From Prasinococcaceae sp. CCMP 1430 (lineage: Eukaryota; Prasinodermophyta; Palmophyllophyceae; Prasinococcales; Prasinococcaceae), in NCBI GenBank assembly GCA_013416795.1, contig RQSC01000025.1, positions 346,328 to 410,327 of the forward strand: a stretch of 64,000 nucleotides of DNA. The letters are read 5' to 3'. Positions 1-64,000 of this stretch are shown here, piece after piece (within the stretch, counting starts at the first letter, position 1; every line of letters starts with the position of its first letter). The translations under genes and the position numbers were made by a program. The notes beneath the pieces are model-generated. The model saw only the letters and a program-made list of their open reading frames with translations. It made no database searches and was not told the origin of the DNA.

Positions 1-3000
1 CTCCGAGGCCTTGACTCGCCGCTTCAGAGGCCCGTCGAATACCCGACCGTACCAGTGCAACGTGACGCATAGACGCGTTGGGCTGATGTCCACCTGCAGA
101 TCTCGCGGGCGCGTGCCTTTGGGGACCTGGATGTACCCGTGGACATCGGCAACGCCCTGATTCCAGCGCAATTTCTTGTGCAGTGGCGTGTTGAGCCACG
201 AATTACGCGCGCATCGCAGCGCATCGGGCACCCGGCTGTCGAAGCCCTTGACGTCGCGGACGCCATCTTCGTCGTACGCACCGTCGACGCCCGTGCTAGT
301 GCCGTCAGCGTCCTCGTCGACAATGTCAGCGATGGCGGCGCCCCCAGCCTCCACGACAGCCGCGCGTGACTGCTCGTTCTCCATTTCGTCGATGTCGTCG
401 CGCATATCGAGGAACCAGGGTCGAACGGCCGGCGCTGCTGTGTGCGCCGCCGTGCTCGCGCTTGCTTTTGCGGCATCGCCAGCACCGACGCCATCGATCG
501 CGTCAAGCTCTGGCGTTGGTGCGGGCACGTGCGGTACTGCACTATCGCTCTCGGCTGCTGGGGATGGCGCTGCCCCCGCTGGGGCTACCACGGTTTCAGC
601 ACCAATCGCACCGGTGTCGACTTTGCCGCCACCAGCGGCGCGGCCTGCCACACGTTGGCGCCGCCGCTCGCCATCGCGGACGCGGCGTTTGGGCCCGCCG
701 AAGAAACCCGTTTTGATCACACCGGCTTCCTTGTCATCATTTGCAGCAGATGGTGCCGCTGCCCGTGCGGCGGAAGCCGCCTTCACCTTGGGCTTGCCCG
801 AGAGAGAGTCCTGAGCGAGCTCGCTCGCTTCCTTTGCTGGCGCCGCGCCCCCGGCAGGGGTGGCAGCGGCGCTGCTTGCGCTGGCCTGTTCTGCCAATGC
901 CGGGAGTCCCGCAGGCTTTACGGCCTTCGTCGCTCTCGCTGTCAGAGCCGCGGCTGCGGCGGGCTTGGCGAGCCCGCTCTTGCGCCATGGCCTGCGCGTG
1001 ATGGCGCTCTCCATGTCGAGCAGCGCCTCGTAGCCCATCTGATCCCAGCAGCCTCCACGTGGTGGGTGGAGCCCGCCGCCCGGTCCGCGCGCGCGATCGA
1101 CGCTCAGCACAAATACTTGGCGGGCGGCAGCTTCAAGGTGCACGTCGGCGAGACCCGAGCCCTCCTCTGGCACGCCGTCCGTCTTCTCGTTTCGGCTATT
1201 CCACTTGCCCTGCACGGTTGCGCCTTGCTGCAAGATTGTCCACACCGCAATGAGCGCGCCGTCCTTGCGCGCGAGGTGATTGAAGTCGTTGCCTGGCATG
1301 GTGTCGATGATTGTAGCCACGCGCCGCATGCCGCGGTACTTTAGACGAGACGATGAGCTGAGGATGAGCCCCCCCAGTGGCACGGCAGACGTGTCCACAT
1401 CGAGCATGTCCGCCACGAGTCCCTCACATGATACTGCCAGCCGCGCGTAGATGCGCTCCACGGTGGACACCACGCTGGGAGTCGCCCATTCGCAGAACGG
1501 GCGCAGCAAGTCGTGCACCCCCGAAGCGTGGAGGGCGCGTGCGGCGCTCGGGATGTTGGCCGCCGCAAGCACGGCACTCAGGGCAAATTCTATGACGGTC
1601 GTACCCTCTGAATGAGTGAAATCAGGCGTGCCATCCCTAGTGATGGATGCAATGTAGTCGCCCGAGCGATTATCCTCGTAGTCAGCTGCGTACTTGCGCT
1701 GCTCGTACGCCTTGGGCTTCTGGTCGAGCCCGAGCACCACAGTGGACTTGCGCGGCGACCGCAACTCGACGGCCGTCACGGCCGCGAGCAAGCCCGGAAG
1801 CAAATCGCCAATCACGGTCTTGCTCTGGCCCATCATGTTGGAGCGGCGGTCGAAGGCGTCAGCGCGCACCAGTGCCGGGTCGCGCATGAGCGTGGCCAGC
1901 GCAGCCATGCACGTGCGGCGCAGCGCCACCAGCCGCGGGTTGTAGATGCGCTCGCTCTCGCGCAGCATATACTTCACGATGCCTTCCTCGCTCTCGGCGT
2001 TCGCCAGGCTCGTGGGAACATCCTCGCCCTCGTGAAGCTTTGCGTCGCGCAGTAGCTCGCACCGCGAATAGCAGTGCAGCAGTGCCTTGAGAGGCTCGCA
2101 GCCGCACGCAGCAAGCGCGGCGCGGCTGGCCGAGTCCTCGCCAAAGCGGCGCAGCATTGTGGCGGCCGCCTCTGCGGCAGCGACGCTCGTGCGCGAGAGC
2201 GCCTCCGAGCTAAGTAAGGTGCGGCAGGCGAGCACGCACGGGCCGCCGGTGCCCTCCTCGCCGGGTTCGGCACGCTCGGCGTATGCGCCGCAGCGCTGCG
2301 CGGGGTCGCGCGAGCCCCATGCGAGCAATGCCGCCAGCGACGCATTCGCACCGGCGCTCATGCCCGACGAGAACGCGCGGCGGGCGAGGATGCCCGGCAG
2401 AGTGCTGGGCCACGACGTCTCCGACGTGGCGGCGGCGGCGCCAGTCCTGGCCTTCGCCTGCGATCCATCCTTGTTCGCGCCCTCTTCGTAGCCCACTCCT
2501 CCGCCGGCTTTGACAACAGCCTCGACCCTGCGCGTCTCCACCTCGATGTACTGCAGCGCAGCCTGGTAGCCACGGCACGCGGCGAAGTACCTGCGCGCGA
2601 CGGTCGAGCACACGAGCACCTCGTGGAGCTGCTCGAGTGCATCGGCTGGCGACAAGGATTCGACGTCAGCGTCCCCCCCAATGTCCTCGCAGTTGTCGTC
2701 GTCGTCCAGGAGCACGCCGACGAGCGCCTCGACCAAAAGCGCGGGCTCAGGCGACACGAGGCGGTTGCGGCGGCGCTGCGGCGTGCCATGTGCTTTGCGG
2801 GCGGCGGCCGCACGCGCGCGCAGGTCGGCGGCGCCCTCGGCCTCGAGGCGCGCGGCGGTCGCGCGGCGGTGCAGCGCGAGCACGGCCGCGTCGTTCGGCG
2901 TGAGAGCCTTGGCCTTGGCGCACCACTCGAGCGCCAGCTCGTACAGACCGAGCCCGAAAGCCGCCGCACCCGCACGGTAGTGCGCCTTGACGCTCCCCGG

Positions 3001-3489
3001 ATCGAGCGCAGCAGCGTCGATGCAGTCATTGAGCGCATCGCGGAAGCGCCCCAGGCGTAGGTGTGCCTGCGCGCGGTTGCAGCGCAGCACACATCGTCGA
3101 CCGCACTGCGTCCCCGCAGACTCCTTTCCAGGCGAGGCGCCAGACCCCGTGACCTTCTCGAGCGCGTCCACCGCAACGGTGTAGTGCCTGGTCGCCTCCT
3201 CGTACCTCCCCTTGCGAAACGCGTCGTTGCCGCGCTGGCGCTCGACCTCCGCGCGCTCCTCCGGATCGGCGATGGACGTCCACGCGTCATGGTCGCGGCC
3301 GGCAGGCGCCGCAGGTGCGCGCCTCGCGCTGAAGTGCCGCTTGCGCGCGCCCGCTCCGAGCACCGAGCCATCCGCGCCGAGCGCCACGCCCACCGACCCC
3401 AGCACCACCTCATCGTCGTCCTCCAGCCCCGGCATTCCCACGCGCGCATTTCCCTCGTCGTCTGGTGGTAGCTCCTCGAGCACTACCAT
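1..3489 (-). CDS. TPR and CS (NudC/p23-like) domain co-chaperone-like protein, C-terminus cut by window edge
   Basis: One uninterrupted frame runs from an ATG at 3489 to base 1 (1,163 codons, no stop), so the C-terminus lies outside the window. Residues about 80-205 form three TPR-like helical pairs, starting with ERQRGNDAFRKGRYEEATRHY and later CNRAQAHLRLGRFRDALNDC. A long Ala/Leu-rich middle part (about 330-800) has helices that could be armadillo-like. A low-complexity acidic and Pro/Ala linker follows. From about 1105 a CS domain begins (LRWNQGVADVHGYIQVPKG, then a DISPTRLCVTLHW strand pair), closest in pattern to NudC. TPR plus CS is typical of Hsp90-linked co-chaperones (SGT1, NudC, DNAAF4 types), but this order and length match none of them exactly. 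Function is inferred from domains only. Head-to-head with the SnoaL-like gene. Confidence 0.7.
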   Translation of the reverse strand, partial: MVVLEELPPDDEGNARVGMPGLEDDDEVVLGSVGVALGADGSVLGAGARKRHFSARRAPAAPAGRDHDAWTSIADPEERAEVERQRGNDAFRKGRYEEATRHYTVAVDALEKVTGSGASPGKESAGTQCGRRCVLRCNRAQAHLRLGRFRDALNDCIDAAALDPGSVKAHYRAGAAAFGLGLYELALEWCAKAKALTPNDAAVLALHRRATAARLEAEGAADLRARAAAARKAHGTPQRRRNRLVSPEPALLVEALVGVLLDDDDNCEDIGGDADVESLSPADALEQLHEVLVCSTVARRYFAACRGYQAALQYIEVETRRVEAVVKAGGGVGYEEGANKDGSQAKARTGAAAATSETSWPSTLPGILARRAFSSGMSAGANASLAALLAWGSRDPAQRCGAYAERAEPGEEGTGGPCVLACRTLLSSEALSRTSVAAAEAAATMLRRFGEDSASRAALAACGCEPLKALLHCYSRCELLRDAKLHEGEDVPTSLANAESEEGIVKYMLRESERIYNPRLVALRRTCMAALATLMRDPALVRADAFDRRSNMMGQSKTVIGDLLPGLLAAVTAVELRSPRKSTVVLGLDQKPKAYEQRKYAADYEDNRSGDYIASITRDGTPDFTHSEGTTVIEFALSAVLAAANIPSAARALHASGVHDLLRPFCEWATPSVVSTVERIYARLAVSCEGLVADMLDVDTSAVPLGGLILSSSSRLKYRGMRRVATIIDTMPGNDFNHLARKDGALIAVWTILQQGATVQGKWNSRNEKTDGVPEEGSGLADVHLEAAARQVFVLSVDRARGPGGGLHPPRGGCWDQMGYEALLDMESAITRRPWRKSGLAKPAAAAALTARATKAVKPAGLPALAEQASASSAAATPAGGAAPAKEASELAQDSLSGKPKVKAASAARAAAPSAANDDKEAGVIKTGFFGGPKRRVRDGERRRQRVAGRAAGGGKVDTGAIGAETVVAPAGAAPSPAAESDSAVPHVPAPTPELDAIDGVGAGDAAKASASTAAHTAAPAVRPWFLDMRDDIDEMENEQSRAAVVEAGGAAIADIVDEDADGTSTGVDGAYDEDGVRDVKGFDSRVPDALRCARNSWLNTPLHKKLRWNQGVADVHGYIQVPKGTRPRDLQVDISPTRLCVTLHWYGRVFDGPLKRRVKASE

Positions 3490-4288
3490 GGCGCGGCCTC
3501 GCCAAGGACGACTACTGCCGCCGCCGCCGGGGCGCCGCCGCCGCGGGGAGCGGAGTGCCCGCGGCGCGCGCACGTCCGGGGGGGGGCGGCGCGCCACTTC
3601 GATATTCCGGCGGTGCGCCGCTTCGGCAGCCGCGCGCGCGCGCCGCGGGGGAACGGAGCGCAACGCCAACGCGTCGCCATCAAAACGCATCCGGTCTCAT
3701 CAAAACGCATCCGTTCGACCCGGCGGCGTCGCCCGTCGCCCGTCGCCCGTCGCCCGTCCCGGCAGAGCCGCGGCCGCGCCCCCGGCTGGCAGCTGCTCCG
3801 GCCGCCGGCGGACGTGTTTGGGTTGTGTTTGGGATTAAAATCAGGGTAAACAATCCGCGCAACGCAACTTCAGCTGGGTGTGATTGGGGGGGCGGTCAGA
3901 ACAAAGGCGACGCGCGGGTTGGTTCCCTCGGGCGAGGAGCGCCAAATGTGAAATGAATGGTGGTTGATGGGTAGTCGGGGGAGGAAAAAGAACAAGAAAA
4001 TATCGCGCGAGCGCTCGGGGTGCGTTGCGCGCATCGGGAGCGAGCGTTCCCCGGATGCGTATTCGGAGGCGTTCCGCGCGGGGGAACCGCGGTTCGTAGA
4101 TCAAAGCGGTGATGAAATGGCCACTCGTTGGCGATGCGTCGCTCCGTGAATTTGGCGGGGCGACAACGTCGTCCAACCGCCTGCGGCGGGCGGCGGTTGG
4201 CGGACGCGCGGGGGCGCGCCACACGCCGCTCGTGCCCCCCACGTTGCGATCCGAGCGCGCCTCACCTCCCTCCTCCTTCTGCGATCAC
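3490..4288. other. Divergent intergenic region
   Basis: This 0.8-kb spacer lies between two head-to-head starts and should hold both promoters. It has two direct copies of a CATCAAAACGCATCCG unit (about 3679-3713) and a run of GTCGCCC units (about 3728-3757). No TATA box or coding signal is convincing. Confidence 0.4.
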
Positions 4289-4831
4289 ATGCTCGCGGCC
4301 TCCTCGCGCGTTGCAACGGCCGCCTCGCGCGTCTCTCTCCGCGCGTGCCCGAGAGCACGTCCCGCGCGCGCCGCGCGAAGCCGCAGCATGGGGGGCTTCA
4401 TGTCGCGTCTCAGGGCGTTCGCGTCCGTCTCGCCAGAGGATGACGTCGCCGCCGTGAAGGAGTGCATCAAGGGCTTCTGGGGCCAGGCGGATCTCCGCAA
4501 GGAAGAGCGCGACAAGTACGCGCTCGACGACTGCATGCTGATCCGCCCGACGGGCAATCCGATGACGATGGCGCTGATGGACGGCATGCTCGACAGCACG
4601 GACATCAGCGTCGAGCTGCAGGAGGTCACCGAATTCCATCACGTGGATGTCAGCGGCGACCGCGCGTTCACCTGCTTCAGCCAGCACGCCAAGTTCAGCT
4701 TCAAGGGCACGCCCAACGACGACCTGGCCGTGTTCACAGCCTATCTCCACCGCACGCCTGCGGGATGGCGCGTCGCGTATGCGCAGCGCTCCTCCGGCCG
4801 CGCTCCGACCGACGACAAGCCCTCGTTCTGA
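4289..4831 (+). CDS. SnoaL/NTF2-like fold protein with probable organelle-targeting leader
   Basis: Single exon, 180 aa. The first 35-40 residues are rich in Ala, Arg and Ser with no acidic residue, typical of a mitochondrial or plastid targeting peptide. The mature part (from about MGGFMSRL) matches the small alpha+beta NTF2/SnoaL (DUF4440-like) fold: helical start (VKECIKGFWGQADLRKEE), a 'DDCMLIRPTG' strand, then alternating beta strands ending with AVFTAYLHRTPAGWRVAYAQRSS. Such proteins are cyclases, isomerases or ligand-binding subunits, and no catalytic signature fixes a role here. The frame stays open upstream to 4109, but the ATG at 4289 gives the clean targeting peptide. MGGFMSRL at 4388 is an alternative start if there is no leader. 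Confidence 0.7.
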   Translation: MLAASSRVATAASRVSLRACPRARPARAARSRSMGGFMSRLRAFASVSPEDDVAAVKECIKGFWGQADLRKEERDKYALDDCMLIRPTGNPMTMALMDGMLDSTDISVELQEVTEFHHVDVSGDRAFTCFSQHAKFSFKGTPNDDLAVFTAYLHRTPAGWRVAYAQRSSGRAPTDDKPSF

Positions 4832-5046
4832 GCGAGGCGCGCTGTCTCAGTGTTTCACACCGCGCTGCTCGCTTCATATGGCCAACCCCATGGGACTCGA
4901 TAAGACACAATCCGTTCTTGCGCTGCCCCAGACCCGCCGCGTGCGAGGCGAATTCGACAGCAGCTGTCACATCAGTGCCAGGCGAGGGGACGGACGTCAC
5001 TGCTCCGCGCGCCCCTGAGTACACCCACCGTTTGTCGTCTTGAAAA

Positions 5047-6666
5047 ATGCGCCACGTGGGAACGCAGGCGGTGCGGGCAATGAGTGCCACTTGCGTGCGC
5101 GCGACGGATGACGCGCGGGGATGGCAGGCATGGATGGGGCGAAGTCAGGAGCGCGCGCGCGCGAAAGATGGCAGCGTCCCCGCGCCACACCTCGTCGCGT
5201 GGAAGCCGCAGGCGAAGATGCCGATGCCATCCTCGGCAGCGCGCCCTTCAGGTGGCGCTGGCGCCCACACTGCACTCACCCTCACCTACTACCGTATGCA
5301 CCCGCACGCCGCCGGTGGCTGCCGCAGCCGCAGCACCAGCGTGGAGCTCACGCCGCGCGCGTTTGAGCTCGTCGACATTGCGCTTGAGGCGTACGTGTCT
5401 TTGCGCGTTGATCATTTGATGCGGGCGACCGGTCACCATAATCAGCAGGAGGAGGCATGCGCAGTGGCGCATCCCGAAGGCGCTTCTACGGGCGGAGTGG
5501 CTGGATGCGCAATCGCCGAGGCTGAGGGTGATTGTAGGCTCGCCGAACGTCTTGCAGAACGTGATTCGACGGGCAGCAGCGAAAGCAGTCGAGCACCAAG
5601 CATGTCTGCTCTCGCCGAGCGTGGCGTGAGCGTTGTGCACGCACAGCATCCTAATTCGACAGCGGCCGACGCTGCGGGCTCGAGCACGTGGCCGAGCTCC
5701 AGCGACGGCGCAGCCGTGGCGCCACCTGCGCTGCCAATGCGCCGCGAGCACAGCGCCGCCTCGTCGCTTGGCTCCTCAACCGGCTCCAACATCGTCGCCT
5801 CGTGCCCGCCACGTGATGTGAGGAGCTCGCGCGGCTGGCCACCGGCCGGTTGGCCTGCAGGAGAGCGAGATGTGCCCGTCGACGCCAGAATGGCGCCATC
5901 GCCATGCGAGGCGTCGTCTGAATCGTCGTGGGCGATAGTGGATGACGCAGCGGAGGCAGCAGGGCGTGCAAGCGACAACGATTTGAGGAGCGGGCGGGGC
6001 TTTGCCGTGGGCGCCTCCGATGCTGTACAATTTTTTGAGTTGCCCGACGCCCGGCCACTCGACGCCGACTTCGAGGAGCTCCCTGAGGACTGCGCCAGCG
6101 TCCTGAGCACAGCGCTTGCGCGCCCCGCCGTTTTTAGCAGCATCCCGAGCTCCTCGAGCGAGAGCGCCGGAGCAAGCACGCGCGAGAGCACCAACTGCAG
6201 AGTGCATGCAGGCACGGCGAGATCAGACACGAGCAGTGGAGCCGCCAGCAGTGATGGCGGGGCCGAGGAGCTCATGGAGGCAATCGAGGCTGCAATCATG
6301 ACCGTACCGTCCTCGCAGCCGCAGAGCCGAGCGGCTCCAATAGGCACTCAGATGTCGACGGCGGCCGCCTCGTCCTCCGGAACGACGACGCCGATCGAAC
6401 CGAACATGATTGACAACGCTCATAGCTTTCTTTCACACGTACTCGGTGCTATGTCGGGCGGCCTGCGTCGCGTGCGCGACAGCTGCCTCCGCAGGGTACT
6501 ATTTCAAGAGGCTACCGATGGCTCGGTCCACCTGCGCAACAGCGCCATGGCACTGATCATCGCGGTGGCCATAATCTCTTTCACGCGCAGCTCAAGCTCA
6601 CCCGCAGGGCGCACTTTGCTGAAGGCGAGGGTCTTGCGGCGCGAACAGCGGCGCTCGCAAAACTAG
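5047..6666 (+). CDS. Hypothetical Ser/Ala-rich protein with C-terminal transmembrane segment
   Basis: Single open frame of 539 aa, no recognised family. Most of the chain is low-complexity Ser/Ala/Glu-rich sequence and probably disordered. A short hydrophobic stretch close to the C-terminus (MALIIAVAIIS, about residues 500-511) followed by basic residues looks like a tail anchor, placing the bulk in the cytosol. An acidic-flanked ESSWAIVDD sequence (about residue 295) fits the W-x-x-[I/L/V] pattern of ATG8-binding motifs, and a second aromatic-acidic patch (FFELPD) follows. The opposite strand also carries a long frame (5442-6347), so coding strand is a judgement; the ordered hydrophobic tail and acidic segments favour this one. 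The true 5' end could involve an upstream exon. Confidence 0.45.
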   Translation: MRHVGTQAVRAMSATCVRATDDARGWQAWMGRSQERARAKDGSVPAPHLVAWKPQAKMPMPSSAARPSGGAGAHTALTLTYYRMHPHAAGGCRSRSTSVELTPRAFELVDIALEAYVSLRVDHLMRATGHHNQQEEACAVAHPEGASTGGVAGCAIAEAEGDCRLAERLAERDSTGSSESSRAPSMSALAERGVSVVHAQHPNSTAADAAGSSTWPSSSDGAAVAPPALPMRREHSAASSLGSSTGSNIVASCPPRDVRSSRGWPPAGWPAGERDVPVDARMAPSPCEASSESSWAIVDDAAEAAGRASDNDLRSGRGFAVGASDAVQFFELPDARPLDADFEELPEDCASVLSTALARPAVFSSIPSSSSESAGASTRESTNCRVHAGTARSDTSSGAASSDGGAEELMEAIEAAIMTVPSSQPQSRAAPIGTQMSTAAASSSGTTTPIEPNMIDNAHSFLSHVLGAMSGGLRRVRDSCLRRVLFQEATDGSVHLRNSAMALIIAVAIISFTRSSSSPAGRTLLKARVLRREQRRSQN

Positions 6667-6786
6667 TGGTAGCCACCCGCGCAGACCCAAACCACGTGCC
6701 ACGGATGGAGGTTGCACACGATCGTATACATGGGGTTAACGTACAGCGGCAGGACAGGCTCTGCAGCGCCCGCCGCTCAACGCGCT

Positions 6787-7927
6787 TTAGGACGGGCGCG
6801 TGAGCAGAGCTAGTGCGGCATGCAGCGACTCGACAGCACTCTCCACGTCGTCGAATCCCAGCGCGCTCACTGCCACGCGGCACGCCTTCTGTGCGTCATC
6901 GACTGCCTTGCGGCTGGGCGCAAAGCCGGGCACGGCGGTGGGTGGCGCCGCCGGCGCAGTGGCCGCCTGCGCAGGCAGGGGTGTGTGGGAAGGGGCGGGT
7001 GCGGGTGGTGGCTGCATCGGCGGTGCTGATGGCACAACTGGGGGCGGATACGCGGCTGCGGGCGGAATGGAAGGGGGCGCCGCTGGCGGGGCTGGCTGGC
7101 TCGGCACTGCGGGGGGGGGCGGGGGCTGGGGCAACGGCGCTCCGCCCGCCGCGGCTTCAGGCGAGGGCAGTGGCGCCGTGTCGTCCACCACCGACAGGTC
7201 TCCCAGGGATGGCAAATCTGGCAGCGCATCGCCGGGGTCTTGAGCAGCCCCGTCCGCCACCGCGCCCGCAGTGAGGGCGTCCTCTGCATCGTCGGCCAGC
7301 GGGACCACTCCTCCGGGCATTGGCTGGCGGCCCTCCCGAAGCGCGGCCTGAATGTCCGCCGCCTTCCAAGCAGCGTATTTCATCTTCTCTTGGATGTCCT
7401 CGCGCAGATCGCCGAAGTGCAGGAGCACCTCGAAGAAGCGCGCTGCTGCGACGAAGGCCTTGGCCGTCGTGAGCGTCGCCTTGCCCGCGAGGTCGACCTT
7501 AGCGGCGCGGCCGAAGACGGCCAGCGCAAACCCCTCGCAGTGGAGCGCGTCCTCGTCGCGAGTGCCGAACTTGTTTGCAGCCGTCAACGCCGCCTGACGT
7601 GCGAGCGTGACGCGTGCGCGCGCGCGTGCACACGTCAGCACGCCAGCACAGCGCTCGCGCTCGTGGGAGGTCCGCTCGCAGTGGGGCGTAGCGTAACCAC
7701 CTCCTGCGAGGCAGAGCGAAGAGGGGGTCTCCGCCGCGCACCTTGTCCTTCTCAAGCTGGTTCAGCACGGAAAGGAGCATGCCTCTATCCGCGCCGGAGC
7801 CCATGCCGAGATCCATCGCGTACATGCGGCAGTAGTACGCGACCAGCGGGTCGACCTTGGCGATCTCCTCTGCGCGCTTCAGGAACGGCACGATCGCCTT
7901 GGTCGCCTCATCCATCGGCGCCGCCAT
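6787..7927 (-). CDS. VTA1: VTA1/LIP5, ESCRT-III-VPS4 regulator
   Basis: Two exons: 7742-7927 and 6787-7593, intron 148 bp (donor GTGCGC, acceptor CAG, phase 0). Product about 330 aa, close to the family size of about 300-330. The N-terminal tandem MIT-like region (TKAIVPFLKRAEEIAKVDPLV, then LLSVLNQLEKDK across the splice) binds ESCRT-III tails. AGKATLTTAKAFVAAARFFEVL continues it. A Pro/Ala-rich linker (about residues 170-285) leads to the C-terminal VSL helix pair (KACRVAVSALGFDDVESAV), which binds and activates the ATPase VPS4. Role: disassembly of ESCRT-III at endosomes. The splice restores the conserved domain exactly, which supports the model. Confidence 0.9.
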
Positions 7928-9837
7928 AGCTCGCTGACGCGCGCCCGCGCGCGCGCCGGAGCCCCGTGGGTGGGTGTGGGGGGGTGAGGGATGGCGCGGC
8001 GATTGTCGCCGCTTCTTCGCTGCCCTCTCTCCCCCTCCCCTTCGACCCTCCCCTCGCGGGGACGCGCCCTCGGCCGCCGCCGCGACCGCGCGGCAGCGCG
8101 CGAGCGCGCGCGCGCGCTGTGGCGCGCGCGGCGCGCCGCGCCTCCCTCGCTGCCGGGACGCGCGCCACCTGGAAGCGCCGGCAGGCTTGACTGCACAGGG
8201 CGCGAGGTTACGGTTCACTTTAGGGTTATTTGTGTAGGGTTCCATCAATTTTTGACCCGTCGAAGGTTACAGTTCGTTCGTTGGTTCGTTCCCCGGCGTT
8301 GGGCCGTTGGGATGTGGATGCGATGCGGTGCGGTGCGATGCGATGCGTTGACGGTGGAGATCGGCCGCGCGCGCGAGGGAGAGCGCAGCGCGCGCCCTGT
8401 GGGGGCGGTGGCCACACGGCGCGCGCCCGGCGCGGGGAAGCACCCCCTTCCACCCAGCCTGTGCCGGTGCGCGCGATGGCCTCGGCGGAACATGGCGGTG
8501 CGACCGACGAACAGCTCGTTAATGTGAAAAAAAAAGAGAAAAAGGTTCGACGTCCCACCGAATGAAAAGGGGGGGGCAGGCGGGCGGGCGCAGCCGCCGC
8601 GCGCTGTGGCGCGCGCGCGCGCTCGATTTCGCCCCTCTTCCGAGGAAATATTTCCTCTGGGAAGACTCTTTCAATATCTAATCCGCTAAATAGTATCTTC
8701 TACACATACGAAGCATATGTCGTTTCATCGGTACGCAACAATTCATCACCGTCAATTAATGCACCCTTTCCGCGGTCGGAGCGCGCGCACCCTAGGCAGC
8801 TACTGCAGGGAGCTCGATCGATCGAGACAGAGGGCTCTTGAGCCGAGCCACGTCCCCTCCCTCCCTGCCGCGCGCGCGCGGCGCGGCGGAAAAGAAAAAA
8901 AAAACGAGGGCGGATTTGATGGACGATGCGCTGCAGCGGGCGGGCGCCCCGTCGCCGTCGCCGTCGCGTCGCCACACCCGCCCGGGGCCGGCCCCGGCCT
9001 TTCTTCCGTCGTCGATCGCTGTGTTTCGCCCCATTTCGATCCGGATCTCTCCGTGGATGGGTCGTTCCCCGGCTTGGTTGGTCGGTGGGTCGCCCCGGTC
9101 CCGATTAGAAAAAAGGGGCGCGGGCCGGGCGCGCCGCGCGCCGCGCGCGGATCTGAAACGCCCGCCTTCCCTGGCGCGGCCGCGGAGGGACGGGGGCGCG
9201 CCAAAAGGCGCGCTTTCCTCCGAGATGGCCAGGTTGGAGAGGGCCTGATATTCGGCAACGATGCGCGCACGCGCGAGCGCGGGCGCGGCGCAGGGGGCGC
9301 GGGGGGCGGGCGGGCGTGCGGAGGGAGGGGGCAGGCGGGAGAGAGGAGGAGAGGGCGAGGCGGCGCGAAGGCGCGCCCGGTGCGCCGAGGGTAGGCCAAG
9401 CGCGGGGGTGAGAGGCGGCGGGCGGAGGAGAGGGGGCGTGCCTCGAGCGGGCGCCTCGTCGCCCGCCCCCCTCACCACCCCCTACCTGCGGCGGCGGTTT
9501 TTCCGTGCGCTCGCCGCGCGCGCGTGGCAGCTTCCGACCTGCGCGCGCGCGCGCGCGCGGTGCGGGCTTCCTCTCCCCGCCCCGCCCCCCCCCCTCTCTC
9601 TCGTACGCGCAAAGGACGCGGCACACCCGCTGCGCGGCGACGAGGCGCTCGGACCTCAGGGGGTCGTGGGCTGAGGCAGGCTGAAAGTCCCGGCACCCAC
9701 TCGCTCCAGAAGGGACACTCCAACCCCACACGGGTGGGCACAGGGAGGGCGGGGGAAGGGGGCCGAAGGGCAGAGCTGTGCACGTGCGGGGCGAGGGGTG
9801 CTTGCGTTGACCTTCGCCTCAAGCGTACGGCGCCGGG
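7928..9837. other. Long divergent intergenic region, no gene seen
   Basis: 1.9 kb between the VTA1 and ATG11 starts. Very GC-rich with CG-dinucleotide runs. A short AT-richer patch (about 8635-8765) contains a perfect 16-bp palindrome GAGGAAATATTTCCTC at 8642-8657 and a CTCGATCGATCGAG palindrome near 8812. Open frames here are compositional and carry no family signal. Confidence 0.4.
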
Positions 9838-12330
9838 ATGCTCGTGCTGGTCGCGGCCACGGGCCGCTCATTTGAGCTGGACGCGTCGCCCACCACGCGT
9901 GTCGACATTGTGCAGCGGGCGCTCGAATCGCTCGCCGGCGTGCCAGTCGCCGAGCAGGTCCTCATCAGCGGTGGAACGAGGCTGGACCCCGGCAGGGAGC
10001 TGCAGCACTATGGTCTACCGAGCGTGTCCCCGCGGCAGCAGCAGCAGGGAATGAGCTCGTCCACTTCGAGCCTCCGAACGCTGCGCCACGTATTTCTCTT
10101 CAGCAAGGATCTGCTGAGGGGCGGCACAGGCAGCGAGGAGAGCCGCGCACCACCCCCGATAGAGCCCCCGGACGATGACGATGCCGTGGCCCCACCGCCA
10201 TACGACGATGCTGGCGCTGCGGCTGGCCCGCGCCATCCCCTCGACAATGCGCCCAGCCCCCTTCTGCGGGCGCTTCCAGACTACCAGCGGCGCTTTCGGC
10301 ACCACCTGGGCTACGCTCGAGCACTGTGGGGATGCAGCCAGGCGCGACTAGCGACGGCTCGGCGTCTCGTGGCGGAGCAGCACGTGCAGGCGCTGGCAAT
10401 TGACAGCGCACGCGAAAACGTCGAGGCGCACTACGAGTACATCGTGCGCTTCTACGAGAGCTTCGTGGCCGACTTTGAGCGCCGGCGCGCCGAATTCCGC
10501 GCCACGCTGTCGCGCTTCCCGCAAGACCTCGAGCGCCTGCAGACGATCCCGACGGTGGGTGCGGCGACTGCGGCGGGCTTCACCTCGCTCGCCGACTGCG
10601 TCAATGCCGAGCGCCTGCGAGGTCGCGCCGCGGAGTGCGAGGAGGGGCTGGCGCGCTTCGAGGTCAAGGTGCAAGATTTGGGGTCCAAGTTCGTCGAGCT
10701 GCAGCAAGCGGTCGAGGCACTCATGATGACCGGCCCGGACATTGACATCGGCGAGCTCGACGCCGACCTGCGCGACGCAAGCGCCTACGTTGAAGAGCAA
10801 ACAGCGGTGACGCAGTCGCTGCAGAAAGACCTCGAGACGGTCGAACGCATGGCTGAGGAGACCCTCCGCCAGCTCGAGGGGCGACAAGGTGCAGGTCATG
10901 CTCCGGCCTCCCTGACTAGACCCGACGTCGGCGCGCTGTCGGCGTCACAGTCAATGTCAGCTTCGCCGCTGGACAACGTGGCCGCCCTGGATCCGATGAA
11001 TGCGCTGCACACCAGTGCTCACCTCCCGCAGATGGAGTCGTGCGACGCGCACCTGGACGCCCTTGCGCGTCGCTGCCATGCGGCGAAAGCGGCTATGACT
11101 GCCGCAGTGCACTCGCAGCTGCGCGATGTGAGCCGGCTCCAGGGCCGCATCCGTGACATGAAGCGCACTGTCACTCTCTTTGGCGAAGTGATGTCGCGGC
11201 AGGCGTCGGCGTTTGACGAGCTACGCGCAGCTGCGCGTGCCCCCGCAGCGTTCAGCGCGTGCCTCGCCGAATGCGCGCGCCGTCGCGCCTTCCAGAAGCA
11301 CTACGCGGCCAAGGCGGCCGCTATGGCCGAAGCGCTGGCGGTCGCGCGAGCCGCTGAGGCTGACCGTGCCTCGAAATTTGCTCGTTCTCATGAGCGATAC
11401 CTCCCACGCCAGCTGCTCGACGCGATGGGTCTCTACGCTACGCCGCCAGGATGCGACGTGTCGGTGCCACCTGCAGATGGAGGGGCCTATGGTGGCGCCA
11501 TGACCGACACCGAAATGGCCGCCCTTCCTGCAGATCTCCGCGCGCAAGCCGAGGCGGAGGCCAAGGAGGCGGCGCGCGCCGCTGACGCACGAGCTGCCCA
11601 GGAGGCCGAACACAATGATTCAGCAATGGCGGCACTAGCATCCGACGTGACTCAGGCTGAAGCTGCCCTTGGCAAAGCCGAGGCGGAGCTGCAGGCCCCC
11701 GTCGAGCCGCTCGCCGTGTCGGCGGCGGCAGCGTTCCCCGAAGTGCCAGAGCCAGGCGCACCTTCGAATAGTCAAGCGCCGTCCACTCAGTGCCCTGACG
11801 ACACTGGGAGGCTCACGGTCGCTCTCAATGAATGCGGTGTGTCGTGCGCACTCCCAGTGGGATCCTCGCAGGCGGGACCCAGCGAAGAGCCGCTGCGGAC
11901 TGGTGCTGCCAAGGCGAACGCAGACGATTCTGCGTACTCGTGCGAAAGCGCACCAGAGCAAGGCCCCGTACCAGAGCAAGGCCCAACCATGCATGCCAAT
12001 CAGCAAATCGAGGGCAGCCGCCACGAGGGCGTGCTGTGCGGGGAGGGCGAGGCGGCAGTCGCGTCTTCAGAGCCAAGGGACGCTCCGCCGATCCAACTGA
12101 CCGCCGTTGAGCCAGAGCAGCGCTCGCAATCGTCGGCGGAACAGCGGGGGGAACATGCCCGGGCGGAGGCGCCCGCGGGAGAGTGCGAGACGAAAGGCGA
12201 TGGCTGTCCGAGCATTCCTGCCGAAGTGACTACCCCAGCCCCCGCTGAGTCGAGCGACTCTGAGGACGACGGCGCGATCCCAGACCTCGACGAGGCAGTC
12301 GCGTCAATGCACAGCGACGGCCTTTGCTGA
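9838..12330 (+). CDS. ATG11: ATG11/FIP200-like selective autophagy scaffold
   Basis: Single exon, 830 aa. Residues 1-93 form the ubiquitin-like start seen in plant ATG11 and animal FIP200 (GRSFELDASPTT, later RHVFLFSKDLL). The hallmark ATG17-like start follows at 142-156 (LLRALPDYQRRFRHH), then helical coiled-coil sequence to about 630 (for example FYESFVADFERRRAEF and VKVQDLGSKFVELQQAVEAL). The last 200 residues are disordered and acidic. ATG11 links the ATG1 kinase complex to cargo receptors at the forming autophagosome. Plant ATG11 is about 1,150 aa with a conserved C-terminal ATG11 domain; I do not see that domain here, so the protein is shorter or the domain has diverged. Downstream is the convergent CCDC174-like gene. 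Confidence 0.8.
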   Translation: MLVLVAATGRSFELDASPTTRVDIVQRALESLAGVPVAEQVLISGGTRLDPGRELQHYGLPSVSPRQQQQGMSSSTSSLRTLRHVFLFSKDLLRGGTGSEESRAPPPIEPPDDDDAVAPPPYDDAGAAAGPRHPLDNAPSPLLRALPDYQRRFRHHLGYARALWGCSQARLATARRLVAEQHVQALAIDSARENVEAHYEYIVRFYESFVADFERRRAEFRATLSRFPQDLERLQTIPTVGAATAAGFTSLADCVNAERLRGRAAECEEGLARFEVKVQDLGSKFVELQQAVEALMMTGPDIDIGELDADLRDASAYVEEQTAVTQSLQKDLETVERMAEETLRQLEGRQGAGHAPASLTRPDVGALSASQSMSASPLDNVAALDPMNALHTSAHLPQMESCDAHLDALARRCHAAKAAMTAAVHSQLRDVSRLQGRIRDMKRTVTLFGEVMSRQASAFDELRAAARAPAAFSACLAECARRRAFQKHYAAKAAAMAEALAVARAAEADRASKFARSHERYLPRQLLDAMGLYATPPGCDVSVPPADGGAYGGAMTDTEMAALPADLRAQAEAEAKEAARAADARAAQEAEHNDSAMAALASDVTQAEAALGKAEAELQAPVEPLAVSAAAAFPEVPEPGAPSNSQAPSTQCPDDTGRLTVALNECGVSCALPVGSSQAGPSEEPLRTGAAKANADDSAYSCESAPEQGPVPEQGPTMHANQQIEGSRHEGVLCGEGEAAVASSEPRDAPPIQLTAVEPEQRSQSSAEQRGEHARAEAPAGECETKGDGCPSIPAEVTTPAPAESSDSEDDGAIPDLDEAVASMHSDGLC

Positions 12331-12455
12331 GCGTGCGCACGCCATGCAACTGCGGTGCGTTGCGCCGCCTCGGGGCAGCCTGTTGCTCCGGGCGATTCGC
12401 CGCTGGTGAGAGGATGGACTTCTGCTCATGTCGCTGCACATCTGTTCTTTGTTTG

Positions 12456-12460
12456 TTACA
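12456..12460 (-). terminator. Putative poly(A) signal TGTAA (CCDC174-like gene)
   Basis: TGTAA on the minus strand, 34 nt past the stop codon at 12494, in an AT-richer 3' region. Confidence 0.45.
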
Positions 12461-12493
12461 TACAAAACATTGGTCAGCCCGCACCCGCCCTTC

Positions 12494-13222
12494 TTAATGA
12501 AGGCGCCTTTCCTTGTACCTCGTCCTTTCCTCCTCCATGGCCTCCACCTCTCTCAGCCACATGAGGCGTTTGCGCTTGGCCTCTTTACGGAGGCTGATGA
12601 TGCCACCCCCGGCAGGCTCGGCCGCGCGGCCCGGCGCTCTGCTCTCTGCTCGCTCGCGCCCCTCGCCCGCCTCGTGTTCTCGCTGACGTCGTTCCAGCTG
12701 CTCCATTGGATCCACTGGCGGCGGCGTGCGCGAGCGCGAGCGCCTCCGCCCCGGTGCAGCGGCGGCCGCCTCACCGTCGCCGTATCGCTTTCTAAGAAAG
12801 TCGACCATGCACGCGCCATCGCCGCCGTCCTCGCTGTCATCGCCGAGGCCGCCGCCGCTCGCGAGGAGTTCATCATACAGCTGCGCCTTGCGCTCCAGCG
12901 CGCTGTGTATGCTTGGCCGATCCATAGCACTCAGTGCAGCCGCATCGGCAGCAGCACGCTCACGGACGCCTCGGTTGTGCACGCTTGGCTCATCGTCTGC
13001 TCCCGATCCACGCCCCGCGCCTGGCTTCTTGAGGCGCAGGCCGCCGCCCGTACCCGAACTGGGCCTGCCGTGACATCTCCTCACCCGCGCCCCTTCCGCC
13101 CCGGCGAGCTGCGCTTTGAGCCCATCGAGCGCACTTCCATCCACATTCCCCGGAAGCAGCTGCTTCTGACGCTTGCGTGCTGCCACGTTGTGAACCGTTG
13201 CGAGGAAGCCTGCGCCACCCAT
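12494..13222 (-). CDS. CCDC174: CCDC174-like nuclear protein
   Basis: Single exon, 242 aa from the ATG at 13222 (MGGAGFLATVHNV). The frame is open to an ATG at 13336, but the extra 38 residues look like upstream noise. Family features in order: LDGLKAQLAGAE near the start, VRERAAADAAALSAMDR, ALERKAQLYDELLASG, then the signature acidic stretch ending CMVDFLRKRYG, matching the 'LVDF' block of CCDC174. Human CCDC174 is exon-junction-complex associated and nuclear. The C-terminal half is basic and Arg/Pro-rich and ends in a charged helix (LRKEAKRKRLMWLREVEAMEE). It is about half the length of the animal protein, so the C-terminal part of the family is absent. Confidence 0.65.
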   Translation of the reverse strand: MGGAGFLATVHNVAARKRQKQLLPGNVDGSALDGLKAQLAGAEGARVRRCHGRPSSGTGGGLRLKKPGAGRGSGADDEPSVHNRGVRERAAADAAALSAMDRPSIHSALERKAQLYDELLASGGGLGDDSEDGGDGACMVDFLRKRYGDGEAAAAAPGRRRSRSRTPPPVDPMEQLERRQREHEAGEGRERAESRAPGRAAEPAGGGIISLRKEAKRKRLMWLREVEAMEEERTRYKERRLH

Positions 13223-15170
13223 GCGGCGTGCGCTGCGCGTGAAATGCTCGGCCTGCACAGCTCGCTCATCGCCGCCCCGATGCACGGACATCACACGCGA
13301 CACGCGCGTCAGAGGGGGGGGGCAGGCCAAGCACACGGTCCAAAGCTTGCGGAGCCGTGCAGTCCGGCGTAGCGGTTGGCGCCGCGGCGGACGCTACGGT
13401 GCCCCGCGCGTACCACTGTGCTCGCCTTGGCGCGCGCCAGAGCGTGGCGCAGTGAGTGCTCGACACTTGCTCGGTGTGCCCGCCTGGGCGCTGCTCGCGG
13501 TCGTTCGCTCGCCCGCACCGCGTAGCCCGGCTCAGGCCCCTCACGGGTCAGCGTTGGGAGCGGCGGCGGCAGCAGCAGCGGCGGGTCAGGCTGGGTGCGC
13601 TGTGTGATGCGCCGTCCGCGGCAGCAGCAGCAACAGCAGGTCTCGGCGGGCGCGCCGTGTGACGCGCCGTCCGTGCTACTCGAGCGTCCCGTGCCTACCA
13701 GTACTGCGCGTGGGTACCTGGCATGGACCACATGGCATGTCTTTTAAGTTTTTTTTGGTCACCGGGTACACGTGCGGTACCCCAGGTACGCGTGTGCCTG
13801 GAGACCTGGTAGTCGGGGTACGCAATCTTGAGGTCTTGAGGATACCTTCCGATCGGCGGGCAGCTCGGTCCGGGCAGCTCGTCGTACGACAGACAAGACA
13901 CCCCTTGGCTGGCACGGCACTCTCGGGCTCGCACCACGGGTCGACCATCGATTCCATGGTGCACGTGCACATGCGCGCGTCGCTGGGCCGGTCGATGCGC
14001 AAACTCGAGCGCCCGCCGCTGCGAGTGGCGATCGGATCCAAACCGACGCGTCCTCACGCGCGCGCGCGGCCGCACGTCGCTCCGGCCGGCCGGATCGAGA
14101 TCCCCTAGCAACCACCCAACCAACACCCCGGCGGGCCTGCCTGCTGCCCTGCCGGCCGGCCGCGGCGGCACGCGCGAGGCGTCACCGCGTCTCCGAGCGG
14201 CGAAAACCAAAAAAAAAAACGCGCACGCGCGCGCGCGCGCGCGCCTTCCCCCCACCCCGCGGCCCCGCACGGAAGGGATTCCACCTCAGCGCGCACGCGC
14301 GACCTCGGCGCGCGATCGTAACGCAACGAAGGCGGAGTTTGCCCCGTTCGCGCAGCACGCGCGGCCGGAAGGATTCCGCCCGCGCGCGGCGCGGGGGTGC
14401 CGCAGTGTGGAATCCCCTCGGGCGAAAGCGCGCGCGCGCGCGCGCGGCCAGACCGAGCGCAGCAGCGCCCCCCGGCCCGGGGTGCGGCGGCGACGCCCAT
14501 TTTTTTTTTTTTTTCCGAGGGGAGCGGAGGCGGGCGGTGGTGGGCTGCGGGGCCGCTGCGCGCCCGCGCCGCATGCTTTTTGATTTTGATTTTGTTATTT
14601 TTTTAGGCGGGCGCATTTTTCGCCCAATTTCCCCAAAAAAGGGTGGGCACGAGCGACGGCGCGCCCAGCCGCGGCGCGGGTGGACGCGGCGCTGGCGCCG
14701 GTCGCCGCACGCGAGCAGGCTGCAGGGAAGAGAGGGCTCACGCGAGGGGACGCCTTCCTGGGACCCTGATCCAGCCAGCCCGAGGCGCTCGCGCGCGCGC
14801 GCGAGCTGTTGCGACCCCTGCGCCCGACGCTGCTTGCTCCTCTAGCACAGCGCGGTTTGGCCCCCCATTTTTGGGGGGGTGGGCGGGAAGGTGACGCACA
14901 GGAGGGGGGAAGTGGGAGGGGAGAAGGGCGCCCGACGCCCGGTGGGGAGCACGCCCACGCGTGGTTGGAGCTGTCGCGAGATGGCATCGGCACAGAATCC
15001 GACACTTCGATGCCGAGGCGCGCTTCCTCAGGCTGTTGGTGGGCCCCTGCTAGCGCGTCGTCTCCGCGCCAACAGTTTTCAAATGCTCATGTGCGTTGTG
15101 CTGACCGCCCAGCGCGCGTGATGTTCTCTTTGCCTCGCGCGTGCACGTGCCCTGCAGGCTACACCACACC
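13223..15170. other. Long intergenic region with T-run elements
   Basis: About 1.95 kb with no supported gene. Notable are a cluster of GGTACC/GGTACG-type words and a T-run followed by GGTCACCGGGTAC (13700-13830), long T or A runs at about 14206, 14499 and 14577, and CG-alternating tracts. The combination recurs at 44190-44420, suggesting degraded repeats. Confidence 0.35.
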
Positions 15171-15939
15171 ATGGGAGGACCGGGCTCGGGCCGCAAGAGG
15201 GGCTCCAAGAACAAGACGCCATCCAAGGCGGCGCAGGCCGCGGCGGGGATGGGCGTCCCCACCGACAGCACGCCGAAGGTGATGCGCGCTCGGTGCCCCC
15301 CTCCAAAACTTTCCTCTTTTGCCGCTCCTGCCCCTGCAGCGCGTCAGGTTCGAACACAAGTGCTTGCGGGTCGAGCACAAGTGCCTGTGTTGGCGGGTAG
15401 ACGCTGGCGCAGTCGTTTGCGTGGGCGCCCACCTAGCCTCGGCCTGGATTGGAGGCGTGTCGTCTCGCGCGTCCGTCCCGTGCGTGGGCACGTGCACGCG
15501 CGCGCACGGTGCGCACGCACTACGGACTGCCGTGTCGTGTCGCGGCTGGAGAGATGAACTCTGCCATAGCGATGGGGATCGCCATCGTCCTCGAGTAGCG
15601 CACAGATTGTGTGGATTGGTGCGCGGTGCTCTGGGCAAGCTGAAACGCTGATGCTGACCATGATCCGCGCGCGCTGCCTGGCGTTGCGAGCAGAAGCGCG
15701 GCCGCCCAAAGAAGGATCGCTCGATGGAGTCGCCCGTCGCTAAGCGCCCGCGCGGCCGCCCGCCGAAGGCACGCGCAGTGCCCATCGAGTTCCGCCCGAC
15801 GCCGCCCGCCTCCGTCAAGGAGGGGGAGGTCGTGGCGTACCTCGATCTGCAGGATGGCGGGCTGAAGGTGAAGCTGACGAAGAACGGCACCCTGTACACC
15901 GGTCTGCTGCCGCTCGTGCTCGAGGCCGAGACCAAGTGA
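15171..15939 (+). CDS. Small AT-hook DNA-binding protein
   Basis: Two exons, 15171-15278 and 15694-15939; the intron of 415 bp has donor GTGATG, acceptor GCAG, phase 0. Product 117 aa. Exon 1 begins GGPGSGRKRGSKNKTPSKAA. The splice creates the first AT-hook (KRGRPKK), and a second follows (KRPRGRPPKA). After a Pro-rich bridge the last 50 residues form a predicted beta-rich segment (EGEVVAYLDLQDGGLKVKLT) of unknown family. AT-hooks bind the minor groove of AT-rich DNA, so a chromatin architectural role in the nucleus is likely. An AT-hook protein in such GC-rich DNA would have few but distinctive targets. Exon 2 alone is too short to be obvious, and the splice is inferred from phase and motif continuity. 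Confidence 0.75.
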
Positions 15940-16062
15940 GCGCGCGCCATGCTACGCGCGCACGAGCACGCGCGGTCATGGTCGCGCGGCGTGCGCCCGC
16001 TCCGCCTCATGAGCGCGCGAGGTATACTGAGCGCGAGGAGCGCCCTGTCCCAGGCGCAGCCA

Positions 16063-16067
16063 TGTAA
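16063..16067 (+). terminator. Putative poly(A) signal TGTAA (AT-hook gene)
   Basis: TGTAA 124 nt after the stop of the AT-hook gene. Confidence 0.45.
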
Positions 16068-16325
16068 TCAGGGCTGCACTCGGTCCCTTTGATAGATCGA
16101 TCGTGGTCACGGCTTGCTGCAGCGCTTTTGCGCGCGCAGAGCATGCTGTGGACACAAATCCCAAACGGGGAAGCCGCGCCGAAGGCGGCGCCATGGCGCA
16201 GTATGTGCCCCCCTTTTCTTGAACGAAGCGCAATCGAGACAGTCCTACGAATGCCGACGCGTCGCTGGCCGCGTCTGAGCGAAGGCGCTTCGCACATGTG
16301 AGAAGCGAGCCACGCGACTTCAAAA

Positions 16326-16330
16326 TTACA
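16326..16330 (-). terminator. Putative poly(A) signal TGTAA (SAP gene)
   Basis: TGTAA on the minus strand 24 nt past the stop at 16354. The distance is short for a 3' UTR. Confidence 0.35.
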
Positions 16331-16353
16331 CAGCGTGGCGCACGAGCGCAACC

Positions 16354-18867
16354 TCACTTGCGCTTGCGCGCGGACCGGCGCACGGGCGAGGCCGCCTCCT
16401 CGGGCTGTGCCGCCACCGGGATCACCGCTTCGTTGGGCTCATCGTTTTGGAGGCGCTTGAGTGCCAGGGGCACACTGGGGGAATCGACGCTGGGTGCTGC
16501 CCCGGCACTGCGCTTGCGTGAGCGCGTGCTGCGTGCCGAGGTGGGATCGCTCGGTAGCGCTTTGGTCGCCCCTGTCCGCGCCACAGCTGTCTTGGCAGTC
16601 GCGCGAGCAGTCGGCCGCCGCAACTTGCTCCCCCTCCCAGCGGTCTTTGCATCGATCGTTGCAGTAGAAGCAACAGGTTCCACGGGGGTGGCCTCCGGCG
16701 CCGGCGGGCCCTCGTCGCGAGCGGCAGTCTGGGCAGCCTCGCTCAGACGCCGCAGCAAGTCGGCCTTGCGGCCAGTCGTGGGAAGGCCGCGCGCCCCCAG
16801 CTCGCGCTCCAACTCGGCCACTTTCATTGCAGACATCTCCTCCTCGGAAGGGAAAGGAGTGCTTGTGGTCGCTGGCAGCGCAGGCGTCGCGGTTGTAGGC
16901 GCAGGGGTTGCCTCCGGCTCCGGCGCGCCCTCGTCGCGAGCGGCAGTCTGGGCAGCCTCGCTCAGACGCCGCAGCAAGTCGGCCTTGCGGCCAGTCGTGG
17001 GAAGGCCGCGCGCCCCCAGCTCGCGCTCCAACTCGGCCACTTTCATTGCAGACATCTCCTCCTCGGAAGGGAAAGGAGTGCTTGTGGTCGCTGGCAGCGC
17101 AGGCGTCGTTGCAGTCTGGGCAGCAGCTAGCCCGGACACAGCTTCGGCTCCGCGCTGGCGACTCGAGCGCCGGCCGGCGCCAGAGGTGGGTGCGACCGAA
17201 GGTGCCGATGCCTGTACCGGCTCCGGCGACTCAATCGCTGCCTCGCTCGGGGTTGGCACAGCACGGCTGGCACGCCGAGACCGCTTTGCTGGCGGGGCCG
17301 CGTCTTCCTGAGCCCCGAGGCCAATCTCGGCACCGCCTGCTGGCTCCGCCGCGTCGACACTGATGCGCTTCGAGGATCGGCGCCTCTGAGGAGACACAGC
17401 GTCACGCGAGGCGACCTTCTCTGCTACGCCGCGCTCCTTGTCCTTGCGCTTGCGTGAGCCTCGCGGAGACTTTCCTGCCGGAGACTTTCCTGCCGGGGAC
17501 TTTCGCGCTTGTGCAGACGTGTGCTTGGCCTCCGCGTGTGACGCCTTCGCGTCCTGTAGGATCTTCTCCTTGTCCGCAATAGCTTTCTGACGTATCGCGT
17601 CCGCCTCAGCCTTCGCCGAAGCGAGCACGTCCTGCGCCTTCAGTTTTGCAGCAGCCAGCGCCTCTGTTGCGTCCCTATGCGCTGCTTCAGCCTCCTCGCG
17701 CCTGCGCGCAGCATCAGCTCGAGCCGATTCAGCCGCGGCAAGTTTTTCGGAAAGCTGCACCTCCTTCTCAGAAACGGCCGCTTCATGCGCCTTGAGGGCG
17801 CCCGCACGGCTTTCAAGCTGCGCACTCTGGACTCGCAGCTGTTCCATCCGATCCTCGTATTCCTGCCGCTCCTGCTCGGCGAGCGCGCGTGCCTCCTGGT
17901 GTGCCGTTTCTGCGAGCGCGGCGGCCTCCATTCGCTCTGTGGCCTTCGCCATTTCGCGGCGTGCGGCGGCTTTCGCAGCTTCTTGGTCGGCTGCTGCCGC
18001 CGCGACGCGAGCTCCTGCGTCTCGTGTTGCCGTGTCCGCTGCGGCTGTTGCCACCTCAGCCTTGGCCTGAGCCGCCTTCATCGCCGCCTCCATCTTGCCG
18101 CTCTGGGCCTCGGCGGCGAGGGCCCTTTCCTCCGCGCTCCTCCTCGCCTCGACGAGCTTTGCAGCCTGCGCTTCGTGGGTCTTAAGCGACGCCGCCTCAT
18201 CCGCTGCAATCTTCCTCGCAGCCTCTTCGGCGGCTTCGATCTTCTGCTCGGCCTCCAGCGCGCGCTTGCGCCACTCCTCGACCTGCGACGACGCCATGCT
18301 CATCTGGAGCTCGGCCTCATTGCTTCTCTGGGCGGCTTCGGCCATGGCCTTCCTTGAGTTGGCATCGACCTCGTCGATACCCGCGTGCGCAATCTCCAGC
18401 CGCTCCAAAAGGTCGTTGCGCTCGACGGTGTACTCCAGCCGCTCCGTCTCGAGCGCAGCAATGCGCCGTTCCATCTCCTGAGCGCGCGCGCGACTCACTG
18501 TATCACCTGAAGTCCCGCCACACGCGCCAAGGGCGCCGCGATCGCGGAATGTGTCCCACACCGAGCGAACGGGAGGCACCGCGGCCGAGGCGGGACGCGG
18601 CTGCGGCCTTTCGGTGAATTCTTCGCCTGCCTCATCCAGCGACGAGAAAAGCGGCATGCGCATGCCGAGCGAAGCGTACGCCCTCTTGGCGCGCGCGCTT
18701 GAGAATGCGCCCCCGGACGCTGGAGGCTCGCGTGGCTGTGGCGTGGCCGCCGCGGCGGTGGCAGCCGCAGATACCAAGAGCGCGCCCGCGCCTTCCAGAC
18801 CCTCGCCACCTGCGCCGGGCGATGCAGCGAAAAGCGGGTTCGTAGCGCCGAGCTCGGCCATCACCAT
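16354..18867 (-). CDS. Coiled-coil protein with two tandem SAP domains
   Basis: Single exon, 837 aa from MVMAELGATNPLF. The frame is open 41 residues further up, but those lack character. Residues about 120-460 are a continuous Ala/Glu/Lys/Arg coiled coil (ERRIAALETERLEYTVERND onward). A short tandem repeat KSPAGKSPAGKSPRGS and several KR-rich clusters (SRKRKDKER, KRSRRASR) are likely nuclear localisation and CDK-site sequence. Two SAP motifs (EMSAMKVAELERELGARGLP ... GRKADLLRRLSEA) lie at about 610-650 and 683-723, near-identical to each other. The C-terminus is basic (SPVRRSARKRK). SAP domains bind scaffold-attachment DNA or RNA, so a nuclear, chromatin-associated structural role is inferred. 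No known orthologue recognised. Confidence 0.75.
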   Translation of the reverse strand: MVMAELGATNPLFAASPGAGGEGLEGAGALLVSAAATAAAATPQPREPPASGGAFSSARAKRAYASLGMRMPLFSSLDEAGEEFTERPQPRPASAAVPPVRSVWDTFRDRGALGACGGTSGDTVSRARAQEMERRIAALETERLEYTVERNDLLERLEIAHAGIDEVDANSRKAMAEAAQRSNEAELQMSMASSQVEEWRKRALEAEQKIEAAEEAARKIAADEAASLKTHEAQAAKLVEARRSAEERALAAEAQSGKMEAAMKAAQAKAEVATAAADTATRDAGARVAAAAADQEAAKAAARREMAKATERMEAAALAETAHQEARALAEQERQEYEDRMEQLRVQSAQLESRAGALKAHEAAVSEKEVQLSEKLAAAESARADAARRREEAEAAHRDATEALAAAKLKAQDVLASAKAEADAIRQKAIADKEKILQDAKASHAEAKHTSAQARKSPAGKSPAGKSPRGSRKRKDKERGVAEKVASRDAVSPQRRRSSKRISVDAAEPAGGAEIGLGAQEDAAPPAKRSRRASRAVPTPSEAAIESPEPVQASAPSVAPTSGAGRRSSRQRGAEAVSGLAAAQTATTPALPATTSTPFPSEEEMSAMKVAELERELGARGLPTTGRKADLLRRLSEAAQTAARDEGAPEPEATPAPTTATPALPATTSTPFPSEEEMSAMKVAELERELGARGLPTTGRKADLLRRLSEAAQTAARDEGPPAPEATPVEPVASTATIDAKTAGRGSKLRRPTARATAKTAVARTGATKALPSDPTSARSTRSRKRSAGAAPSVDSPSVPLALKRLQNDEPNEAVIPVAAQPEEAASPVRRSARKRK
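16691..17108 (-). repeat. Tandem 219-bp in-frame duplication of the SAP-domain coding block
   Basis: Two copies, 16691-16889 and 16910-17108, are offset by exactly 219 bp (73 codons) and differ at only a few bases near the left edge. Each encodes one SAP domain plus the Thr/Pro linker. Because the unit is a multiple of three, the frame is kept. Confidence 0.85.
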
Positions 18868-19845
18868 CGTCGTAGCCGCGTGGCACGGCGCTCGGCGGCG
18901 GCGGGGGCTGCGCCGGCGGCTGCAGCGCGCTCCAGGCTGGGCGCGCGCCGCTGTGCACGGAGTGGCGCCGCCCGCGCGTCCCCGCCACATAGGGCACGGC
19001 CGGAGGCGCCGCGCGCCGAGTCGCCGCGAAAACGCGCGCGCGCCCTTTTTTTCCCCCTCCCCCCGGGGGAAATAAACAAAATAAAAAGCGCCAAAAAATG
19101 GGCGCGGAAAAAACTCGGCGCGGCGCGCGGCGCGCGCGAGCGCGGCTGGAGGGTGACACGTCGGGTGCCACGCTGCAGACTCCCCCGGTGTCAGCCAGGC
19201 CAGCCAATAGTAGCTATTGGAGTGACTTGGGACTAGTCCATGTCAGCGCGGCATGTGATCATTCCGAATTGATGCCGGGGATGGCGGCCGGACCGGTCCC
19301 GGGCAGATTCGGTCTGCGCAATCGGGATCCTCGAATCCTATCTGGCGCGCGCGGGCGAGCGAGGACCGCAGCAGGCCCCCGAAAAGCGCGCCGCGCAATC
19401 GCGCCGGCGATGATAATTACAGGCGCTGGCTGGAGGGCGCACGCAATCGCGCGCGCGCGCGGCGGCCAGCCGCCCTTATCCTCTGCGCCGCGCGCGCAGA
19501 GGCGGCGCGCGCGCGGGGCGCAAACGCAAGGCCCAGCGCGCGCTGCTGCGGCGGCCGCTTCTGCCGCGCCACACGCGCACGCGCCCTCGCGCACGTTCGC
19601 AGGCTTGCGCGCGCGAGCGCACATACGCTTCCCCGGCTTGCCCCCGCTCCAGGTTCCCTCCCCCGCTCGCGCCTAACCAGCACACCCACACATCAACCAG
19701 CCCCACACCCCTTCCGCTCAGTCCTTCGCACCCATCCGCGCACGCAACTTGCCTCTTCCTGGCGCGCTGCTGACGCTCCGTCGGCGAGGATCGAGAGCCA
19801 CGCACGCGCACAAGGACGCGCACACGACACGTGACCATCGTGCCG
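18868..19845. other. Divergent intergenic region
   Basis: About 1 kb between the SAP and TLC gene starts. Contains an A/T patch around 19049-19090 and ATAGTAGCTATTGG near 19207. No coding signal that I can support. Confidence 0.4.
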
Positions 19846-21003
19846 ATGACGAACGGCAGCGCCGCATTGGCTCAAGCTTACGTCGCGGGGGAAGAAGAGC
19901 CGTCAGGGCTCGAAGCGCTCCTCTCGGCAGACGGTCCTTGCCTGGGCCCGATCGCGATCGCCTGCGTCGTCTTCCTCGCCATTCACGTGTGGGCGCAGAG
20001 GGCATTTCCCGATTCGGACGCGTACACCAACACGGTGCGAGCGAGCGGGTGCGCCCTTGCGCGCATCCGTGCCAATGGAGCTTGCCCCTGACACCGCGCG
20101 CGCGTGCCTTCGCGCAACGCGCACGTTCGCAGGCGATCGGTCGCGGCGCTGCGGCGACAATCCTTTGCGTGATGGGTGCCATCGGTATGGCGGGCAACTC
20201 ACACCATGCTGGCCGCGGCTTCGTGCCCGTGGAAGGCACGGAGGTCGACCAGAGATACCTCGCGCTGCCGCAGAGGAGTGCGTGGGCGCGCGCGCGCTCG
20301 CACGCGCGTGAGCAGCGCTTGCACCTGCGTGCGGAAATGTGCGCGCATCCGTTCACCTGCTCTGACACTTGCCCTCTCGCCACAGTCGCGCTAGGTCACT
20401 TCGTGGCTGATCTTTTGTGGCTGGTGTACGCGAAGCAGCGATACGCGCAGGCGCCGCGCAAGGACTTGGTCGCTCACCACCTGCTGTGTCTGTTGGGGTA
20501 CACGTACATGATGGACACTCCGGGGGCGCTACTCGCCAGCACAGCAGTACGTGTGCGCTCTTGTGGGCTCTTGTGGGCGTGTCGCGCCGCGCGCCGCGCG
20601 CGTGCACGTGCCGGCACCGACTGACATATCACATACGCGACACAAACGGCCCCGGACTCCTATCCCTTAGATGACCGCCGAGCTGATGCCTGTGACGTCC
20701 TTTTTGGGTGCTCTTGGAAAGGCAACGGGCAACAAAATCCTTGTGCATGCGGCACCTGCCGGCCGCCTGGCGAGCCTGGTGCTCTGGCGCGTGCCCATGT
20801 GGAGCGTTATGGTGTATCACTGCATCAAGGCGCTCACGCAAGGCTCAACTGGCGAGATGCGCAGCATGCATATCATGGGCATCCTCCTGGGCGTGTCCAT
20901 TGTCAGCATGGACACGCACTGGACCAAAAAGTGCATCAAGCGCGTCGCCAGTGGCAAGGGGTGCGCAGTCCCTGCGCTAGAAATCAGGGCCAAGGTCGCG
21001 TAG
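19846..21003 (+). CDS. TLC-domain multipass membrane protein
   Basis: Four exons: 19846-20034, 20133-20277, 20386-20546, 20671-21003 (introns 98, 108 and 124 bp; donors GTGCGA, GTGCGT, GTACGT). Product 275 aa. Hydrophobic segments: IAIACVVFLAIHVWA, AAATILCVMGAIGMA, ALGHFVADLLWLVYA, LLCLLGYTYMMDTPGALLAS and LLGVSIVSM. The TLC core is seen in HFVADLLW plus RKDLVAHHLLCLLGY, with the paired histidines at about 142-143 typical of TRAM/LAG1/CLN8 and TLCD proteins. TLC proteins act in ER or plasma-membrane lipid sensing or ceramide chemistry. The Lag1 ceramide-synthase signature is not evident, so a TLCD/TMEM56-type member is more likely. Exon phases (0, 1, 0) all join without a stop. Confidence 0.75.
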
Positions 21004-21443
21004 GATGGCTGCGCGTACGAAACGCGCACGCTAGCAGATGCATTGCCGCCCCGTGGCAACAAGCCGTACATGGCGCTTCTGCACACGCACTGTCGATGGT
21101 ACCTGGTACGGCGAACAGCACCTGTGCTTGTGCTCCGATGTGTGTGTGTGTGTGTGTGTGCGTGTTTGTGTGCACTTCAAGGAAACGTAACGCGCGTGGT
21201 CACAGCTCGCGAGGACCATGCGCAGGTGTGCGGAGGCAGCAGCTACGTAAATTGTTGTGTTAACGAATGCAAAATTGACCCACATCCTCTACACATGAGG
21301 GTCGGTGCCATGTGCGTGCGCGGCACGCGCGCGCCCACGCACAAGCCGCGAGTGCGAACGCGGGCGTGCATATGCGCGCTCGAAGTCATTCCCGCTCTGT
21401 CTCGCGCACAGAAATGTCAAAGGACAAAGCGTGTGGTTCCTCG
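21004..21443. other. Convergent 3' region
   Basis: Tail-to-tail spacer between the TLC and MscS genes, less GC-rich than the genes. Contains the TG microsatellite at 21139-21160. No gene seen. Confidence 0.4.
21139..21160. repeat. (TG)11 microsatellite
   Basis: Pure TG dinucleotide run, followed by an imperfect CGTGTTTGTGTG tail. Confidence 0.9.
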
Positions 21444-23085
21444 TCACTGCCGTTGGGCTCCACTGCTGCCAACGCCGCGCGTATCGCTTGCGCTCCGACC
21501 TGCAGAGTTGTGCCCCCTCGAATTTCCGTCCGAGTCAACCTTCGTTGAACGCGTCTGCACGGCCTCAGCCGACCCGTGCAGTGTGCCTGCTTTGGTGGTC
21601 GCCATTCGCCTCTTGCCAGGGCCATCTTTGCGCTTGGCGACGAGCGCGGCAGCAGCACTGCGGCGCTGCTGCGCTGGCGTTGGCAGCGTGGCGAACTCCT
21701 TGCGAAGAAAGATGGCATTGGGGACATTGAGAATGGAGCCGCCGTCCTCGCCGTCGCAGCGAAGTGTGACAGTGCGCAGGTTCACGCTCTCGCATGTGGC
21801 CTCCACCCACTGGCCACCGACGCTCAGGCCGACGCGCCGCCCGGGTTGCACGACACCGCCCGCCACGAGCTGGAGGCCCGACACGACGTTAGCAGCGATG
21901 TCGCGCGTGGCGAAGGCCAACGAGCACCCCACGGGGATGACCATCGAGGAGATGCTCACACCCAGAACCGCAAGAGACATGACGCCGCCGCCCAGCATCG
22001 CGCCCATCTCCACCACGATGGTCGCCGGGACCACGTCAGCACGGCGCAGCAAGCCGCGGCGCGTGGCACGCGCCAGCAGATCCGACGCGCCGCGGCACAC
22101 CAGGTAGGACGCCCAGAGGATCACGCTCACAGACGCAATCTTGGGGAGCATGATTGAGACGTTCTGAGCAGCGCCCTTCGCGACTGCGAGCGCAACAGCG
22201 CGCGCCGCGTCGTGTGGCGTCCACCCACATTGTTCCGTGTGGAAGCGCGTCAGCGTCGCAGAAAGCGGGCATTGGGAATCGCCAATCCATGCACGCGCGG
22301 CAGGCGTGCCCTTCAGGCGCGGTCGCGAGCGCGCGCCTGAGGCGTCAGCTAGCTGGCGGCCACGCACCGAAGCCGAGGGAGATGAGCAGTGGCGCGAGCA
22401 GCGACAGGCTTGTCTGCGCGACCACCCACTGGCCGAGCGCCGCAGTTTGTGTCATCAGCATGGGCAGTACGACCGGCATGTTGACGATGGCAGCCGAGAC
22501 AGCCGTGAACTGGCGCGCGGTCGAAAACATGGGGTTCCTGAACGCCGCCACCACAAGTGCGCCCACGCGGCCGAAGACGCCGAGCGCGCGCCCCTTCTCC
22601 TCTGTGCTGCCCGCCCCCGCGCCCCTGCTGCCGTCGTCACCCCCGCCCTTCTCCCCATCGCTCCCATCTTGGGCCAGGCCGCCTCCAGCGGCCGAGTCCT
22701 CGCGCTCAGTCTCACTGTCGACAGGTCCTCTCGCCCCCTCGCCCTCCTCGCCCCCAGCCGTGAGTGCATCCACCTTTGCGATCGCCGCCTCGGCCTCGTG
22801 TGCGGCCTCGTGCGCGCCGGCGTCCTCGCCGCCCGCCCGTTCGTGCTTGCTCTCGTCCACCACGCGGCCCTCGGCCTCGGTGCCGCAGTCGCCTGTACGT
22901 GCCTCGTCGGCGCCCCTCTCAGCATCGTTCTGGCGGTAGCACCGGAGTACCCCCGCGGCCGCGCTGCCGGGCATGGGAGTGTGGCGGCACGGCTGCCGCG
23001 ACAGCCGCCGTGGCAGTGCCCCGCGCGCCGTCCAAGGAGCGCGCACGTGAGCGCGGCCCTGCAGCGTCGCGCCCGTCGCGCTCAT
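21444..23085 (-). CDS. MscS-type mechanosensitive channel with N-terminal leader
   Basis: Exons 22368-23085 and 21444-22183; the intron of 184 bp has donor GTGCGT and acceptor GCAG, phase 1. Product 485 aa. The N-terminus (MSATGATLQGRAHVRAPWTA) is Arg/Ala-rich and could target an organelle. An acidic, Glu/Ala-rich disordered segment follows. Membrane spans include FTAVSAAIVNMPVVLPML, SLSLLAPLLISL, SVSVILWASYLVCRG and VEMGAMLGGGVMSLAVLGVS. The MscS pore helix and beta domain are clear: PVGCSLAFATRDIAANVVSG, VQPGRRVGLSVGG, LRTVTLRCDG and ILNVPNAIF. Role: tension-gated ion release, in plants often plastid or plasma membrane. An alternative 31-bp intron (22337-22367) also preserves frame. Confidence 0.75.
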
Positions 23086-24971
23086 GGTCGCTGTCGCGCG
23101 CTCTGCCTCGCACGCAAGCCGCGGCTGGCCGGCGGACGGGCGGGCGAGTATGCAGGTGTGTGCGTCTCCGGGTGGCGAGGCGCTTGCCTCGCGCACCTGC
23201 CCCGCGCGCGCTGTGTGGCACCCCGGCTCGCCTGCGCGCACGGGTGGTAGCTGCCGCCGCAGGTCCTTTCGGCCGTGGCGTTGCAGGAGCAGCGCCTGCC
23301 GCGCCCCCGCCCCCTGCGCGAGGGCTTGCCGTGGGGTGCAGGCGTGCGGCGGTGGATAAGCGCCGGGCGACACACCCTCGAGAACATGTCGCCCGACCCG
23401 CGCTGCGACGCGCACTTCGCGGAGTTTTGCCGCAGCCGAATCCCTTCCGCAAAGTCGGCCCGCCGGCCTGCGGAAACGCACCCGAGACACCGCCCGTTCC
23501 CGCGGAGCGCCGCCGGACGAAATCCCGCCAGACTTCGGGTGCTTGGAGCTTGGGGTTGCCTTGGCAAAGCGAAGGTTCGAACGAACGAATGGGACCCTGG
23601 GCGCGCGCTGTTTAGGGTAATGTAAGAGGGTTTATAGCCTGTTTTTGAACCTGGTGCTGGGGAAGGGGGGGGAAGAGAGGGGGGGGGAAGGAGTGGAGTG
23701 GCGGGGTGGTCACTTCGAGGACTAGAGGCAGGGCCTCGCGCGGCGGCGCGCGGTGCGCGCCGCCGCTGGGCGACTGGGGGATGGCGAGCGCGGGCGCGGA
23801 CCCCGCGATTTGAGGATGTCCACACACGGCGTGAGGCGAGGCAGCAGCGGCTGGTGCGGCGCCCCGCGGCGCCCCGCGGCGCGCGCGCGCGCGCGAATCT
23901 CGCGGTGGGGACAGCTGCACACAAAAAACAGCCAATTCAACGCAAAATCAAAAATGGCGTGCGACACTCCTCGCACGACCGAACCGAGTCGACCGACTCG
24001 CCGAACAATTGGAAGAGAGGATGGCAGGAGGCACAGCGCGAGGGATTTGCAATGCACTCGCAGGCTGGCCGGAATTAAGAAGCTTCGTACAGTACTTTGC
24101 GTGTTGGTTCGTGGCTGGTTGGGTGGTGTCAAACTACTTGCAAATTCGGAATCTCATTTGAATCAACCAATGGAACCTTCGTACCCCTGATGTAAAAAAG
24201 CCATCCAGCCAGACACTCGGTCAGTCGGCCAGCAGAAGAAGCCGGAACGGACGGCGCGCGGCGCGAGCGCGCGCGGCGGCAAGGCAAAATATCCGGCCGC
24301 GGAGGTGGGGGAACGCACCCGGCCGGCCTTAGGGCGGCGCAGCAGGGCGGGGTGCTACCAAGGTAGACGCCACCGCCGCGTGGCCCGCAAAACAAACCAA
24401 CCAGTCGTCCGCCGATTGACAATGGAGAGTTCCGCGGAAATTTGCCGGAAACACAAGGTTGGCACAGGGTGCCAGCGGCTGGTTCTAATCCTGCCTCTGA
24501 GGTAGCAACCAACCAACACTTGGGTTGGTTGTGGACTTGGCTCGGGTGAAGACAGCGGGGTCTGTCATCAGGAACCGGTTTTGGCAGTGTGCCGTGCACG
24601 CGCCGTGTCCTCCCGTGACGTGGCGCGCGCACGCACGCTCCTCCCGCTACTACCTACTGCACCCCCCCGCCCGGCCGGAGGACCGGCAAAGCTCCTGTCA
24701 AGCACAGACGGGGTCCATCGACTCCCTTGCTTCGCGAGCCGCGGATCCCCGCCGGGGTTCCTGCATTTATTCGAGGTTTGGCAGCATTCGTTGTGGATAG
24801 ACCGGCCTGGGTCACGCAGGTGGTTCCTGGCGGCGCCGCCGCCGATGGCTGCCGCCGCAGCGCGGGGTCGCGGCAGCGCCGCGCCAACGGCAGCGGCGGC
24901 CCGCAGGGGGGTCACAGCGCATGCAGCGCGGGCGGCCGGCCACCCACCGCGCACAAGGGGCTTACGCACTC
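23086..24971. other. Long divergent intergenic region
   Basis: 1.9 kb between the MscS and MsrB-like starts. A lower-GC part (about 23900-24570) carries an 11-bp perfect tRNA B-box pattern, GGTTCTAATCC at 24480-24490, without a complete tRNA around it. Several short frames (for example 23275-23625) are open but show no family features. MscS 5' exons could extend in here. Confidence 0.35.
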
Positions 24972-25749
24972 ATGCTCGCGTGCGCCACACTCTGCGCAGC
25001 CCGCGCCGCAGCCGCACCCATCAGGCCCACACCGTTCGCTCGCGCCACCCGCTCCACCAAGACGGCAACCCCTTCGTGCTCCCTCCGCATGGGCACCACC
25101 GCGAGCGCCCCTGATGGTCTCAGCGATGGCTGCAAAGGCGCGCCCGTGATGCCTGGACAGAAGGTGCGCCTACACTGCGCTCCCCCCCTGCTGCTCGTCT
25201 CTGTCTTGAAGCTCTCTGACCCCCACGACCACGCTCCCTTGCACGCAACCAACCCCACGCCCAAACATCCAGCTGCCGCTGGTCGGAGACGAGAGCATTA
25301 TGAGCAAGAAGGCGCACGGTACCACCGACCGGCCGGTGCAGCAGGGTCTGCGCTGGGGCTGCTCGCAGCAGACCGCAGACAAGATCGTGTCCTTCAACCG
25401 TCACTACGCGGAGCACAGCGGGTACTGGCTGACGACGAACTTCCTTGAGGAGGAACCGGCCGCGTCGGGCGAGCCTATCACCTTCCGCGACTCCGTGACG
25501 GGCGCGCCGCTCTTCCGTGCGCCCATCGGCCGCTCCTGGGACGCCTTCGTGACCGAGTCCCGCCAGCACGGTTGGCCGTCTTTCCGAGACGAAGAAGTCG
25601 TGTGGGATAATGTGCGCGTGCTGCGCGACGGCGAGGCCGTGTCCGTGACAGGCTCACACCTCGGCCACAACCTGCCTGACCGCACCGGGAACCGCTACTG
25701 CATCAACTTGGTGAGCGTCGCGGGCAACGAGCCCGTTGCCGAGGAATAG
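24972..25749 (+). CDS. MsrB (SelR)-fold protein lacking zinc-binding cysteines
   Basis: Exons 24972-25163 and 25273-25749; intron 109 bp, donor GTGCGC, acceptor CCAG, phase 0. Product 222 aa. The leader MLACATLCAARAAAAPIRP looks like a signal or transit peptide; an in-frame ATG at 24921 is possible. The C-terminal half shows the methionine-R-sulfoxide reductase B fold: GAPLF at 141-145, GWPSF at 164-168, GSHLGHNLPD at 191-200 and RYCIN at 205-209, with the catalytic-type Cys at about 207. The two CxxC pairs that bind zinc in most MsrB proteins are absent (DSVTGAPLF and VSVTGSHLGH stand in their place). Role: probably reduction of methionine-R-sulfoxide or a related oxidised substrate; activity is inferred, not shown. 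Confidence 0.75.
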
Positions 25750-25795
25750 AATAGCGCGGCCCAGCTTGGGACGCAGGGGGCGCCCCACTCGCGGG

Positions 25796-25800
25796 TGTAA
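25796..25800 (+). terminator. Putative poly(A) signal TGTAA (MsrB-like gene)
   Basis: TGTAA 47 nt after the stop codon at 25749. Confidence 0.5.
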
Positions 25801-25964
25801 TGAGAGTGGTGTTATCATGCATTGCCTGCACATCTTCGCCGACCGATCGTTATCATCGCCCGCGCGCGCGGCGCGCGCGCTTGGGGGGTGGATGCTTCGA
25901 GGCGCGCGCGCACGCCTCGCGCGTGTACCGCCCCCAAACTTCCCAAAAAATCGCAGCCACATCT

Positions 25965-25969
25965 TTACA
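25965..25969 (-). terminator. Putative poly(A) signal TGTAA (NAD kinase gene)
   Basis: TGTAA on the minus strand, 107 nt past the stop at 26076. Confidence 0.5.
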
Positions 25970-26075
25970 ACCCGGCACGTGTGCGTGAGCTTGAAACGGG
26001 GCCCGACGCTGGCCTGCCCCACTCAGACGTTGACCCACCCCCACTCCAAGTGCGTCGCTGCCGCGGCACCCGGTC

Positions 26076-27802
26076 TCATGCCCGCGGGGTGGGTTTAGTG
26101 GGCACCGCGGGCGCCCACGGGGCGGTGCTACCCCCTGCGCTGCCTTGGCCGTTGCCGCTGCTGTCGTCACCCGCGATGTTGTCGTCGTCGTCGGGTCGCC
26201 GGGTCGGCAGCGTGTTGCCGAGCTGGTCTATGCGATCGTTCCAGTTGAGGCAGCGCGTGAGGCTGGCGACCCAGTCGTCGGTCTGATCCTTCTTGTTGAT
26301 GGTAGGCAGCGGGTGCGCAGACATGCGTATGGTGACCGAGTCGCCGCGCTGCAGCTGCTGCCGCTTCTTGCCATCAAAGCACACCCACGCCGTGTCCCGC
26401 GCGTCGTCCGGCACGCGCAGCTCGAGCTCGGCGGAGTCGGGCAGCACCACTGGGCGGAAGCTCAGCGAGTGGGGGCAGATGGGCGTGAAGAGGATGGCGG
26501 GCACAGAGGGATGCACCATGGAGCCACCGGCGCTCACGCTGTACGCCGTGCTGCCCGTCGGCGTCGACACAATGACGCCGTCCGCCTGCACCTTGGTGAT
26601 GAGCCTGCCGCGCTCATAGCACTCAATCTTGGACAGGTAAGGGTTGGAGCCTCGGTCCACAACGACCTCCTGCTTGCCCGTGGCCACGCGTGTTGGCGCG
26701 CGCAGGCGTGCGCGGGGGCATGGGAGGGCAGCGGGCGAGCGCCGAACGCACGCGGTGAGCGGGCGAACGAGCGGCAGCGGCAGCACGCGCGGCAAGGGGT
26801 ACGCACGATGCGCGCACGCACATTAAGTACGCTGTATGTCTTGCCCGGGAGGCGCTTGCCCTTCCGCAGTATCTCGCAGTGCAGGCGCATCCGAAGGGTG
26901 ATATACACGGGCTCGTTGTGCTGCGCCGCGCTGATGAGGCGAGTGAGGTGCCAGGTGTGATCGGCGAAGCTGTGGTTGGCGAGGAAGCCGAGCGAACCGA
27001 GATTGAACGAGACGATCGGTGGCGCCGCACCCGTGAAGAGGCCGCTGGCATGCAGGATGACTCCGTCGCCCCCTAGGCACAGCACGAAGTCCACGCGGCG
27101 GTGCAACGATGCTGCCTCCACCTGTGGGGCGAAGGTCTCGAGGAAGGGCAACGAGTTGTGCAGCGCTTTGAAGTCCGCCCACTCCACTATTACGCGCATG
27201 CCGTGCTCCGAGTGCAGCCACAGCGCCATTTCGTATAGCTCAGGCAGCAGCTGCGGTCCCAACTTCTTCAGGATGAGCACGCTGCAAGGCTTCGTCTTCC
27301 AGTAGAAGAGGTTCTGCTGTGTGGTTGGCGAGCTGAACTCGATGCTGTTGCCGCACACGCGCTCGTTGCCCACGAAGCCGTCCGTGCGGATGACGCACAC
27401 CTCGGCCCGGCCGTCCTCACCCTCAGCTTCGTTCACGTCAGGTGGCCCGGGGGCGGTCTGAGTCTGGCCTGCTGTGACTGCGCCGCTCGTTCCCGGTGAC
27501 TGGCCACCGGTGGACGTGGGAACCTGCACGATCTCGTACGAGCCGCACTTATCGTCGTCCAAGACCAAGCACTCCGGGTCGTCGGCGAGCTCCTCAAAGC
27601 CTTCGTTTGATGGCCAAGCCCCCTTGCTCGCGTCGTCATCCCCGCCCCCTTTCGCTGCTGCTGCGCGCACTGCCCGACTCCTCCGGGCGTTCGCGGAATA
27701 CGGCCGCCTTGCCTCCGGTCCTCGCTGCCGCGAGGCCATCGCCACAGGCGCGCGACGCGCGCCCGCGCGCGCGCCTGCTTGCCCTACCACCAGCGCATCC
27801 AT
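26076..27802 (-). CDS. NADK: NAD kinase
   Basis: Exons 26822-27802 and 26076-26669; the intron of 152 bp has donor GTGCGT and acceptor GCAG, phase 0. Product 524 aa from [10 protein letters not shown]. The first 60 residues are Arg/Ala-rich and may target an organelle. NAD kinase landmarks in order: [20 protein letters not shown], the GGDG nucleotide site (about residue 244, CLGGDGVIL), [21 protein letters not shown], then across the splice [24 protein letters not shown] and [15 protein letters not shown]. It phosphorylates NAD to NADP using ATP. The closest pattern is plant/animal NADK rather than bacterial. The tail is Asp/Gly/Pro-rich and disordered. The splice rebuilds the conserved LN-EVVVDRG block precisely. 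Confidence 0.92.
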
Positions 27803-28012
27803 GGTTGGGGCCCGCGCTGGCGCTTCGCGTTGCCTCGAGGCGCTCCGCCGCGGAGCCCCGACCCGGCCCACCCCACACACAACGGTTGCCCTCCCTTCGT
27901 GCTCACAGCGCGCTCGAGCGCTGCAGCGTGCACCCCCACCTGCCCACCCCCCAGCCACCGCAGCTGCGGGGAAGGCCGCTTCTTTCCCCGCAGTGCACTC
28001 GCTTCCGCTCCC

Positions 28013-28095
<83 letters not shown>

Positions 28096-28849
28096 NGCGC
28101 GTCGGCGGTGATGAGCGCGCGCACCGTCCAAGTCGCGGCCCCAGCCGCGCACCCGCGCGGCCGGACGGCCGGCCGCGGCGCGCGCGCCGACCGAGCCGCG
28201 AGACGGAACCCAGCCAGACCAGCCAGGCCCCCGGGCCAGCTGACTCCAGCCACCCCCAGGCAGCCTCCAGCCAGCCAGCCAGCTGGTCTGCTGACTGAGA
28301 GAGGCCGCGCCCGGCCGGCAGCCAGCCGGCCTCTGCGAGCGCCTCGGCTGAAGACGCGCACAGCCTGAAAGAGTCGCGACGAGTCAACTAGTACCATCAG
28401 ATCGTACTACTACAGCATAGCTCTGCCTGTTGTTGTTGTTTGTGGCGGGTGTCGTGCACCTCGCGGTCGGATGTAGAATGGGATGAAAAAGCATGAGGAG
28501 TGGAGAGCGCAGCAAGCGTCCAGTCCGCGCACACCTACTACAGTAGGTAGCTACTGTGGATGAGGAATTGGAATTCGAGTGAGATGTGTGCACGTACGTG
28601 CGGCTGGGGAGGCAGCCGGCGCGTCCGTGGCCGGCTCGGACGCGTGCGTGCGCGGGTGGGCCGCCGGGCGTCGACGCGGGGGGGTGCGCANTGCTGCTGC
28701 CTGGGTGAGAGCGGACCGGGGGGGGAGGCTGACTGACCAGGGTCTGCACGCGCGCGGCGGCGGCGAGTACGTGCGGCGCCAGTGGCAGCGCGCGCGCGGC
28801 AGGGCTGGTGGGGTGGGGGGCACGCCTTCGCGCGCAGCGCGCGGCGCGG
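27803..28849. other. Divergent intergenic region with poly-C gap and N
   Basis: Spacer between NAD kinase and the TauE-type gene. Holds the long C run, an N at 28096 and another N at 28691, so sequence is missing or uncertain. Long poly-Pro and poly-Gly frames across the C run are artefacts. Confidence 0.4.
28014..28096. repeat. C homopolymer of about 82 nt ending in an N
   Basis: Uninterrupted C run directly followed by N. Probably a sequencing or scaffolding limit; true length unknown. Confidence 0.85.
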
Positions 28850-29913
28850 ATGGCGGTCTCCATGGGGCATCGAAATCGGCGAGGCCCAGGGGGGGGGTAT
28901 CCCAGGCGGCAGGCGGGAGCGCAGCTGGCGCGGGTGGCCCGGCACCACAGGCACTCCGCGGAGGCACTGAGGCCCAGTGGGCGCTCGCGGACAAGCTCGC
29001 CGCGCCGGTCGGCTTCGCGGCGGGCGTGTTTGGCAGCGTGGTGGGCGTCGGGGGTGGTACAATCATCGTGCCTGCGCTCACATCTTGCGCGGGCGTGGCA
29101 CAGAAGGTAATCAGCGGCACGAGCCTGGTGGCCGTGCTCGCGACGAGCGCTGCGAGCAGCGCCGCGTATGCCACGAACGGGCTCATCGACACCAAGGTGC
29201 GTTGCGCTCCACGCGGGCGTGCAGGGCGTGGCACCATCTCCGCGCTTGTGCTTCGGACCGCAAAGATTGCTTTCGTGGGCTTTGCTCACGGCTGCACGGA
29301 GCTGACCCGGCGCGCGCCGCGTGCCTTGCCTGCGGGCGCGCCTCCTCCTGCTCCTCAACAGGCCGCTGCCATCGTGGCAGCAACGGCGCTACTCAGCGCG
29401 AGCTTCGGCGCGCGCGCAACAGCCACGCTCTCCACACAGCAGCTCAAGCGTTTCCTTGGCTTCTTCCTGGTGAGCGTCGCCCCGCTGATTCCCCTAAAGA
29501 AAGCCATCTACCAAGGTCGAAAAGACGAGGCGGTCGTTACGGGTGAGCTCGATGCGGCACGGGCATGCGTGCTCGCTGCGACGGGCGCCGTGGCGGGCTT
29601 CGCGAGCGGCCTACTGGGCATCGGCGGCGGCACAATCGTCACCCCATTGCTCGCGTTGACGACCGACCTGCCACAGGCTGGCGCCGTCGCGACCTCACTC
29701 GCAGCGATGTTCCTGCCGAGCTGCGTGGCCCTTGCGACACACGCTTCCTTGGGCAACGTGCGCTGGCGCATGGGCGCTTTCCTGGCGATGGGCACAGCGC
29801 TCGGCGCGGGGGTCGGCAGCCGGGCAGCATTGAGCGCCCCGGACGGGGCGCTCGAGGGTGTGTTCGCCCTGGGCATGGCCTTTCTAGGCGCGCGCACGCT
29901 CAAGTGGGTGTGA
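28850..29913 (+). CDS. TauE/SafE-family membrane transporter
   Basis: Two exons ending at 29196 and starting at 29362; the 165-bp intron (donor GTGCGT, acceptor ACAG) is a multiple of three and stop-free. The conserved protein begins around 28978. Two TauE repeats are visible: GFAAGVFGSVVGVGGGTIIV and GFASGLLGIGGGTIVTPLLA, each with the GGGTI-P motif, plus several other membrane spans (FLGFFLVSVAPLIPL, LAMGTALGAGVGS). The family exports sulfite, sulfoacetate or other small anions. The 5' end is uncertain. The ATG at 28850 is one frame off but would join if the nine-G run near 28890 is one base wrong. Upstream frame to 28579 is open but starts with GTG and contains an N. Confidence 0.75.
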
Positions 29914-31090
29914 GGGGGCGCGCCCCCGTCACCGCGCGGCCGCCGATCACTTGTGCTGATGGTATGCCTCACTCAAACACATGGACGGCCGGCCCCCATA
30001 ATTATTCGGCCTTGTCGTCGATTTTCCTGCCAGAGCCGAACCCGCCGCCGCACCGCGCCTGCGACTGCACCCCCCCCACATACAGACCCCCCCCCCCAAA
30101 AATTGGTATCGTGGTTTTCCTACTCAAGTTCGTACTGTACAGTGTACTGTTCGACGCAGCTTGATTGATGGGCATGTTCCTCGTCGTGCGGGCCATGTGG
30201 TCAGCATTGCGCGCCCGCGCCCTCCGCCGCTGCCCCTCTCCCCCCCCCCCCCTCTCCTCTGCCCTCCCGCCTGGCTGGCGGTGCCCCCCCGGCGCGCCGT
30301 TGGTCAGCCCGCGTCGATTCCTGGCCCACCGCGGGCGAAGCGCCTTTTCCCGCCGCGGACCCCGCACGATCGTCGGCCGGCCGGCCGGCGATTTCCCCCT
30401 TGGCTGGCTTGGGTCCTGTCCGCCCCTGGACTGATTGGATTTCCGTTTCCATTCGTCTGCTCGTGCGTCTGTCGGTCGGTCTCGGTCTCGGTTTCGTTCT
30501 GGATCTCGATCTCGATCTGTGGCTGTGTGTGTGTCTGTGGCTGCGACGCGGCGCGCGGCGCGCGCTCGGCCGGAGCGAGCGGCTGCCGCGGCGGCGATCG
30601 GTCGGTNCGCGAGGATGGCGATGTAGTCGAATGAGCGCGCGCGCACAGGCACGCGCGCAGGCGCGCTCGTCGCACAGGCACACGCACGCACGCTTGCACG
30701 CATGGTCGCACACACACCTCCCTCACCCCCCAGTCGAGCACGAATGCGACGGCGCCCGAGAACTCAGCGCGAGAGAGCTGCCGCCGCGCAGGGGTGCCGG
30801 GCGCGCCGCTTGCGCTTGCGGGGAGGCCAAGGCGGCGGGTCCACGCAAGTGGCGTTGCGCGGCGGTGCGTGCCCGTGCGCCCGCGCCGCCCTGCGAACCG
30901 CGCTGCGCACCGTCGCTCTGAGAAACCCTAGCGGGCGTACTGAATTCGCGCCGGGGAGGTTGCGAGGCGTGCGCAACCGTCGCGGGTGCAGCCGGCGGTG
31001 GTGCGCCAGCCGCGGAAGAGGCCTATCATCTTGACGAGGATCCGACTGACCCTAGCCCCTACGCGCAGGTCTCACGCGGCGCGTGCAGTC
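29914..31090. other. Intergenic region with N gap
   Basis: About 1.2 kb between the TauE-type and MetH genes, with an N at 30607. Contains C/G runs, a self-complementary AGTACA/TGTACT cluster near 30129-30150 and CT/GT-rich stretches. A short minus-strand frame ends near 30002 with a protein-like tail (GFGSGRKIDDKAE) but cannot be linked to a gene. Confidence 0.35.
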
Positions 31091-34000
31091 ATGAGCACGC
31101 TCAGTGCCTCGGGCGCCAAGGTCGTCGCACAGCTGATGCGCCTTGCGAAGGCGAACCCGGCACTCGCTGTTGGGTCACTCGCGCTGCTGTGGCCTGCGCT
31201 CAGTGTCGCGAGCGTGAGCTTCGTGCTCCTCCTGCCGCTGCTCATCCCGGCATCCGTCATCGCTCTTGCCGGCATCGTATTCTACAAGTACGTGGGCGCA
31301 GGCAATGCACACACTGCAACGCCGGCGCCAGAGGCGAAGGAGCAGGCACCTGCCGCAACCGCCGCGGCGAGCAGCGATGACCTGCCGCCAGCGCCGAAGG
31401 AGCAAGCACCTGCCGCACCCACTGCGGCAAGCAGCGAAGACCTCCCGCCGGTGCCCGTGTACAAGCAGTGGGTCGACCCCATCCCCGAGAACGAGACGTT
31501 CGACCAGCTCCGCAAGATCATGGACGAGCGCATCATCGTGATTGACGGCGCGATGGGCACGTCTGTGCAGAAGTACAAACTGGAGGAGGAGGACTACTGC
31601 GGCACGCTGTATCCCGACCACTCGGTGGACCTGAAAGGAAACAACGACCTGCTGGTGCTCACCCGCCCGGACGTCATCGAGGAGATCCACAACAACTTTC
31701 TCGAGGCGGGTGCGGACATCATTGAGACAAACACCTTCAACGGCACGTTCATCTCGCAGGGCGACTACAACATGGACACGTACGACGAGGTGTTCGCGAT
31801 CAACAAGGGCGCGGCCGAGCTGGCGAAGAAGTGCACGACTGCGTGGACCCAGAAGGACCCGTCGAGGCCGCGCTTCACCGCCGGTGCCATCGGGCCCACC
31901 AACAAGACTCTGTCGGTGTCGCCGTCGGTGGAGAACCCGGCGTTCCGCGGCTGCACGTGGGACGAGGTGGTGAAGGCGTACTACGAGCAGTGCGAGGGCC
32001 TCATGGCCGGCGGCGTTGACCTGTTCTTGGTGGAGACCATCTTCGACACGCTGAACGCCAAGGCCGCGCTGTTCGCCATCGACAAGTTCTTCGCTGACAA
32101 GAAGTGCAGGATTCCCGTGTTCGTGTCAGGCACCATCGTGGACAACTCGGGGCGCACGCTCTCCGGCCAGACCAACGAGGCGTTCTGGAACTCGCTGGCG
32201 CACAGCAAGCCGCTGGCGATCGGCCTGAACTGCGCGCTCGGCGCAGACGACATGAAGCCGTACGTCGAGAACCTGAGCAGCTGCGCGGACTGCTACGTCT
32301 TCTGCTACCCCAACGCGGGCCTGCCCAACGCGATGGGTGGTTATGACCAGAAAGGTGACGAGTTCGCCGAGGAGATCCGCCCCTTCATGGAGGCCGGCAT
32401 CCTCAACGGCATCGGCGGCTGCTGCGGCACCTCTTTCGAGCACATCAAGGCCGTCGCGGACATGGCCAAGGAGTATCAGCCGCGCGCGTGCCACGCCGTC
32501 AAGTCGCTCATGCGCCTGTCCGGCCTCGAGCCGCTGAACTACGAGCCGTGCCTGAGCAACATGCGCTCCACTTTCCTGAACGTGGGCGAGCGTTGCAACG
32601 TGGCGGGCTCGAGCATCTTCAAGAAGGCCATCGTGGACGGCAACTGGGACAAGGCACTGTCCATCGCCGTGAAGCAGGTCGACGCGGGTGCGGACGTTGT
32701 CGACATCAACGTCGACGACGGGCTGATCGAGCCCATCGGCGCGATGACCAAGTTCGTCAACCTGCTGGTGTCGGATCCCGAGGCCTCCAAGATGCCCTTC
32801 ATGATCGATTCGTCCAAGTTCCACGTGGTTGAGTGCGGCGTCAAGTGCTGCCAGGGCAAGTCCATCGTCAACTCGATCTCGCTCAAGGAGGGCGAGGAGG
32901 CGTTCATCAAGAACGCCAGGATGGTGAAAGCGTTTGGCTCGGCGGTGGTAGTGATGGCGTTCGACGAGAACGGTCAGGCCGCGACCTGCAAGGAGAAGGT
33001 GTCGATGTGCCAGCGCGCGTACAAGATCCTCGTGGAGGAGGTCGGCTTCAACGCGCAGGACATCGTGTTCGACCCGAACATCCTGACGATTGGCACGGGC
33101 ATGGCGGAGCACAACGACTACGCGGTGGACTTCATCAACGCCACGCGCGAGATCAAGCGCACCTGCCCGGGCTGCAAGATCTCTGGCGGCGTGTCCAACC
33201 TGGCTTTCAGCTTCCGTGGCAACGAGCCGGTGCGCCGCGCGTGCCACAGCGTGTTCCTGCACTACGCCTGTGCCGCGGGCATGGACATGGGCATCGTCAA
33301 CGCCGCCCACTGCATCGAGGACAAGTACGAGAACATCGACAAGGAGCTGCTCGGCTACGTGGAGGACCTCGTGCTCAATCGCTGCGACAACGCGACCGAG
33401 CGCATGCTCGAGTACGCCGCCACGCTCGACCCCAAGTCCAAGCCGTGCGCTCTGCGCAAGAAGGATGAGCACAAGGCCTTCGTCGCTGCTCCCAAGATCA
33501 ACGAGCACGGCGTCGACCGTATCGCCGAGCCCGATGCGAGCACGCTCGTCCCGGTGCCCGTGTACAAGCAGTGGGTCGACCCCATCCCCGAGAACGAGAC
33601 GTTCGACCAGCTCCGCAAGATCATGGACGAGCGCATCATCGTGATTGACGGCGCGATGGGCACGTCTGTGCAGAAGTACAAACTGGAGGAGGAGGACTAC
33701 TGCGGCACGCTGTATCCCGACCACTCGGTGGACCTGAAAGGAAACAACGACCTGCTGGTGCTCACCCGCCCGGACGTCATCGAGGAGATCCACAACAACT
33801 TTCTCGAGGCGGGTGCGGACATCATTGAGACAAACACCTTCAACGGCACGTTCATCTCGCAGGGCGACTACAACATGGACACGTACGACGAGGTGTTCGC
33901 GATCAACAAGGGCGCGGCCGAGCTGGCGAAGAAGTGCACGACTGCGTGGACCCAGAAGGACCCGTCGAGGCCGCGCTTCACCGCCGGTGCCATCGGGCCC

Positions 34001-37000
34001 ACCAACAAGACTCTGTCGGTGTCGCCGTCGGTGGAGAACCCGGCGTTCCGCGGCTGCACGTGGGACGAGGTGGTGAAGGCGTACTACGAGCAGTGCGAGG
34101 GCCTCATGGCCGGCGGCGTTGACCTGTTCTTGGTGGAGACCATCTTCGACACGCTGAACGCCAAGGCCGCGCTGTTCGCCATCGACAAGTTCTTCGCTGA
34201 CAAGAAGTGCAGGATTCCCGTGTTCGTGTCAGGCACCATCGTGGACAACTCGGGGCGCACGCTCTCCGGCCAGACCAACGAGGCGTTCTGGAACTCGCTG
34301 GCGCACAGCAAGCCGCTGGCGATCGGCCTGAACTGCGCGCTCGGCGCAGACGACATGAAGCCGTACGTCGAGAACCTGAGCAGCTGCGCGGACTGCTACG
34401 TCTTCTGCTACCCCAACGCGGGCCTGCCCAACGCGATGGGTGGTTATGACCAGAAAGGTGACGAGTTCGCCGAGGAGATCCGCCCCTTCATGGAGGCCGG
34501 CATCCTCAACGGCATCGGCGGCTGCTGCGGCACCTCTTTCGAGCACATCAAGGCCGTCGCGGACATGGCCAAGGAGTATCAGCCGCGCGCGTGCCACGCC
34601 GTCAAGTCGCTCATGCGCCTGTCCGGCCTCGAGCCGCTGAACTACGAGCCGTGCCTGAGCAACATGCGCTCCACTTTCCTGAACGTGGGCGAGCGTTGCA
34701 ACGTGGCGGGCTCGAGCATCTTCAAGAAGGCCATCGTGGACGGCAACTGGGACAAGGCACTGTCCATCGCCGTGAAGCAGGTCGACGCGGGTGCGGACGT
34801 TGTCGACATCAACGTCGACGACGGGCTGATCGAGCCCATCGGCGCGATGACCAAGTTCGTCAACCTGCTGGTGTCGGATCCCGAGGCCTCCAAGATGCCC
34901 TTCATGATCGATTCGTCCAAGTTCCACGTGGTTGAGTGCGGCGTCAAGTGCTGCCAGGGCAAGTCCATCGTCAACTCGATCTCGCTCAAGGAGGGCGAGG
35001 AGGCGTTCATCAAGAACGCCAGGATGGTGAAAGCGTTTGGCTCGGCGGTGGTAGTGATGGCGTTCGACGAGAACGGTCAGGCCGCGACCTGCAAGGAGAA
35101 GGTGTCGATGTGCCAGCGCGCGTACAAGATCCTCGTGGAGGAGGTCGGCTTCAACGCGCAGGACATCGTGTTCGACCCGAACATCCTGACGATTGGCACG
35201 GGCATGGCGGAGCACAACGACTACGCGGTGGACTTCATCAACGCCACGCGCGAGATCAAGCGCACCTGCCCGGGCTGCAAGATCTCTGGCGGCGTGTCCA
35301 ACCTGGCTTTCAGCTTCCGTGGCAACGAGCCGGTGCGCCGCGCGTGCCACAGCGTGTTCCTGCACTACGCCTGTGCCGCGGGCATGGACATGGGCATCGT
35401 CAACGCCGCCCACTGCATCGAGGACAAGTACGAGAACATCGACAAGGAGCTGCTCGGCTACGTGGAGGACCTCGTGCTCAATCGCTGCGACAACGCGACC
35501 GAGCGCATGCTCGAGTACGCCGCCACGCTCGACCCCAAGTCCAAGCCGTGCGCTCTGCGCAAGAAGGGTGACGTAGTGGAGAAGGTCGTGGAGAAGGGCT
35601 CGTCATGGCGTGACAAGTCCGTGCAGGACCGCCTGAGCCACTCCCTTGTGAAGGGCATCGACGAGTTTGTCGTGCGCGACACCGAGGAGGCGCGCACGTG
35701 CGGCCTTTACCCGCGCCCGCTGCACGTCATCGAGGGCCCGCTCATGGACGGCATGAGCACCGTCGGCGACCTCTTCGGCGCGGGCAAGATGTTCCTGCCG
35801 CAGGTGATCAAGTCGGCGCGCGTGATGAAGAAGGCCGTGGCGCACTTGATCCCCTTCATGGAGGAGGAGAAGCGGTTGATGGCCGAGCAGGAGGGCATTG
35901 ACGCCGACGCCGACAACTCTGTGGGCACCTTTGTGATTGCCACCGTCAAGGGTGACGTGCACGACATCGGCAAGAACATCGTGGCGGTGGTGCTGGGCTG
36001 CAACAACTGGAAAGTGATCGACCTCGGCGTGATGTGCTCGTGCCAGTCCATCCTCGACGCGTGCAAGGAGCACAACGCGGACATTCTGGGCCTCAGCGGC
36101 CTTATCACTCCTTCGCTGGACGAGATGGTCACCGTTGCCAAGGAGATGGAGAAGGCGGGCTTCAAGATCCCGCTTCTCGTGGGCGGCGCAACCACCAGCC
36201 GCATGCATACGGCGGTCAAGCTGACCCCCCAGTACAGCGGACCGACCGTGCACGTGCTCGACGCCTCGCGTGCGGTGCCGGTGTGCTCGTCACTCATTGA
36301 CGAGAAGCAGTACGCCGAATTTGTCGAGGACACGCGCGAGACGTACAAGGAGATGCGCGAGGAGTTCTACGCCGGCCTCGAGGACCGCAAGTACGTTTCG
36401 CTCGAGCAGGCGCGCGCCAAGGCGCTCACGGTTGACTTTACCACGCCCGAGAACACGCCGGTGACGCCCAAGCAGCTGGGCGTCCACGTCCTGCGCGACT
36501 TTCCCATCGAGGAGGTGGTCGATTACATCGACTGGAACCCCTTCTTCCAGGTGTGGCAGCTGCGCGGCCGCTATCCGAACCGTGGCTATCCCAAGATCTT
36601 CAACGACGAGACTGTCGGTGCCGAGGCGAAGAAGCTCTTCGACGACGCACAGACCATGCTCAAAGACATCATCGCGCACAAGAAGCTTTCGCTGCGCGGC
36701 GTGCTCGGCCTCTTCCCGGCCAACTCCGTCGGTGACGACATCGAGGTGTACGCCGAAGACGGCGAGCGCGGTGCGCCCCGGGCGAGCTTCTACACCCTGC
36801 GCGAACAGGCCGAGAAGGAGAACACCAGCGAGCCCTACCTTGCGCTGGCGGACTTTGTGGCTCCGAAGGAGAGCGGCGTGAAAGATTACGTGGGCGCGTT
36901 CGTCACATCGGCCGGCTTCGGCCTCGAGGAGATGACCAAGGCGTTTAAGGCGGACAACGATGACTACAGCTACATCCTCGCTGAAGCGCTCGCGGACCGT

Positions 37001-37399
37001 CTGGCGGAGGCCTTCGCCGAGGTGGTGCACATCAAGATTCGCAAGGAGTACTGGGGATATGCGCCCGATGAGGACCTGTCGCCCGACGACCTTCTCAAGG
37101 TTAAGTACGACGGCATCCGCCCGGCGCCGGGCTATCCGTCGCAGCCCGACCACACGGAGAAGAACACCATGTGGGAGCTCATGAAGGTCGCCGAGGAGAC
37201 CGACGTGACGCTCACCGAGTCGCTCGCCATGCTGCCGGCCGCCTCGGTGTCTGCGCTCGTGTTCGGCGGCAAGTGCTCGAAGTACTTCGCCGTTGGCAAG
37301 ATCACCGACGAACAGGTGCAGGACTACGCCGCGCGCAAGAAGATGGACGTCAAAGAGGTCGAGCGGTGGCTCGCGACGAGCCTCAACTATGAGCCTTGA
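31091..37399 (+). CDS. METH: Cobalamin-dependent methionine synthase with duplicated catalytic modules and N-terminal hydrophobic segment
   Basis: Single exon, 2,102 aa; the usual MetH length is about 1,230. The frame is open to 30986, but the first ATG is 31091. Order: N-terminal leader, hydrophobic segment (about 38-75, [20 protein letters not shown]), Ala/Pro linker with two KEQAPAA...DLPP units, then [homocysteine domain + pterin domain] twice (about 120-792 and 821-1493) separated by a unique 29-residue linker. Then come the cap and B12 domain ([10 protein letters not shown] near 1620, His ligand motif DxHxxG) and the AdoMet-activation domain ([12 protein letters not shown] near 2010). 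Both copies keep the zinc-ligand motifs GLNCALG and GGCCGT, and the folate motifs [12 protein letters not shown] and [12 protein letters not shown]. It transfers methyl from methyl-tetrahydrofolate to homocysteine. Only one B12 and one reactivation domain serve two catalytic pairs. Confidence 0.92.
31448..33464 (+). repeat. Methionine synthase module duplication, copy 1
   Basis: 2,017 bp that reappear, identical as far as I can read, at 33551-35567 (offset 2,103 bp, 701 codons). Encodes one homocysteine and one pterin domain. Confidence 0.9.
33551..35567 (+). repeat. Methionine synthase module duplication, copy 2
   Basis: Second copy of the 2,017-bp unit. It is followed by the natural continuation into the cap/B12 domain, while copy 1 is followed by an unrelated 86-bp linker (33465-33550). 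Confidence 0.9.
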
Positions 37400-37507
37400 G
37401 ATGGTGGTAGTTGTCCCTGTCTTTCAGCGAGGTGGAGATGTGCGTCGTCCGCCGGGTGTCTTCTGTCGTGGTCGGGTTCCGCGCGAAGCTTATTCTTTGG
37501 TGGCTTG

Positions 37508-37512
37508 TGTAA
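37508..37512 (+). terminator. Putative poly(A) signal TGTAA (MetH gene)
   Basis: TGTAA 109 nt after the MetH stop, in a T-rich 3' region. Confidence 0.5.
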
Positions 37513-37584
37513 GATTTGTTACAGTCTGTTCTACGAATCTGTGTCGTGCTCGTGTTCGTGTGGGCGGGCGGGCGGGCACTTTGT

Positions 37585-37589
37585 TTACA
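37585..37589 (-). terminator. Putative poly(A) signal TGTAA (U-box gene)
   Basis: TGTAA on the minus strand, 133 nt past the stop at 37722. Confidence 0.5.
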
Positions 37590-37721
37590 CACATAGCTAA
37601 GATGCCAGCGATTCTCTCCCTAGTAGTCACCTGGCGAAGGGCGCGTCGGTCACGAGAGAACGCGCCCTGTGCGCACTGTCCGCGGGGGCAAGCAACGCCA
37701 CGCACGTGAAAGACTTGGCAG

Positions 37722-39102
37722 CTAGACCGGGCACTCGCCGAGCGGGGCGTGCTCGTGCTGGCAGAATCCCTCGTGCACTCCTTCAAGCTCTGATTCAGCC
37801 GCGACGGCCTCAAGGAAAGCCTGCACCACCTTGACGATCTGTTTGTGCTCATCGACCCTGCCTGTGGCGAAGGTCACGGCATCAGCTACGGATGAGCCCG
37901 ACGATCTCACCTGAATAATCCCGTCGTGCGGGGCCCAGAACGGAGTATTATTAGGAGATTTGAGCAGGTGTGGTTGATCGGTGCGCGGGATGTACCAGTC
38001 AGGTCATTTTCATCCAGCCACACTATGCGCGTGCGCTCGCGCACGCGCGCACACGAACGCGCAGTGCGTACGCTCGCTCACCTCAACCATGCCCGGCACT
38101 GCGTGGACTTCCGGGTGCGCGCCCAGCTCGACGCTGCGCTCGTACACCTCGACTCCGGCCACCTCCCATGCCACTTGCGCGCTTCCCCCCGTGGCTCTGT
38201 CCATGGCGACCGTCAGCGTCGCCGTCGCCCCTGAAACCGAGGCCGCCTCGGTGCCAGCGGCCGTCGCCAGAGACGCCCCCGCCGCCCAGAAGGGCGCGGC
38301 GAACGCCACGAAGAGGAGCGGCGCGCCGCCGTCGAGCGACGACCACGTCCACGCCGCGACGGTGAGCAACCACGCCGCGCTAAGCCCGACCAGCGCGCCG
38401 GTCGCAGGCGTCGGATCGCGCGGCAGGGCAACCAAGCGCATTGTCCCGTTCCCGTATGTCTGCGAGTGGTCAACCTCGAGGTTGAATCTGCGCGGCAGGG
38501 GCACGAGCTCCCCGCGCGGGAGACCGCTCTCAAGCACGCCCCCCGGCGCCACCATGTACACGCTGCTGACGTCGGCGGCACCAGCGGCGGCGCCGTAAGC
38601 ATCCACATCAAAGCCTCTCGTGTCCGTGCCGTCACGAACGGCCTCCAGCGGGTGCAGCACGCCGATCAGGGCGGCGGACATCACCACCAGCAGCGCAGCA
38701 GCAGCACGGTGGGCGCTCAGGTTTTCGTCACGCACGTTGTCGTCGTCCTCCCAGTCGTCCGCTTGGCCAGGCTGGCCGAGAACGAGGTCCGCAGCCCACT
38801 CGGCAGCCTCTGCGGCTGAAAAGAATGACCTGTTTCGACGGTGTTGGTTGCGCCAACGAGCGCGGCCGCGCCTCCTCTTCCTGTGGTCCTTTCCAACGAT
38901 GACGTCGCCATGTGCTAGAGGGAAAAGGGGGGGTGGGGGGTGGGGGGAAGGGGGGGGGCGCCTGTGGGTCAGCATCGAGCGCGTGGGCTCGGCCACGCTT
39001 GTGGACGCGCGCTTGTCTGTGTGCGCCATGCATCGTCGCCCGTGGTGGAACTGGGGGGATATTTGCGAGGTGCTCTCGAGGGGGGGGAGGGGGGGGGGGG
39101 AA

Positions 39103-39137
<35 letters not shown>

Positions 39138-39693
39138 CTGTCGCCCGCCCCGGTCCCACCACAGCGGACGCCCTGGCGCCAGCGCCTGACGTCTGACGCC
39201 TGCACGCACCATCGTCGCTTTCTGAGCCCGAGTTTCCAGTGCTGCTTTCGCTACCCTCCGCTGGTGGGGGGACATCGTGCCCATCCCAACCTGGAGGTAC
39301 GAAGTCCGGGTGCTCGGAGAGGAAAGCCTGCACCTCCCTGCGCTTGTCCCAGTTGGTGTACACGCGCGTCGAGCGCAGCAGCCGGTTTGTGAACGGGTCG
39401 CGCAGCCGCCTTGGCCTCGCCGCGTGGCCGCGTCCCATGGCCTCGCCGCCCGCGTTCTCCTCCTCGGCGCCTCGCGCAGTGGCCAACGTGGCCCAAAACG
39501 ACTTGAGCGCCTCGCGCTCGTACGTCGTCCCTGACTCGGGCACGAACACAGGGTCGCGAAAGAGGCCGCGAGTCACCGGGCAGCAGAGGTGCTCTGGCTC
39601 AGTTGGCGACACGAGCGACACGCACTCCGTCGCCTCGGCCATGGGGGAGGCGAGGGGTCGGCGGCCCTTTGGGTCTGTCCGAGGGGGCGCCAT
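37722..39693 (-). CDS. U-box E3 ubiquitin ligase-like protein with transmembrane segments
   Basis: Three exons: 39210-39693, 38082-38914, 37722-37910 (introns 295 and 171 bp; donors GTGCGT and GTGAGC; phases 1 and 0). Product 501 aa. The N-terminal U-box starts HLCCPVTRGLFRDPVFVP, then TTYEREALKSFW, and closes with DPFTNRLLRSTRVY and KRREVQAFLSEHPDF after a Gly/Glu-rich insertion. Membrane spans in exon 2: AAAALLVVMSAALIGVL, ALVGLSAAWLLTVAAW and PLLFVAFAAPFWAAGASLA. A soluble loop of about 80 residues with an NGT sequon lies between the first two. The C-terminal exon is helical (QIVKVVQAFLEAVAAESELE). The U-box recruits ubiquitin-loaded E2, so this is a candidate membrane quality-control ligase. 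The first intron contains the long G run, so its length is uncertain. Confidence 0.7.
39080..39137. repeat. G-rich homopolymer tract inside U-box intron
   Basis: G runs broken by a few A; the last 35 nt are pure G. Length likely unreliable. Confidence 0.85.
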
Positions 39694-39712
39694 TGGGCAC
39701 CTCCAGCGGAGA

Positions 39713-39713
39713 T

Positions 39714-39751
<38 letters not shown>
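39713..39751. repeat. (TG)n(AG)n compound microsatellite
   Basis: About 13 TG units followed by about 7 AG units, just upstream of the U-box start. Confidence 0.9.
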
Positions 39752-39752
<1 letters not shown>

Positions 39753-39942
39753 TGGGTGGGGGTGGGGCAGGGATGTCTGCCTTTCCTCTTGCCTCGCCTC
39801 GGGCGTGTGCGTGCGTCTCTTTCTCGGCGCGGCGCGCGCCGCGCGCGCGCGCGCGCCGTGTGGCGAGCGTCGCACGTGCAGTGTGGCCGTTTCGTTTCGT
39901 GGAGGAGCGTGCGGCTGGGGGGCGTTGGTGGGTGGGTACGGG

Positions 39943-40310
39943 GCGCTCTACAGTGGGCTGTCCGCAGCCATCATGCGGCAGTGCACATACACGACCGCTC
40001 GCATGGGCGTCTTCAGGTCGCTGAGCGACTGGCGGTCGGAGAGCGCGCACGGCGGCGCAGCGCTGCCGGTGGCGGAGAAGGCGCTCTGCGGGCTCGCCGC
40101 CGGCTTCATCGGCGCCTTCGTCGGCACGCCGGCGGACCTGACGCTTGTGCGCATGCAGGCCGACGCCATGCGACCGGTAGCCGAGCGACGCAACTATCGC
40201 GGCGTCTTTGACGCGCTCGCCCGGGTCGTGCGCGAGGAGGGAGTCCTCAATCTCTGGCGAGGCTCTGGGCCGACCATCGCGCGCGGCATGGTGGTCAACA
40301 TGGCCCATCT
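39943..40310 (+). CDS. Fragment of a mitochondrial 2-oxoglutarate/malate-type carrier (SLC25A11-like)
   Basis: About 122 codons of clear carrier sequence: ALYSGLSAAIMRQCTYTTAR, then EKALCGLAAGFIGAFVGTPA with PADLTLVRMQADAMRP (second carrier signature), then YRGVFDALARVVREEGVLNL and WRGSGPTIARGMVVNMA. This matches the middle third of oxoglutarate carriers, including the RQ-TYTT-R block. The frame stops at an N (40311). The first repeat with its PMDLVKTRMQ-type signature and the third repeat are missing: upstream lies the opposite-strand U-box gene, and downstream the eIF3c gene. Either the assembly collapsed here or this is a broken copy. No acceptor site is obvious at its left end. Confidence 0.7.
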
Positions 40311-40484
40311 CNTCCGACCGCGCGCGGGGGGTGGCGCACGATCGGCGCGCAGGGGTGGGTGGGTGGGCGGGTGGGGTGGGGTGGGGTGGGGTGGGTGTCG
40401 CCAAACGGTGCGCGTCTGACGGCGCGTGTCGGCCACAACTGGACAGGAGGCCGCCCCCTGGCCCCGCCCCACCTCGTGGGCACC

Positions 40485-43400
40485 ATGTCGAAGTTCTTCG
40501 GCGGCGGCTCCGACTCCGACTCCGACTCCGAGCTCGAGTCGTCATCCGAGGAGGAGTTTGAGTCCGGATCCGAGCTCGAGTCGTCCGAGGAGGAGTCGTC
40601 ATCCGATGACGAGGCCAACACGTTCCTTGCGTCGGACTCGGACGACAGCTCGAGCGACGACGACCGGCGCGTCGTGCGCTCTGCCAAGGACAAGCGCTTC
40701 GACCAGCTGCGCGCTGCATGCGACGCGCTTACGCCGATGACCAAGAACAACGACTGGATCGCACTGCTGGTACGTACAGTGGCATGCATGAGCATGCGTT
40801 GTGCGCGCAGCAGATCTGTGGGGAGGGCGGCGATCGCTGTGTGCGATCCGAGTGAGAGGAGGCCGTGCCGCATCCCCCACTGTTGGGCTGTTGCCGGAGG
40901 GCGGGGGGGAGCTGTGTGTGTGTTTGCGCTCTGTGCTGTACAGCCCGCGCCGAAGCGTGCAGAGACCGCGCAGTGCCGGCGACGAGGGGCGTTGGGGTGC
41001 TCGAGCGCATTGAGTTCCCACCCCAGGGCAACGCCTCCTCTTCTGTCTTGCTGCGCAGGGGCGTAGCCGCAAAGCGCGCGTGTGCTGCCCTGCTCATTCT
41101 GAATCGCTTTCCTCGCGATTTTTTTTTTTTGGCGAAGGGCTTTCCGCCCGCCGCCGTCGGGCGCGCGCGCGCCTCTTGTGAGGGTGCGCTCAGGCCGCAG
41201 GCCGCGCGCGCCCGCGGGGGGTGTTTTGGGGGGCACTCTGAGACACGTGGGCGCCTCCTTACCCCCGGCTGCGCACGTTCAGGTCGTGGGGTCCGCGCGG
41301 AGGGCGCGCGGCTGGGTCCCCTCGCGCGCGCCGCGTGACCTGCGCGACCGAAAAATCCGCCGATTTTTTTTAATGCGCTCTGACGAATTGGCGGTGTGCA
41401 CCGCATCATCTCCTCATACCACCCACGCGGATCGCAGGGCGGATTCGACAAGATGAACACCCAGCTTGACAAGACCATGCGCGTGGTGCAGGGGCAGAAG
41501 AAGACTCCGCGGTTTTACATCAAGACGCTGGTCATGCTCGAGGACTTCCTGGCCGCCACGATGGCCAACAAGGAGGCCAAGAAGAAAATGTCGTCCACCA
41601 ACTCGAAGGCGCTGAACGCGATGCGCCAGCGCCTGAAGAAGCACAACGTCGGGTACGAGGCCGACATTGCGACTTTCCGCGAGAATCCGGTCGCAACCGA
41701 TGATGAGGAGAGCGAGAGCGAGAGTGAGGAGGAGAGCGAAGACGAGAACGTCGATGAAGAGGAGGAGCCTGAGGTCGAGGACGAGGCCGACAAGGGCAAG
41801 TCCAAGTCGCAGAAGGCCTTCGACAAGGAGTTCACCAAGGACCCGAAGAAGGTGACCTACGCGATGGTCATGGCCAAGCTCGCGGAAATCTCGGCCAGCC
41901 GCGGCAAGAAGGGCGTCGACCGCCAGGAGCAGGTCGACCAGCTGTCGTACCTGGCGCGTGTGGCGAAGACGCCCGCGCAGGCCCTCGAGGTGATGACCGC
42001 AGTGGTGTCCGCGCAGTTCGACCTGACCCCCTCGATGGCCACGCACATGCCTGTTGAGGTGTGGAGGTCATGCGTGGCCAACCTGCATCAGATCTTCGCC
42101 ATCCTTGCCGCCTACCCCAAGATCAAGATGAGTGACTCAATCGACGAGTCGCTCCAGGAGAAGCACCGCCTGGACGACGACGGCGAGCTCAAGCCGCTCG
42201 AGGAGGGCGCCGAGGAGCCTGAGGTGCACGTGTCAGGCAACCTCGTGTCGTTCCTCGAGCGCCTCGACGACGAGCTCTTCAAGTCCCTCCAGTGCATCGA
42301 CCCGCACACCGTGCAATACATGGACCGCCTGCGCGATGAGCTTGTGTACATCTCGCTCGCCCAGGCCTCGATGGCCTACTGCAAGACGGTCGAGGACGGC
42401 CGCGCGCTGGCCCGGGTGCTCGTGCGCGTGCTCGAGCACATATACTACAAGACTGATGCCGTGTACTCGGCCACCGTGCGCATCCACGTGGAGATGACGA
42501 AGAAGGCTAGGGAGGAGGCCGCGGCCGCGAAGGAGGAGGCCATGAAGGCGGCCGAGGGGGCTGACGAGACCGATCCGGACGCGCCGGTTGTTCTGCCTGA
42601 GCCAGAGTGGTTCAAGGTCGACATGCTCGAGACAACCATGCCCGAGACCGTCTCGGCATTCGCGAAGCAGCTCGCTGCCACCATCTACAAGCTTGGCGAC
42701 GAACGCACCAAGGCGCGCTGCATGCTGTGTGAGATCTACTCGAAGGCGCTGGCGGGTGACTTCCACCGCGCGCGCGACCTGCTGCTCATGTCGCACATGC
42801 AAGAGAGCGTGCAGCACATGGATGTGGCCACGCAGATCCTCTTCAACCGCGCCATTGCGCAGCTCGGCCTTAGCGCCTTCCACGCCGGCCTCATCCGCGA
42901 GGCGCACTCGTGCCTGAGCGAGCTGTACATCGGTGGCCGTGTGAAGGAGCTGCTCGCCCAGGGCGTGCAGCTGCAGCGCTTCCACGAGCGTGATCCGGAG
43001 CGTGAGAAGTTGGAGAGGCGTAGGCAGATGCCCTTCCACATGCACATCAACCTGGAGCTGCTGGAGGCGGTGCATCTGATCTGCGCTATGCTGTTGGAGG
43101 TGGCCAACATGGCCATCCACTCGCATGACCTGCGCGGAAAGCTCTTCTCCAAGCCGCTGCGCAGGCTGCTCGACATCAACTCGCGCCAGCCCTTCACAGG
43201 CCCGCCCGAGAATGTGCGCGACCACGCAGTGGTCGCCACGCTGGCGCTGGCGAAGGGCGACTGGCAGACGGCGCTGGACATGCTTCTTGGCCTGAGCGCG
43301 TGGAACCTCGTCCCCGAGGGCCAGCGCGAGAAGACGCTGAGCATGCTGCAGGCCAAGGTGAAAGAGGAAGCGCTGCGCACGTACCTCCTCACGTACGCCA

Positions 43401-43958
43401 CGCACTACTCCAGCCTGAGCCTGGAGCAGCTGTGCTCGATGTTTGAGCTTTCAGAGCAGACTTGCCACGCACTGGTGAGCAAGGCCATGCTCAGCGGCGA
43501 ACTGCATGCCAGCTGGGATCAGCCCACGCGCTCCATCGTCATGCACAACATCGAGCCGACGCGGCTGCAGCGCATGGCCTTGCAGCTGTCGGAGAAGGTC
43601 CAGCAGCTGGCTGAGGCCAACGAGCGCGCCGCGGACGCGCAGGGCGGCATGCGCATGGAGGGGATGGACGGCGACGACGATGGCGATCGCCGTGGTGGTG
43701 GTCGCGGCCGCGGCCGCGGCCGCGGCCGGGACGGCGGCCGCGGCCACGAGCGCGCGCAGGGCGGGCGGCCTGTGGTGCTCGTTGGCATCTCGCTTGGGGC
43801 GTGGGGGGTTCGGCGGCGGCTACGGCGGCGGCGGGCGCGGGCGCGAGGACCGCTTCGGCCGTGAGCGCTACGGCTACAGCAGCGTGGGCGCGTTCGGATA
43901 CGCCGATCGCTCGAGCCGCTACCAGGACTCGGCCGCGCGCGTGCCTGTCGGGCACTGA
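40485..43958 (+). CDS. EIF3C: Translation initiation factor eIF3 subunit c
   Basis: Exons 40485-40769 and from 41438; the intron of 668 bp has donor GTACGT and acceptor GCAG, phase 0. About 900 aa. The N-terminus MSKFFGGGSDSDSDSELESS and the following acidic Ser clusters are typical CK2-site-rich eIF3c. After the splice the family block FDKMNTQLDK...PRFYIKTLVMLEDFL is clear, then a second acidic patch and FDLTPSMATHMPVEVWRSC. Near 600-780 lies the PCI region (LRTYLLTYATHYSSLSLEQL). The C-terminus is an Arg/Gly tail. One frame reaches a stop at 43864, but the natural-looking tail GGFGGGYGGGGRGREDRFGR to 43958 is in another frame. That implies one extra base or an unseen splice around 43740-43812. 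eIF3c is a core scaffold of the 43S complex. Confidence 0.9.
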
Positions 43959-44769
43959 ACGGACTTGCGCCCGTAGGCGACGTTCGGGGGGGATCACGGG
44001 CGCGGCCTCGGTCAGTCTGATGGCGCGCACGACGATTTAACTATTCTAATTATCGTCCCACCGCCACAGCGAGCTCCGTCTGGCTGGCTGCGACGCGCGT
44101 CTGCGCTGCACACCAGGTAGCGGGCCTTGCTCCTCATGCGAGTTCGTTTCGCTGTCGGTCGCCTCGCTGCGTGTGTTGGGTGCCTGTGCGTTTTTATTAA
44201 CCCGGGTACGTACTTGGGTACCTACCAAGATACCAGGACTGTTACCCATCACCTGGCATGTCCCCTGGTTATGTAGCCAGGTTGTACCCTGGGACGGTAG
44301 TCTTTTTTTTTTTTTGGTCGCCGTGTTGTTAGCCTTCCTCTCTTCGGCGCCGCCGGCCCTCAGGAATGCCACGCCCGGGTACTTCGAAGACCTCGGGTAC
44401 AAGACTCCGAAGCAGTATTCCGTATTTTATCACACTAGAGTTCGCATTCGAGACTCCCGTTTACGCGCAATCACGCGCGCACTGCCGTCGAAAACGACGG
44501 CAAGACGGCCGAAATTCAAGGCGCGATTTACCGAGAGGGGCGCGGCGAGCGGGCGGGGGCGGCAGCCGGTGCAGGGGAGCGGCAGAGGGGCGCGGGGCAC
44601 AGCTGCGCAGCACAGCTGCAGCAGCAGCCACACCGCCACCAGCGGCAGCAGGTGAAGCAGGCGCGCGGGCTTGCGGCCGAGTTGGCGGCAAAGAGAACAG
44701 GGCTCCCGCGGGAACGCCACCGACCGCGTGGCGGCGGCGGCAGGGCGGGCGGCGGGCCGCAGCGGCACG
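43959..44769. other. Intergenic region with T-run/GGTACC element
   Basis: 0.8 kb between two same-strand genes. At 44190-44420 it has many GGGTAC/GGTACC words, CACCTGGCATG, and a T-run followed by GGTCGCCG, resembling 13700-13830. No gene seen. Confidence 0.35.
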
Positions 44770-45756
44770 ATGAGCGATCACAGCCAAATGAGCTTCGTGC
44801 CGCCACGCACACGGCCGATGATCCGGGAGTCGCACGTCGCCGGATGGGGTGGGGGCAGGTCGTCCGTGGACATCTTCATGCACAATGAGCACGTGCGCAG
44901 CGCGCCGGGCGTGGCCGCGCGTGTCGAGCAGGAGACGCGCACAGCGCGGCCCGGCACGGCGAGTGGCGCACGCCGCACAGCCGCGCCTTTCGCGACGCAC
45001 ACTGCAGGCGGCAACGAGTGTGTGCCAGGCAACCACGCGAGCGGCCACCGCGGGAGAGATCCGGACCGCAACACAAGCTTTGAAATGAATGAAGTGCTGG
45101 CTGGTCGGCATACGAACGACGCCGAGCACCACGCAAAGCGCCACTTCGACGAGCAAGCATGGGGCGCACACATCGGCTCGGGTATGCTGCCCCAAAATGG
45201 TTGCGAGGCAGTCGAGCGCCAAGGCCGCGCACGCGTGGAGGGCCCGTGGGTACCACAGTCTGATAGCATCGTCATGGGCGAAAATGGCTTCATGGGCTCA
45301 CCCGACCGCCGCCCGGCCACAGCGTCGAGGCTCGACCCTTCTATGCGCGGCACACCGGCAGGCGTGCCGCTGCAACGGCCAGGCGAGGCATCCCGCGCGC
45401 CATTCGGTCGCGATGATCAACCCCACGACAACGCAGCGGCTATCGCCGCGCGCCGCAAGCAGCAGGCCTTCGCCACCTCACCACAGCTCTTCGTGCAGGG
45501 CTCCCGACGCAGCCCGGACGCGTTGAACATCTTCCATGTCTCCGAGCAGAAGCAGCGCGAGCTGACCGGCACGCGCAGCCTAACAGACGCGGAGCAGACG
45601 TTCCGGCCTGGCCGTGGCGTCACCGAGAGCATGCGCAATAACATGCGTGGCAGCGGTGACGTCATCGGGGGGGAGCAATCGCCGCCGGACAGGCTACCCG
45701 GGGGGGTCAAGCTGGGGGGGCAGAGCAGCCGGGCCTCGCAGATCGTGCTCGGCTGA
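44770..45756 (+). CDS. Hypothetical basic, low-complexity protein
   Basis: Single exon, 328 aa from MSDHSQMSFVPPRTRP; no recognised domain. Composition is rich in Arg, Gly, Pro, Ser, His and Asn with almost no long hydrophobic stretch, so it is probably disordered. Weak internal echoes of a GG-RSS/GGQSS pattern occur at the start (AGWGGGRSSVDIF) and end (KLGGQSSRASQIVLG), and RPG motifs recur. Such spaced motifs appear in some microtubule-associated and JUPITER-like proteins, but the similarity is too weak to name it. The frame is open 33 codons upstream without an ATG advantage. Confidence 0.5.
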   Translation: MSDHSQMSFVPPRTRPMIRESHVAGWGGGRSSVDIFMHNEHVRSAPGVAARVEQETRTARPGTASGARRTAAPFATHTAGGNECVPGNHASGHRGRDPDRNTSFEMNEVLAGRHTNDAEHHAKRHFDEQAWGAHIGSGMLPQNGCEAVERQGRARVEGPWVPQSDSIVMGENGFMGSPDRRPATASRLDPSMRGTPAGVPLQRPGEASRAPFGRDDQPHDNAAAIAARRKQQAFATSPQLFVQGSRRSPDALNIFHVSEQKQRELTGTRSLTDAEQTFRPGRGVTESMRNNMRGSGDVIGGEQSPPDRLPGGVKLGGQSSRASQIVLG

Positions 45757-45969
45757 TGCGCGCGCTTCACGGCGGCTGGCCAGCCACAACCGCCAAGCGC
45801 GGCTCGCGCCGGGCCCACCACACATAGAACTGTAGAGAGAATGCCTGCATGAGCTCGAGGCTCTCCCATCCTGCGGGTGTACTGTGAACAGTGAGTGGCC
45901 TTACAAGAGCCCCAAAAGGAGGTGTGAGAGCGCCGCGAGCAGACAGACAGGCAGCGCGGGACGGCACGC

Positions 45970-46380
45970 CTACCTGTCTCCGCCCTGACCGAGGCCGACG
46001 AGCGCCTTGATGAGGCCGCTGCCAGCTGCGCCTGGCGCTGCGCCACCGCACTCAGTTTCGAGCTTGAGCACGAGCTGTTTGAGCCTGCGGTCGCCCTCGT
46101 CGTGCTCGCGGCCGGCACGCGCCTCGGAAGCCTCCGCCCTTTCGACGCCCTCAGCGCGCGGTATCTTGGTGAGCACACCGTTCGGGAGCGCGCACCACAC
46201 ACGGCGCCCTTCAGCGTTCGTCATCTTGCGCAGCTCGCGTGTGGCGCGGCGGGCTCCCTGCCGTGCCTCATCGCGCGACACCTGAGCAGCACGCTCAAGC
46301 GCCACATCGGCACCAATTGCCTCCGCCTTGGCAATAGCCTGTCGGAGATTCTCCACCGCCAGTGCCTGCGACGTCGCCAT
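45970..46380 (-). CDS. PDRG1: PDRG1-like prefoldin-type protein
   Basis: Single exon, 136 aa from MATSQALAVENLRQ; human PDRG1 is 133 aa. Layout is helix, short beta hairpin, helix: AIAKAEAIGADVALERAAQV and RDEARQGARRATRELRKM lead into VWCALPNGVLTKIPRAE, which matches the 'VCFGNMFIKMP' hairpin of the family, then a second charged coiled coil (HDEGDRRLKQLVLKLETE). PDRG1 is a subunit of the R2TP/prefoldin-like complex that assists assembly of RNA polymerases and PIKK kinases. The frame stays open 93 codons upstream, but those residues show no family pattern. Head-to-head with the ankyrin-HDAC gene, which starts 569 bp away. Confidence 0.7.
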   Translation of the reverse strand: MATSQALAVENLRQAIAKAEAIGADVALERAAQVSRDEARQGARRATRELRKMTNAEGRRVWCALPNGVLTKIPRAEGVERAEASEARAGREHDEGDRRLKQLVLKLETECGGAAPGAAGSGLIKALVGLGQGGDR

Positions 46381-46949
46381 CACCGGCAGTTGCCCCGCGC
46401 CAGCTGTGCTTTCTCCGCGAGTTGCCGCCAGCGACTGCCGCCAATGATTACGCAAACGGCGCGGGCTTACTCCAGCAGCAAGGGCGCCGTGTGCGTGAGT
46501 TTGGGCCCACGAAGAGACGGTTGCCACCAGCAGCAGCCGCCTGTGACCACCGCTGCCGCTCGTGCTCACGGCTGCGGCCAACGGCTGCCAGCGCAGGCCC
46601 GCGCCTTTCGCGCGGCCGCCCCGCCCAATACCTGTAGCGAATGGACGCACACCGTCCAACCAGCACGCCCACCAGCCTCCTGTCTATCGTGATGTCGGCG
46701 GGCCAGTAGGCAGGCGCGCGGGCTGGCGGAGGCGCACGCCGGGCGGTGGGTGTGTTGGTGGGCGAGAGCGTTGCGTGCCGACGGGCGGGCGGGCGGGCGC
46801 GTGCACAGCCGCGTGCGCTTTTTTCGGTTCGCCGGGTTTGGGGTGTGGCGTTTGGCGGCTGCCTGCCCAGGCTGCCACAGCGCGCGCGGCCAGCACGCCC
46901 GCGCTCCTCCCCCCCACACACACGCACACACGCTCCTCCCCCCGCGGCG
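46381..46949. other. Divergent intergenic region
   Basis: 0.57 kb between the PDRG1-like and HDAC starts. Open frames on both strands are extensions of the neighbours or compositional. No clear core promoter motif. Confidence 0.4.
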
Positions 46950-47077
46950 ATGGGGGAAGGCACCGCGGGCGAGATGGCGCCCGCGGGCGGGGCGGGCGGC
47001 ATGGACGTCGACGGCGCTGCGTCCCCGGCAGCGGGGGCCGAGCGCGAGCCGGCGCCCGAGGCCGCGCTCGGCGGAGG

Positions 47078-47113
<36 letters not shown>

Positions 47114-49873
47114 GGACTTCGACGAGGGGGCGTTCGATGGGCTGGACGGGGACGAAGAGGAGGCGAGGTTTCCGCTCCACGCTGCTGTGGAGGTGCGCGC
47201 GCGTCGACGCACGCGTGCGGGGGTGTGGGGGGCGGGGCGCTCCCTATCGCGCCGGGTGGGCGCCGCGGGCGCCTAGGTTTCTCGCATCTTGCGCATGTGC
47301 CTTGCAGCGCGCGTCCGCGTGCTGATCCGCGGTCCCATCCCTCCGCGCTCCGCCGACGCTGCTGCGCCCGAGCGCAGGCTGGCGATGCCGGGGCTATCGC
47401 CGAGCTCCTCGCGACACCGGCCCCGCCGCCGGTGGACCACGCCGCGATTGCCGCGCGCGTCGCCGCGGCCGGCGCGGACGCCCCGGAGGGCCTCGCCGAG
47501 TTCCTGACGCAGCGCGCGATCGAGGAGGCGGCCGAGGCCGTCAAGGGCCCGGACGCCGACAAGCGCGACGACGAGTACCTGAATACGACTGCGCTGCAGC
47601 TCGCGCTGCTGCGCCGCGACGCCGCGTGCGCCGCGGCGCTGCTCGACGGTGGCGCCGATGTGACGATGCGCCTGGAGGGGCTGCCCGCGCTCCACGTGGC
47701 CGTCGCCGCGGCATCACTGCCTGTCGACAACGGCGGCGTGGCCGCGGGCGACCAAATCGCGTGCGTGAAGCTCCTGCTGGAGCGCGGGGAGAGCGCCTCG
47801 GGGTGCGACGACCACGGGCGGTTGCCCCTGCACATCGCCGCCGCCGCTGGGCTGCCCGACGCTGTCGGGGTGCTCCTGGCCGCGCACGAGGCCCAGGAAG
47901 GCGAGAGCGGCTCGCTCGCCGATGCGCTGGTGGCGGCCGACCGCGAGGGAAACACACCGCTGCACGTCGCGGCGTATGCGAGCTTTTTGGACGCGGGCGA
48001 TTCTCTGAAGCGCATGCTGGCCAGGGTCAGCGCACCCAGCGACGCGCAAGCTGCGGCGGGCTCGGGCGCTGACGACGTGCACGCCTTGCTCCGTCAGAAC
48101 AAGGCCGGGCAGACGCCACTCCACGCCGCGCAGCTCACTGGCGTCGCGGAGTGTGTCGACGCGCTGCTGTCGGCGCCTGGAGGTGCCGCCGCGGAGAGCG
48201 CCAAGGATGCGCGCGGGCGCACGCCCGCGCAATGTGCCCCTCAGGCCGCCACCGCCGTTGGTGGTACTCCGCCGACGCTGATCGTGTCGAGCGAGGTGTG
48301 CGCAAACCACCACACGGTGATGCCTCCGCCGGAGCGCGAGATGGCCGAGGATACGCCGCCCGAGAACGTGCTGCGGTACGGAGTGGTCGCGGGCGAGCGC
48401 GGGGTGCTACGCACGTCCCCGTTCGGGGGCGCACAGTGGGCGGAGGCGCCGCGCGCGGCGCTCGCGGACGTGCTGCGCGTGCACGATTGGAACTACGTAC
48501 AGAAGCTGCGCGCCGCGTGCGCGAGTGCGAGCGACGGTGACGGCATCATGCCCGCCCGGTGCGCCGACTTGGACTCGGACACCGCCGTCAGCCGTGAGTC
48601 GGCTGAGGCCGCGCTGCACGCAGTGGGTGGGACCATCGCCGCGGTGGACGCAGTGCTCACGGGCAAGGCCCCCAATGCCTTCGTCGTGGCGCGCCCGCCC
48701 GGTCACCACGCGGGACCCAAGGGCGTGGTCACGAACGTGAACGACCCGTACGGCTCGCACGGCTTCTGCCTGCTCAACAATGTGGCGTGCGGCGCGGCGT
48801 ACGCGCTGTGCTGCCACCGCGCGTCGGGTGTGCGCAAGGTCGCCTTGCTGGACTTTGACGTGCACCACGGCAACGGCACGCAGGCGTGCGTGGCCGCCGT
48901 CATGCCGCAGCGCCACCGCCACAAGATGAGCGTGCCTGACTTTGGCCCGGACGTGAGTGTGTCGTGGGAGACCTTCAAGCCATGGGTGGACGAGGGCGAC
49001 GAGGAGCGCGTCTTCTTCGCCAGCGTGCAGGGCTTCGGCCCGAGGGATCCAGAAGCCGGGCCTGAGGGTGGGTTCGTCTATCCGGGCAGCGGATCGACGG
49101 CTGCGCTCTTGCCGGAGGCCTTGCGCGAGCCCGAGCGCGACAGCATGCCCTCGTGGCAGCAGCTGGCATTCGACCCCAACGAGGCGCGCGAGAGCGCGCC
49201 CAAGCCTCAGCCGCCGGCGCATGCGCCGCCGCGCATGGTCAACGTGGGCATCCCCGGCCCCGGCCGCAAGTCACGCCTGTGGCGCAAGGCTTGGCGCGAC
49301 CACGTGCTGCCGGCGCTGGCGGCGTTCGACCCTGACGCCATATTTATCAGCGCGGGCTTTGACGCCCACCGCAAGGACGCCATGAACTGCAATTACGTCG
49401 GGCTGGACGACGAGGACTACGCGTGGGTCACGCACGAGATCCTCAAGGTGGCCAACAAGTGCTGCGACGGGCGCGTGGTGTCGGTGCTCGAGGGCGGCTA
49501 CCGCATCCAGGGCGAGCTGGTGAGCCCATTCGCGCGCAGCGTGGCGTCGCACGTTGGCGCGCTCATGCACCCCGCGGGACGACACGAGCGCTGGAGCGAG
49601 GCTGATGCGGCCGCCGACCGCGAGAAGGAGGCGCGCGAGGCCGAGGCAAGGCGCGCCCGCAAAGAGGCCGCGCAGGCGGAGGCGGCGGCGCTCGCCGCCG
49701 ACGCCAACGCCAACGGTGGGGCGTCGGCCGATGCCGGCGGCACCAAGCGCGCGCTCGAAGGCGAGCCAGAGGAGGCACCACCCAGTGGCCGGCGGCGCAG
49801 GGGTGGCGCGCCCGTCGACTACGTCGCGCTTGCCAAGAAGCTCGACGAGGAGAGGCAGCAGCAACAAGAGTAG
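46950..49873 (+). CDS. Ankyrin-repeat histone deacetylase fusion (class II HDAC-like)
   Basis: Exons 46950-47192 and 47378-49873; intron 185 bp, donor GTGCGC, acceptor GCAG, phase 0. Product 912 aa. An acidic start (DDGDDDDDDDDEDFDEG) precedes at least five ankyrin-type units: FPLHAAVEAGDAGAIAELL (made by the splice), LPALHVAVAAASL, RLPLHIAAAAGLPDAVGVLL, NTPLHVAAYASFL and QTPLHAAQLTGVAECVDALL. From about residue 383 the deacetylase domain follows: RPPGHHAGP (about 519), LDFDVHHGNGTQ (about 573), FISAGFDAHRKD and LEGGYRIQGEL, so the catalytic HH dyad and the zinc-binding Asp/His residues are present. It removes acetyl from histone or other lysines. The C-terminus is a charged coiled coil (ADREKEAREAEARRARKEAA) and ends in Gln. 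Nuclear or shuttling location is inferred. Confidence 0.88.
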
Positions 49874-50033
49874 TGAGGCGCGAGCGGCGGGCGGCAGCGC
49901 GCTGCCGCTCCTAGTAATACCAGTAGCGACAGCGAGACCACAAGCTCGGGGGGGCGCTGTGAGCGGGCGCCGGTGGTCGAAAGAAGAATGGCTCAAAAAT
50001 GTCGCGCGCTCGTGCGCCGGCGCGCCGCGGCGC

Positions 50034-50731
50034 TCACAGCGTGCCCCTCAGCCGATGCCACCACATCCGCGCCTGCCCGCGCACGTCCCCCTGACTGCAT
50101 GTCAGGGCGCTGTGGTACAGGTCGAAATTGGCCGCCTCGAGCGCCTGGAGGTGCGCGTCGGCGCTCACCGCCGGCAGCAGCGCACGGCGCGCGGGCTCGG
50201 GCAGCGCAGACGCGAGCTCGCGTGCGTGGTCCAGGTGCTGCTTGGCGGCGGTGGCCACCTCGAGCGCCACGTCTGCCAGTGCCTCGGCCGCGCGCTCGCC
50301 CGCGCGCTCGCCGCGGTAGATGTCCTCGGCGCTCAGCCCGTGGCGCGCCGCCACGTCTGCGGGGATGAACGTGCGGCGCTTGGGCGCCAGCACTGGTGTG
50401 GCACGAAGCGCGAGGGCGAGCCCCGCCGCCTTGCCCACGTGGGACGCCGCGTGGTCCGCCTGCGAGTCGCGCACGCCGCACGCCTCGAGCGTGAGGTACA
50501 GCACGCTGCTCTGCGTGGCTTCGGCATAGTCCTCGAGGTGGCGCAGCGTCGACGGCTGGCGGCCGTCCGCCGCGTCGTCTGCTCGCGCGTTGATCAGACG
50601 CGAGAGGAACAGTTTGCTCAGCTGCATGCGGCTGCACACCTGTGCGAGGCTCGCCACCACCGGGTGCGTGCTCGCGATCGACGCCCCGCCCTGCATGCGG
50701 TTGTGGGAGTGTGTGCGTGTGTGTGTGTGAT

Positions 50732-50762
<31 letters not shown>

Positions 50763-51185
50763 GAGGGGGGGCGTCAGCACCTGCAGCTGCCTGCGCGTTG
50801 TGCCCAAGTTGAGAACTCACGGAACGAGGGAAGAAGGCGGTGGGGAGTGAGGGTGGGAGGGAACGAGGGCGTACGCAGGCGGGTGGGTATGCGGCGGGCG
50901 CCCTCACCCCCCCTGCCCCCTCCGCTGGCGACGCGCGCGCGAGCAGCCTCCCCGAATGCGCCTCGCCGACCGACCGGCGCCACCAGTCGAAGCGCGCGGC
51001 CGCCGCGGGCGCAGACGGCGCCGCGTCGGCGACGGTGGCAACCTCCGCGTTGAGCGCACGCACGGCCGTCGCGGCGACGCGCGCGCGGGGATCCGCCAGG
51101 TGCCACACCGCCAGGTGGCCCTCGTAGTCCCTCGCCCGCACGAGCTTGGCGCAGTAGTCGTACGCGTCGCGCGCCGAGCCGCGGC

Positions 51186-51238
<53 letters not shown>

Positions 51239-51291
51239 GCAGCCGCGCGCGCGCCGATGAACGCAGCGGAGCGCAGCAGCGCAGCGCACAT
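50034..51291 (-). CDS. NDUFAF6: NDUFAF6-like complex I assembly factor (squalene/phytoene-synthase fold)
   Basis: Exons 50908-51291 and 50034-50690; the intron of 217 bp has donor GTGAGG and acceptor GCAG, phase 0, and holds a long G run. Product about 346 aa (human 333). Strong family blocks: YDYCAKLVRARDYEGHLAVW, VRALNAEVATVAD, RFDWWRRSVGEAH, LEDYAEATQSSVLYLTLEAC, DHAASHVGKAAGLALALRAT and RTFIPADVAARHGLSAEDIY. It is a mitochondrial matrix protein needed early in complex I (ND1) assembly and has lost prenyltransferase activity in known members. The N-terminus is odd: after MCAALLRSAAFIGARAAA, a GT repeat is read through as alternating Cys-Val residues. No splice acceptor lies between that repeat and the conserved start. 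Confidence 0.88.
50732..50761. repeat. G homopolymer (30 nt) in NDUFAF6 intron
   Basis: Pure G run; true length probably uncertain. Confidence 0.85.
51187..51234. repeat. (AC)24 microsatellite, apparently coding on the minus strand
   Basis: 48-nt AC run. In the minus-strand frame of NDUFAF6 it reads as alternating Cys and Val codons. Confidence 0.85.
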
Positions 51292-51339
51292 CCGGAATAT
51301 CTGCCGGCGCCGGCGTTGGAGGTCGACCGGGGGTTAGGG

Positions 51340-52230
51340 GTATGACACTTAAGGGTAGGTTTTACAAATGCTCAGGCCCGGCCCAATCCACTTTCGGAGG
51401 CGCGCTCGCAAGCACTAACAATGGCACCTCGGACGGCGTTCGAGGTGCTCTACACAAACCAGGTTGTGGCTTTATTGCGGCAAGACACAAGCTGACGGGG
51501 GGCCCGCTATCATCAGCGGTCGCGGCCTGGGCACTAATGCCCAACCCCACCGTGCCGGCCATGTTCAAGCTAATACGCATGCTAGGTGTGGGCGCGGCCA
51601 CGCTTGTCGAGTGCATTGCTAACGATGACACCCTCACCGATGTTGTCAGCGTGGCGTGGAGCCGGCCGCTGCCTAGCACGGCCCAAGCAAGGCCGGTGTT
51701 CGCTGGAGCTCGTCCAGTGCATAGAGGTGGTCACCGGCCCTCACGGCACCATCCCAGGCAAGGACTTGGCGATCCAAGTCTACGAGCACGATGAGGCGAT
51801 ATCCTTTGCCAACCTAGCAAGTGCCTACGACAAGTTTGGGCGGGACCAAGGGGAGCTAAGGATGAACTTCCCGGAGACGGTCATCGAGATACAGGCTTAC
51901 AAGTACGTGAGGTTGGGGACCCGCCTCGCGGGTGACGGTCATGTCATGCTGCTTTCCGTCCGCACCGTAATACACGATCAGGACCGGCGCGGCACCATAC
52001 TGCATGAGGTCCTCGTCGGCGAGGTTGGGGTTGCGGTGTGCAGGGGGTGGGCCTGCCGCTTGCTGTGGGGGACATATTGAATTCGTGTGCCGAATCCCAC
52101 CGCGAGGAGCCTTCGTCGTTCCGACCCGGCTCCGTTCCGCCGACCTCCCATCCCCTCGCATTGTGTCAATCAACGGAAAGTCGATGTCGGCAAATTCCGC
52201 GTGGCTACACATGAGCGCACGCCGCGAGCC
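51340..52230. other. Unassigned island of lower GC with protein-like but broken frames
   Basis: Between NDUFAF6 and the GT8 gene, about 0.9 kb differs visibly from its surroundings: less GC, mixed codon endings (CTA, ATA, CAA, TTG) and few CG runs. On the plus strand two overlapping frames look protein-like but are out of phase. One is around 51490-51690 (NPTVPAMFKLIRMLGVGAA, ECIANDDTLTDVVSVAW); the other is 51690-52080 (VVTGPHGTIPGKDLAIQVYE, ASAYDKFGRDQGELRMNFPE). Together with the stop-broken start (MAPRTAFEVLYTNQVVALLR) this resembles a decayed foreign or mobile-element gene. I could not identify the family on either strand. The rest of the spacer (51292-52534) has no gene. Confidence 0.35.
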
Positions 52231-52534
52231 GCGAAATCGAAACGCGCGCCGAAAAAACACGCCGCGAGTGTGCGCGCGCGCGCCGCGTCAGCTGTTCGCA
52301 CGTCACATTCCCTTGCAGCCGCAGGCGCAGGTCAAAACGCATTACGCGCGCGCCCGCGTCGCCGCTGCGGGCTGTTGGCTGTTGCTGTTGGCGTTGGCGC
52401 GTCGCGGGGCGCCGCCGTGCGCCACAGCGCCCCGCCGCCGCGCGCCCGGTGCCGCGGGAGAGTGCTCGGCGAGGGGGCGACCTCCCCGCCGGACTAGGGC
52501 TCGGAGGCGGAGGCGCGCCTGCCAAGTGGCGGCG

Positions 52535-54535
52535 ATGGCAGGGCTGCGGAGGGCTCGGAGGCGGGGCTTCTCGGATGGTCGCCTGCGGCCGGCGCGGGCA
52601 GTGGCAGTGGCAACAATGACAGCCTTGGCAGCTGCGGCTGCGGCCGCGCTCGTGGGCACGGCGGCGGGTGTGGCTGTTGGCAGCGAGGCTGCAGGAGACT
52701 TGGAGGCGGCGCTGGGCGAGGTCGCGGCGCAGCGCGTGCTGGCGGCCGGCGCGGCCGGGAGCGGCGAGCCGACGCTCTGCTACGCTTCGCTGCTCTACAG
52801 CGACACGTTCCTGCTGGGCGTGCGCGTGCTGGGCCAGTCGCTGCGGGAGCGCACGTCCCGGCACCACCCCAAGATCGCGCTCGTGGCGGACAACGTGAGC
52901 GAGCGCGCCGCGGGGGTGCTCAGAAACGACGGCTGGCGGGTCGTGCGGACGTCCCTGGTCGGCAATCCGAACCCCAGCGGGTCATACCCGGCCCGCTTCT
53001 TCGGCATGTACACCAAGCTCGCCACGTTCGGCCTCCATTCGCAGGGATGTGACAGAGTGATGTACCTCGACGGCGACACGCTCGCCGTGAACAAGGGCCC
53101 TGACGACGCGCTCGAGCAGTGTCCCGGGTTCTGTGCGAACCTCAAGCACTCCGATCGATTCAACGGCGGGGTGGAGGTGCTGACGCCATCGAGCGAGACG
53201 CACCGCCGCGTGATGGACGCGATCAAGACCGTCCACAGCTACACGGGCGGCGACCAGGGGATGATAAACGGCGTGTTCTCCGCCATGCCAGATGCCCCGC
53301 TCATCGGCGGCGAGCAGATGAGGGCGCTCTCCGCGAAGCACGCGCTGCCCACCCAGCACGGGCAGCAGCTCGCGCGCCTGCCGGCGGGATACAACGCGGA
53401 CGTCGGGCTCTACATCTTGCCTGGCAATCGATGGGCGCACGAGGGCGGAGCCGCGGCGGTGCGCGTCCTGCACTTCACGCTGGGGCCGCTCAAACCGTGG
53501 GATTGGTGGGCAGGCTGGATCTCGCCGCCGTTCGCCACGCTCGGGTGGCGCGAGGCGCGCGCGCGGCTCCCGCCCGAGCCACCGGCCCATGGCCTGGTCG
53601 GCGCAGCCCTCGCCGGCGGTCGTGGGGAGGGCGCCTATCTGCTCCTGCTCGCCGCCATGCCGCTGCTGCTGGTCGCGTGGGCAACGCGCCGCTGGCTGGC
53701 TGTGTCGTACGCGGCGGCCGCCGGCCGTGGCGGCGGGGCGCGATCGATGTGGGTGATGTGGGCGGCCAAGCTCGCCGAGGGTGACACGCGCGTGTGCATC
53801 GCGGGCGCACGCACGGCGGCAGGAGTTGGCGGTACCGAGTCGTCGGGGGCAGGCGCTTCTCCTAGCGCCCCTTCAGCAGCGTCCGTCCTGGCCCACTCGC
53901 CCTCGCAACACGCCCTCCCAGTGTGGCTGCCGGCCGCGTCCATCGGTGGCGTGCTGGCCTGCGTGGGTGTTGCCATCGGCGCGCCCGCGCTCCTGATCCC
54001 TTCAACGACGATCCCCTGGCGCGCGTGGGTGCTCGTGTACATCTGGTTTCTTTGCGTTGGCGGCGTGCTCCTGCACTCCGCCCTCCAGCTTCTGCGCGCG
54101 ACCGGCACACGTGCAGGAAGGAAACGCCGCGCCCAGCGCATGCAACACGGCGCCGGCCAGCAGGCCTCCACGACGGCGACGCCAGCGACCCGGCGCTCAA
54201 CCGCGCCTGTGTTGCCGAGCCCGCAGCCGCTGGGGGATGCGCTCGTGCTCTTCGCCACCGTCGGCACATGTGCAACGCTCGCGCCGTGGACGTCCACCTT
54301 CCTGGGCATAAAGACGATGATTCCTAACATCGTTGGGCTTGTCGTCGGCGGTGTTGCCACGCTCTTTGCTCTGGTCCTCGTCGCACCCCCGGCCGGGATT
54401 GCATGGTACTCCTCGGGGTATTGGGCGGGTCTGCTGGGGACGACGGACATGACGGCGCCACTTGGGACGTGCACTTCCCCGTCTTTGAGCCCTGGCAAGC
54501 GGGCTCCCGCGGAAGGCAGCGCCTGGAAAGTGTAA
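52535..54535 (+). CDS. GT8 (glycogenin/IPUT1-like) glycosyltransferase with multi-span C-terminus
   Basis: Single exon, 666 aa from MAGLRRARRRG. An Ala-rich hydrophobic segment (about 24-48) is a signal anchor. The GT8 catalytic domain spans about 78-345: CYASLLYSDTFLLGVRVLG, the DxD metal/nucleotide-sugar motif in YLDGDTLAV (D179, D181), FNGGVEVLTPS and GGDQGMINGVFS, then LHFTLGPLKPWDWW. At least five membrane spans follow (GAYLLLLAAMPLLLVAWA, WLPAASIGGVLACVGVAIG, WVLVYIWFLCVGGVLLHSAL, NIVGLVVGGVATLFALVLVA). GT8 plus a polytopic tail is the layout of plant PGSIP6/IPUT1, which adds glucuronic acid to inositol phosphorylceramide in the Golgi, so that is the best hypothesis. Upstream frame to 52004 is open but not protein-like. 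Confidence 0.82.
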   Translation: MAGLRRARRRGFSDGRLRPARAVAVATMTALAAAAAAALVGTAAGVAVGSEAAGDLEAALGEVAAQRVLAAGAAGSGEPTLCYASLLYSDTFLLGVRVLGQSLRERTSRHHPKIALVADNVSERAAGVLRNDGWRVVRTSLVGNPNPSGSYPARFFGMYTKLATFGLHSQGCDRVMYLDGDTLAVNKGPDDALEQCPGFCANLKHSDRFNGGVEVLTPSSETHRRVMDAIKTVHSYTGGDQGMINGVFSAMPDAPLIGGEQMRALSAKHALPTQHGQQLARLPAGYNADVGLYILPGNRWAHEGGAAAVRVLHFTLGPLKPWDWWAGWISPPFATLGWREARARLPPEPPAHGLVGAALAGGRGEGAYLLLLAAMPLLLVAWATRRWLAVSYAAAAGRGGGARSMWVMWAAKLAEGDTRVCIAGARTAAGVGGTESSGAGASPSAPSAASVLAHSPSQHALPVWLPAASIGGVLACVGVAIGAPALLIPSTTIPWRAWVLVYIWFLCVGGVLLHSALQLLRATGTRAGRKRRAQRMQHGAGQQASTTATPATRRSTAPVLPSPQPLGDALVLFATVGTCATLAPWTSTFLGIKTMIPNIVGLVVGGVATLFALVLVAPPAGIAWYSSGYWAGLLGTTDMTAPLGTCTSPSLSPGKRAPAEGSAWKV

Positions 54536-54692
54536 AACGAGACCGTGCGCTCGCGAGAGCGATCCGTCGGCGAGAGCACGAGCGCGCACGCGTGGCCAAT
54601 GGCAGGGCGCATGCGCGCGCGCGCGTGCTTCGGCGGCAGGCAAGCGCGATCGTCCAGTGCGTGTGCGCAATGTGCGATATTATTGCCTGCCC

Positions 54693-56350
54693 CTATTCGG
54701 CACCCCCCGACGACTCGTACGGCGCCCAGATGGCGGCGTACTGCGCGAAGCCCGCGAGCGCGCCCAGCAGGCCGCCCACCACGATCAGCTTGATCTCATC
54801 CTCCTCGAACGCCGGGTGCAGCACGCGCTCGAAGTCGCGGCTTGGAAGAACGCGCAGCTTCTCGCGCACCTCCGCCTCGAGGTCGAGCGCGCGGTCCATG
54901 TGTTCGTGCGTCGCCTCGTGATGCTCGGCCAGCATGCGCATGGTGCTCGACGCAAGCGCCTTGGTGAGCGCGGTCCAGCCGTCCGATCCAAGGTAGGCCA
55001 CCAGCAGCGCCTTGGCTCCGCCCAGCCGCTCGTCGGCCAGCTCGCAGGCCTTGCGCGCCACCAGCGCCTCGAAGTCGGCCGCTTGGTGCCACGCAGCAGC
55101 TCAGGCCAGATTTCGGACGCGTTGAGGTAAAACTCGGCGTTCGTGCGGGCGAACTCGGCGGAGACCTCCTCCTGGCGCGTGAGGAAGACGCCCTGCCAGC
55201 GCTTGCCGCACACGTTGATGGGTTCGACAGGGTTGAAGATGATGAACAGCGCCACCCAATTGGTGGCGTATCCCACCAGGAAGCCGAAGAGCGGAAGCAC
55301 CCACCACGGATTGTAGAACCACGCCACCAGCGCCTGCACGAGGCCGAACAGGAAGCCGAACGCCAGGCCCGAATGAATGATCAGCGGGAACTCCTTGGTG
55401 CCGCAGCGTTGGAAGAGCTGCGAGCGTGCGGGAACGCGGTGGATGTCGCGCGCGCGCGCGCGAGAGAGAGCGCGCGCAAGGCGCGCACGCGCGGCAGGTC
55501 GCGTCAGCGCTCCGCGCTAGGGGAACGGAGTCGGATGCGCGGGTCGCCATCTACGCCAGTGCGCGAACAGCGTCCGCACGCGTTCGCGCGCGCTCGGCGC
55601 GACCCGGTGCAAGCTGGCGTCGCGCACCTGGACTGCGCGCAGCTTGTGCTCGTACGCCAGCCGCTGCACCATCGCCTTGATGTCCAGCACGGAGGTGACG
55701 TCCGCCTGTACCTCGCCAAAGACGGAGCGTATGAGATCAGGTGCGACCGCGGTAGCCTCGCGTGCGACCTCCGCTCGCACCTCCGTTGGCAGCGCGGCCC
55801 ACACATCCGCGGTGGGCGCGCCCTCCTCGCCCGCGATGCCATCGAGCAGAGCGGGCATGGCCTCAGCGATGCCCGGCCCCAACAAGCGCGCGAGCTCGGC
55901 GGGATCGACGCGCCCGAAGACTGCCTTCACATCGAGCAGTTTGTCCAGCATCAGGTCAACCATGATGCCCGCCATGTGGCGCACCTTGGCCGGGATGATG
56001 CCCTGCCAGCCGAACAGGCCAAAGGGGGAGCCCTCGAGCTGCCACCCCTTGAGCGGCCAGAACTCCAGCGGGTAGAAGGTCATCTGGATTGCCAGCCAGT
56101 TGGTACCCCAGCCGACCAGCCCCGACACAACGGGGACGACGATCCACATCCACCACACCTTGGTACCGAGGTCGTCATCGCCGCCGCCGTCTGCGTCCGC
56201 CGCGCCGAAGGCGTCGGAGGCGGGGAGAACAGTCAGGTCAGCTCTGTTCTGCGGCTGCAAAGGCTCTCGCGCTCGTGCTGGTGCGTGTGCTCGCGCTCGC
56301 GCTCGCACCTTCCCCTCCCCCGCCGTCGGCCGCGCCGATTGCTTCGACAT
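54693..56350 (-). CDS. DUF445-family membrane protein, reading frame broken once
   Basis: Exons 55628-56350 and 54693-55417; intron 210 bp, donor GTGCGC, acceptor GCAG, phase 0. About 482 aa. Two copies of the DUF445 membrane motif are seen: VVSGLVGWGTNWLAIQMTFY in exon 1 and FGFLVGYATNWVALFIIFNP in exon 2. Amphipathic helices follow (VDLMLDKLLDVKAVFG, RALDLEAEVREKLRVLPS), with a final span KLIVVGGLLGALAGFAQYAA. Bacterial members (YheB, YjiN) are membrane proteins of unclear function. Within exon 2 the frame shifts near 55079 (ELLRGTK on one side, ADFEALVARKACELADE on the other); exon length shows exactly one base missing. Surrounding conservation suggests a sequencing error rather than a dead gene. 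The start MSKQSARPTAGEG at 56350 is the first plausible ATG. Confidence 0.75.
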
Positions 56351-56907
56351 CGGCCTCAGAGAGCCAGCGCATGGCGAGGGGCAGCAGACGTCCCCTCTAT
56401 CCCCCCCCCTTCTACCCACCCCGCGCGCCGTGCAGGCTGTGCACGGGCGCGGGCCCCCCGCCCGGACGCGTGCGCCTGCGCGCACTTGCGCGCGTGGGGC
56501 GACTGCGCGCGCGGTACCGCGCGCGGTGCCGGGCACGCCTGCGCACCGCGCGTATGGCACGCGGCGGCAGGCGCTCGCACCCCACGCACGCCCGTGGTCG
56601 ATTGCGTCCCGTCCGCGCACGCCCTGCTGCCTGCCTGCCTGCCTGCGCACGCCCGCGCCCGCCCTCGCGCACGCGCTGGGTGCGTTCCCCAGAGCTCGGC
56701 GAGGCTGGCAATTTCGCGGAATGCGTGCACTGCTCTACCCGTCACAAATGTGTGTATTACAATGTGTATCCTTCGAATCCGCGGCAACGAAATCGACCGC
56801 CCCAGACGACCGTTTTTAACGAGTTTTGGGCGTATTTTGGGTCGAAATTCCGCGAAAAGTCGCACCGGAAAAAGGCGGCCAGTGCAGCGCCCACCCGGGC
56901 ACATGGC
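56351..56907. other. Intergenic region between two minus-strand genes
   Basis: 0.56 kb holding the 3' region of the rhomboid gene and the promoter of the DUF445 gene. The 56700-56830 part is AT-richer. No coding signal. Confidence 0.4.
56757..56761 (-). terminator. Putative poly(A) signal TGTAA (rhomboid gene)
   Basis: TGTAA on the minus strand, 147 nt past the stop at 56908. Confidence 0.45.
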
Positions 56908-58161
56908 TCAGCGCTGCGAGGTGAGGATGTCGACCGCGCGGGCCACGTCGCCGCCGCTCGCCTCAAGGGCGTGCGCTGCGCGGCCAGAGTCGAAGCCCAT
57001 CGACCGAAGGCTCGCGAGGGCCTCCGAAACGGGCGCCGACGTGGCGCTGTTCGCCGCCAGCCCCCCGCCGTCGCCCGCTCGGGAGGCGCGTGGCCTGCTG
57101 CTACTGCCGCCGCCGCTGCCGCTGCTGTCGCCGCTGTCCCTGCTCTCCTTGGCAGGCCGTACAGCAGTCGGCTGCTTCTGTGCACGCAGCTCGGCAGCTC
57201 GGCCCGCGAGCGCAGACACGCTGCCCCCACCGAGCTTGTCCGCCGACACTGCCGCGAAGGCAGCATCGCCAGTCGTCAGTGCCGTCCCTGGGAAAGTGCC
57301 ACCGCCGGGCGCGCCCGAAGTGCCGGCGCCCGCGCTACCCGAGCCACCGCCGGACGCCCACGTGGGCAGTAAGGCCCCGCTGCCCCACCCCGCGCGCGTG
57401 CCTCCCGCCATCGCGGGCACGTACGCACCCACGCCCAATGCCGCGCCGCAGCGCTGCGCCCATTGCGCCTGCTCGAGCCGCGCGAGAGCCGCGTCGGACG
57501 GGAGCGCCCACTCGAGGTAGCCCTTCGCGAACAGCCAGCCAGCAAGGAGCCCGCTCAGGTGGCCGAGGAAGCTCACCTGCGGCAGCATCAGGCTCCACAA
57601 GAGCAGCAACGCCCAGGGATAGGCCCACGCTTGCACCTCGAACCACCCCATCACCGAGCGCGTGCTGGCGGCGCCAGTCGCAACCTCGATGCTTACCGCG
57701 GCGAACACAATGCCGGAGAAGCCCACGGCGCACTGATAGTAGCCCTGCGGGTACGTCGCCAGGCCTCCGAGCGACGGGTGGCCCAGTGCCGCGCCGAGCG
57801 CCGCGTCGGTCGCGCCGGCGACCGCGGCGAGCAGCGGCAGCGCACACGCGAACCGCGCCGTGCCGAGCCTCCGCTCGACCGCGCCGCCGATGCCACCGAA
57901 GCTCAGCACATTGAAGAACACATGCAGCGCGCCAATGTGGAACAGCGGGGAGGTGAATGCACGCCACACCTGGCCCTTGCTCACCGCCAAGTACGGAGAC
58001 ATGCACACCGCGCCGTAGTCATCCCACCCGGCGAACGCCTGCGCAACGAAGACGGCCACCAGAGCGCACACCACGAGGAGCGTCGCGGTGGGCGTCGCCG
58101 ATGCGAGCGCGCGCGCGCGCTCGGGGAGGCCGCCGCCGCCACCACCACCGCCACGCTGCAT
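56908..58161 (-). CDS. Rhomboid intramembrane protease with C-terminal UBA domain
   Basis: Single exon, 417 aa from MQRGGGGGGGG. Six membrane segments occupy about 25-215. Rhomboid landmarks: WRAFTSPLFHIGALHVFFN (65-84, L1 loop and TM2 histidine region), catalytic Ser149 in GFSG (147-150) and catalytic His201 in FLGHLSG. After a Gly/Ser/Ala linker a UBA domain closes the protein (about 375-415, LASLRSMGFDSGRAAHALEA, then GDVARAVDIL). Rhomboid + UBA is the layout of plant RBL15 and animal RHBDD3-type proteins, so it may cleave or extract ubiquitinated membrane clients at the ER or Golgi. It starts about 118 bp from the divergent PC-esterase gene, so the two probably share a promoter. Confidence 0.87.
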   Translation of the reverse strand: MQRGGGGGGGGLPERARALASATPTATLLVVCALVAVFVAQAFAGWDDYGAVCMSPYLAVSKGQVWRAFTSPLFHIGALHVFFNVLSFGGIGGAVERRLGTARFACALPLLAAVAGATDAALGAALGHPSLGGLATYPQGYYQCAVGFSGIVFAAVSIEVATGAASTRSVMGWFEVQAWAYPWALLLLWSLMLPQVSFLGHLSGLLAGWLFAKGYLEWALPSDAALARLEQAQWAQRCGAALGVGAYVPAMAGGTRAGWGSGALLPTWASGGGSGSAGAGTSGAPGGGTFPGTALTTGDAAFAAVSADKLGGGSVSALAGRAAELRAQKQPTAVRPAKESRDSGDSSGSGGGSSSRPRASRAGDGGGLAANSATSAPVSEALASLRSMGFDSGRAAHALEASGGDVARAVDILTSQR

Positions 58162-58279
58162 CGCGGGGGGGAGCGCAACGGCCGCACCGCGGCTGTTCGC
58201 CCGCCGCGCCGCGGGCGCGCAGTGACGCGAGGCGACGCGCGCCAGCGCGCGCGCGTCGAGCTGTCACGAGCCCGCGCGG

Positions 58280-60138
58280 ATGGGGGCCAGGGACCGTCGT
58301 CGACCCCGCTACACGCTGCGTGGGCCTCCGAGCGCGCAGCAGCCGCCGCCGCCGCCGCGTGTGCATCGCGCGCCGGCGGCTGGTCGCGCCGCCCGTGCGA
58401 CCCCGCGATCGACGGCGGCGAGGATGCGTGCCATCCGCTCGAGAAAAGCGCGCGCCTCAGCTGGGGGGTGTACGCATGGGGTGACGAGGGCGGCGGCGGC
58501 GGCGGTGGCTGCGACCCCTTCGGAACGCGCGGGCGGTATCTCGATGCCGCCGCCGCGCGAGCGGTGCTGCGCGGCCGGCGGCTCCTCTTCGCCGGCAATA
58601 GCGTGCTCCGGCAGGCGATGTGGGCGGCTGTCGATTCCGCGCAGGGCGCCGCGCACCGGCGCACCGTGCAGTGGGCCGAGCGCGCGGGCGGGCAGGGTGC
58701 GCGCTGGATGGGCTCCATCGAGGCCGACGCCGAGGCGGCAGGCGGCCACGCGGTCATCTACGACAACCCCGACTACAATCACGTGGCGCAGTTCGCGCCG
58801 ATCGACCTCTCCGACGCGCCTGGGGTTGTCCCGGCCGACCCCCGCGAGGGCGAGCGGCCGGAGTGGCGCATGCCCCAGAGCAGCTACGCGGACTCGCTAT
58901 GCAACGTCAGCGACGCAATTCCGGGGCGCCTGCACGAGCGCGTGCCGGGCGAGAACCTGCCCTCGCGCGAGGAGCTGGCCGAGTGCCGACGTCAGTGCCG
59001 CGTGTCGCAGGGGCTCTACTGCCCGCGCGGGACGCGCCCTGCCGCACTCGCGGACAGCACGCGCTGCAAGGCGGGCGCGGGCGTCCAAGCGTGCTTCTTG
59101 TACGCGTTCACCGAGGACGGCGCGCTGCCCAGCCTGCCGTGGGAGCTGCTTGAGCTGCCGCGCGGCAGCGAGGAGCGCCACGTTGGCACGGGCGCCGACG
59201 TGGTGGTAGTGCAGATGCGCAGGCCGGAGGGCGCGCTGGCAATGATGGAGGTGCGGTCGCGGTCGCGGTCGCGCGCGAACATGCTCGTTCGCCGCACCTG
59301 CGAGCGCGCGCTTGCACAGACACGCGCGCTCGCGCTGATGCTTTGCTTTCCGTCCTCTTCCCTCCCCCCTCCACCACACGCACACGCACACACACACCCC
59401 TCGCCGCCCGTTCCCACCAACGCACCCCTCGCGTGCGGGCAGGCCATACGCATGCTACGCGATGACGCCGCGCAAGGCCTTCGCGCGTGGCCGCACGCGT
59501 GCACGCGCTTCCTGTACTTCGAGGTGCGTCGCGGCATGGCGCGCGCGCAGACCACACCGTTCTCGCGACCTGCCGTGCTCTGACGCGCCGCGTCCCCGCC
59601 TGCGCTCGCGCGCGCGCTCGTGCGTTGTGCGTTGGGCTCGTGCGCGCCGCGCAGCCCACGCACTGCAAAAGCTGCGCGGTGCCCACAGCTGCGGTGCGCG
59701 CGACGATTGCGCGAGCGGCCGCCGAGGCCGGCGTGGGCGTCGTGCCGCTCACGAACGCAACCATCCAGGGCATTGAAGGTGCGCGCGCGCGCGCGCGCGG
59801 GCCGCGTCGTCGTGCGCTGCGCGCGCTGAGCCCTGGCCCTCTGCGCGCGCGCGTGTGCGGGGAGGACGCGCACGCCGGACGTGCGCGCGCGCGTGCTCAC
59901 GCCTTTGTGCGCGCACCCTCTCGCGCCCCAACGCGTGCGCGCGCGTGCTCGATGGCCCTCCCGCACGCGCCGTGACACAGGGGGCTTCCTGCACCACGAG
60001 GTTGAGAACGGCCTGCACTACCTCGACAGCGGGCGCGAATTCGCCGCGCAGATGGTGCTACAGACGCTCTCGTGGATGGACGCCGCCGAGGCCGGCCCGT
60101 GCGCGCACGGACGCGCGGCGCGCGACCTCGCGGTCTAA
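58280..60138 (+). CDS. PC-esterase/GDSL-like secretory protein
   Basis: Four exons: to 59250, 59443-59523, 59655-59778, 59981-60138 (donors GTGCGG, GTGCGT, GTGCGC; phases 0, 0, 1). The N-terminus after the start is Ala-rich and signal-peptide-like. The catalytic block LLFAGNSVLRQAMW is the 'GDS' motif of PC-esterases (TBL, CASD1) with Asn in place of Asp. A Cys-rich middle follows (CRRQCRVSQGLYCPRG, CKSCAVPT). The terminal motif usually DGxH is ENGLHYLDSGREFAAQMVLQ. These enzymes add or remove acetyl groups on glycans. The ATG at 58280 is one base out of frame with the first exon; one more G in the adjacent G run would join them. Otherwise the true start is unknown. Confidence 0.65.
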
Positions 60139-60203
60139 TCACTCGGTCAGTCTCTCCGAATCAATACTGTACACTGACTGACTGGCGCGTCGTCGTGGCG
60201 CCG

Positions 60204-60800
60204 TCACCGCCACTGCGGCTGCTCGAGGAGCAGCACCTCGGCCTCCTCGGCGCTGAGAGCGCGCGAGCACGCCGCCTGCACGAGCTCGCGCGCGCTGGCG
60301 AGGCCCTCGTGCCGCCAGAGCTCGGCGCCGTCGCGGAAGAGGAAGGTCGTCTGCGGGCGGGCGCGTGCGGCGCATCTGACGTGAGCGGACGGGGCGGCGC
60401 ACTCGTGGCGCGCGGGGGCGCGCGAGGGTGTGGCGAGCGCGCGCGCGGGCGGCGGGGGCGTACCGGGTACACCTCCACGCCGAGGCGCGTCGCCAGCTCC
60501 GGAAAGTCGTCCGCGTCGAGCTTGCCGACTGCGCTCGACGCAGTCGCGCGGGGGCGCAATGGGCGCGTGCGTGCATGCGTCAGCGCGCGCGCGATCCCTC
60601 GACGCTTGGCGCGAGCGCTCGCGCTCCGCCGGCCCCCCCTCCCCTTCCACGCGCGCACCTTCGACCACGTCTTCGAGCGCCTCCGCCGTCGCCTCCAGCT
60701 CTGGTGCGAGCGCCGCGCACGGACCGCACCAGCGCGTGCCAACCGAGAGCAGCGCCGGCGCGCCGCCGAGGAGCTCGCACTCGGCGCGCTCGCCATCCCA
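60204..60800 (-). CDS. Thioredoxin-domain protein, 5' end unresolved
   Basis: Exons recognised: about 60800-60659, 60464-60528 and 60204-60350 (donors GTGCGC and GTACGC; phases 1 and 0). Joined they give about 117 residues of a thioredoxin fold: ALLSVGTRWCGPCAALAPEL with the redox-active WCGPC, then VGKLDADDFPELATRLGVEV, YPTTFLFRDGAELW (cis-Pro) and the final helix ARELVQAACSRALS. It reduces protein disulfides. No in-frame ATG lies before the first exon's upstream stop, so at least one more 5' exon, likely carrying a targeting peptide, must exist upstream in 60800-61600. The short C-terminal extension ends in QPQWR. Confidence 0.72.
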   Translation of the reverse strand, partial: WDGERAECELLGGAPALLSVGTRWCGPCAALAPELEATAEALEDVVEGARVEGEGGPAERERSRQASRDRARADACTHAPIAPPRDCVERSRQARRGRLSGAGDAPRRGGVPGTPPPPARALATPSRAPARHECAAPSAHVRCAARARPQTTFLFRDGAELWRHEGLASARELVQAACSRALSAEEAEVLLLEQPQWR

Positions 60801-61640
60801 CTGCAGCAGGCCGCGCGCGCGCGCTGGGGAGCGACGGGCGCGCGGGCCCGCAGGCGCGGGCGGGTCGGGCGGAGGGTGCGATGGCCCCCGAGCAGGCGCG
60901 CGCGGCGCCGCTCCGCCCCACAGACCGCGTCATCCCCCGCCCGCCCGCCCACCCGGGGGCGGGGGGCGCTCGCTCTCCCTCTCCCTCCCTCTCCCTCTCT
61001 CTCTCTCTCGCGCGCGGTGTGTGGCGCACCCAGCGCACGCCGCATGTCCCGGTGCGCCCGCCTCCCTCGGATCCGGATCCTGCTCCTGCCCCGGTACACA
61101 TCATCCCATTAGAGCTCAAATCTACCCACGGGCGATCAAATAAATACATCAACTGTATGGTAGCATCAAGTATACCCACGGGCGATCGATTTTTTTTGCC
61201 GGGCGCCCGGGCTCGTCCCGTGTGCGAACTGATGGCCGGCCGCGCCGGCGACGCGTCGGCGCTGCCGGGCGGGGTAAAGGGCAAAAAAAAAAGCAGCAGA
61301 ACTTCTTCCTTCCCCGAAGAAGAATGGTCACCCTCCCCCGAAGTCGACGGACACACCGGGGTCGGCGGATCAGGGTGTACTGGGTTGCACAGTCCGCACC
61401 AGGTGAGGTGGCCATCCCCCCCCACACCCACCCACCAATTGAATGAAAAAACGGCGCGGCGGAGCGCGCGCGCGTTCTCGCCGGCGCGCGCGCGACGCTG
61501 GGTCGTTTTTGGGGTCGCCGACGGCCCTCGCGGAAGCGCCTTTTTTTTTTAGGGCCCTGCCGCGCGGGCGGCGGGGCTCGCCGGGCCGCGCAAAGAGGCG
61601 TGGGCGAGGGTGAGTTCCGCGGGGAGGGAGAGCGGGCGAG
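60801..61640. other. Divergent region with probable missing thioredoxin 5' exon
   Basis: 0.84 kb; contains a CT microsatellite (about 60991-61009), two copies of a TACCCACGGGCGATC phrase (about 61122-61137 and 61168-61183) and T or A runs at 61189, 61284 and 61541. No exon can be placed with confidence. Confidence 0.35.
60991..61009. repeat. CT-rich microsatellite
   Basis: Imperfect CT/CCCT run ending in (CT)7. Confidence 0.8.
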
Positions 61641-63157
61641 ATGTCGCCCGCCGCCGACGGCGGGGCGAGCGTGCCCTTGGCGGGCAAGGCGCTCGCGGCG
61701 GGCAGCGCGGCGGTCGTGAGCGCCGTGCTCATGAACCCGTTCCAGCTGGTGTCGACGCGCATGCAGGCGGCCGGAGCAGGGGCGTACCGCGGCGTGGCGG
61801 CGTGCGGATGCGGCGCCGGCGGCGCCGGCGGCGCGGCCAACGCGGCGAGGGTGGTGGAAACGCGAGCGGCGTTCGGGTCCCTCGCGGCTGCCAAGGTGCG
61901 ATCGCCGGCTGACGCGCGAGGCACGGCCCTGTCGGAATGGCGCGCTCGCGGCTGTCCTCCTCGTCGTCTCGCGCGTGCGCTGGCGTGCGCTGACGCGCCT
62001 ACCCGCTGCGCGCGCGCGCGCGCCATCCCCCCGCGCGCGCTCGCCCGCGCGCGAACTGGGCTGGCGCGCTCCCAGATGCCGTGCGGCGCCCTGCCGGCGC
62101 ACTGCGCGGTCATCGCGCCGGGCGACGGCGCCCTCGGCGCGCTCTCAAAGATCGTCCGCCACGAGGGCGTCGCCCAGCTCTGGCGCGGCACGTCGGCGTC
62201 GCTCGCGATGGCCGTGCCGCTCGTGGGTGTCTACATGCCGTGCTATGAGGCGCTGAGAGAGGTGCGTGCGCTGAGCGCGGAGGCGTGACCGTCGGAGCTC
62301 TCTCTCTCTCTCTCTCTCTCGCGCGCATGCCCCCCCCCCTCCCCCCCCGCATCGTGTGCCAACAACCGCCGCACGGGCGCTGTGGCTGACACCGCCGCGC
62401 GCGTGCCCCTGCGCGCCTGCCGCGCGCGCCCCGTCCGCAACGGCAGGCACTTCTGGAGCGCGGGGCGAACGACAAGGCCGCGCCGTTGCTCGCAGGCGCC
62501 ATCTCCCGCACGCTCGCTGTGAGCGTGGTCGCTCCCATCGACTTCGCGCGCACGCGCCTGCAGGCGGAGGCGGCGGCCGCGGCGGCGGCGCGCGGGGGTG
62601 CCGGCGGCGGCGCGATGCGAGGGTCCGGGGTGAGCGGCGGCGGCGTGGTCAAGGTCTTCGAGCAGTTTCTGAGGCGCGCGGACCGCCGAGGCTACGACCT
62701 GAGCCCGGGCCGAGTGCGCGCCCTCTGGACCGGGATCGGGCCCACGCTCATGCGCGACGTGCCGTTCTCCGCGCTGTACTGGGCGGGCGTCGAGGGCGTG
62801 CGCGAGGGCATCACGCGCGGGCGAGAGGGCCGCGGGCTGCCCACGACGCCCGCGGACGCCGCGGCCATCAACATGGCGGCGGGCACCGCCTCGGGCGCGC
62901 TCGCCGCGCTGGTGACCACGCCGCTCGACGTGGTGAAGACGCGCCTGCAGGTGCGCATCGCCGCCGACGCGGAGGGCTTTCGCTCGCGCGGCGAGCTGGC
63001 GGCGACCGCGGGCGAGCTGCGGGCGGTGGCGCGCGAGGGCGGCGTGTCGGCGCTCTTCACGGGCGTGGTGCCGCGCGTCGCGCGGCTGGCGCCCAGCTGC
63101 GGCATCGTGCTGGTGAGCTACGAGGTCGTCAAGCGCACGTTCGGGCCCGCGGCCTGA
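61641..63157 (+). CDS. SLC25A39/40 (MTM1)-type mitochondrial carrier
   Basis: Three exons: 61641-61895, 62076-62261, 62447-63157 (introns 180 and 185 bp; donors GTGCGA and GTGCGT; all phase 0). Product 383 aa. Three carrier signatures are visible: NPFQLVSTRMQAA, APIDFARTRLQAE and TPLDVVKTRLQVR. The family-specific blocks are KIVRHEGVAQLWRGTSASLA with PLVGVYMPCYEAL, and ALWTGIGPTLMRDVPFSALY. In animals and yeast this subfamily supports mitochondrial glutathione import and manganese/iron handling; here that is inferred from family. The first matrix loop carries Cys residues (ACGCGAG), as in SLC25A39. The first intron is stop-free and a multiple of three, so read-through would also be open. Confidence 0.88.
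62298..62320. repeat. (CT)n microsatellite in carrier intron 2
   Basis: Pure CT run of 23 nt. Confidence 0.9.
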
Positions 63158-63241
63158 GCGCGCTGGGGTGGCAGGCGCGCGCGGGCGCTCCCTCCTCCGT
63201 GGTAATAAGTGTACGATTCTTTCGCGGCGGAGCGCACGCGC

Positions 63242-63844
63242 TCAGCGGCGCTTGCCCTTGCCCCTGCCCATGCTCTTGCCGCCGCCCTTCTTGGCGCGCT
63301 TGGCCATGGAGCCCGCGCTCTCCCACTTGACCCCCGTCTTGGTGGCCCCCTTGGCGGCGGACGTGCCGCTGCCGAAGCCGGTGGCGCCCGCGCGCTCGCC
63401 CTCGGGCGGCGTCGCGCCGAACTCGTCGTTGGGCCCGGGGAGGGCCGCGTCCAGCTTGTCGACCCGCCTGAAGGAGCGGCTGTACATGCGATCGACGTAC
63501 AGCGTGCCGTCCAGGTGGTCGACCTCGTGCTGCAAGATGCGCGCCATCCAGCCCTTCGCGACGAAGTCGACGTCGTTGCCCTTGTGGTCGAGCCCCGTGC
63601 ACCTCACCTCGAGGTGCCTCTCGACCAGCCCGCGGTAGCCCGGCACGCTCAGGCAGCCCTCGAAGAAGACGGCCGTCCTGTTCCCGACGGGCTCGAGCAC
63701 GGGGTTTACTATCACCTTGGCGGCGAAGGCCTCGCGCCGCTGCGCCTTGACGACCTCCGGGTCCATCTTGTCGATCTCGTCTTGCACGTCCTCCAGCACG
63801 ATCACGCGCGACGGGATGCCCACCTGCGGCGCGGCGAGGCCCAC
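63242..63844 (-). CDS. PDF: Peptide deformylase, N-terminus not resolved
   Basis: At least 200 residues ending at 63242. All three catalytic motifs are present: GLAAPQVGIPSRVIVL, EGCLSVPGYRG and QHEVDHLDGTLYVDRM (metal-binding Cys and two His, catalytic Glu). The enzyme removes formyl from the initiator Met of organelle-made proteins, so it should act in plastid or mitochondrion. No ATG precedes GVGLAAPQVG near 63844 and the preceding bases are a TTGGG/GGTTT repeat, so earlier exons with the targeting peptide lie at or beyond the right edge. The C-terminus carries an unusual tail of about 70 residues, Gly/Ala-rich then strongly basic (SMAKRAKKGGGKSMGRGKGK). Convergent with the carrier gene; the 84-bp spacer has no clear signal. 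Confidence 0.88.
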   Translation of the reverse strand: MGLAAPQVGIPSRVIVLEDVQDEIDKMDPEVVKAQRREAFAAKVIVNPVLEPVGNRTAVFFEGCLSVPGYRGLVERHLEVRCTGLDHKGNDVDFVAKGWMARILQHEVDHLDGTLYVDRMYSRSFRRVDKLDAALPGPNDEFGATPPEGERAGATGFGSGTSAAKGATKTGVKWESAGSMAKRAKKGGGKSMGRGKGKRR

Positions 63845-64000
63845 CCCGCGCGGCGAGGTGCCGGGTATCCCCTTTTTGGTTTTGGTTGGGTTGGGTTGGG
63901 TTGGTTGGGGGCGCCGCGCAGGGGATGGTTGGCGGGCGCGTCAGCTCTGCTGCTGCGCGCGCCGTCGCGCGAGGCGTGCGCGGTCGGCGCGCGTCCCCCC
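63845..64000. other. Right-edge sequence with TTGGG-type repeat
   Basis: Contains TTTTGG and TTGGG units (about 63871-63910), probably intronic to the deformylase gene. Too short and irregular to be a telomere. Confidence 0.3.

Follow-up and report, generated by a model that had tools for sequence, protein, structure and literature searches.

Does the methionine synthase (MetH) gene of the alga Prasinococcaceae sp. CCMP 1430 truly encode two identical Hcy:Fol units in front of one cobalamin domain, or did assembly double a stretch that the genome holds once? The window, that is, the whole stretch of 64,000 nucleotides analysed here, forms the final 64 kb of contig C71 in an assembly of 24,521,569 bases and 145 contigs; the features of the gene are collected in Table 1. 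A single frame, open from stop to stop for 2151 codons (30944-37396) and closed by TGA at 37397-37399, holds the domains in the order Hcy-Fol-linker-Hcy-Fol-Cap-Cob-Act, and translation from the first in-frame ATG (31091) gives 2102 aa. Pfam recognizes two S-methyl_trans (2 x PF02574) and two Pterin_bind domains (2 x PF00809), together with one each of B12-binding_2 (1 x PF02607), B12-binding (1 x PF02310) and Met_synt_B12 (1 x PF02965), which places the full MetH set of Hcy, pterin, Cap, B12 and activation domains in one chain. The first-pass annotation had described two identical 2,017-bp blocks in one open frame, a product of 2,102 residues and a doubled Hcy-Pterin part before a single B12 and AdoMet part, and this description holds: direct alignment of the blocks shows no mismatch in 2017 bases, and the frame stays open throughout.

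Table 1. Features of the putative double-headed MetH gene, in window coordinates
Feature	Position	Strand	Basis or detail
Double-headed methionine synthase open frame	30944..37399	+	frame; NCBIfam TIGR02082, NF007024
N-terminal extension: hydrophobic stretch, then Pro/Ala-rich linker	31091..31447	+	hydropathy, repeats
Copy 1 of the 2017-base block	31448..33464	+	Hcy Pfam 31535-32464; Fol/pterin 32585-33301
Copy 1 zinc Cys codons	GLNCALG motif start 32222; GGCCGT motif start 32414	+	
86-base linker, in frame, coding-type codon usage, single assembly match	33465..33550	+	
Copy 2, identical to copy 1	33551..35567	+	zinc Cys motif starts 34325, 34517
Cap PF02607 (35624-35848) and cobalamin-binding PF02310 (35927-36202)	35624..36202	+	Pfam; DVHDIGKN motif
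AdoMet-binding activation domain PF02965	36506..37342	+	Pfam

The identity of the protein is clear from its family scores, which cover the entire chain, both heads contributing: 2502.8 bits for TIGR02082 (cut-off 1010.85) and 2809.6 bits for NF007024 (cut-off 1497). Copy 2 through the C-terminal part covers positions 2-1182 of the 1182 in TIGR02082; judged by this match, copy 2 and the C-terminal half form a complete MetH, and copy 1 is therefore the extra unit. We take the Hcy cysteines to be zinc ligands and DxHxxG to have its role in Cob. Both copies retain the three zinc cysteines, and these residues do not vary in any of the 71 bacterial frames that were aligned (from 80 bacterial loci, 9 of which gave no usable frame); the D-H-G residues of DxHxxG occur in all 61 bacterial frames that have that column. 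Most of the Fol positions checked match bacteria (63/63, or 60/63 at one), but at one position the alga carries D in place of the E found in 60 of 63 bacteria.

Upstream of copy 1, the N-terminal extension has a strongly hydrophobic stretch (mean hydropathy 2.63 across 19 residues), followed by a Pro/Ala-rich linker with two 60-base repeats that are 85% alike (31326-31385 and 31386-31445). No Pfam match was obtained for 31088-31501 at E values up to 5, and the extension could be an anchor or targeting signal of the predicted enzyme. Separately, copy 2 holds an in-frame Met, and the sequence as read would thus permit a shorter, single-headed product.

The canonical MetH layout has one Hcy:Fol pair per Cob domain, and here there are two pairs and one Cob. 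With canonical MetH/MTR (TIGR02082; best PDB sequence match 9ssp_A) the protein shares the five domains, their order, the zinc cysteines and DxHxxG; it differs in its second, identical Hcy:Fol unit, in the N-terminally placed linker of ~29 residues and in the hydrophobic N-terminal extension. The two-domain Hcy:Fol protein of PDB 1q7m, presumably from T. maritima, is matched by Hcy and Fol, with the best stretch running from copy 1 Hcy to copy 2 Fol; unlike that protein, the algal one is a complete MetH that carries an additional Hcy:Fol unit, fused in frame.

The same layout was sought in other genomes. No second Hcy or Fol unit occurs in any of the 80 best bacterial loci (tblastn, E 1e-10). 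Among 395 genomes from the phylum of a Spirosoma locus, PF02574 matched in 374, and the matches listed include no double-headed layout, the longest open frame listed being 1402 aa. A Fol-linker-Hcy query matched in 363 of 398 genomes from the phylum of an Acinetobacter locus; among the matches listed, none spans Fol through the linker to Hcy (longest listed frame, 1497 aa), and the two listed rows that reach furthest in front of Hcy, starting at query residues 256 and 271, past the point where the Fol match ends, run across stop codons. Among the papers listed in literature searches, no title or abstract opening reported a double-headed MetH. The 80 best bacterial matches start within residues 3-27 and stop within residues 657-672 of the block's 672, and the breakpoints of the duplication lie outside the conserved Hcy:Fol unit, in linkers. 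A passage in PMC10567725 describes Hcy:Fol as moving as a rigid body and the Fol:Cap linker as mobile.

Compared without gaps, the linker between the copies is 33% identical to the 86 bases that precede copy 1 and 23% identical to those that follow copy 2, in neither case a meaningful similarity; the first-pass annotation had already called it unrelated to the sequence before copy 1. A simple tandem slip, which that annotation had also set aside, can be rejected, the linker resembling neither flank. It is not an intron either, since it begins with AT, ends with TC and lacks GT-AG ends. Nor was it copied from nearby: the longest word that it shares with the window is 13 bases on the plus strand and 15 on the minus strand, and 60 random 86-mers average 15.4. 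A word search of the whole assembly, which skipped very common words, matched only the linker itself and yielded no donor; a donor may sit in a gap. When codon usage in this MetH gene serves as the yardstick, the linker reaches +15.0 in the frame of the enzyme and -1.1 to -64.0 in the other five, and therefore looks like coding DNA read in its own frame. This score is attained by 1.2% of 5000 random 84-mers taken from the window outside the gene, and stretches of 28 codons from the C-terminal part, which belongs to the training set, score 6.1 to 36.4.

Taken together, these observations make it fairly probable, in our estimate, that the locus is a MetH gene whose N-terminal Hcy:Fol unit was recently duplicated in frame, with breakpoints in linkers, giving a double-headed enzyme. 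Adjacent direct copies split by sequence absent from both flanks were found, as in tandem duplication with junction filler; tracing of the filler to a donor came out negative. This reading fits better than gene conversion or a two-locus chimera, because the same contig carries two further duplications that are nearly identical and have short spacers. Comparing C71:1-200000 plus the window with itself gave 14 rows, three of them, including the MetH block, at 98% identity or more; the other 11 are below 98%, and several come from one repeat array. BLAST extends the MetH pair by four bases and one mismatch. By direct comparison the blocks end sharply, the adjoining base on each side already differing between the copies.

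One of the two further cases lies in a SAP-domain gene (16685-17108), where 205-base copies, 98.5% identical, stand 219 bases apart with a spacer of 14; the gene is a minus-strand frame (16354-18990, 878 aa) with two SAP domains by Pfam. The other, at C71:132331-132669, is a 147-base duplication at 98.6% identity with a spacer of 45, and by eye its first copy seems to hold the final codons and stop of a gene. Like the MetH case, both consist of near-identical direct copies and a short spacer; they differ from it in length (205 and 147 bases versus 2017), in carrying 3 and 2 mismatches, and, for the second, in lying at the 3' end of its gene. Both should be short enough to be resolved by ordinary reads, and duplication with a short spacer therefore seems to be a genuine process on this contig. 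The spacing of the MetH copies, 2103 bases or 3 x 701, makes one block plus linker 701 codons; divisibility by 3 is weak evidence, because it holds for 13 of the 14 self-comparison rows (several of them from one array). As a separate observation, a 47-base stretch at C112:49358-49404 is identical to the Cap region of MetH at 44 of 47 positions; no other convincing match to the gene was found in the 3-kb locus around it, and the fragment may be a sign that pieces of the gene have been copied elsewhere.

The explanation that weighs most against a real duplication, and that we nonetheless consider rather unlikely, is an assembly artefact: the alga would have an ordinary single-headed MetH of ~1401 aa, and the assembler would have added the block and linker once more, for instance through a false loop or in closing a scaffold gap. 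Perfect identity of the copies with sharp ends would suit such an error, as would the runs of N, from 1 base to 9.9 kb, on this contig (12 in C71:1-200000 and 4 in the window), the long C or G runs, and the failure to find a homologue of the same layout among the bacterial loci and listed genome rows searched. However, a random misjoin would rarely give a linker that is single in the assembly, coding-like and in frame at both joins, and the breakpoints fall in linkers. Moreover, 30608-40311 contains no N. In a scan of 236,777 called bases (C71:1-200000 plus the window) for exact direct repeats of at least 60 bases, the longest after the MetH block measured 182 bases, and such assembly errors are therefore not common in the scanned stretch. 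On balance, the duplication is likely to be real rather than an artefact. As to sequence quality more generally, some of the N runs may not be assembly gaps at all, and the long C or G runs at 28014-28095 (82 bases, ending at a single N), 39103-39137 (35) and 50732-50761 (30) may mark contig ends or sequencing artefacts.

Because the copies are identical, sequence alone gives no copy number, and the assembly might represent the shortest walk through a longer or variable array, with three or more heads or a number that differs between cells or alleles. We regard this as improbable, and it overlaps with the preferred reading. Each further block and linker would add 701 codons in frame, and short-read assemblies would be unable to count such loops; nothing in the sequence, however, calls for more than two heads.

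Still less probable is an older duplication whose heads stayed identical through gene conversion or recurring unequal exchange as the linker and N-terminus drifted apart, which would account for a linker resembling neither flank but is not needed, because identity reaches the last base at both ends where conversion would usually leave worn edges, and which has no relative of this layout to show its age. A chimera of two MetH loci is unsupported: a whole-protein search of the 24.5 Mb assembly found one MetH locus only, and the third PF02574 match is a separate 225-aa frame with part of the domain, 24.5% identical across the aligned part. An allelic second contig was rejected as well, a 6-kb query (the C-terminal part and downstream sequence) having matched nothing but fragments of 47 and 35 bases apart from the locus itself. 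Thus, of the interpretation first offered for this locus, the architecture and the odd linker stand, whereas the two-locus chimera finds no support and gene conversion, proposed among the likelier origins, is superfluous.

The setting of the gene is that of an alga that is probably dependent on B12. No match to MetE (PF01717) was found in the assembly, where a gap could hide one; the MetH gene is therefore probably essential, so that selection would remove broken variants. The lack of a MetE match agrees with statements in PMC7455551, according to which P. coloniale shares the B12 requirement, and in PMC11439496, where Palmophyllophyceae are named among cases of obligate B12 need. Excluding Ns, C71:1-200000 has a GC content of 69.1%; for the Prasinoderma coloniale assembly, PMC7455551 gives 69.8% GC, 25.3 Mb and 22 chromosomes. 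The same source reports a kynureninase/3-hydroxyanthranilate dioxygenase fusion in that species, and in the present assembly the two enzymes are fused in one frame on the minus strand of contig C73 (1111-3447 of the extracted locus). LHC-family genes gave 22 matches, and two of six translated look green-type by eye. These features suggest a Prasinoderma-like alga; given the 22 chromosomes of the published assembly, the present one would be a different assembly or come from a relative. Among viral contigs, there were two pattern matches, neither of them a relative, and Rfam returned no match in the window at gathering scores.

If the duplication is real, its origin and working can be sketched as follows. 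A break-repair or template-switch event would have left the 86 bases as filler at the junction, and breakpoints placed just outside the rigid Hcy:Fol body would have allowed the protein still to fold. Copy 2 with Cap-Cob-Act would work as an ordinary MetH, its single Cob shuttling between Fol for methyl pick-up, Hcy for methyl delivery and Act for reactivation. Copy 1 would be an extra head, held by a presumably flexible tether that runs from the Fol tail across the linker into the Hcy lead-in, and might also be visited by the Cob domain of its own chain or of a neighbouring molecule. We tentatively suggest, while considering it rather doubtful, that this is a natural double-headed MetH in which two tethered Hcy:Fol units share a single cobalamin domain, offering twice the substrate sites per scarce B12, or in which heads act across neighbouring molecules, in an alga that needs external B12.

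The double-headed form would be a variant of a known enzyme, conditional on its confirmation in DNA or RNA. Should it prove an assembly error, the locus would serve as a useful warning that a repeat may be false even when it keeps the frame, has no stops and lies in a gene that is probably essential. If it is real, nature can copy the Hcy:Fol body of MetH as a cassette, and the protein would provide a ready-made test of what limits turnover: the traffic of Cob between the heads, or the chemistry of the heads themselves. Much of the interest lies in the fact that the layout sits in the only MetH found in a probably B12-dependent alga; a real double-headed MetH would bear on how such algae handle a scarce vitamin.
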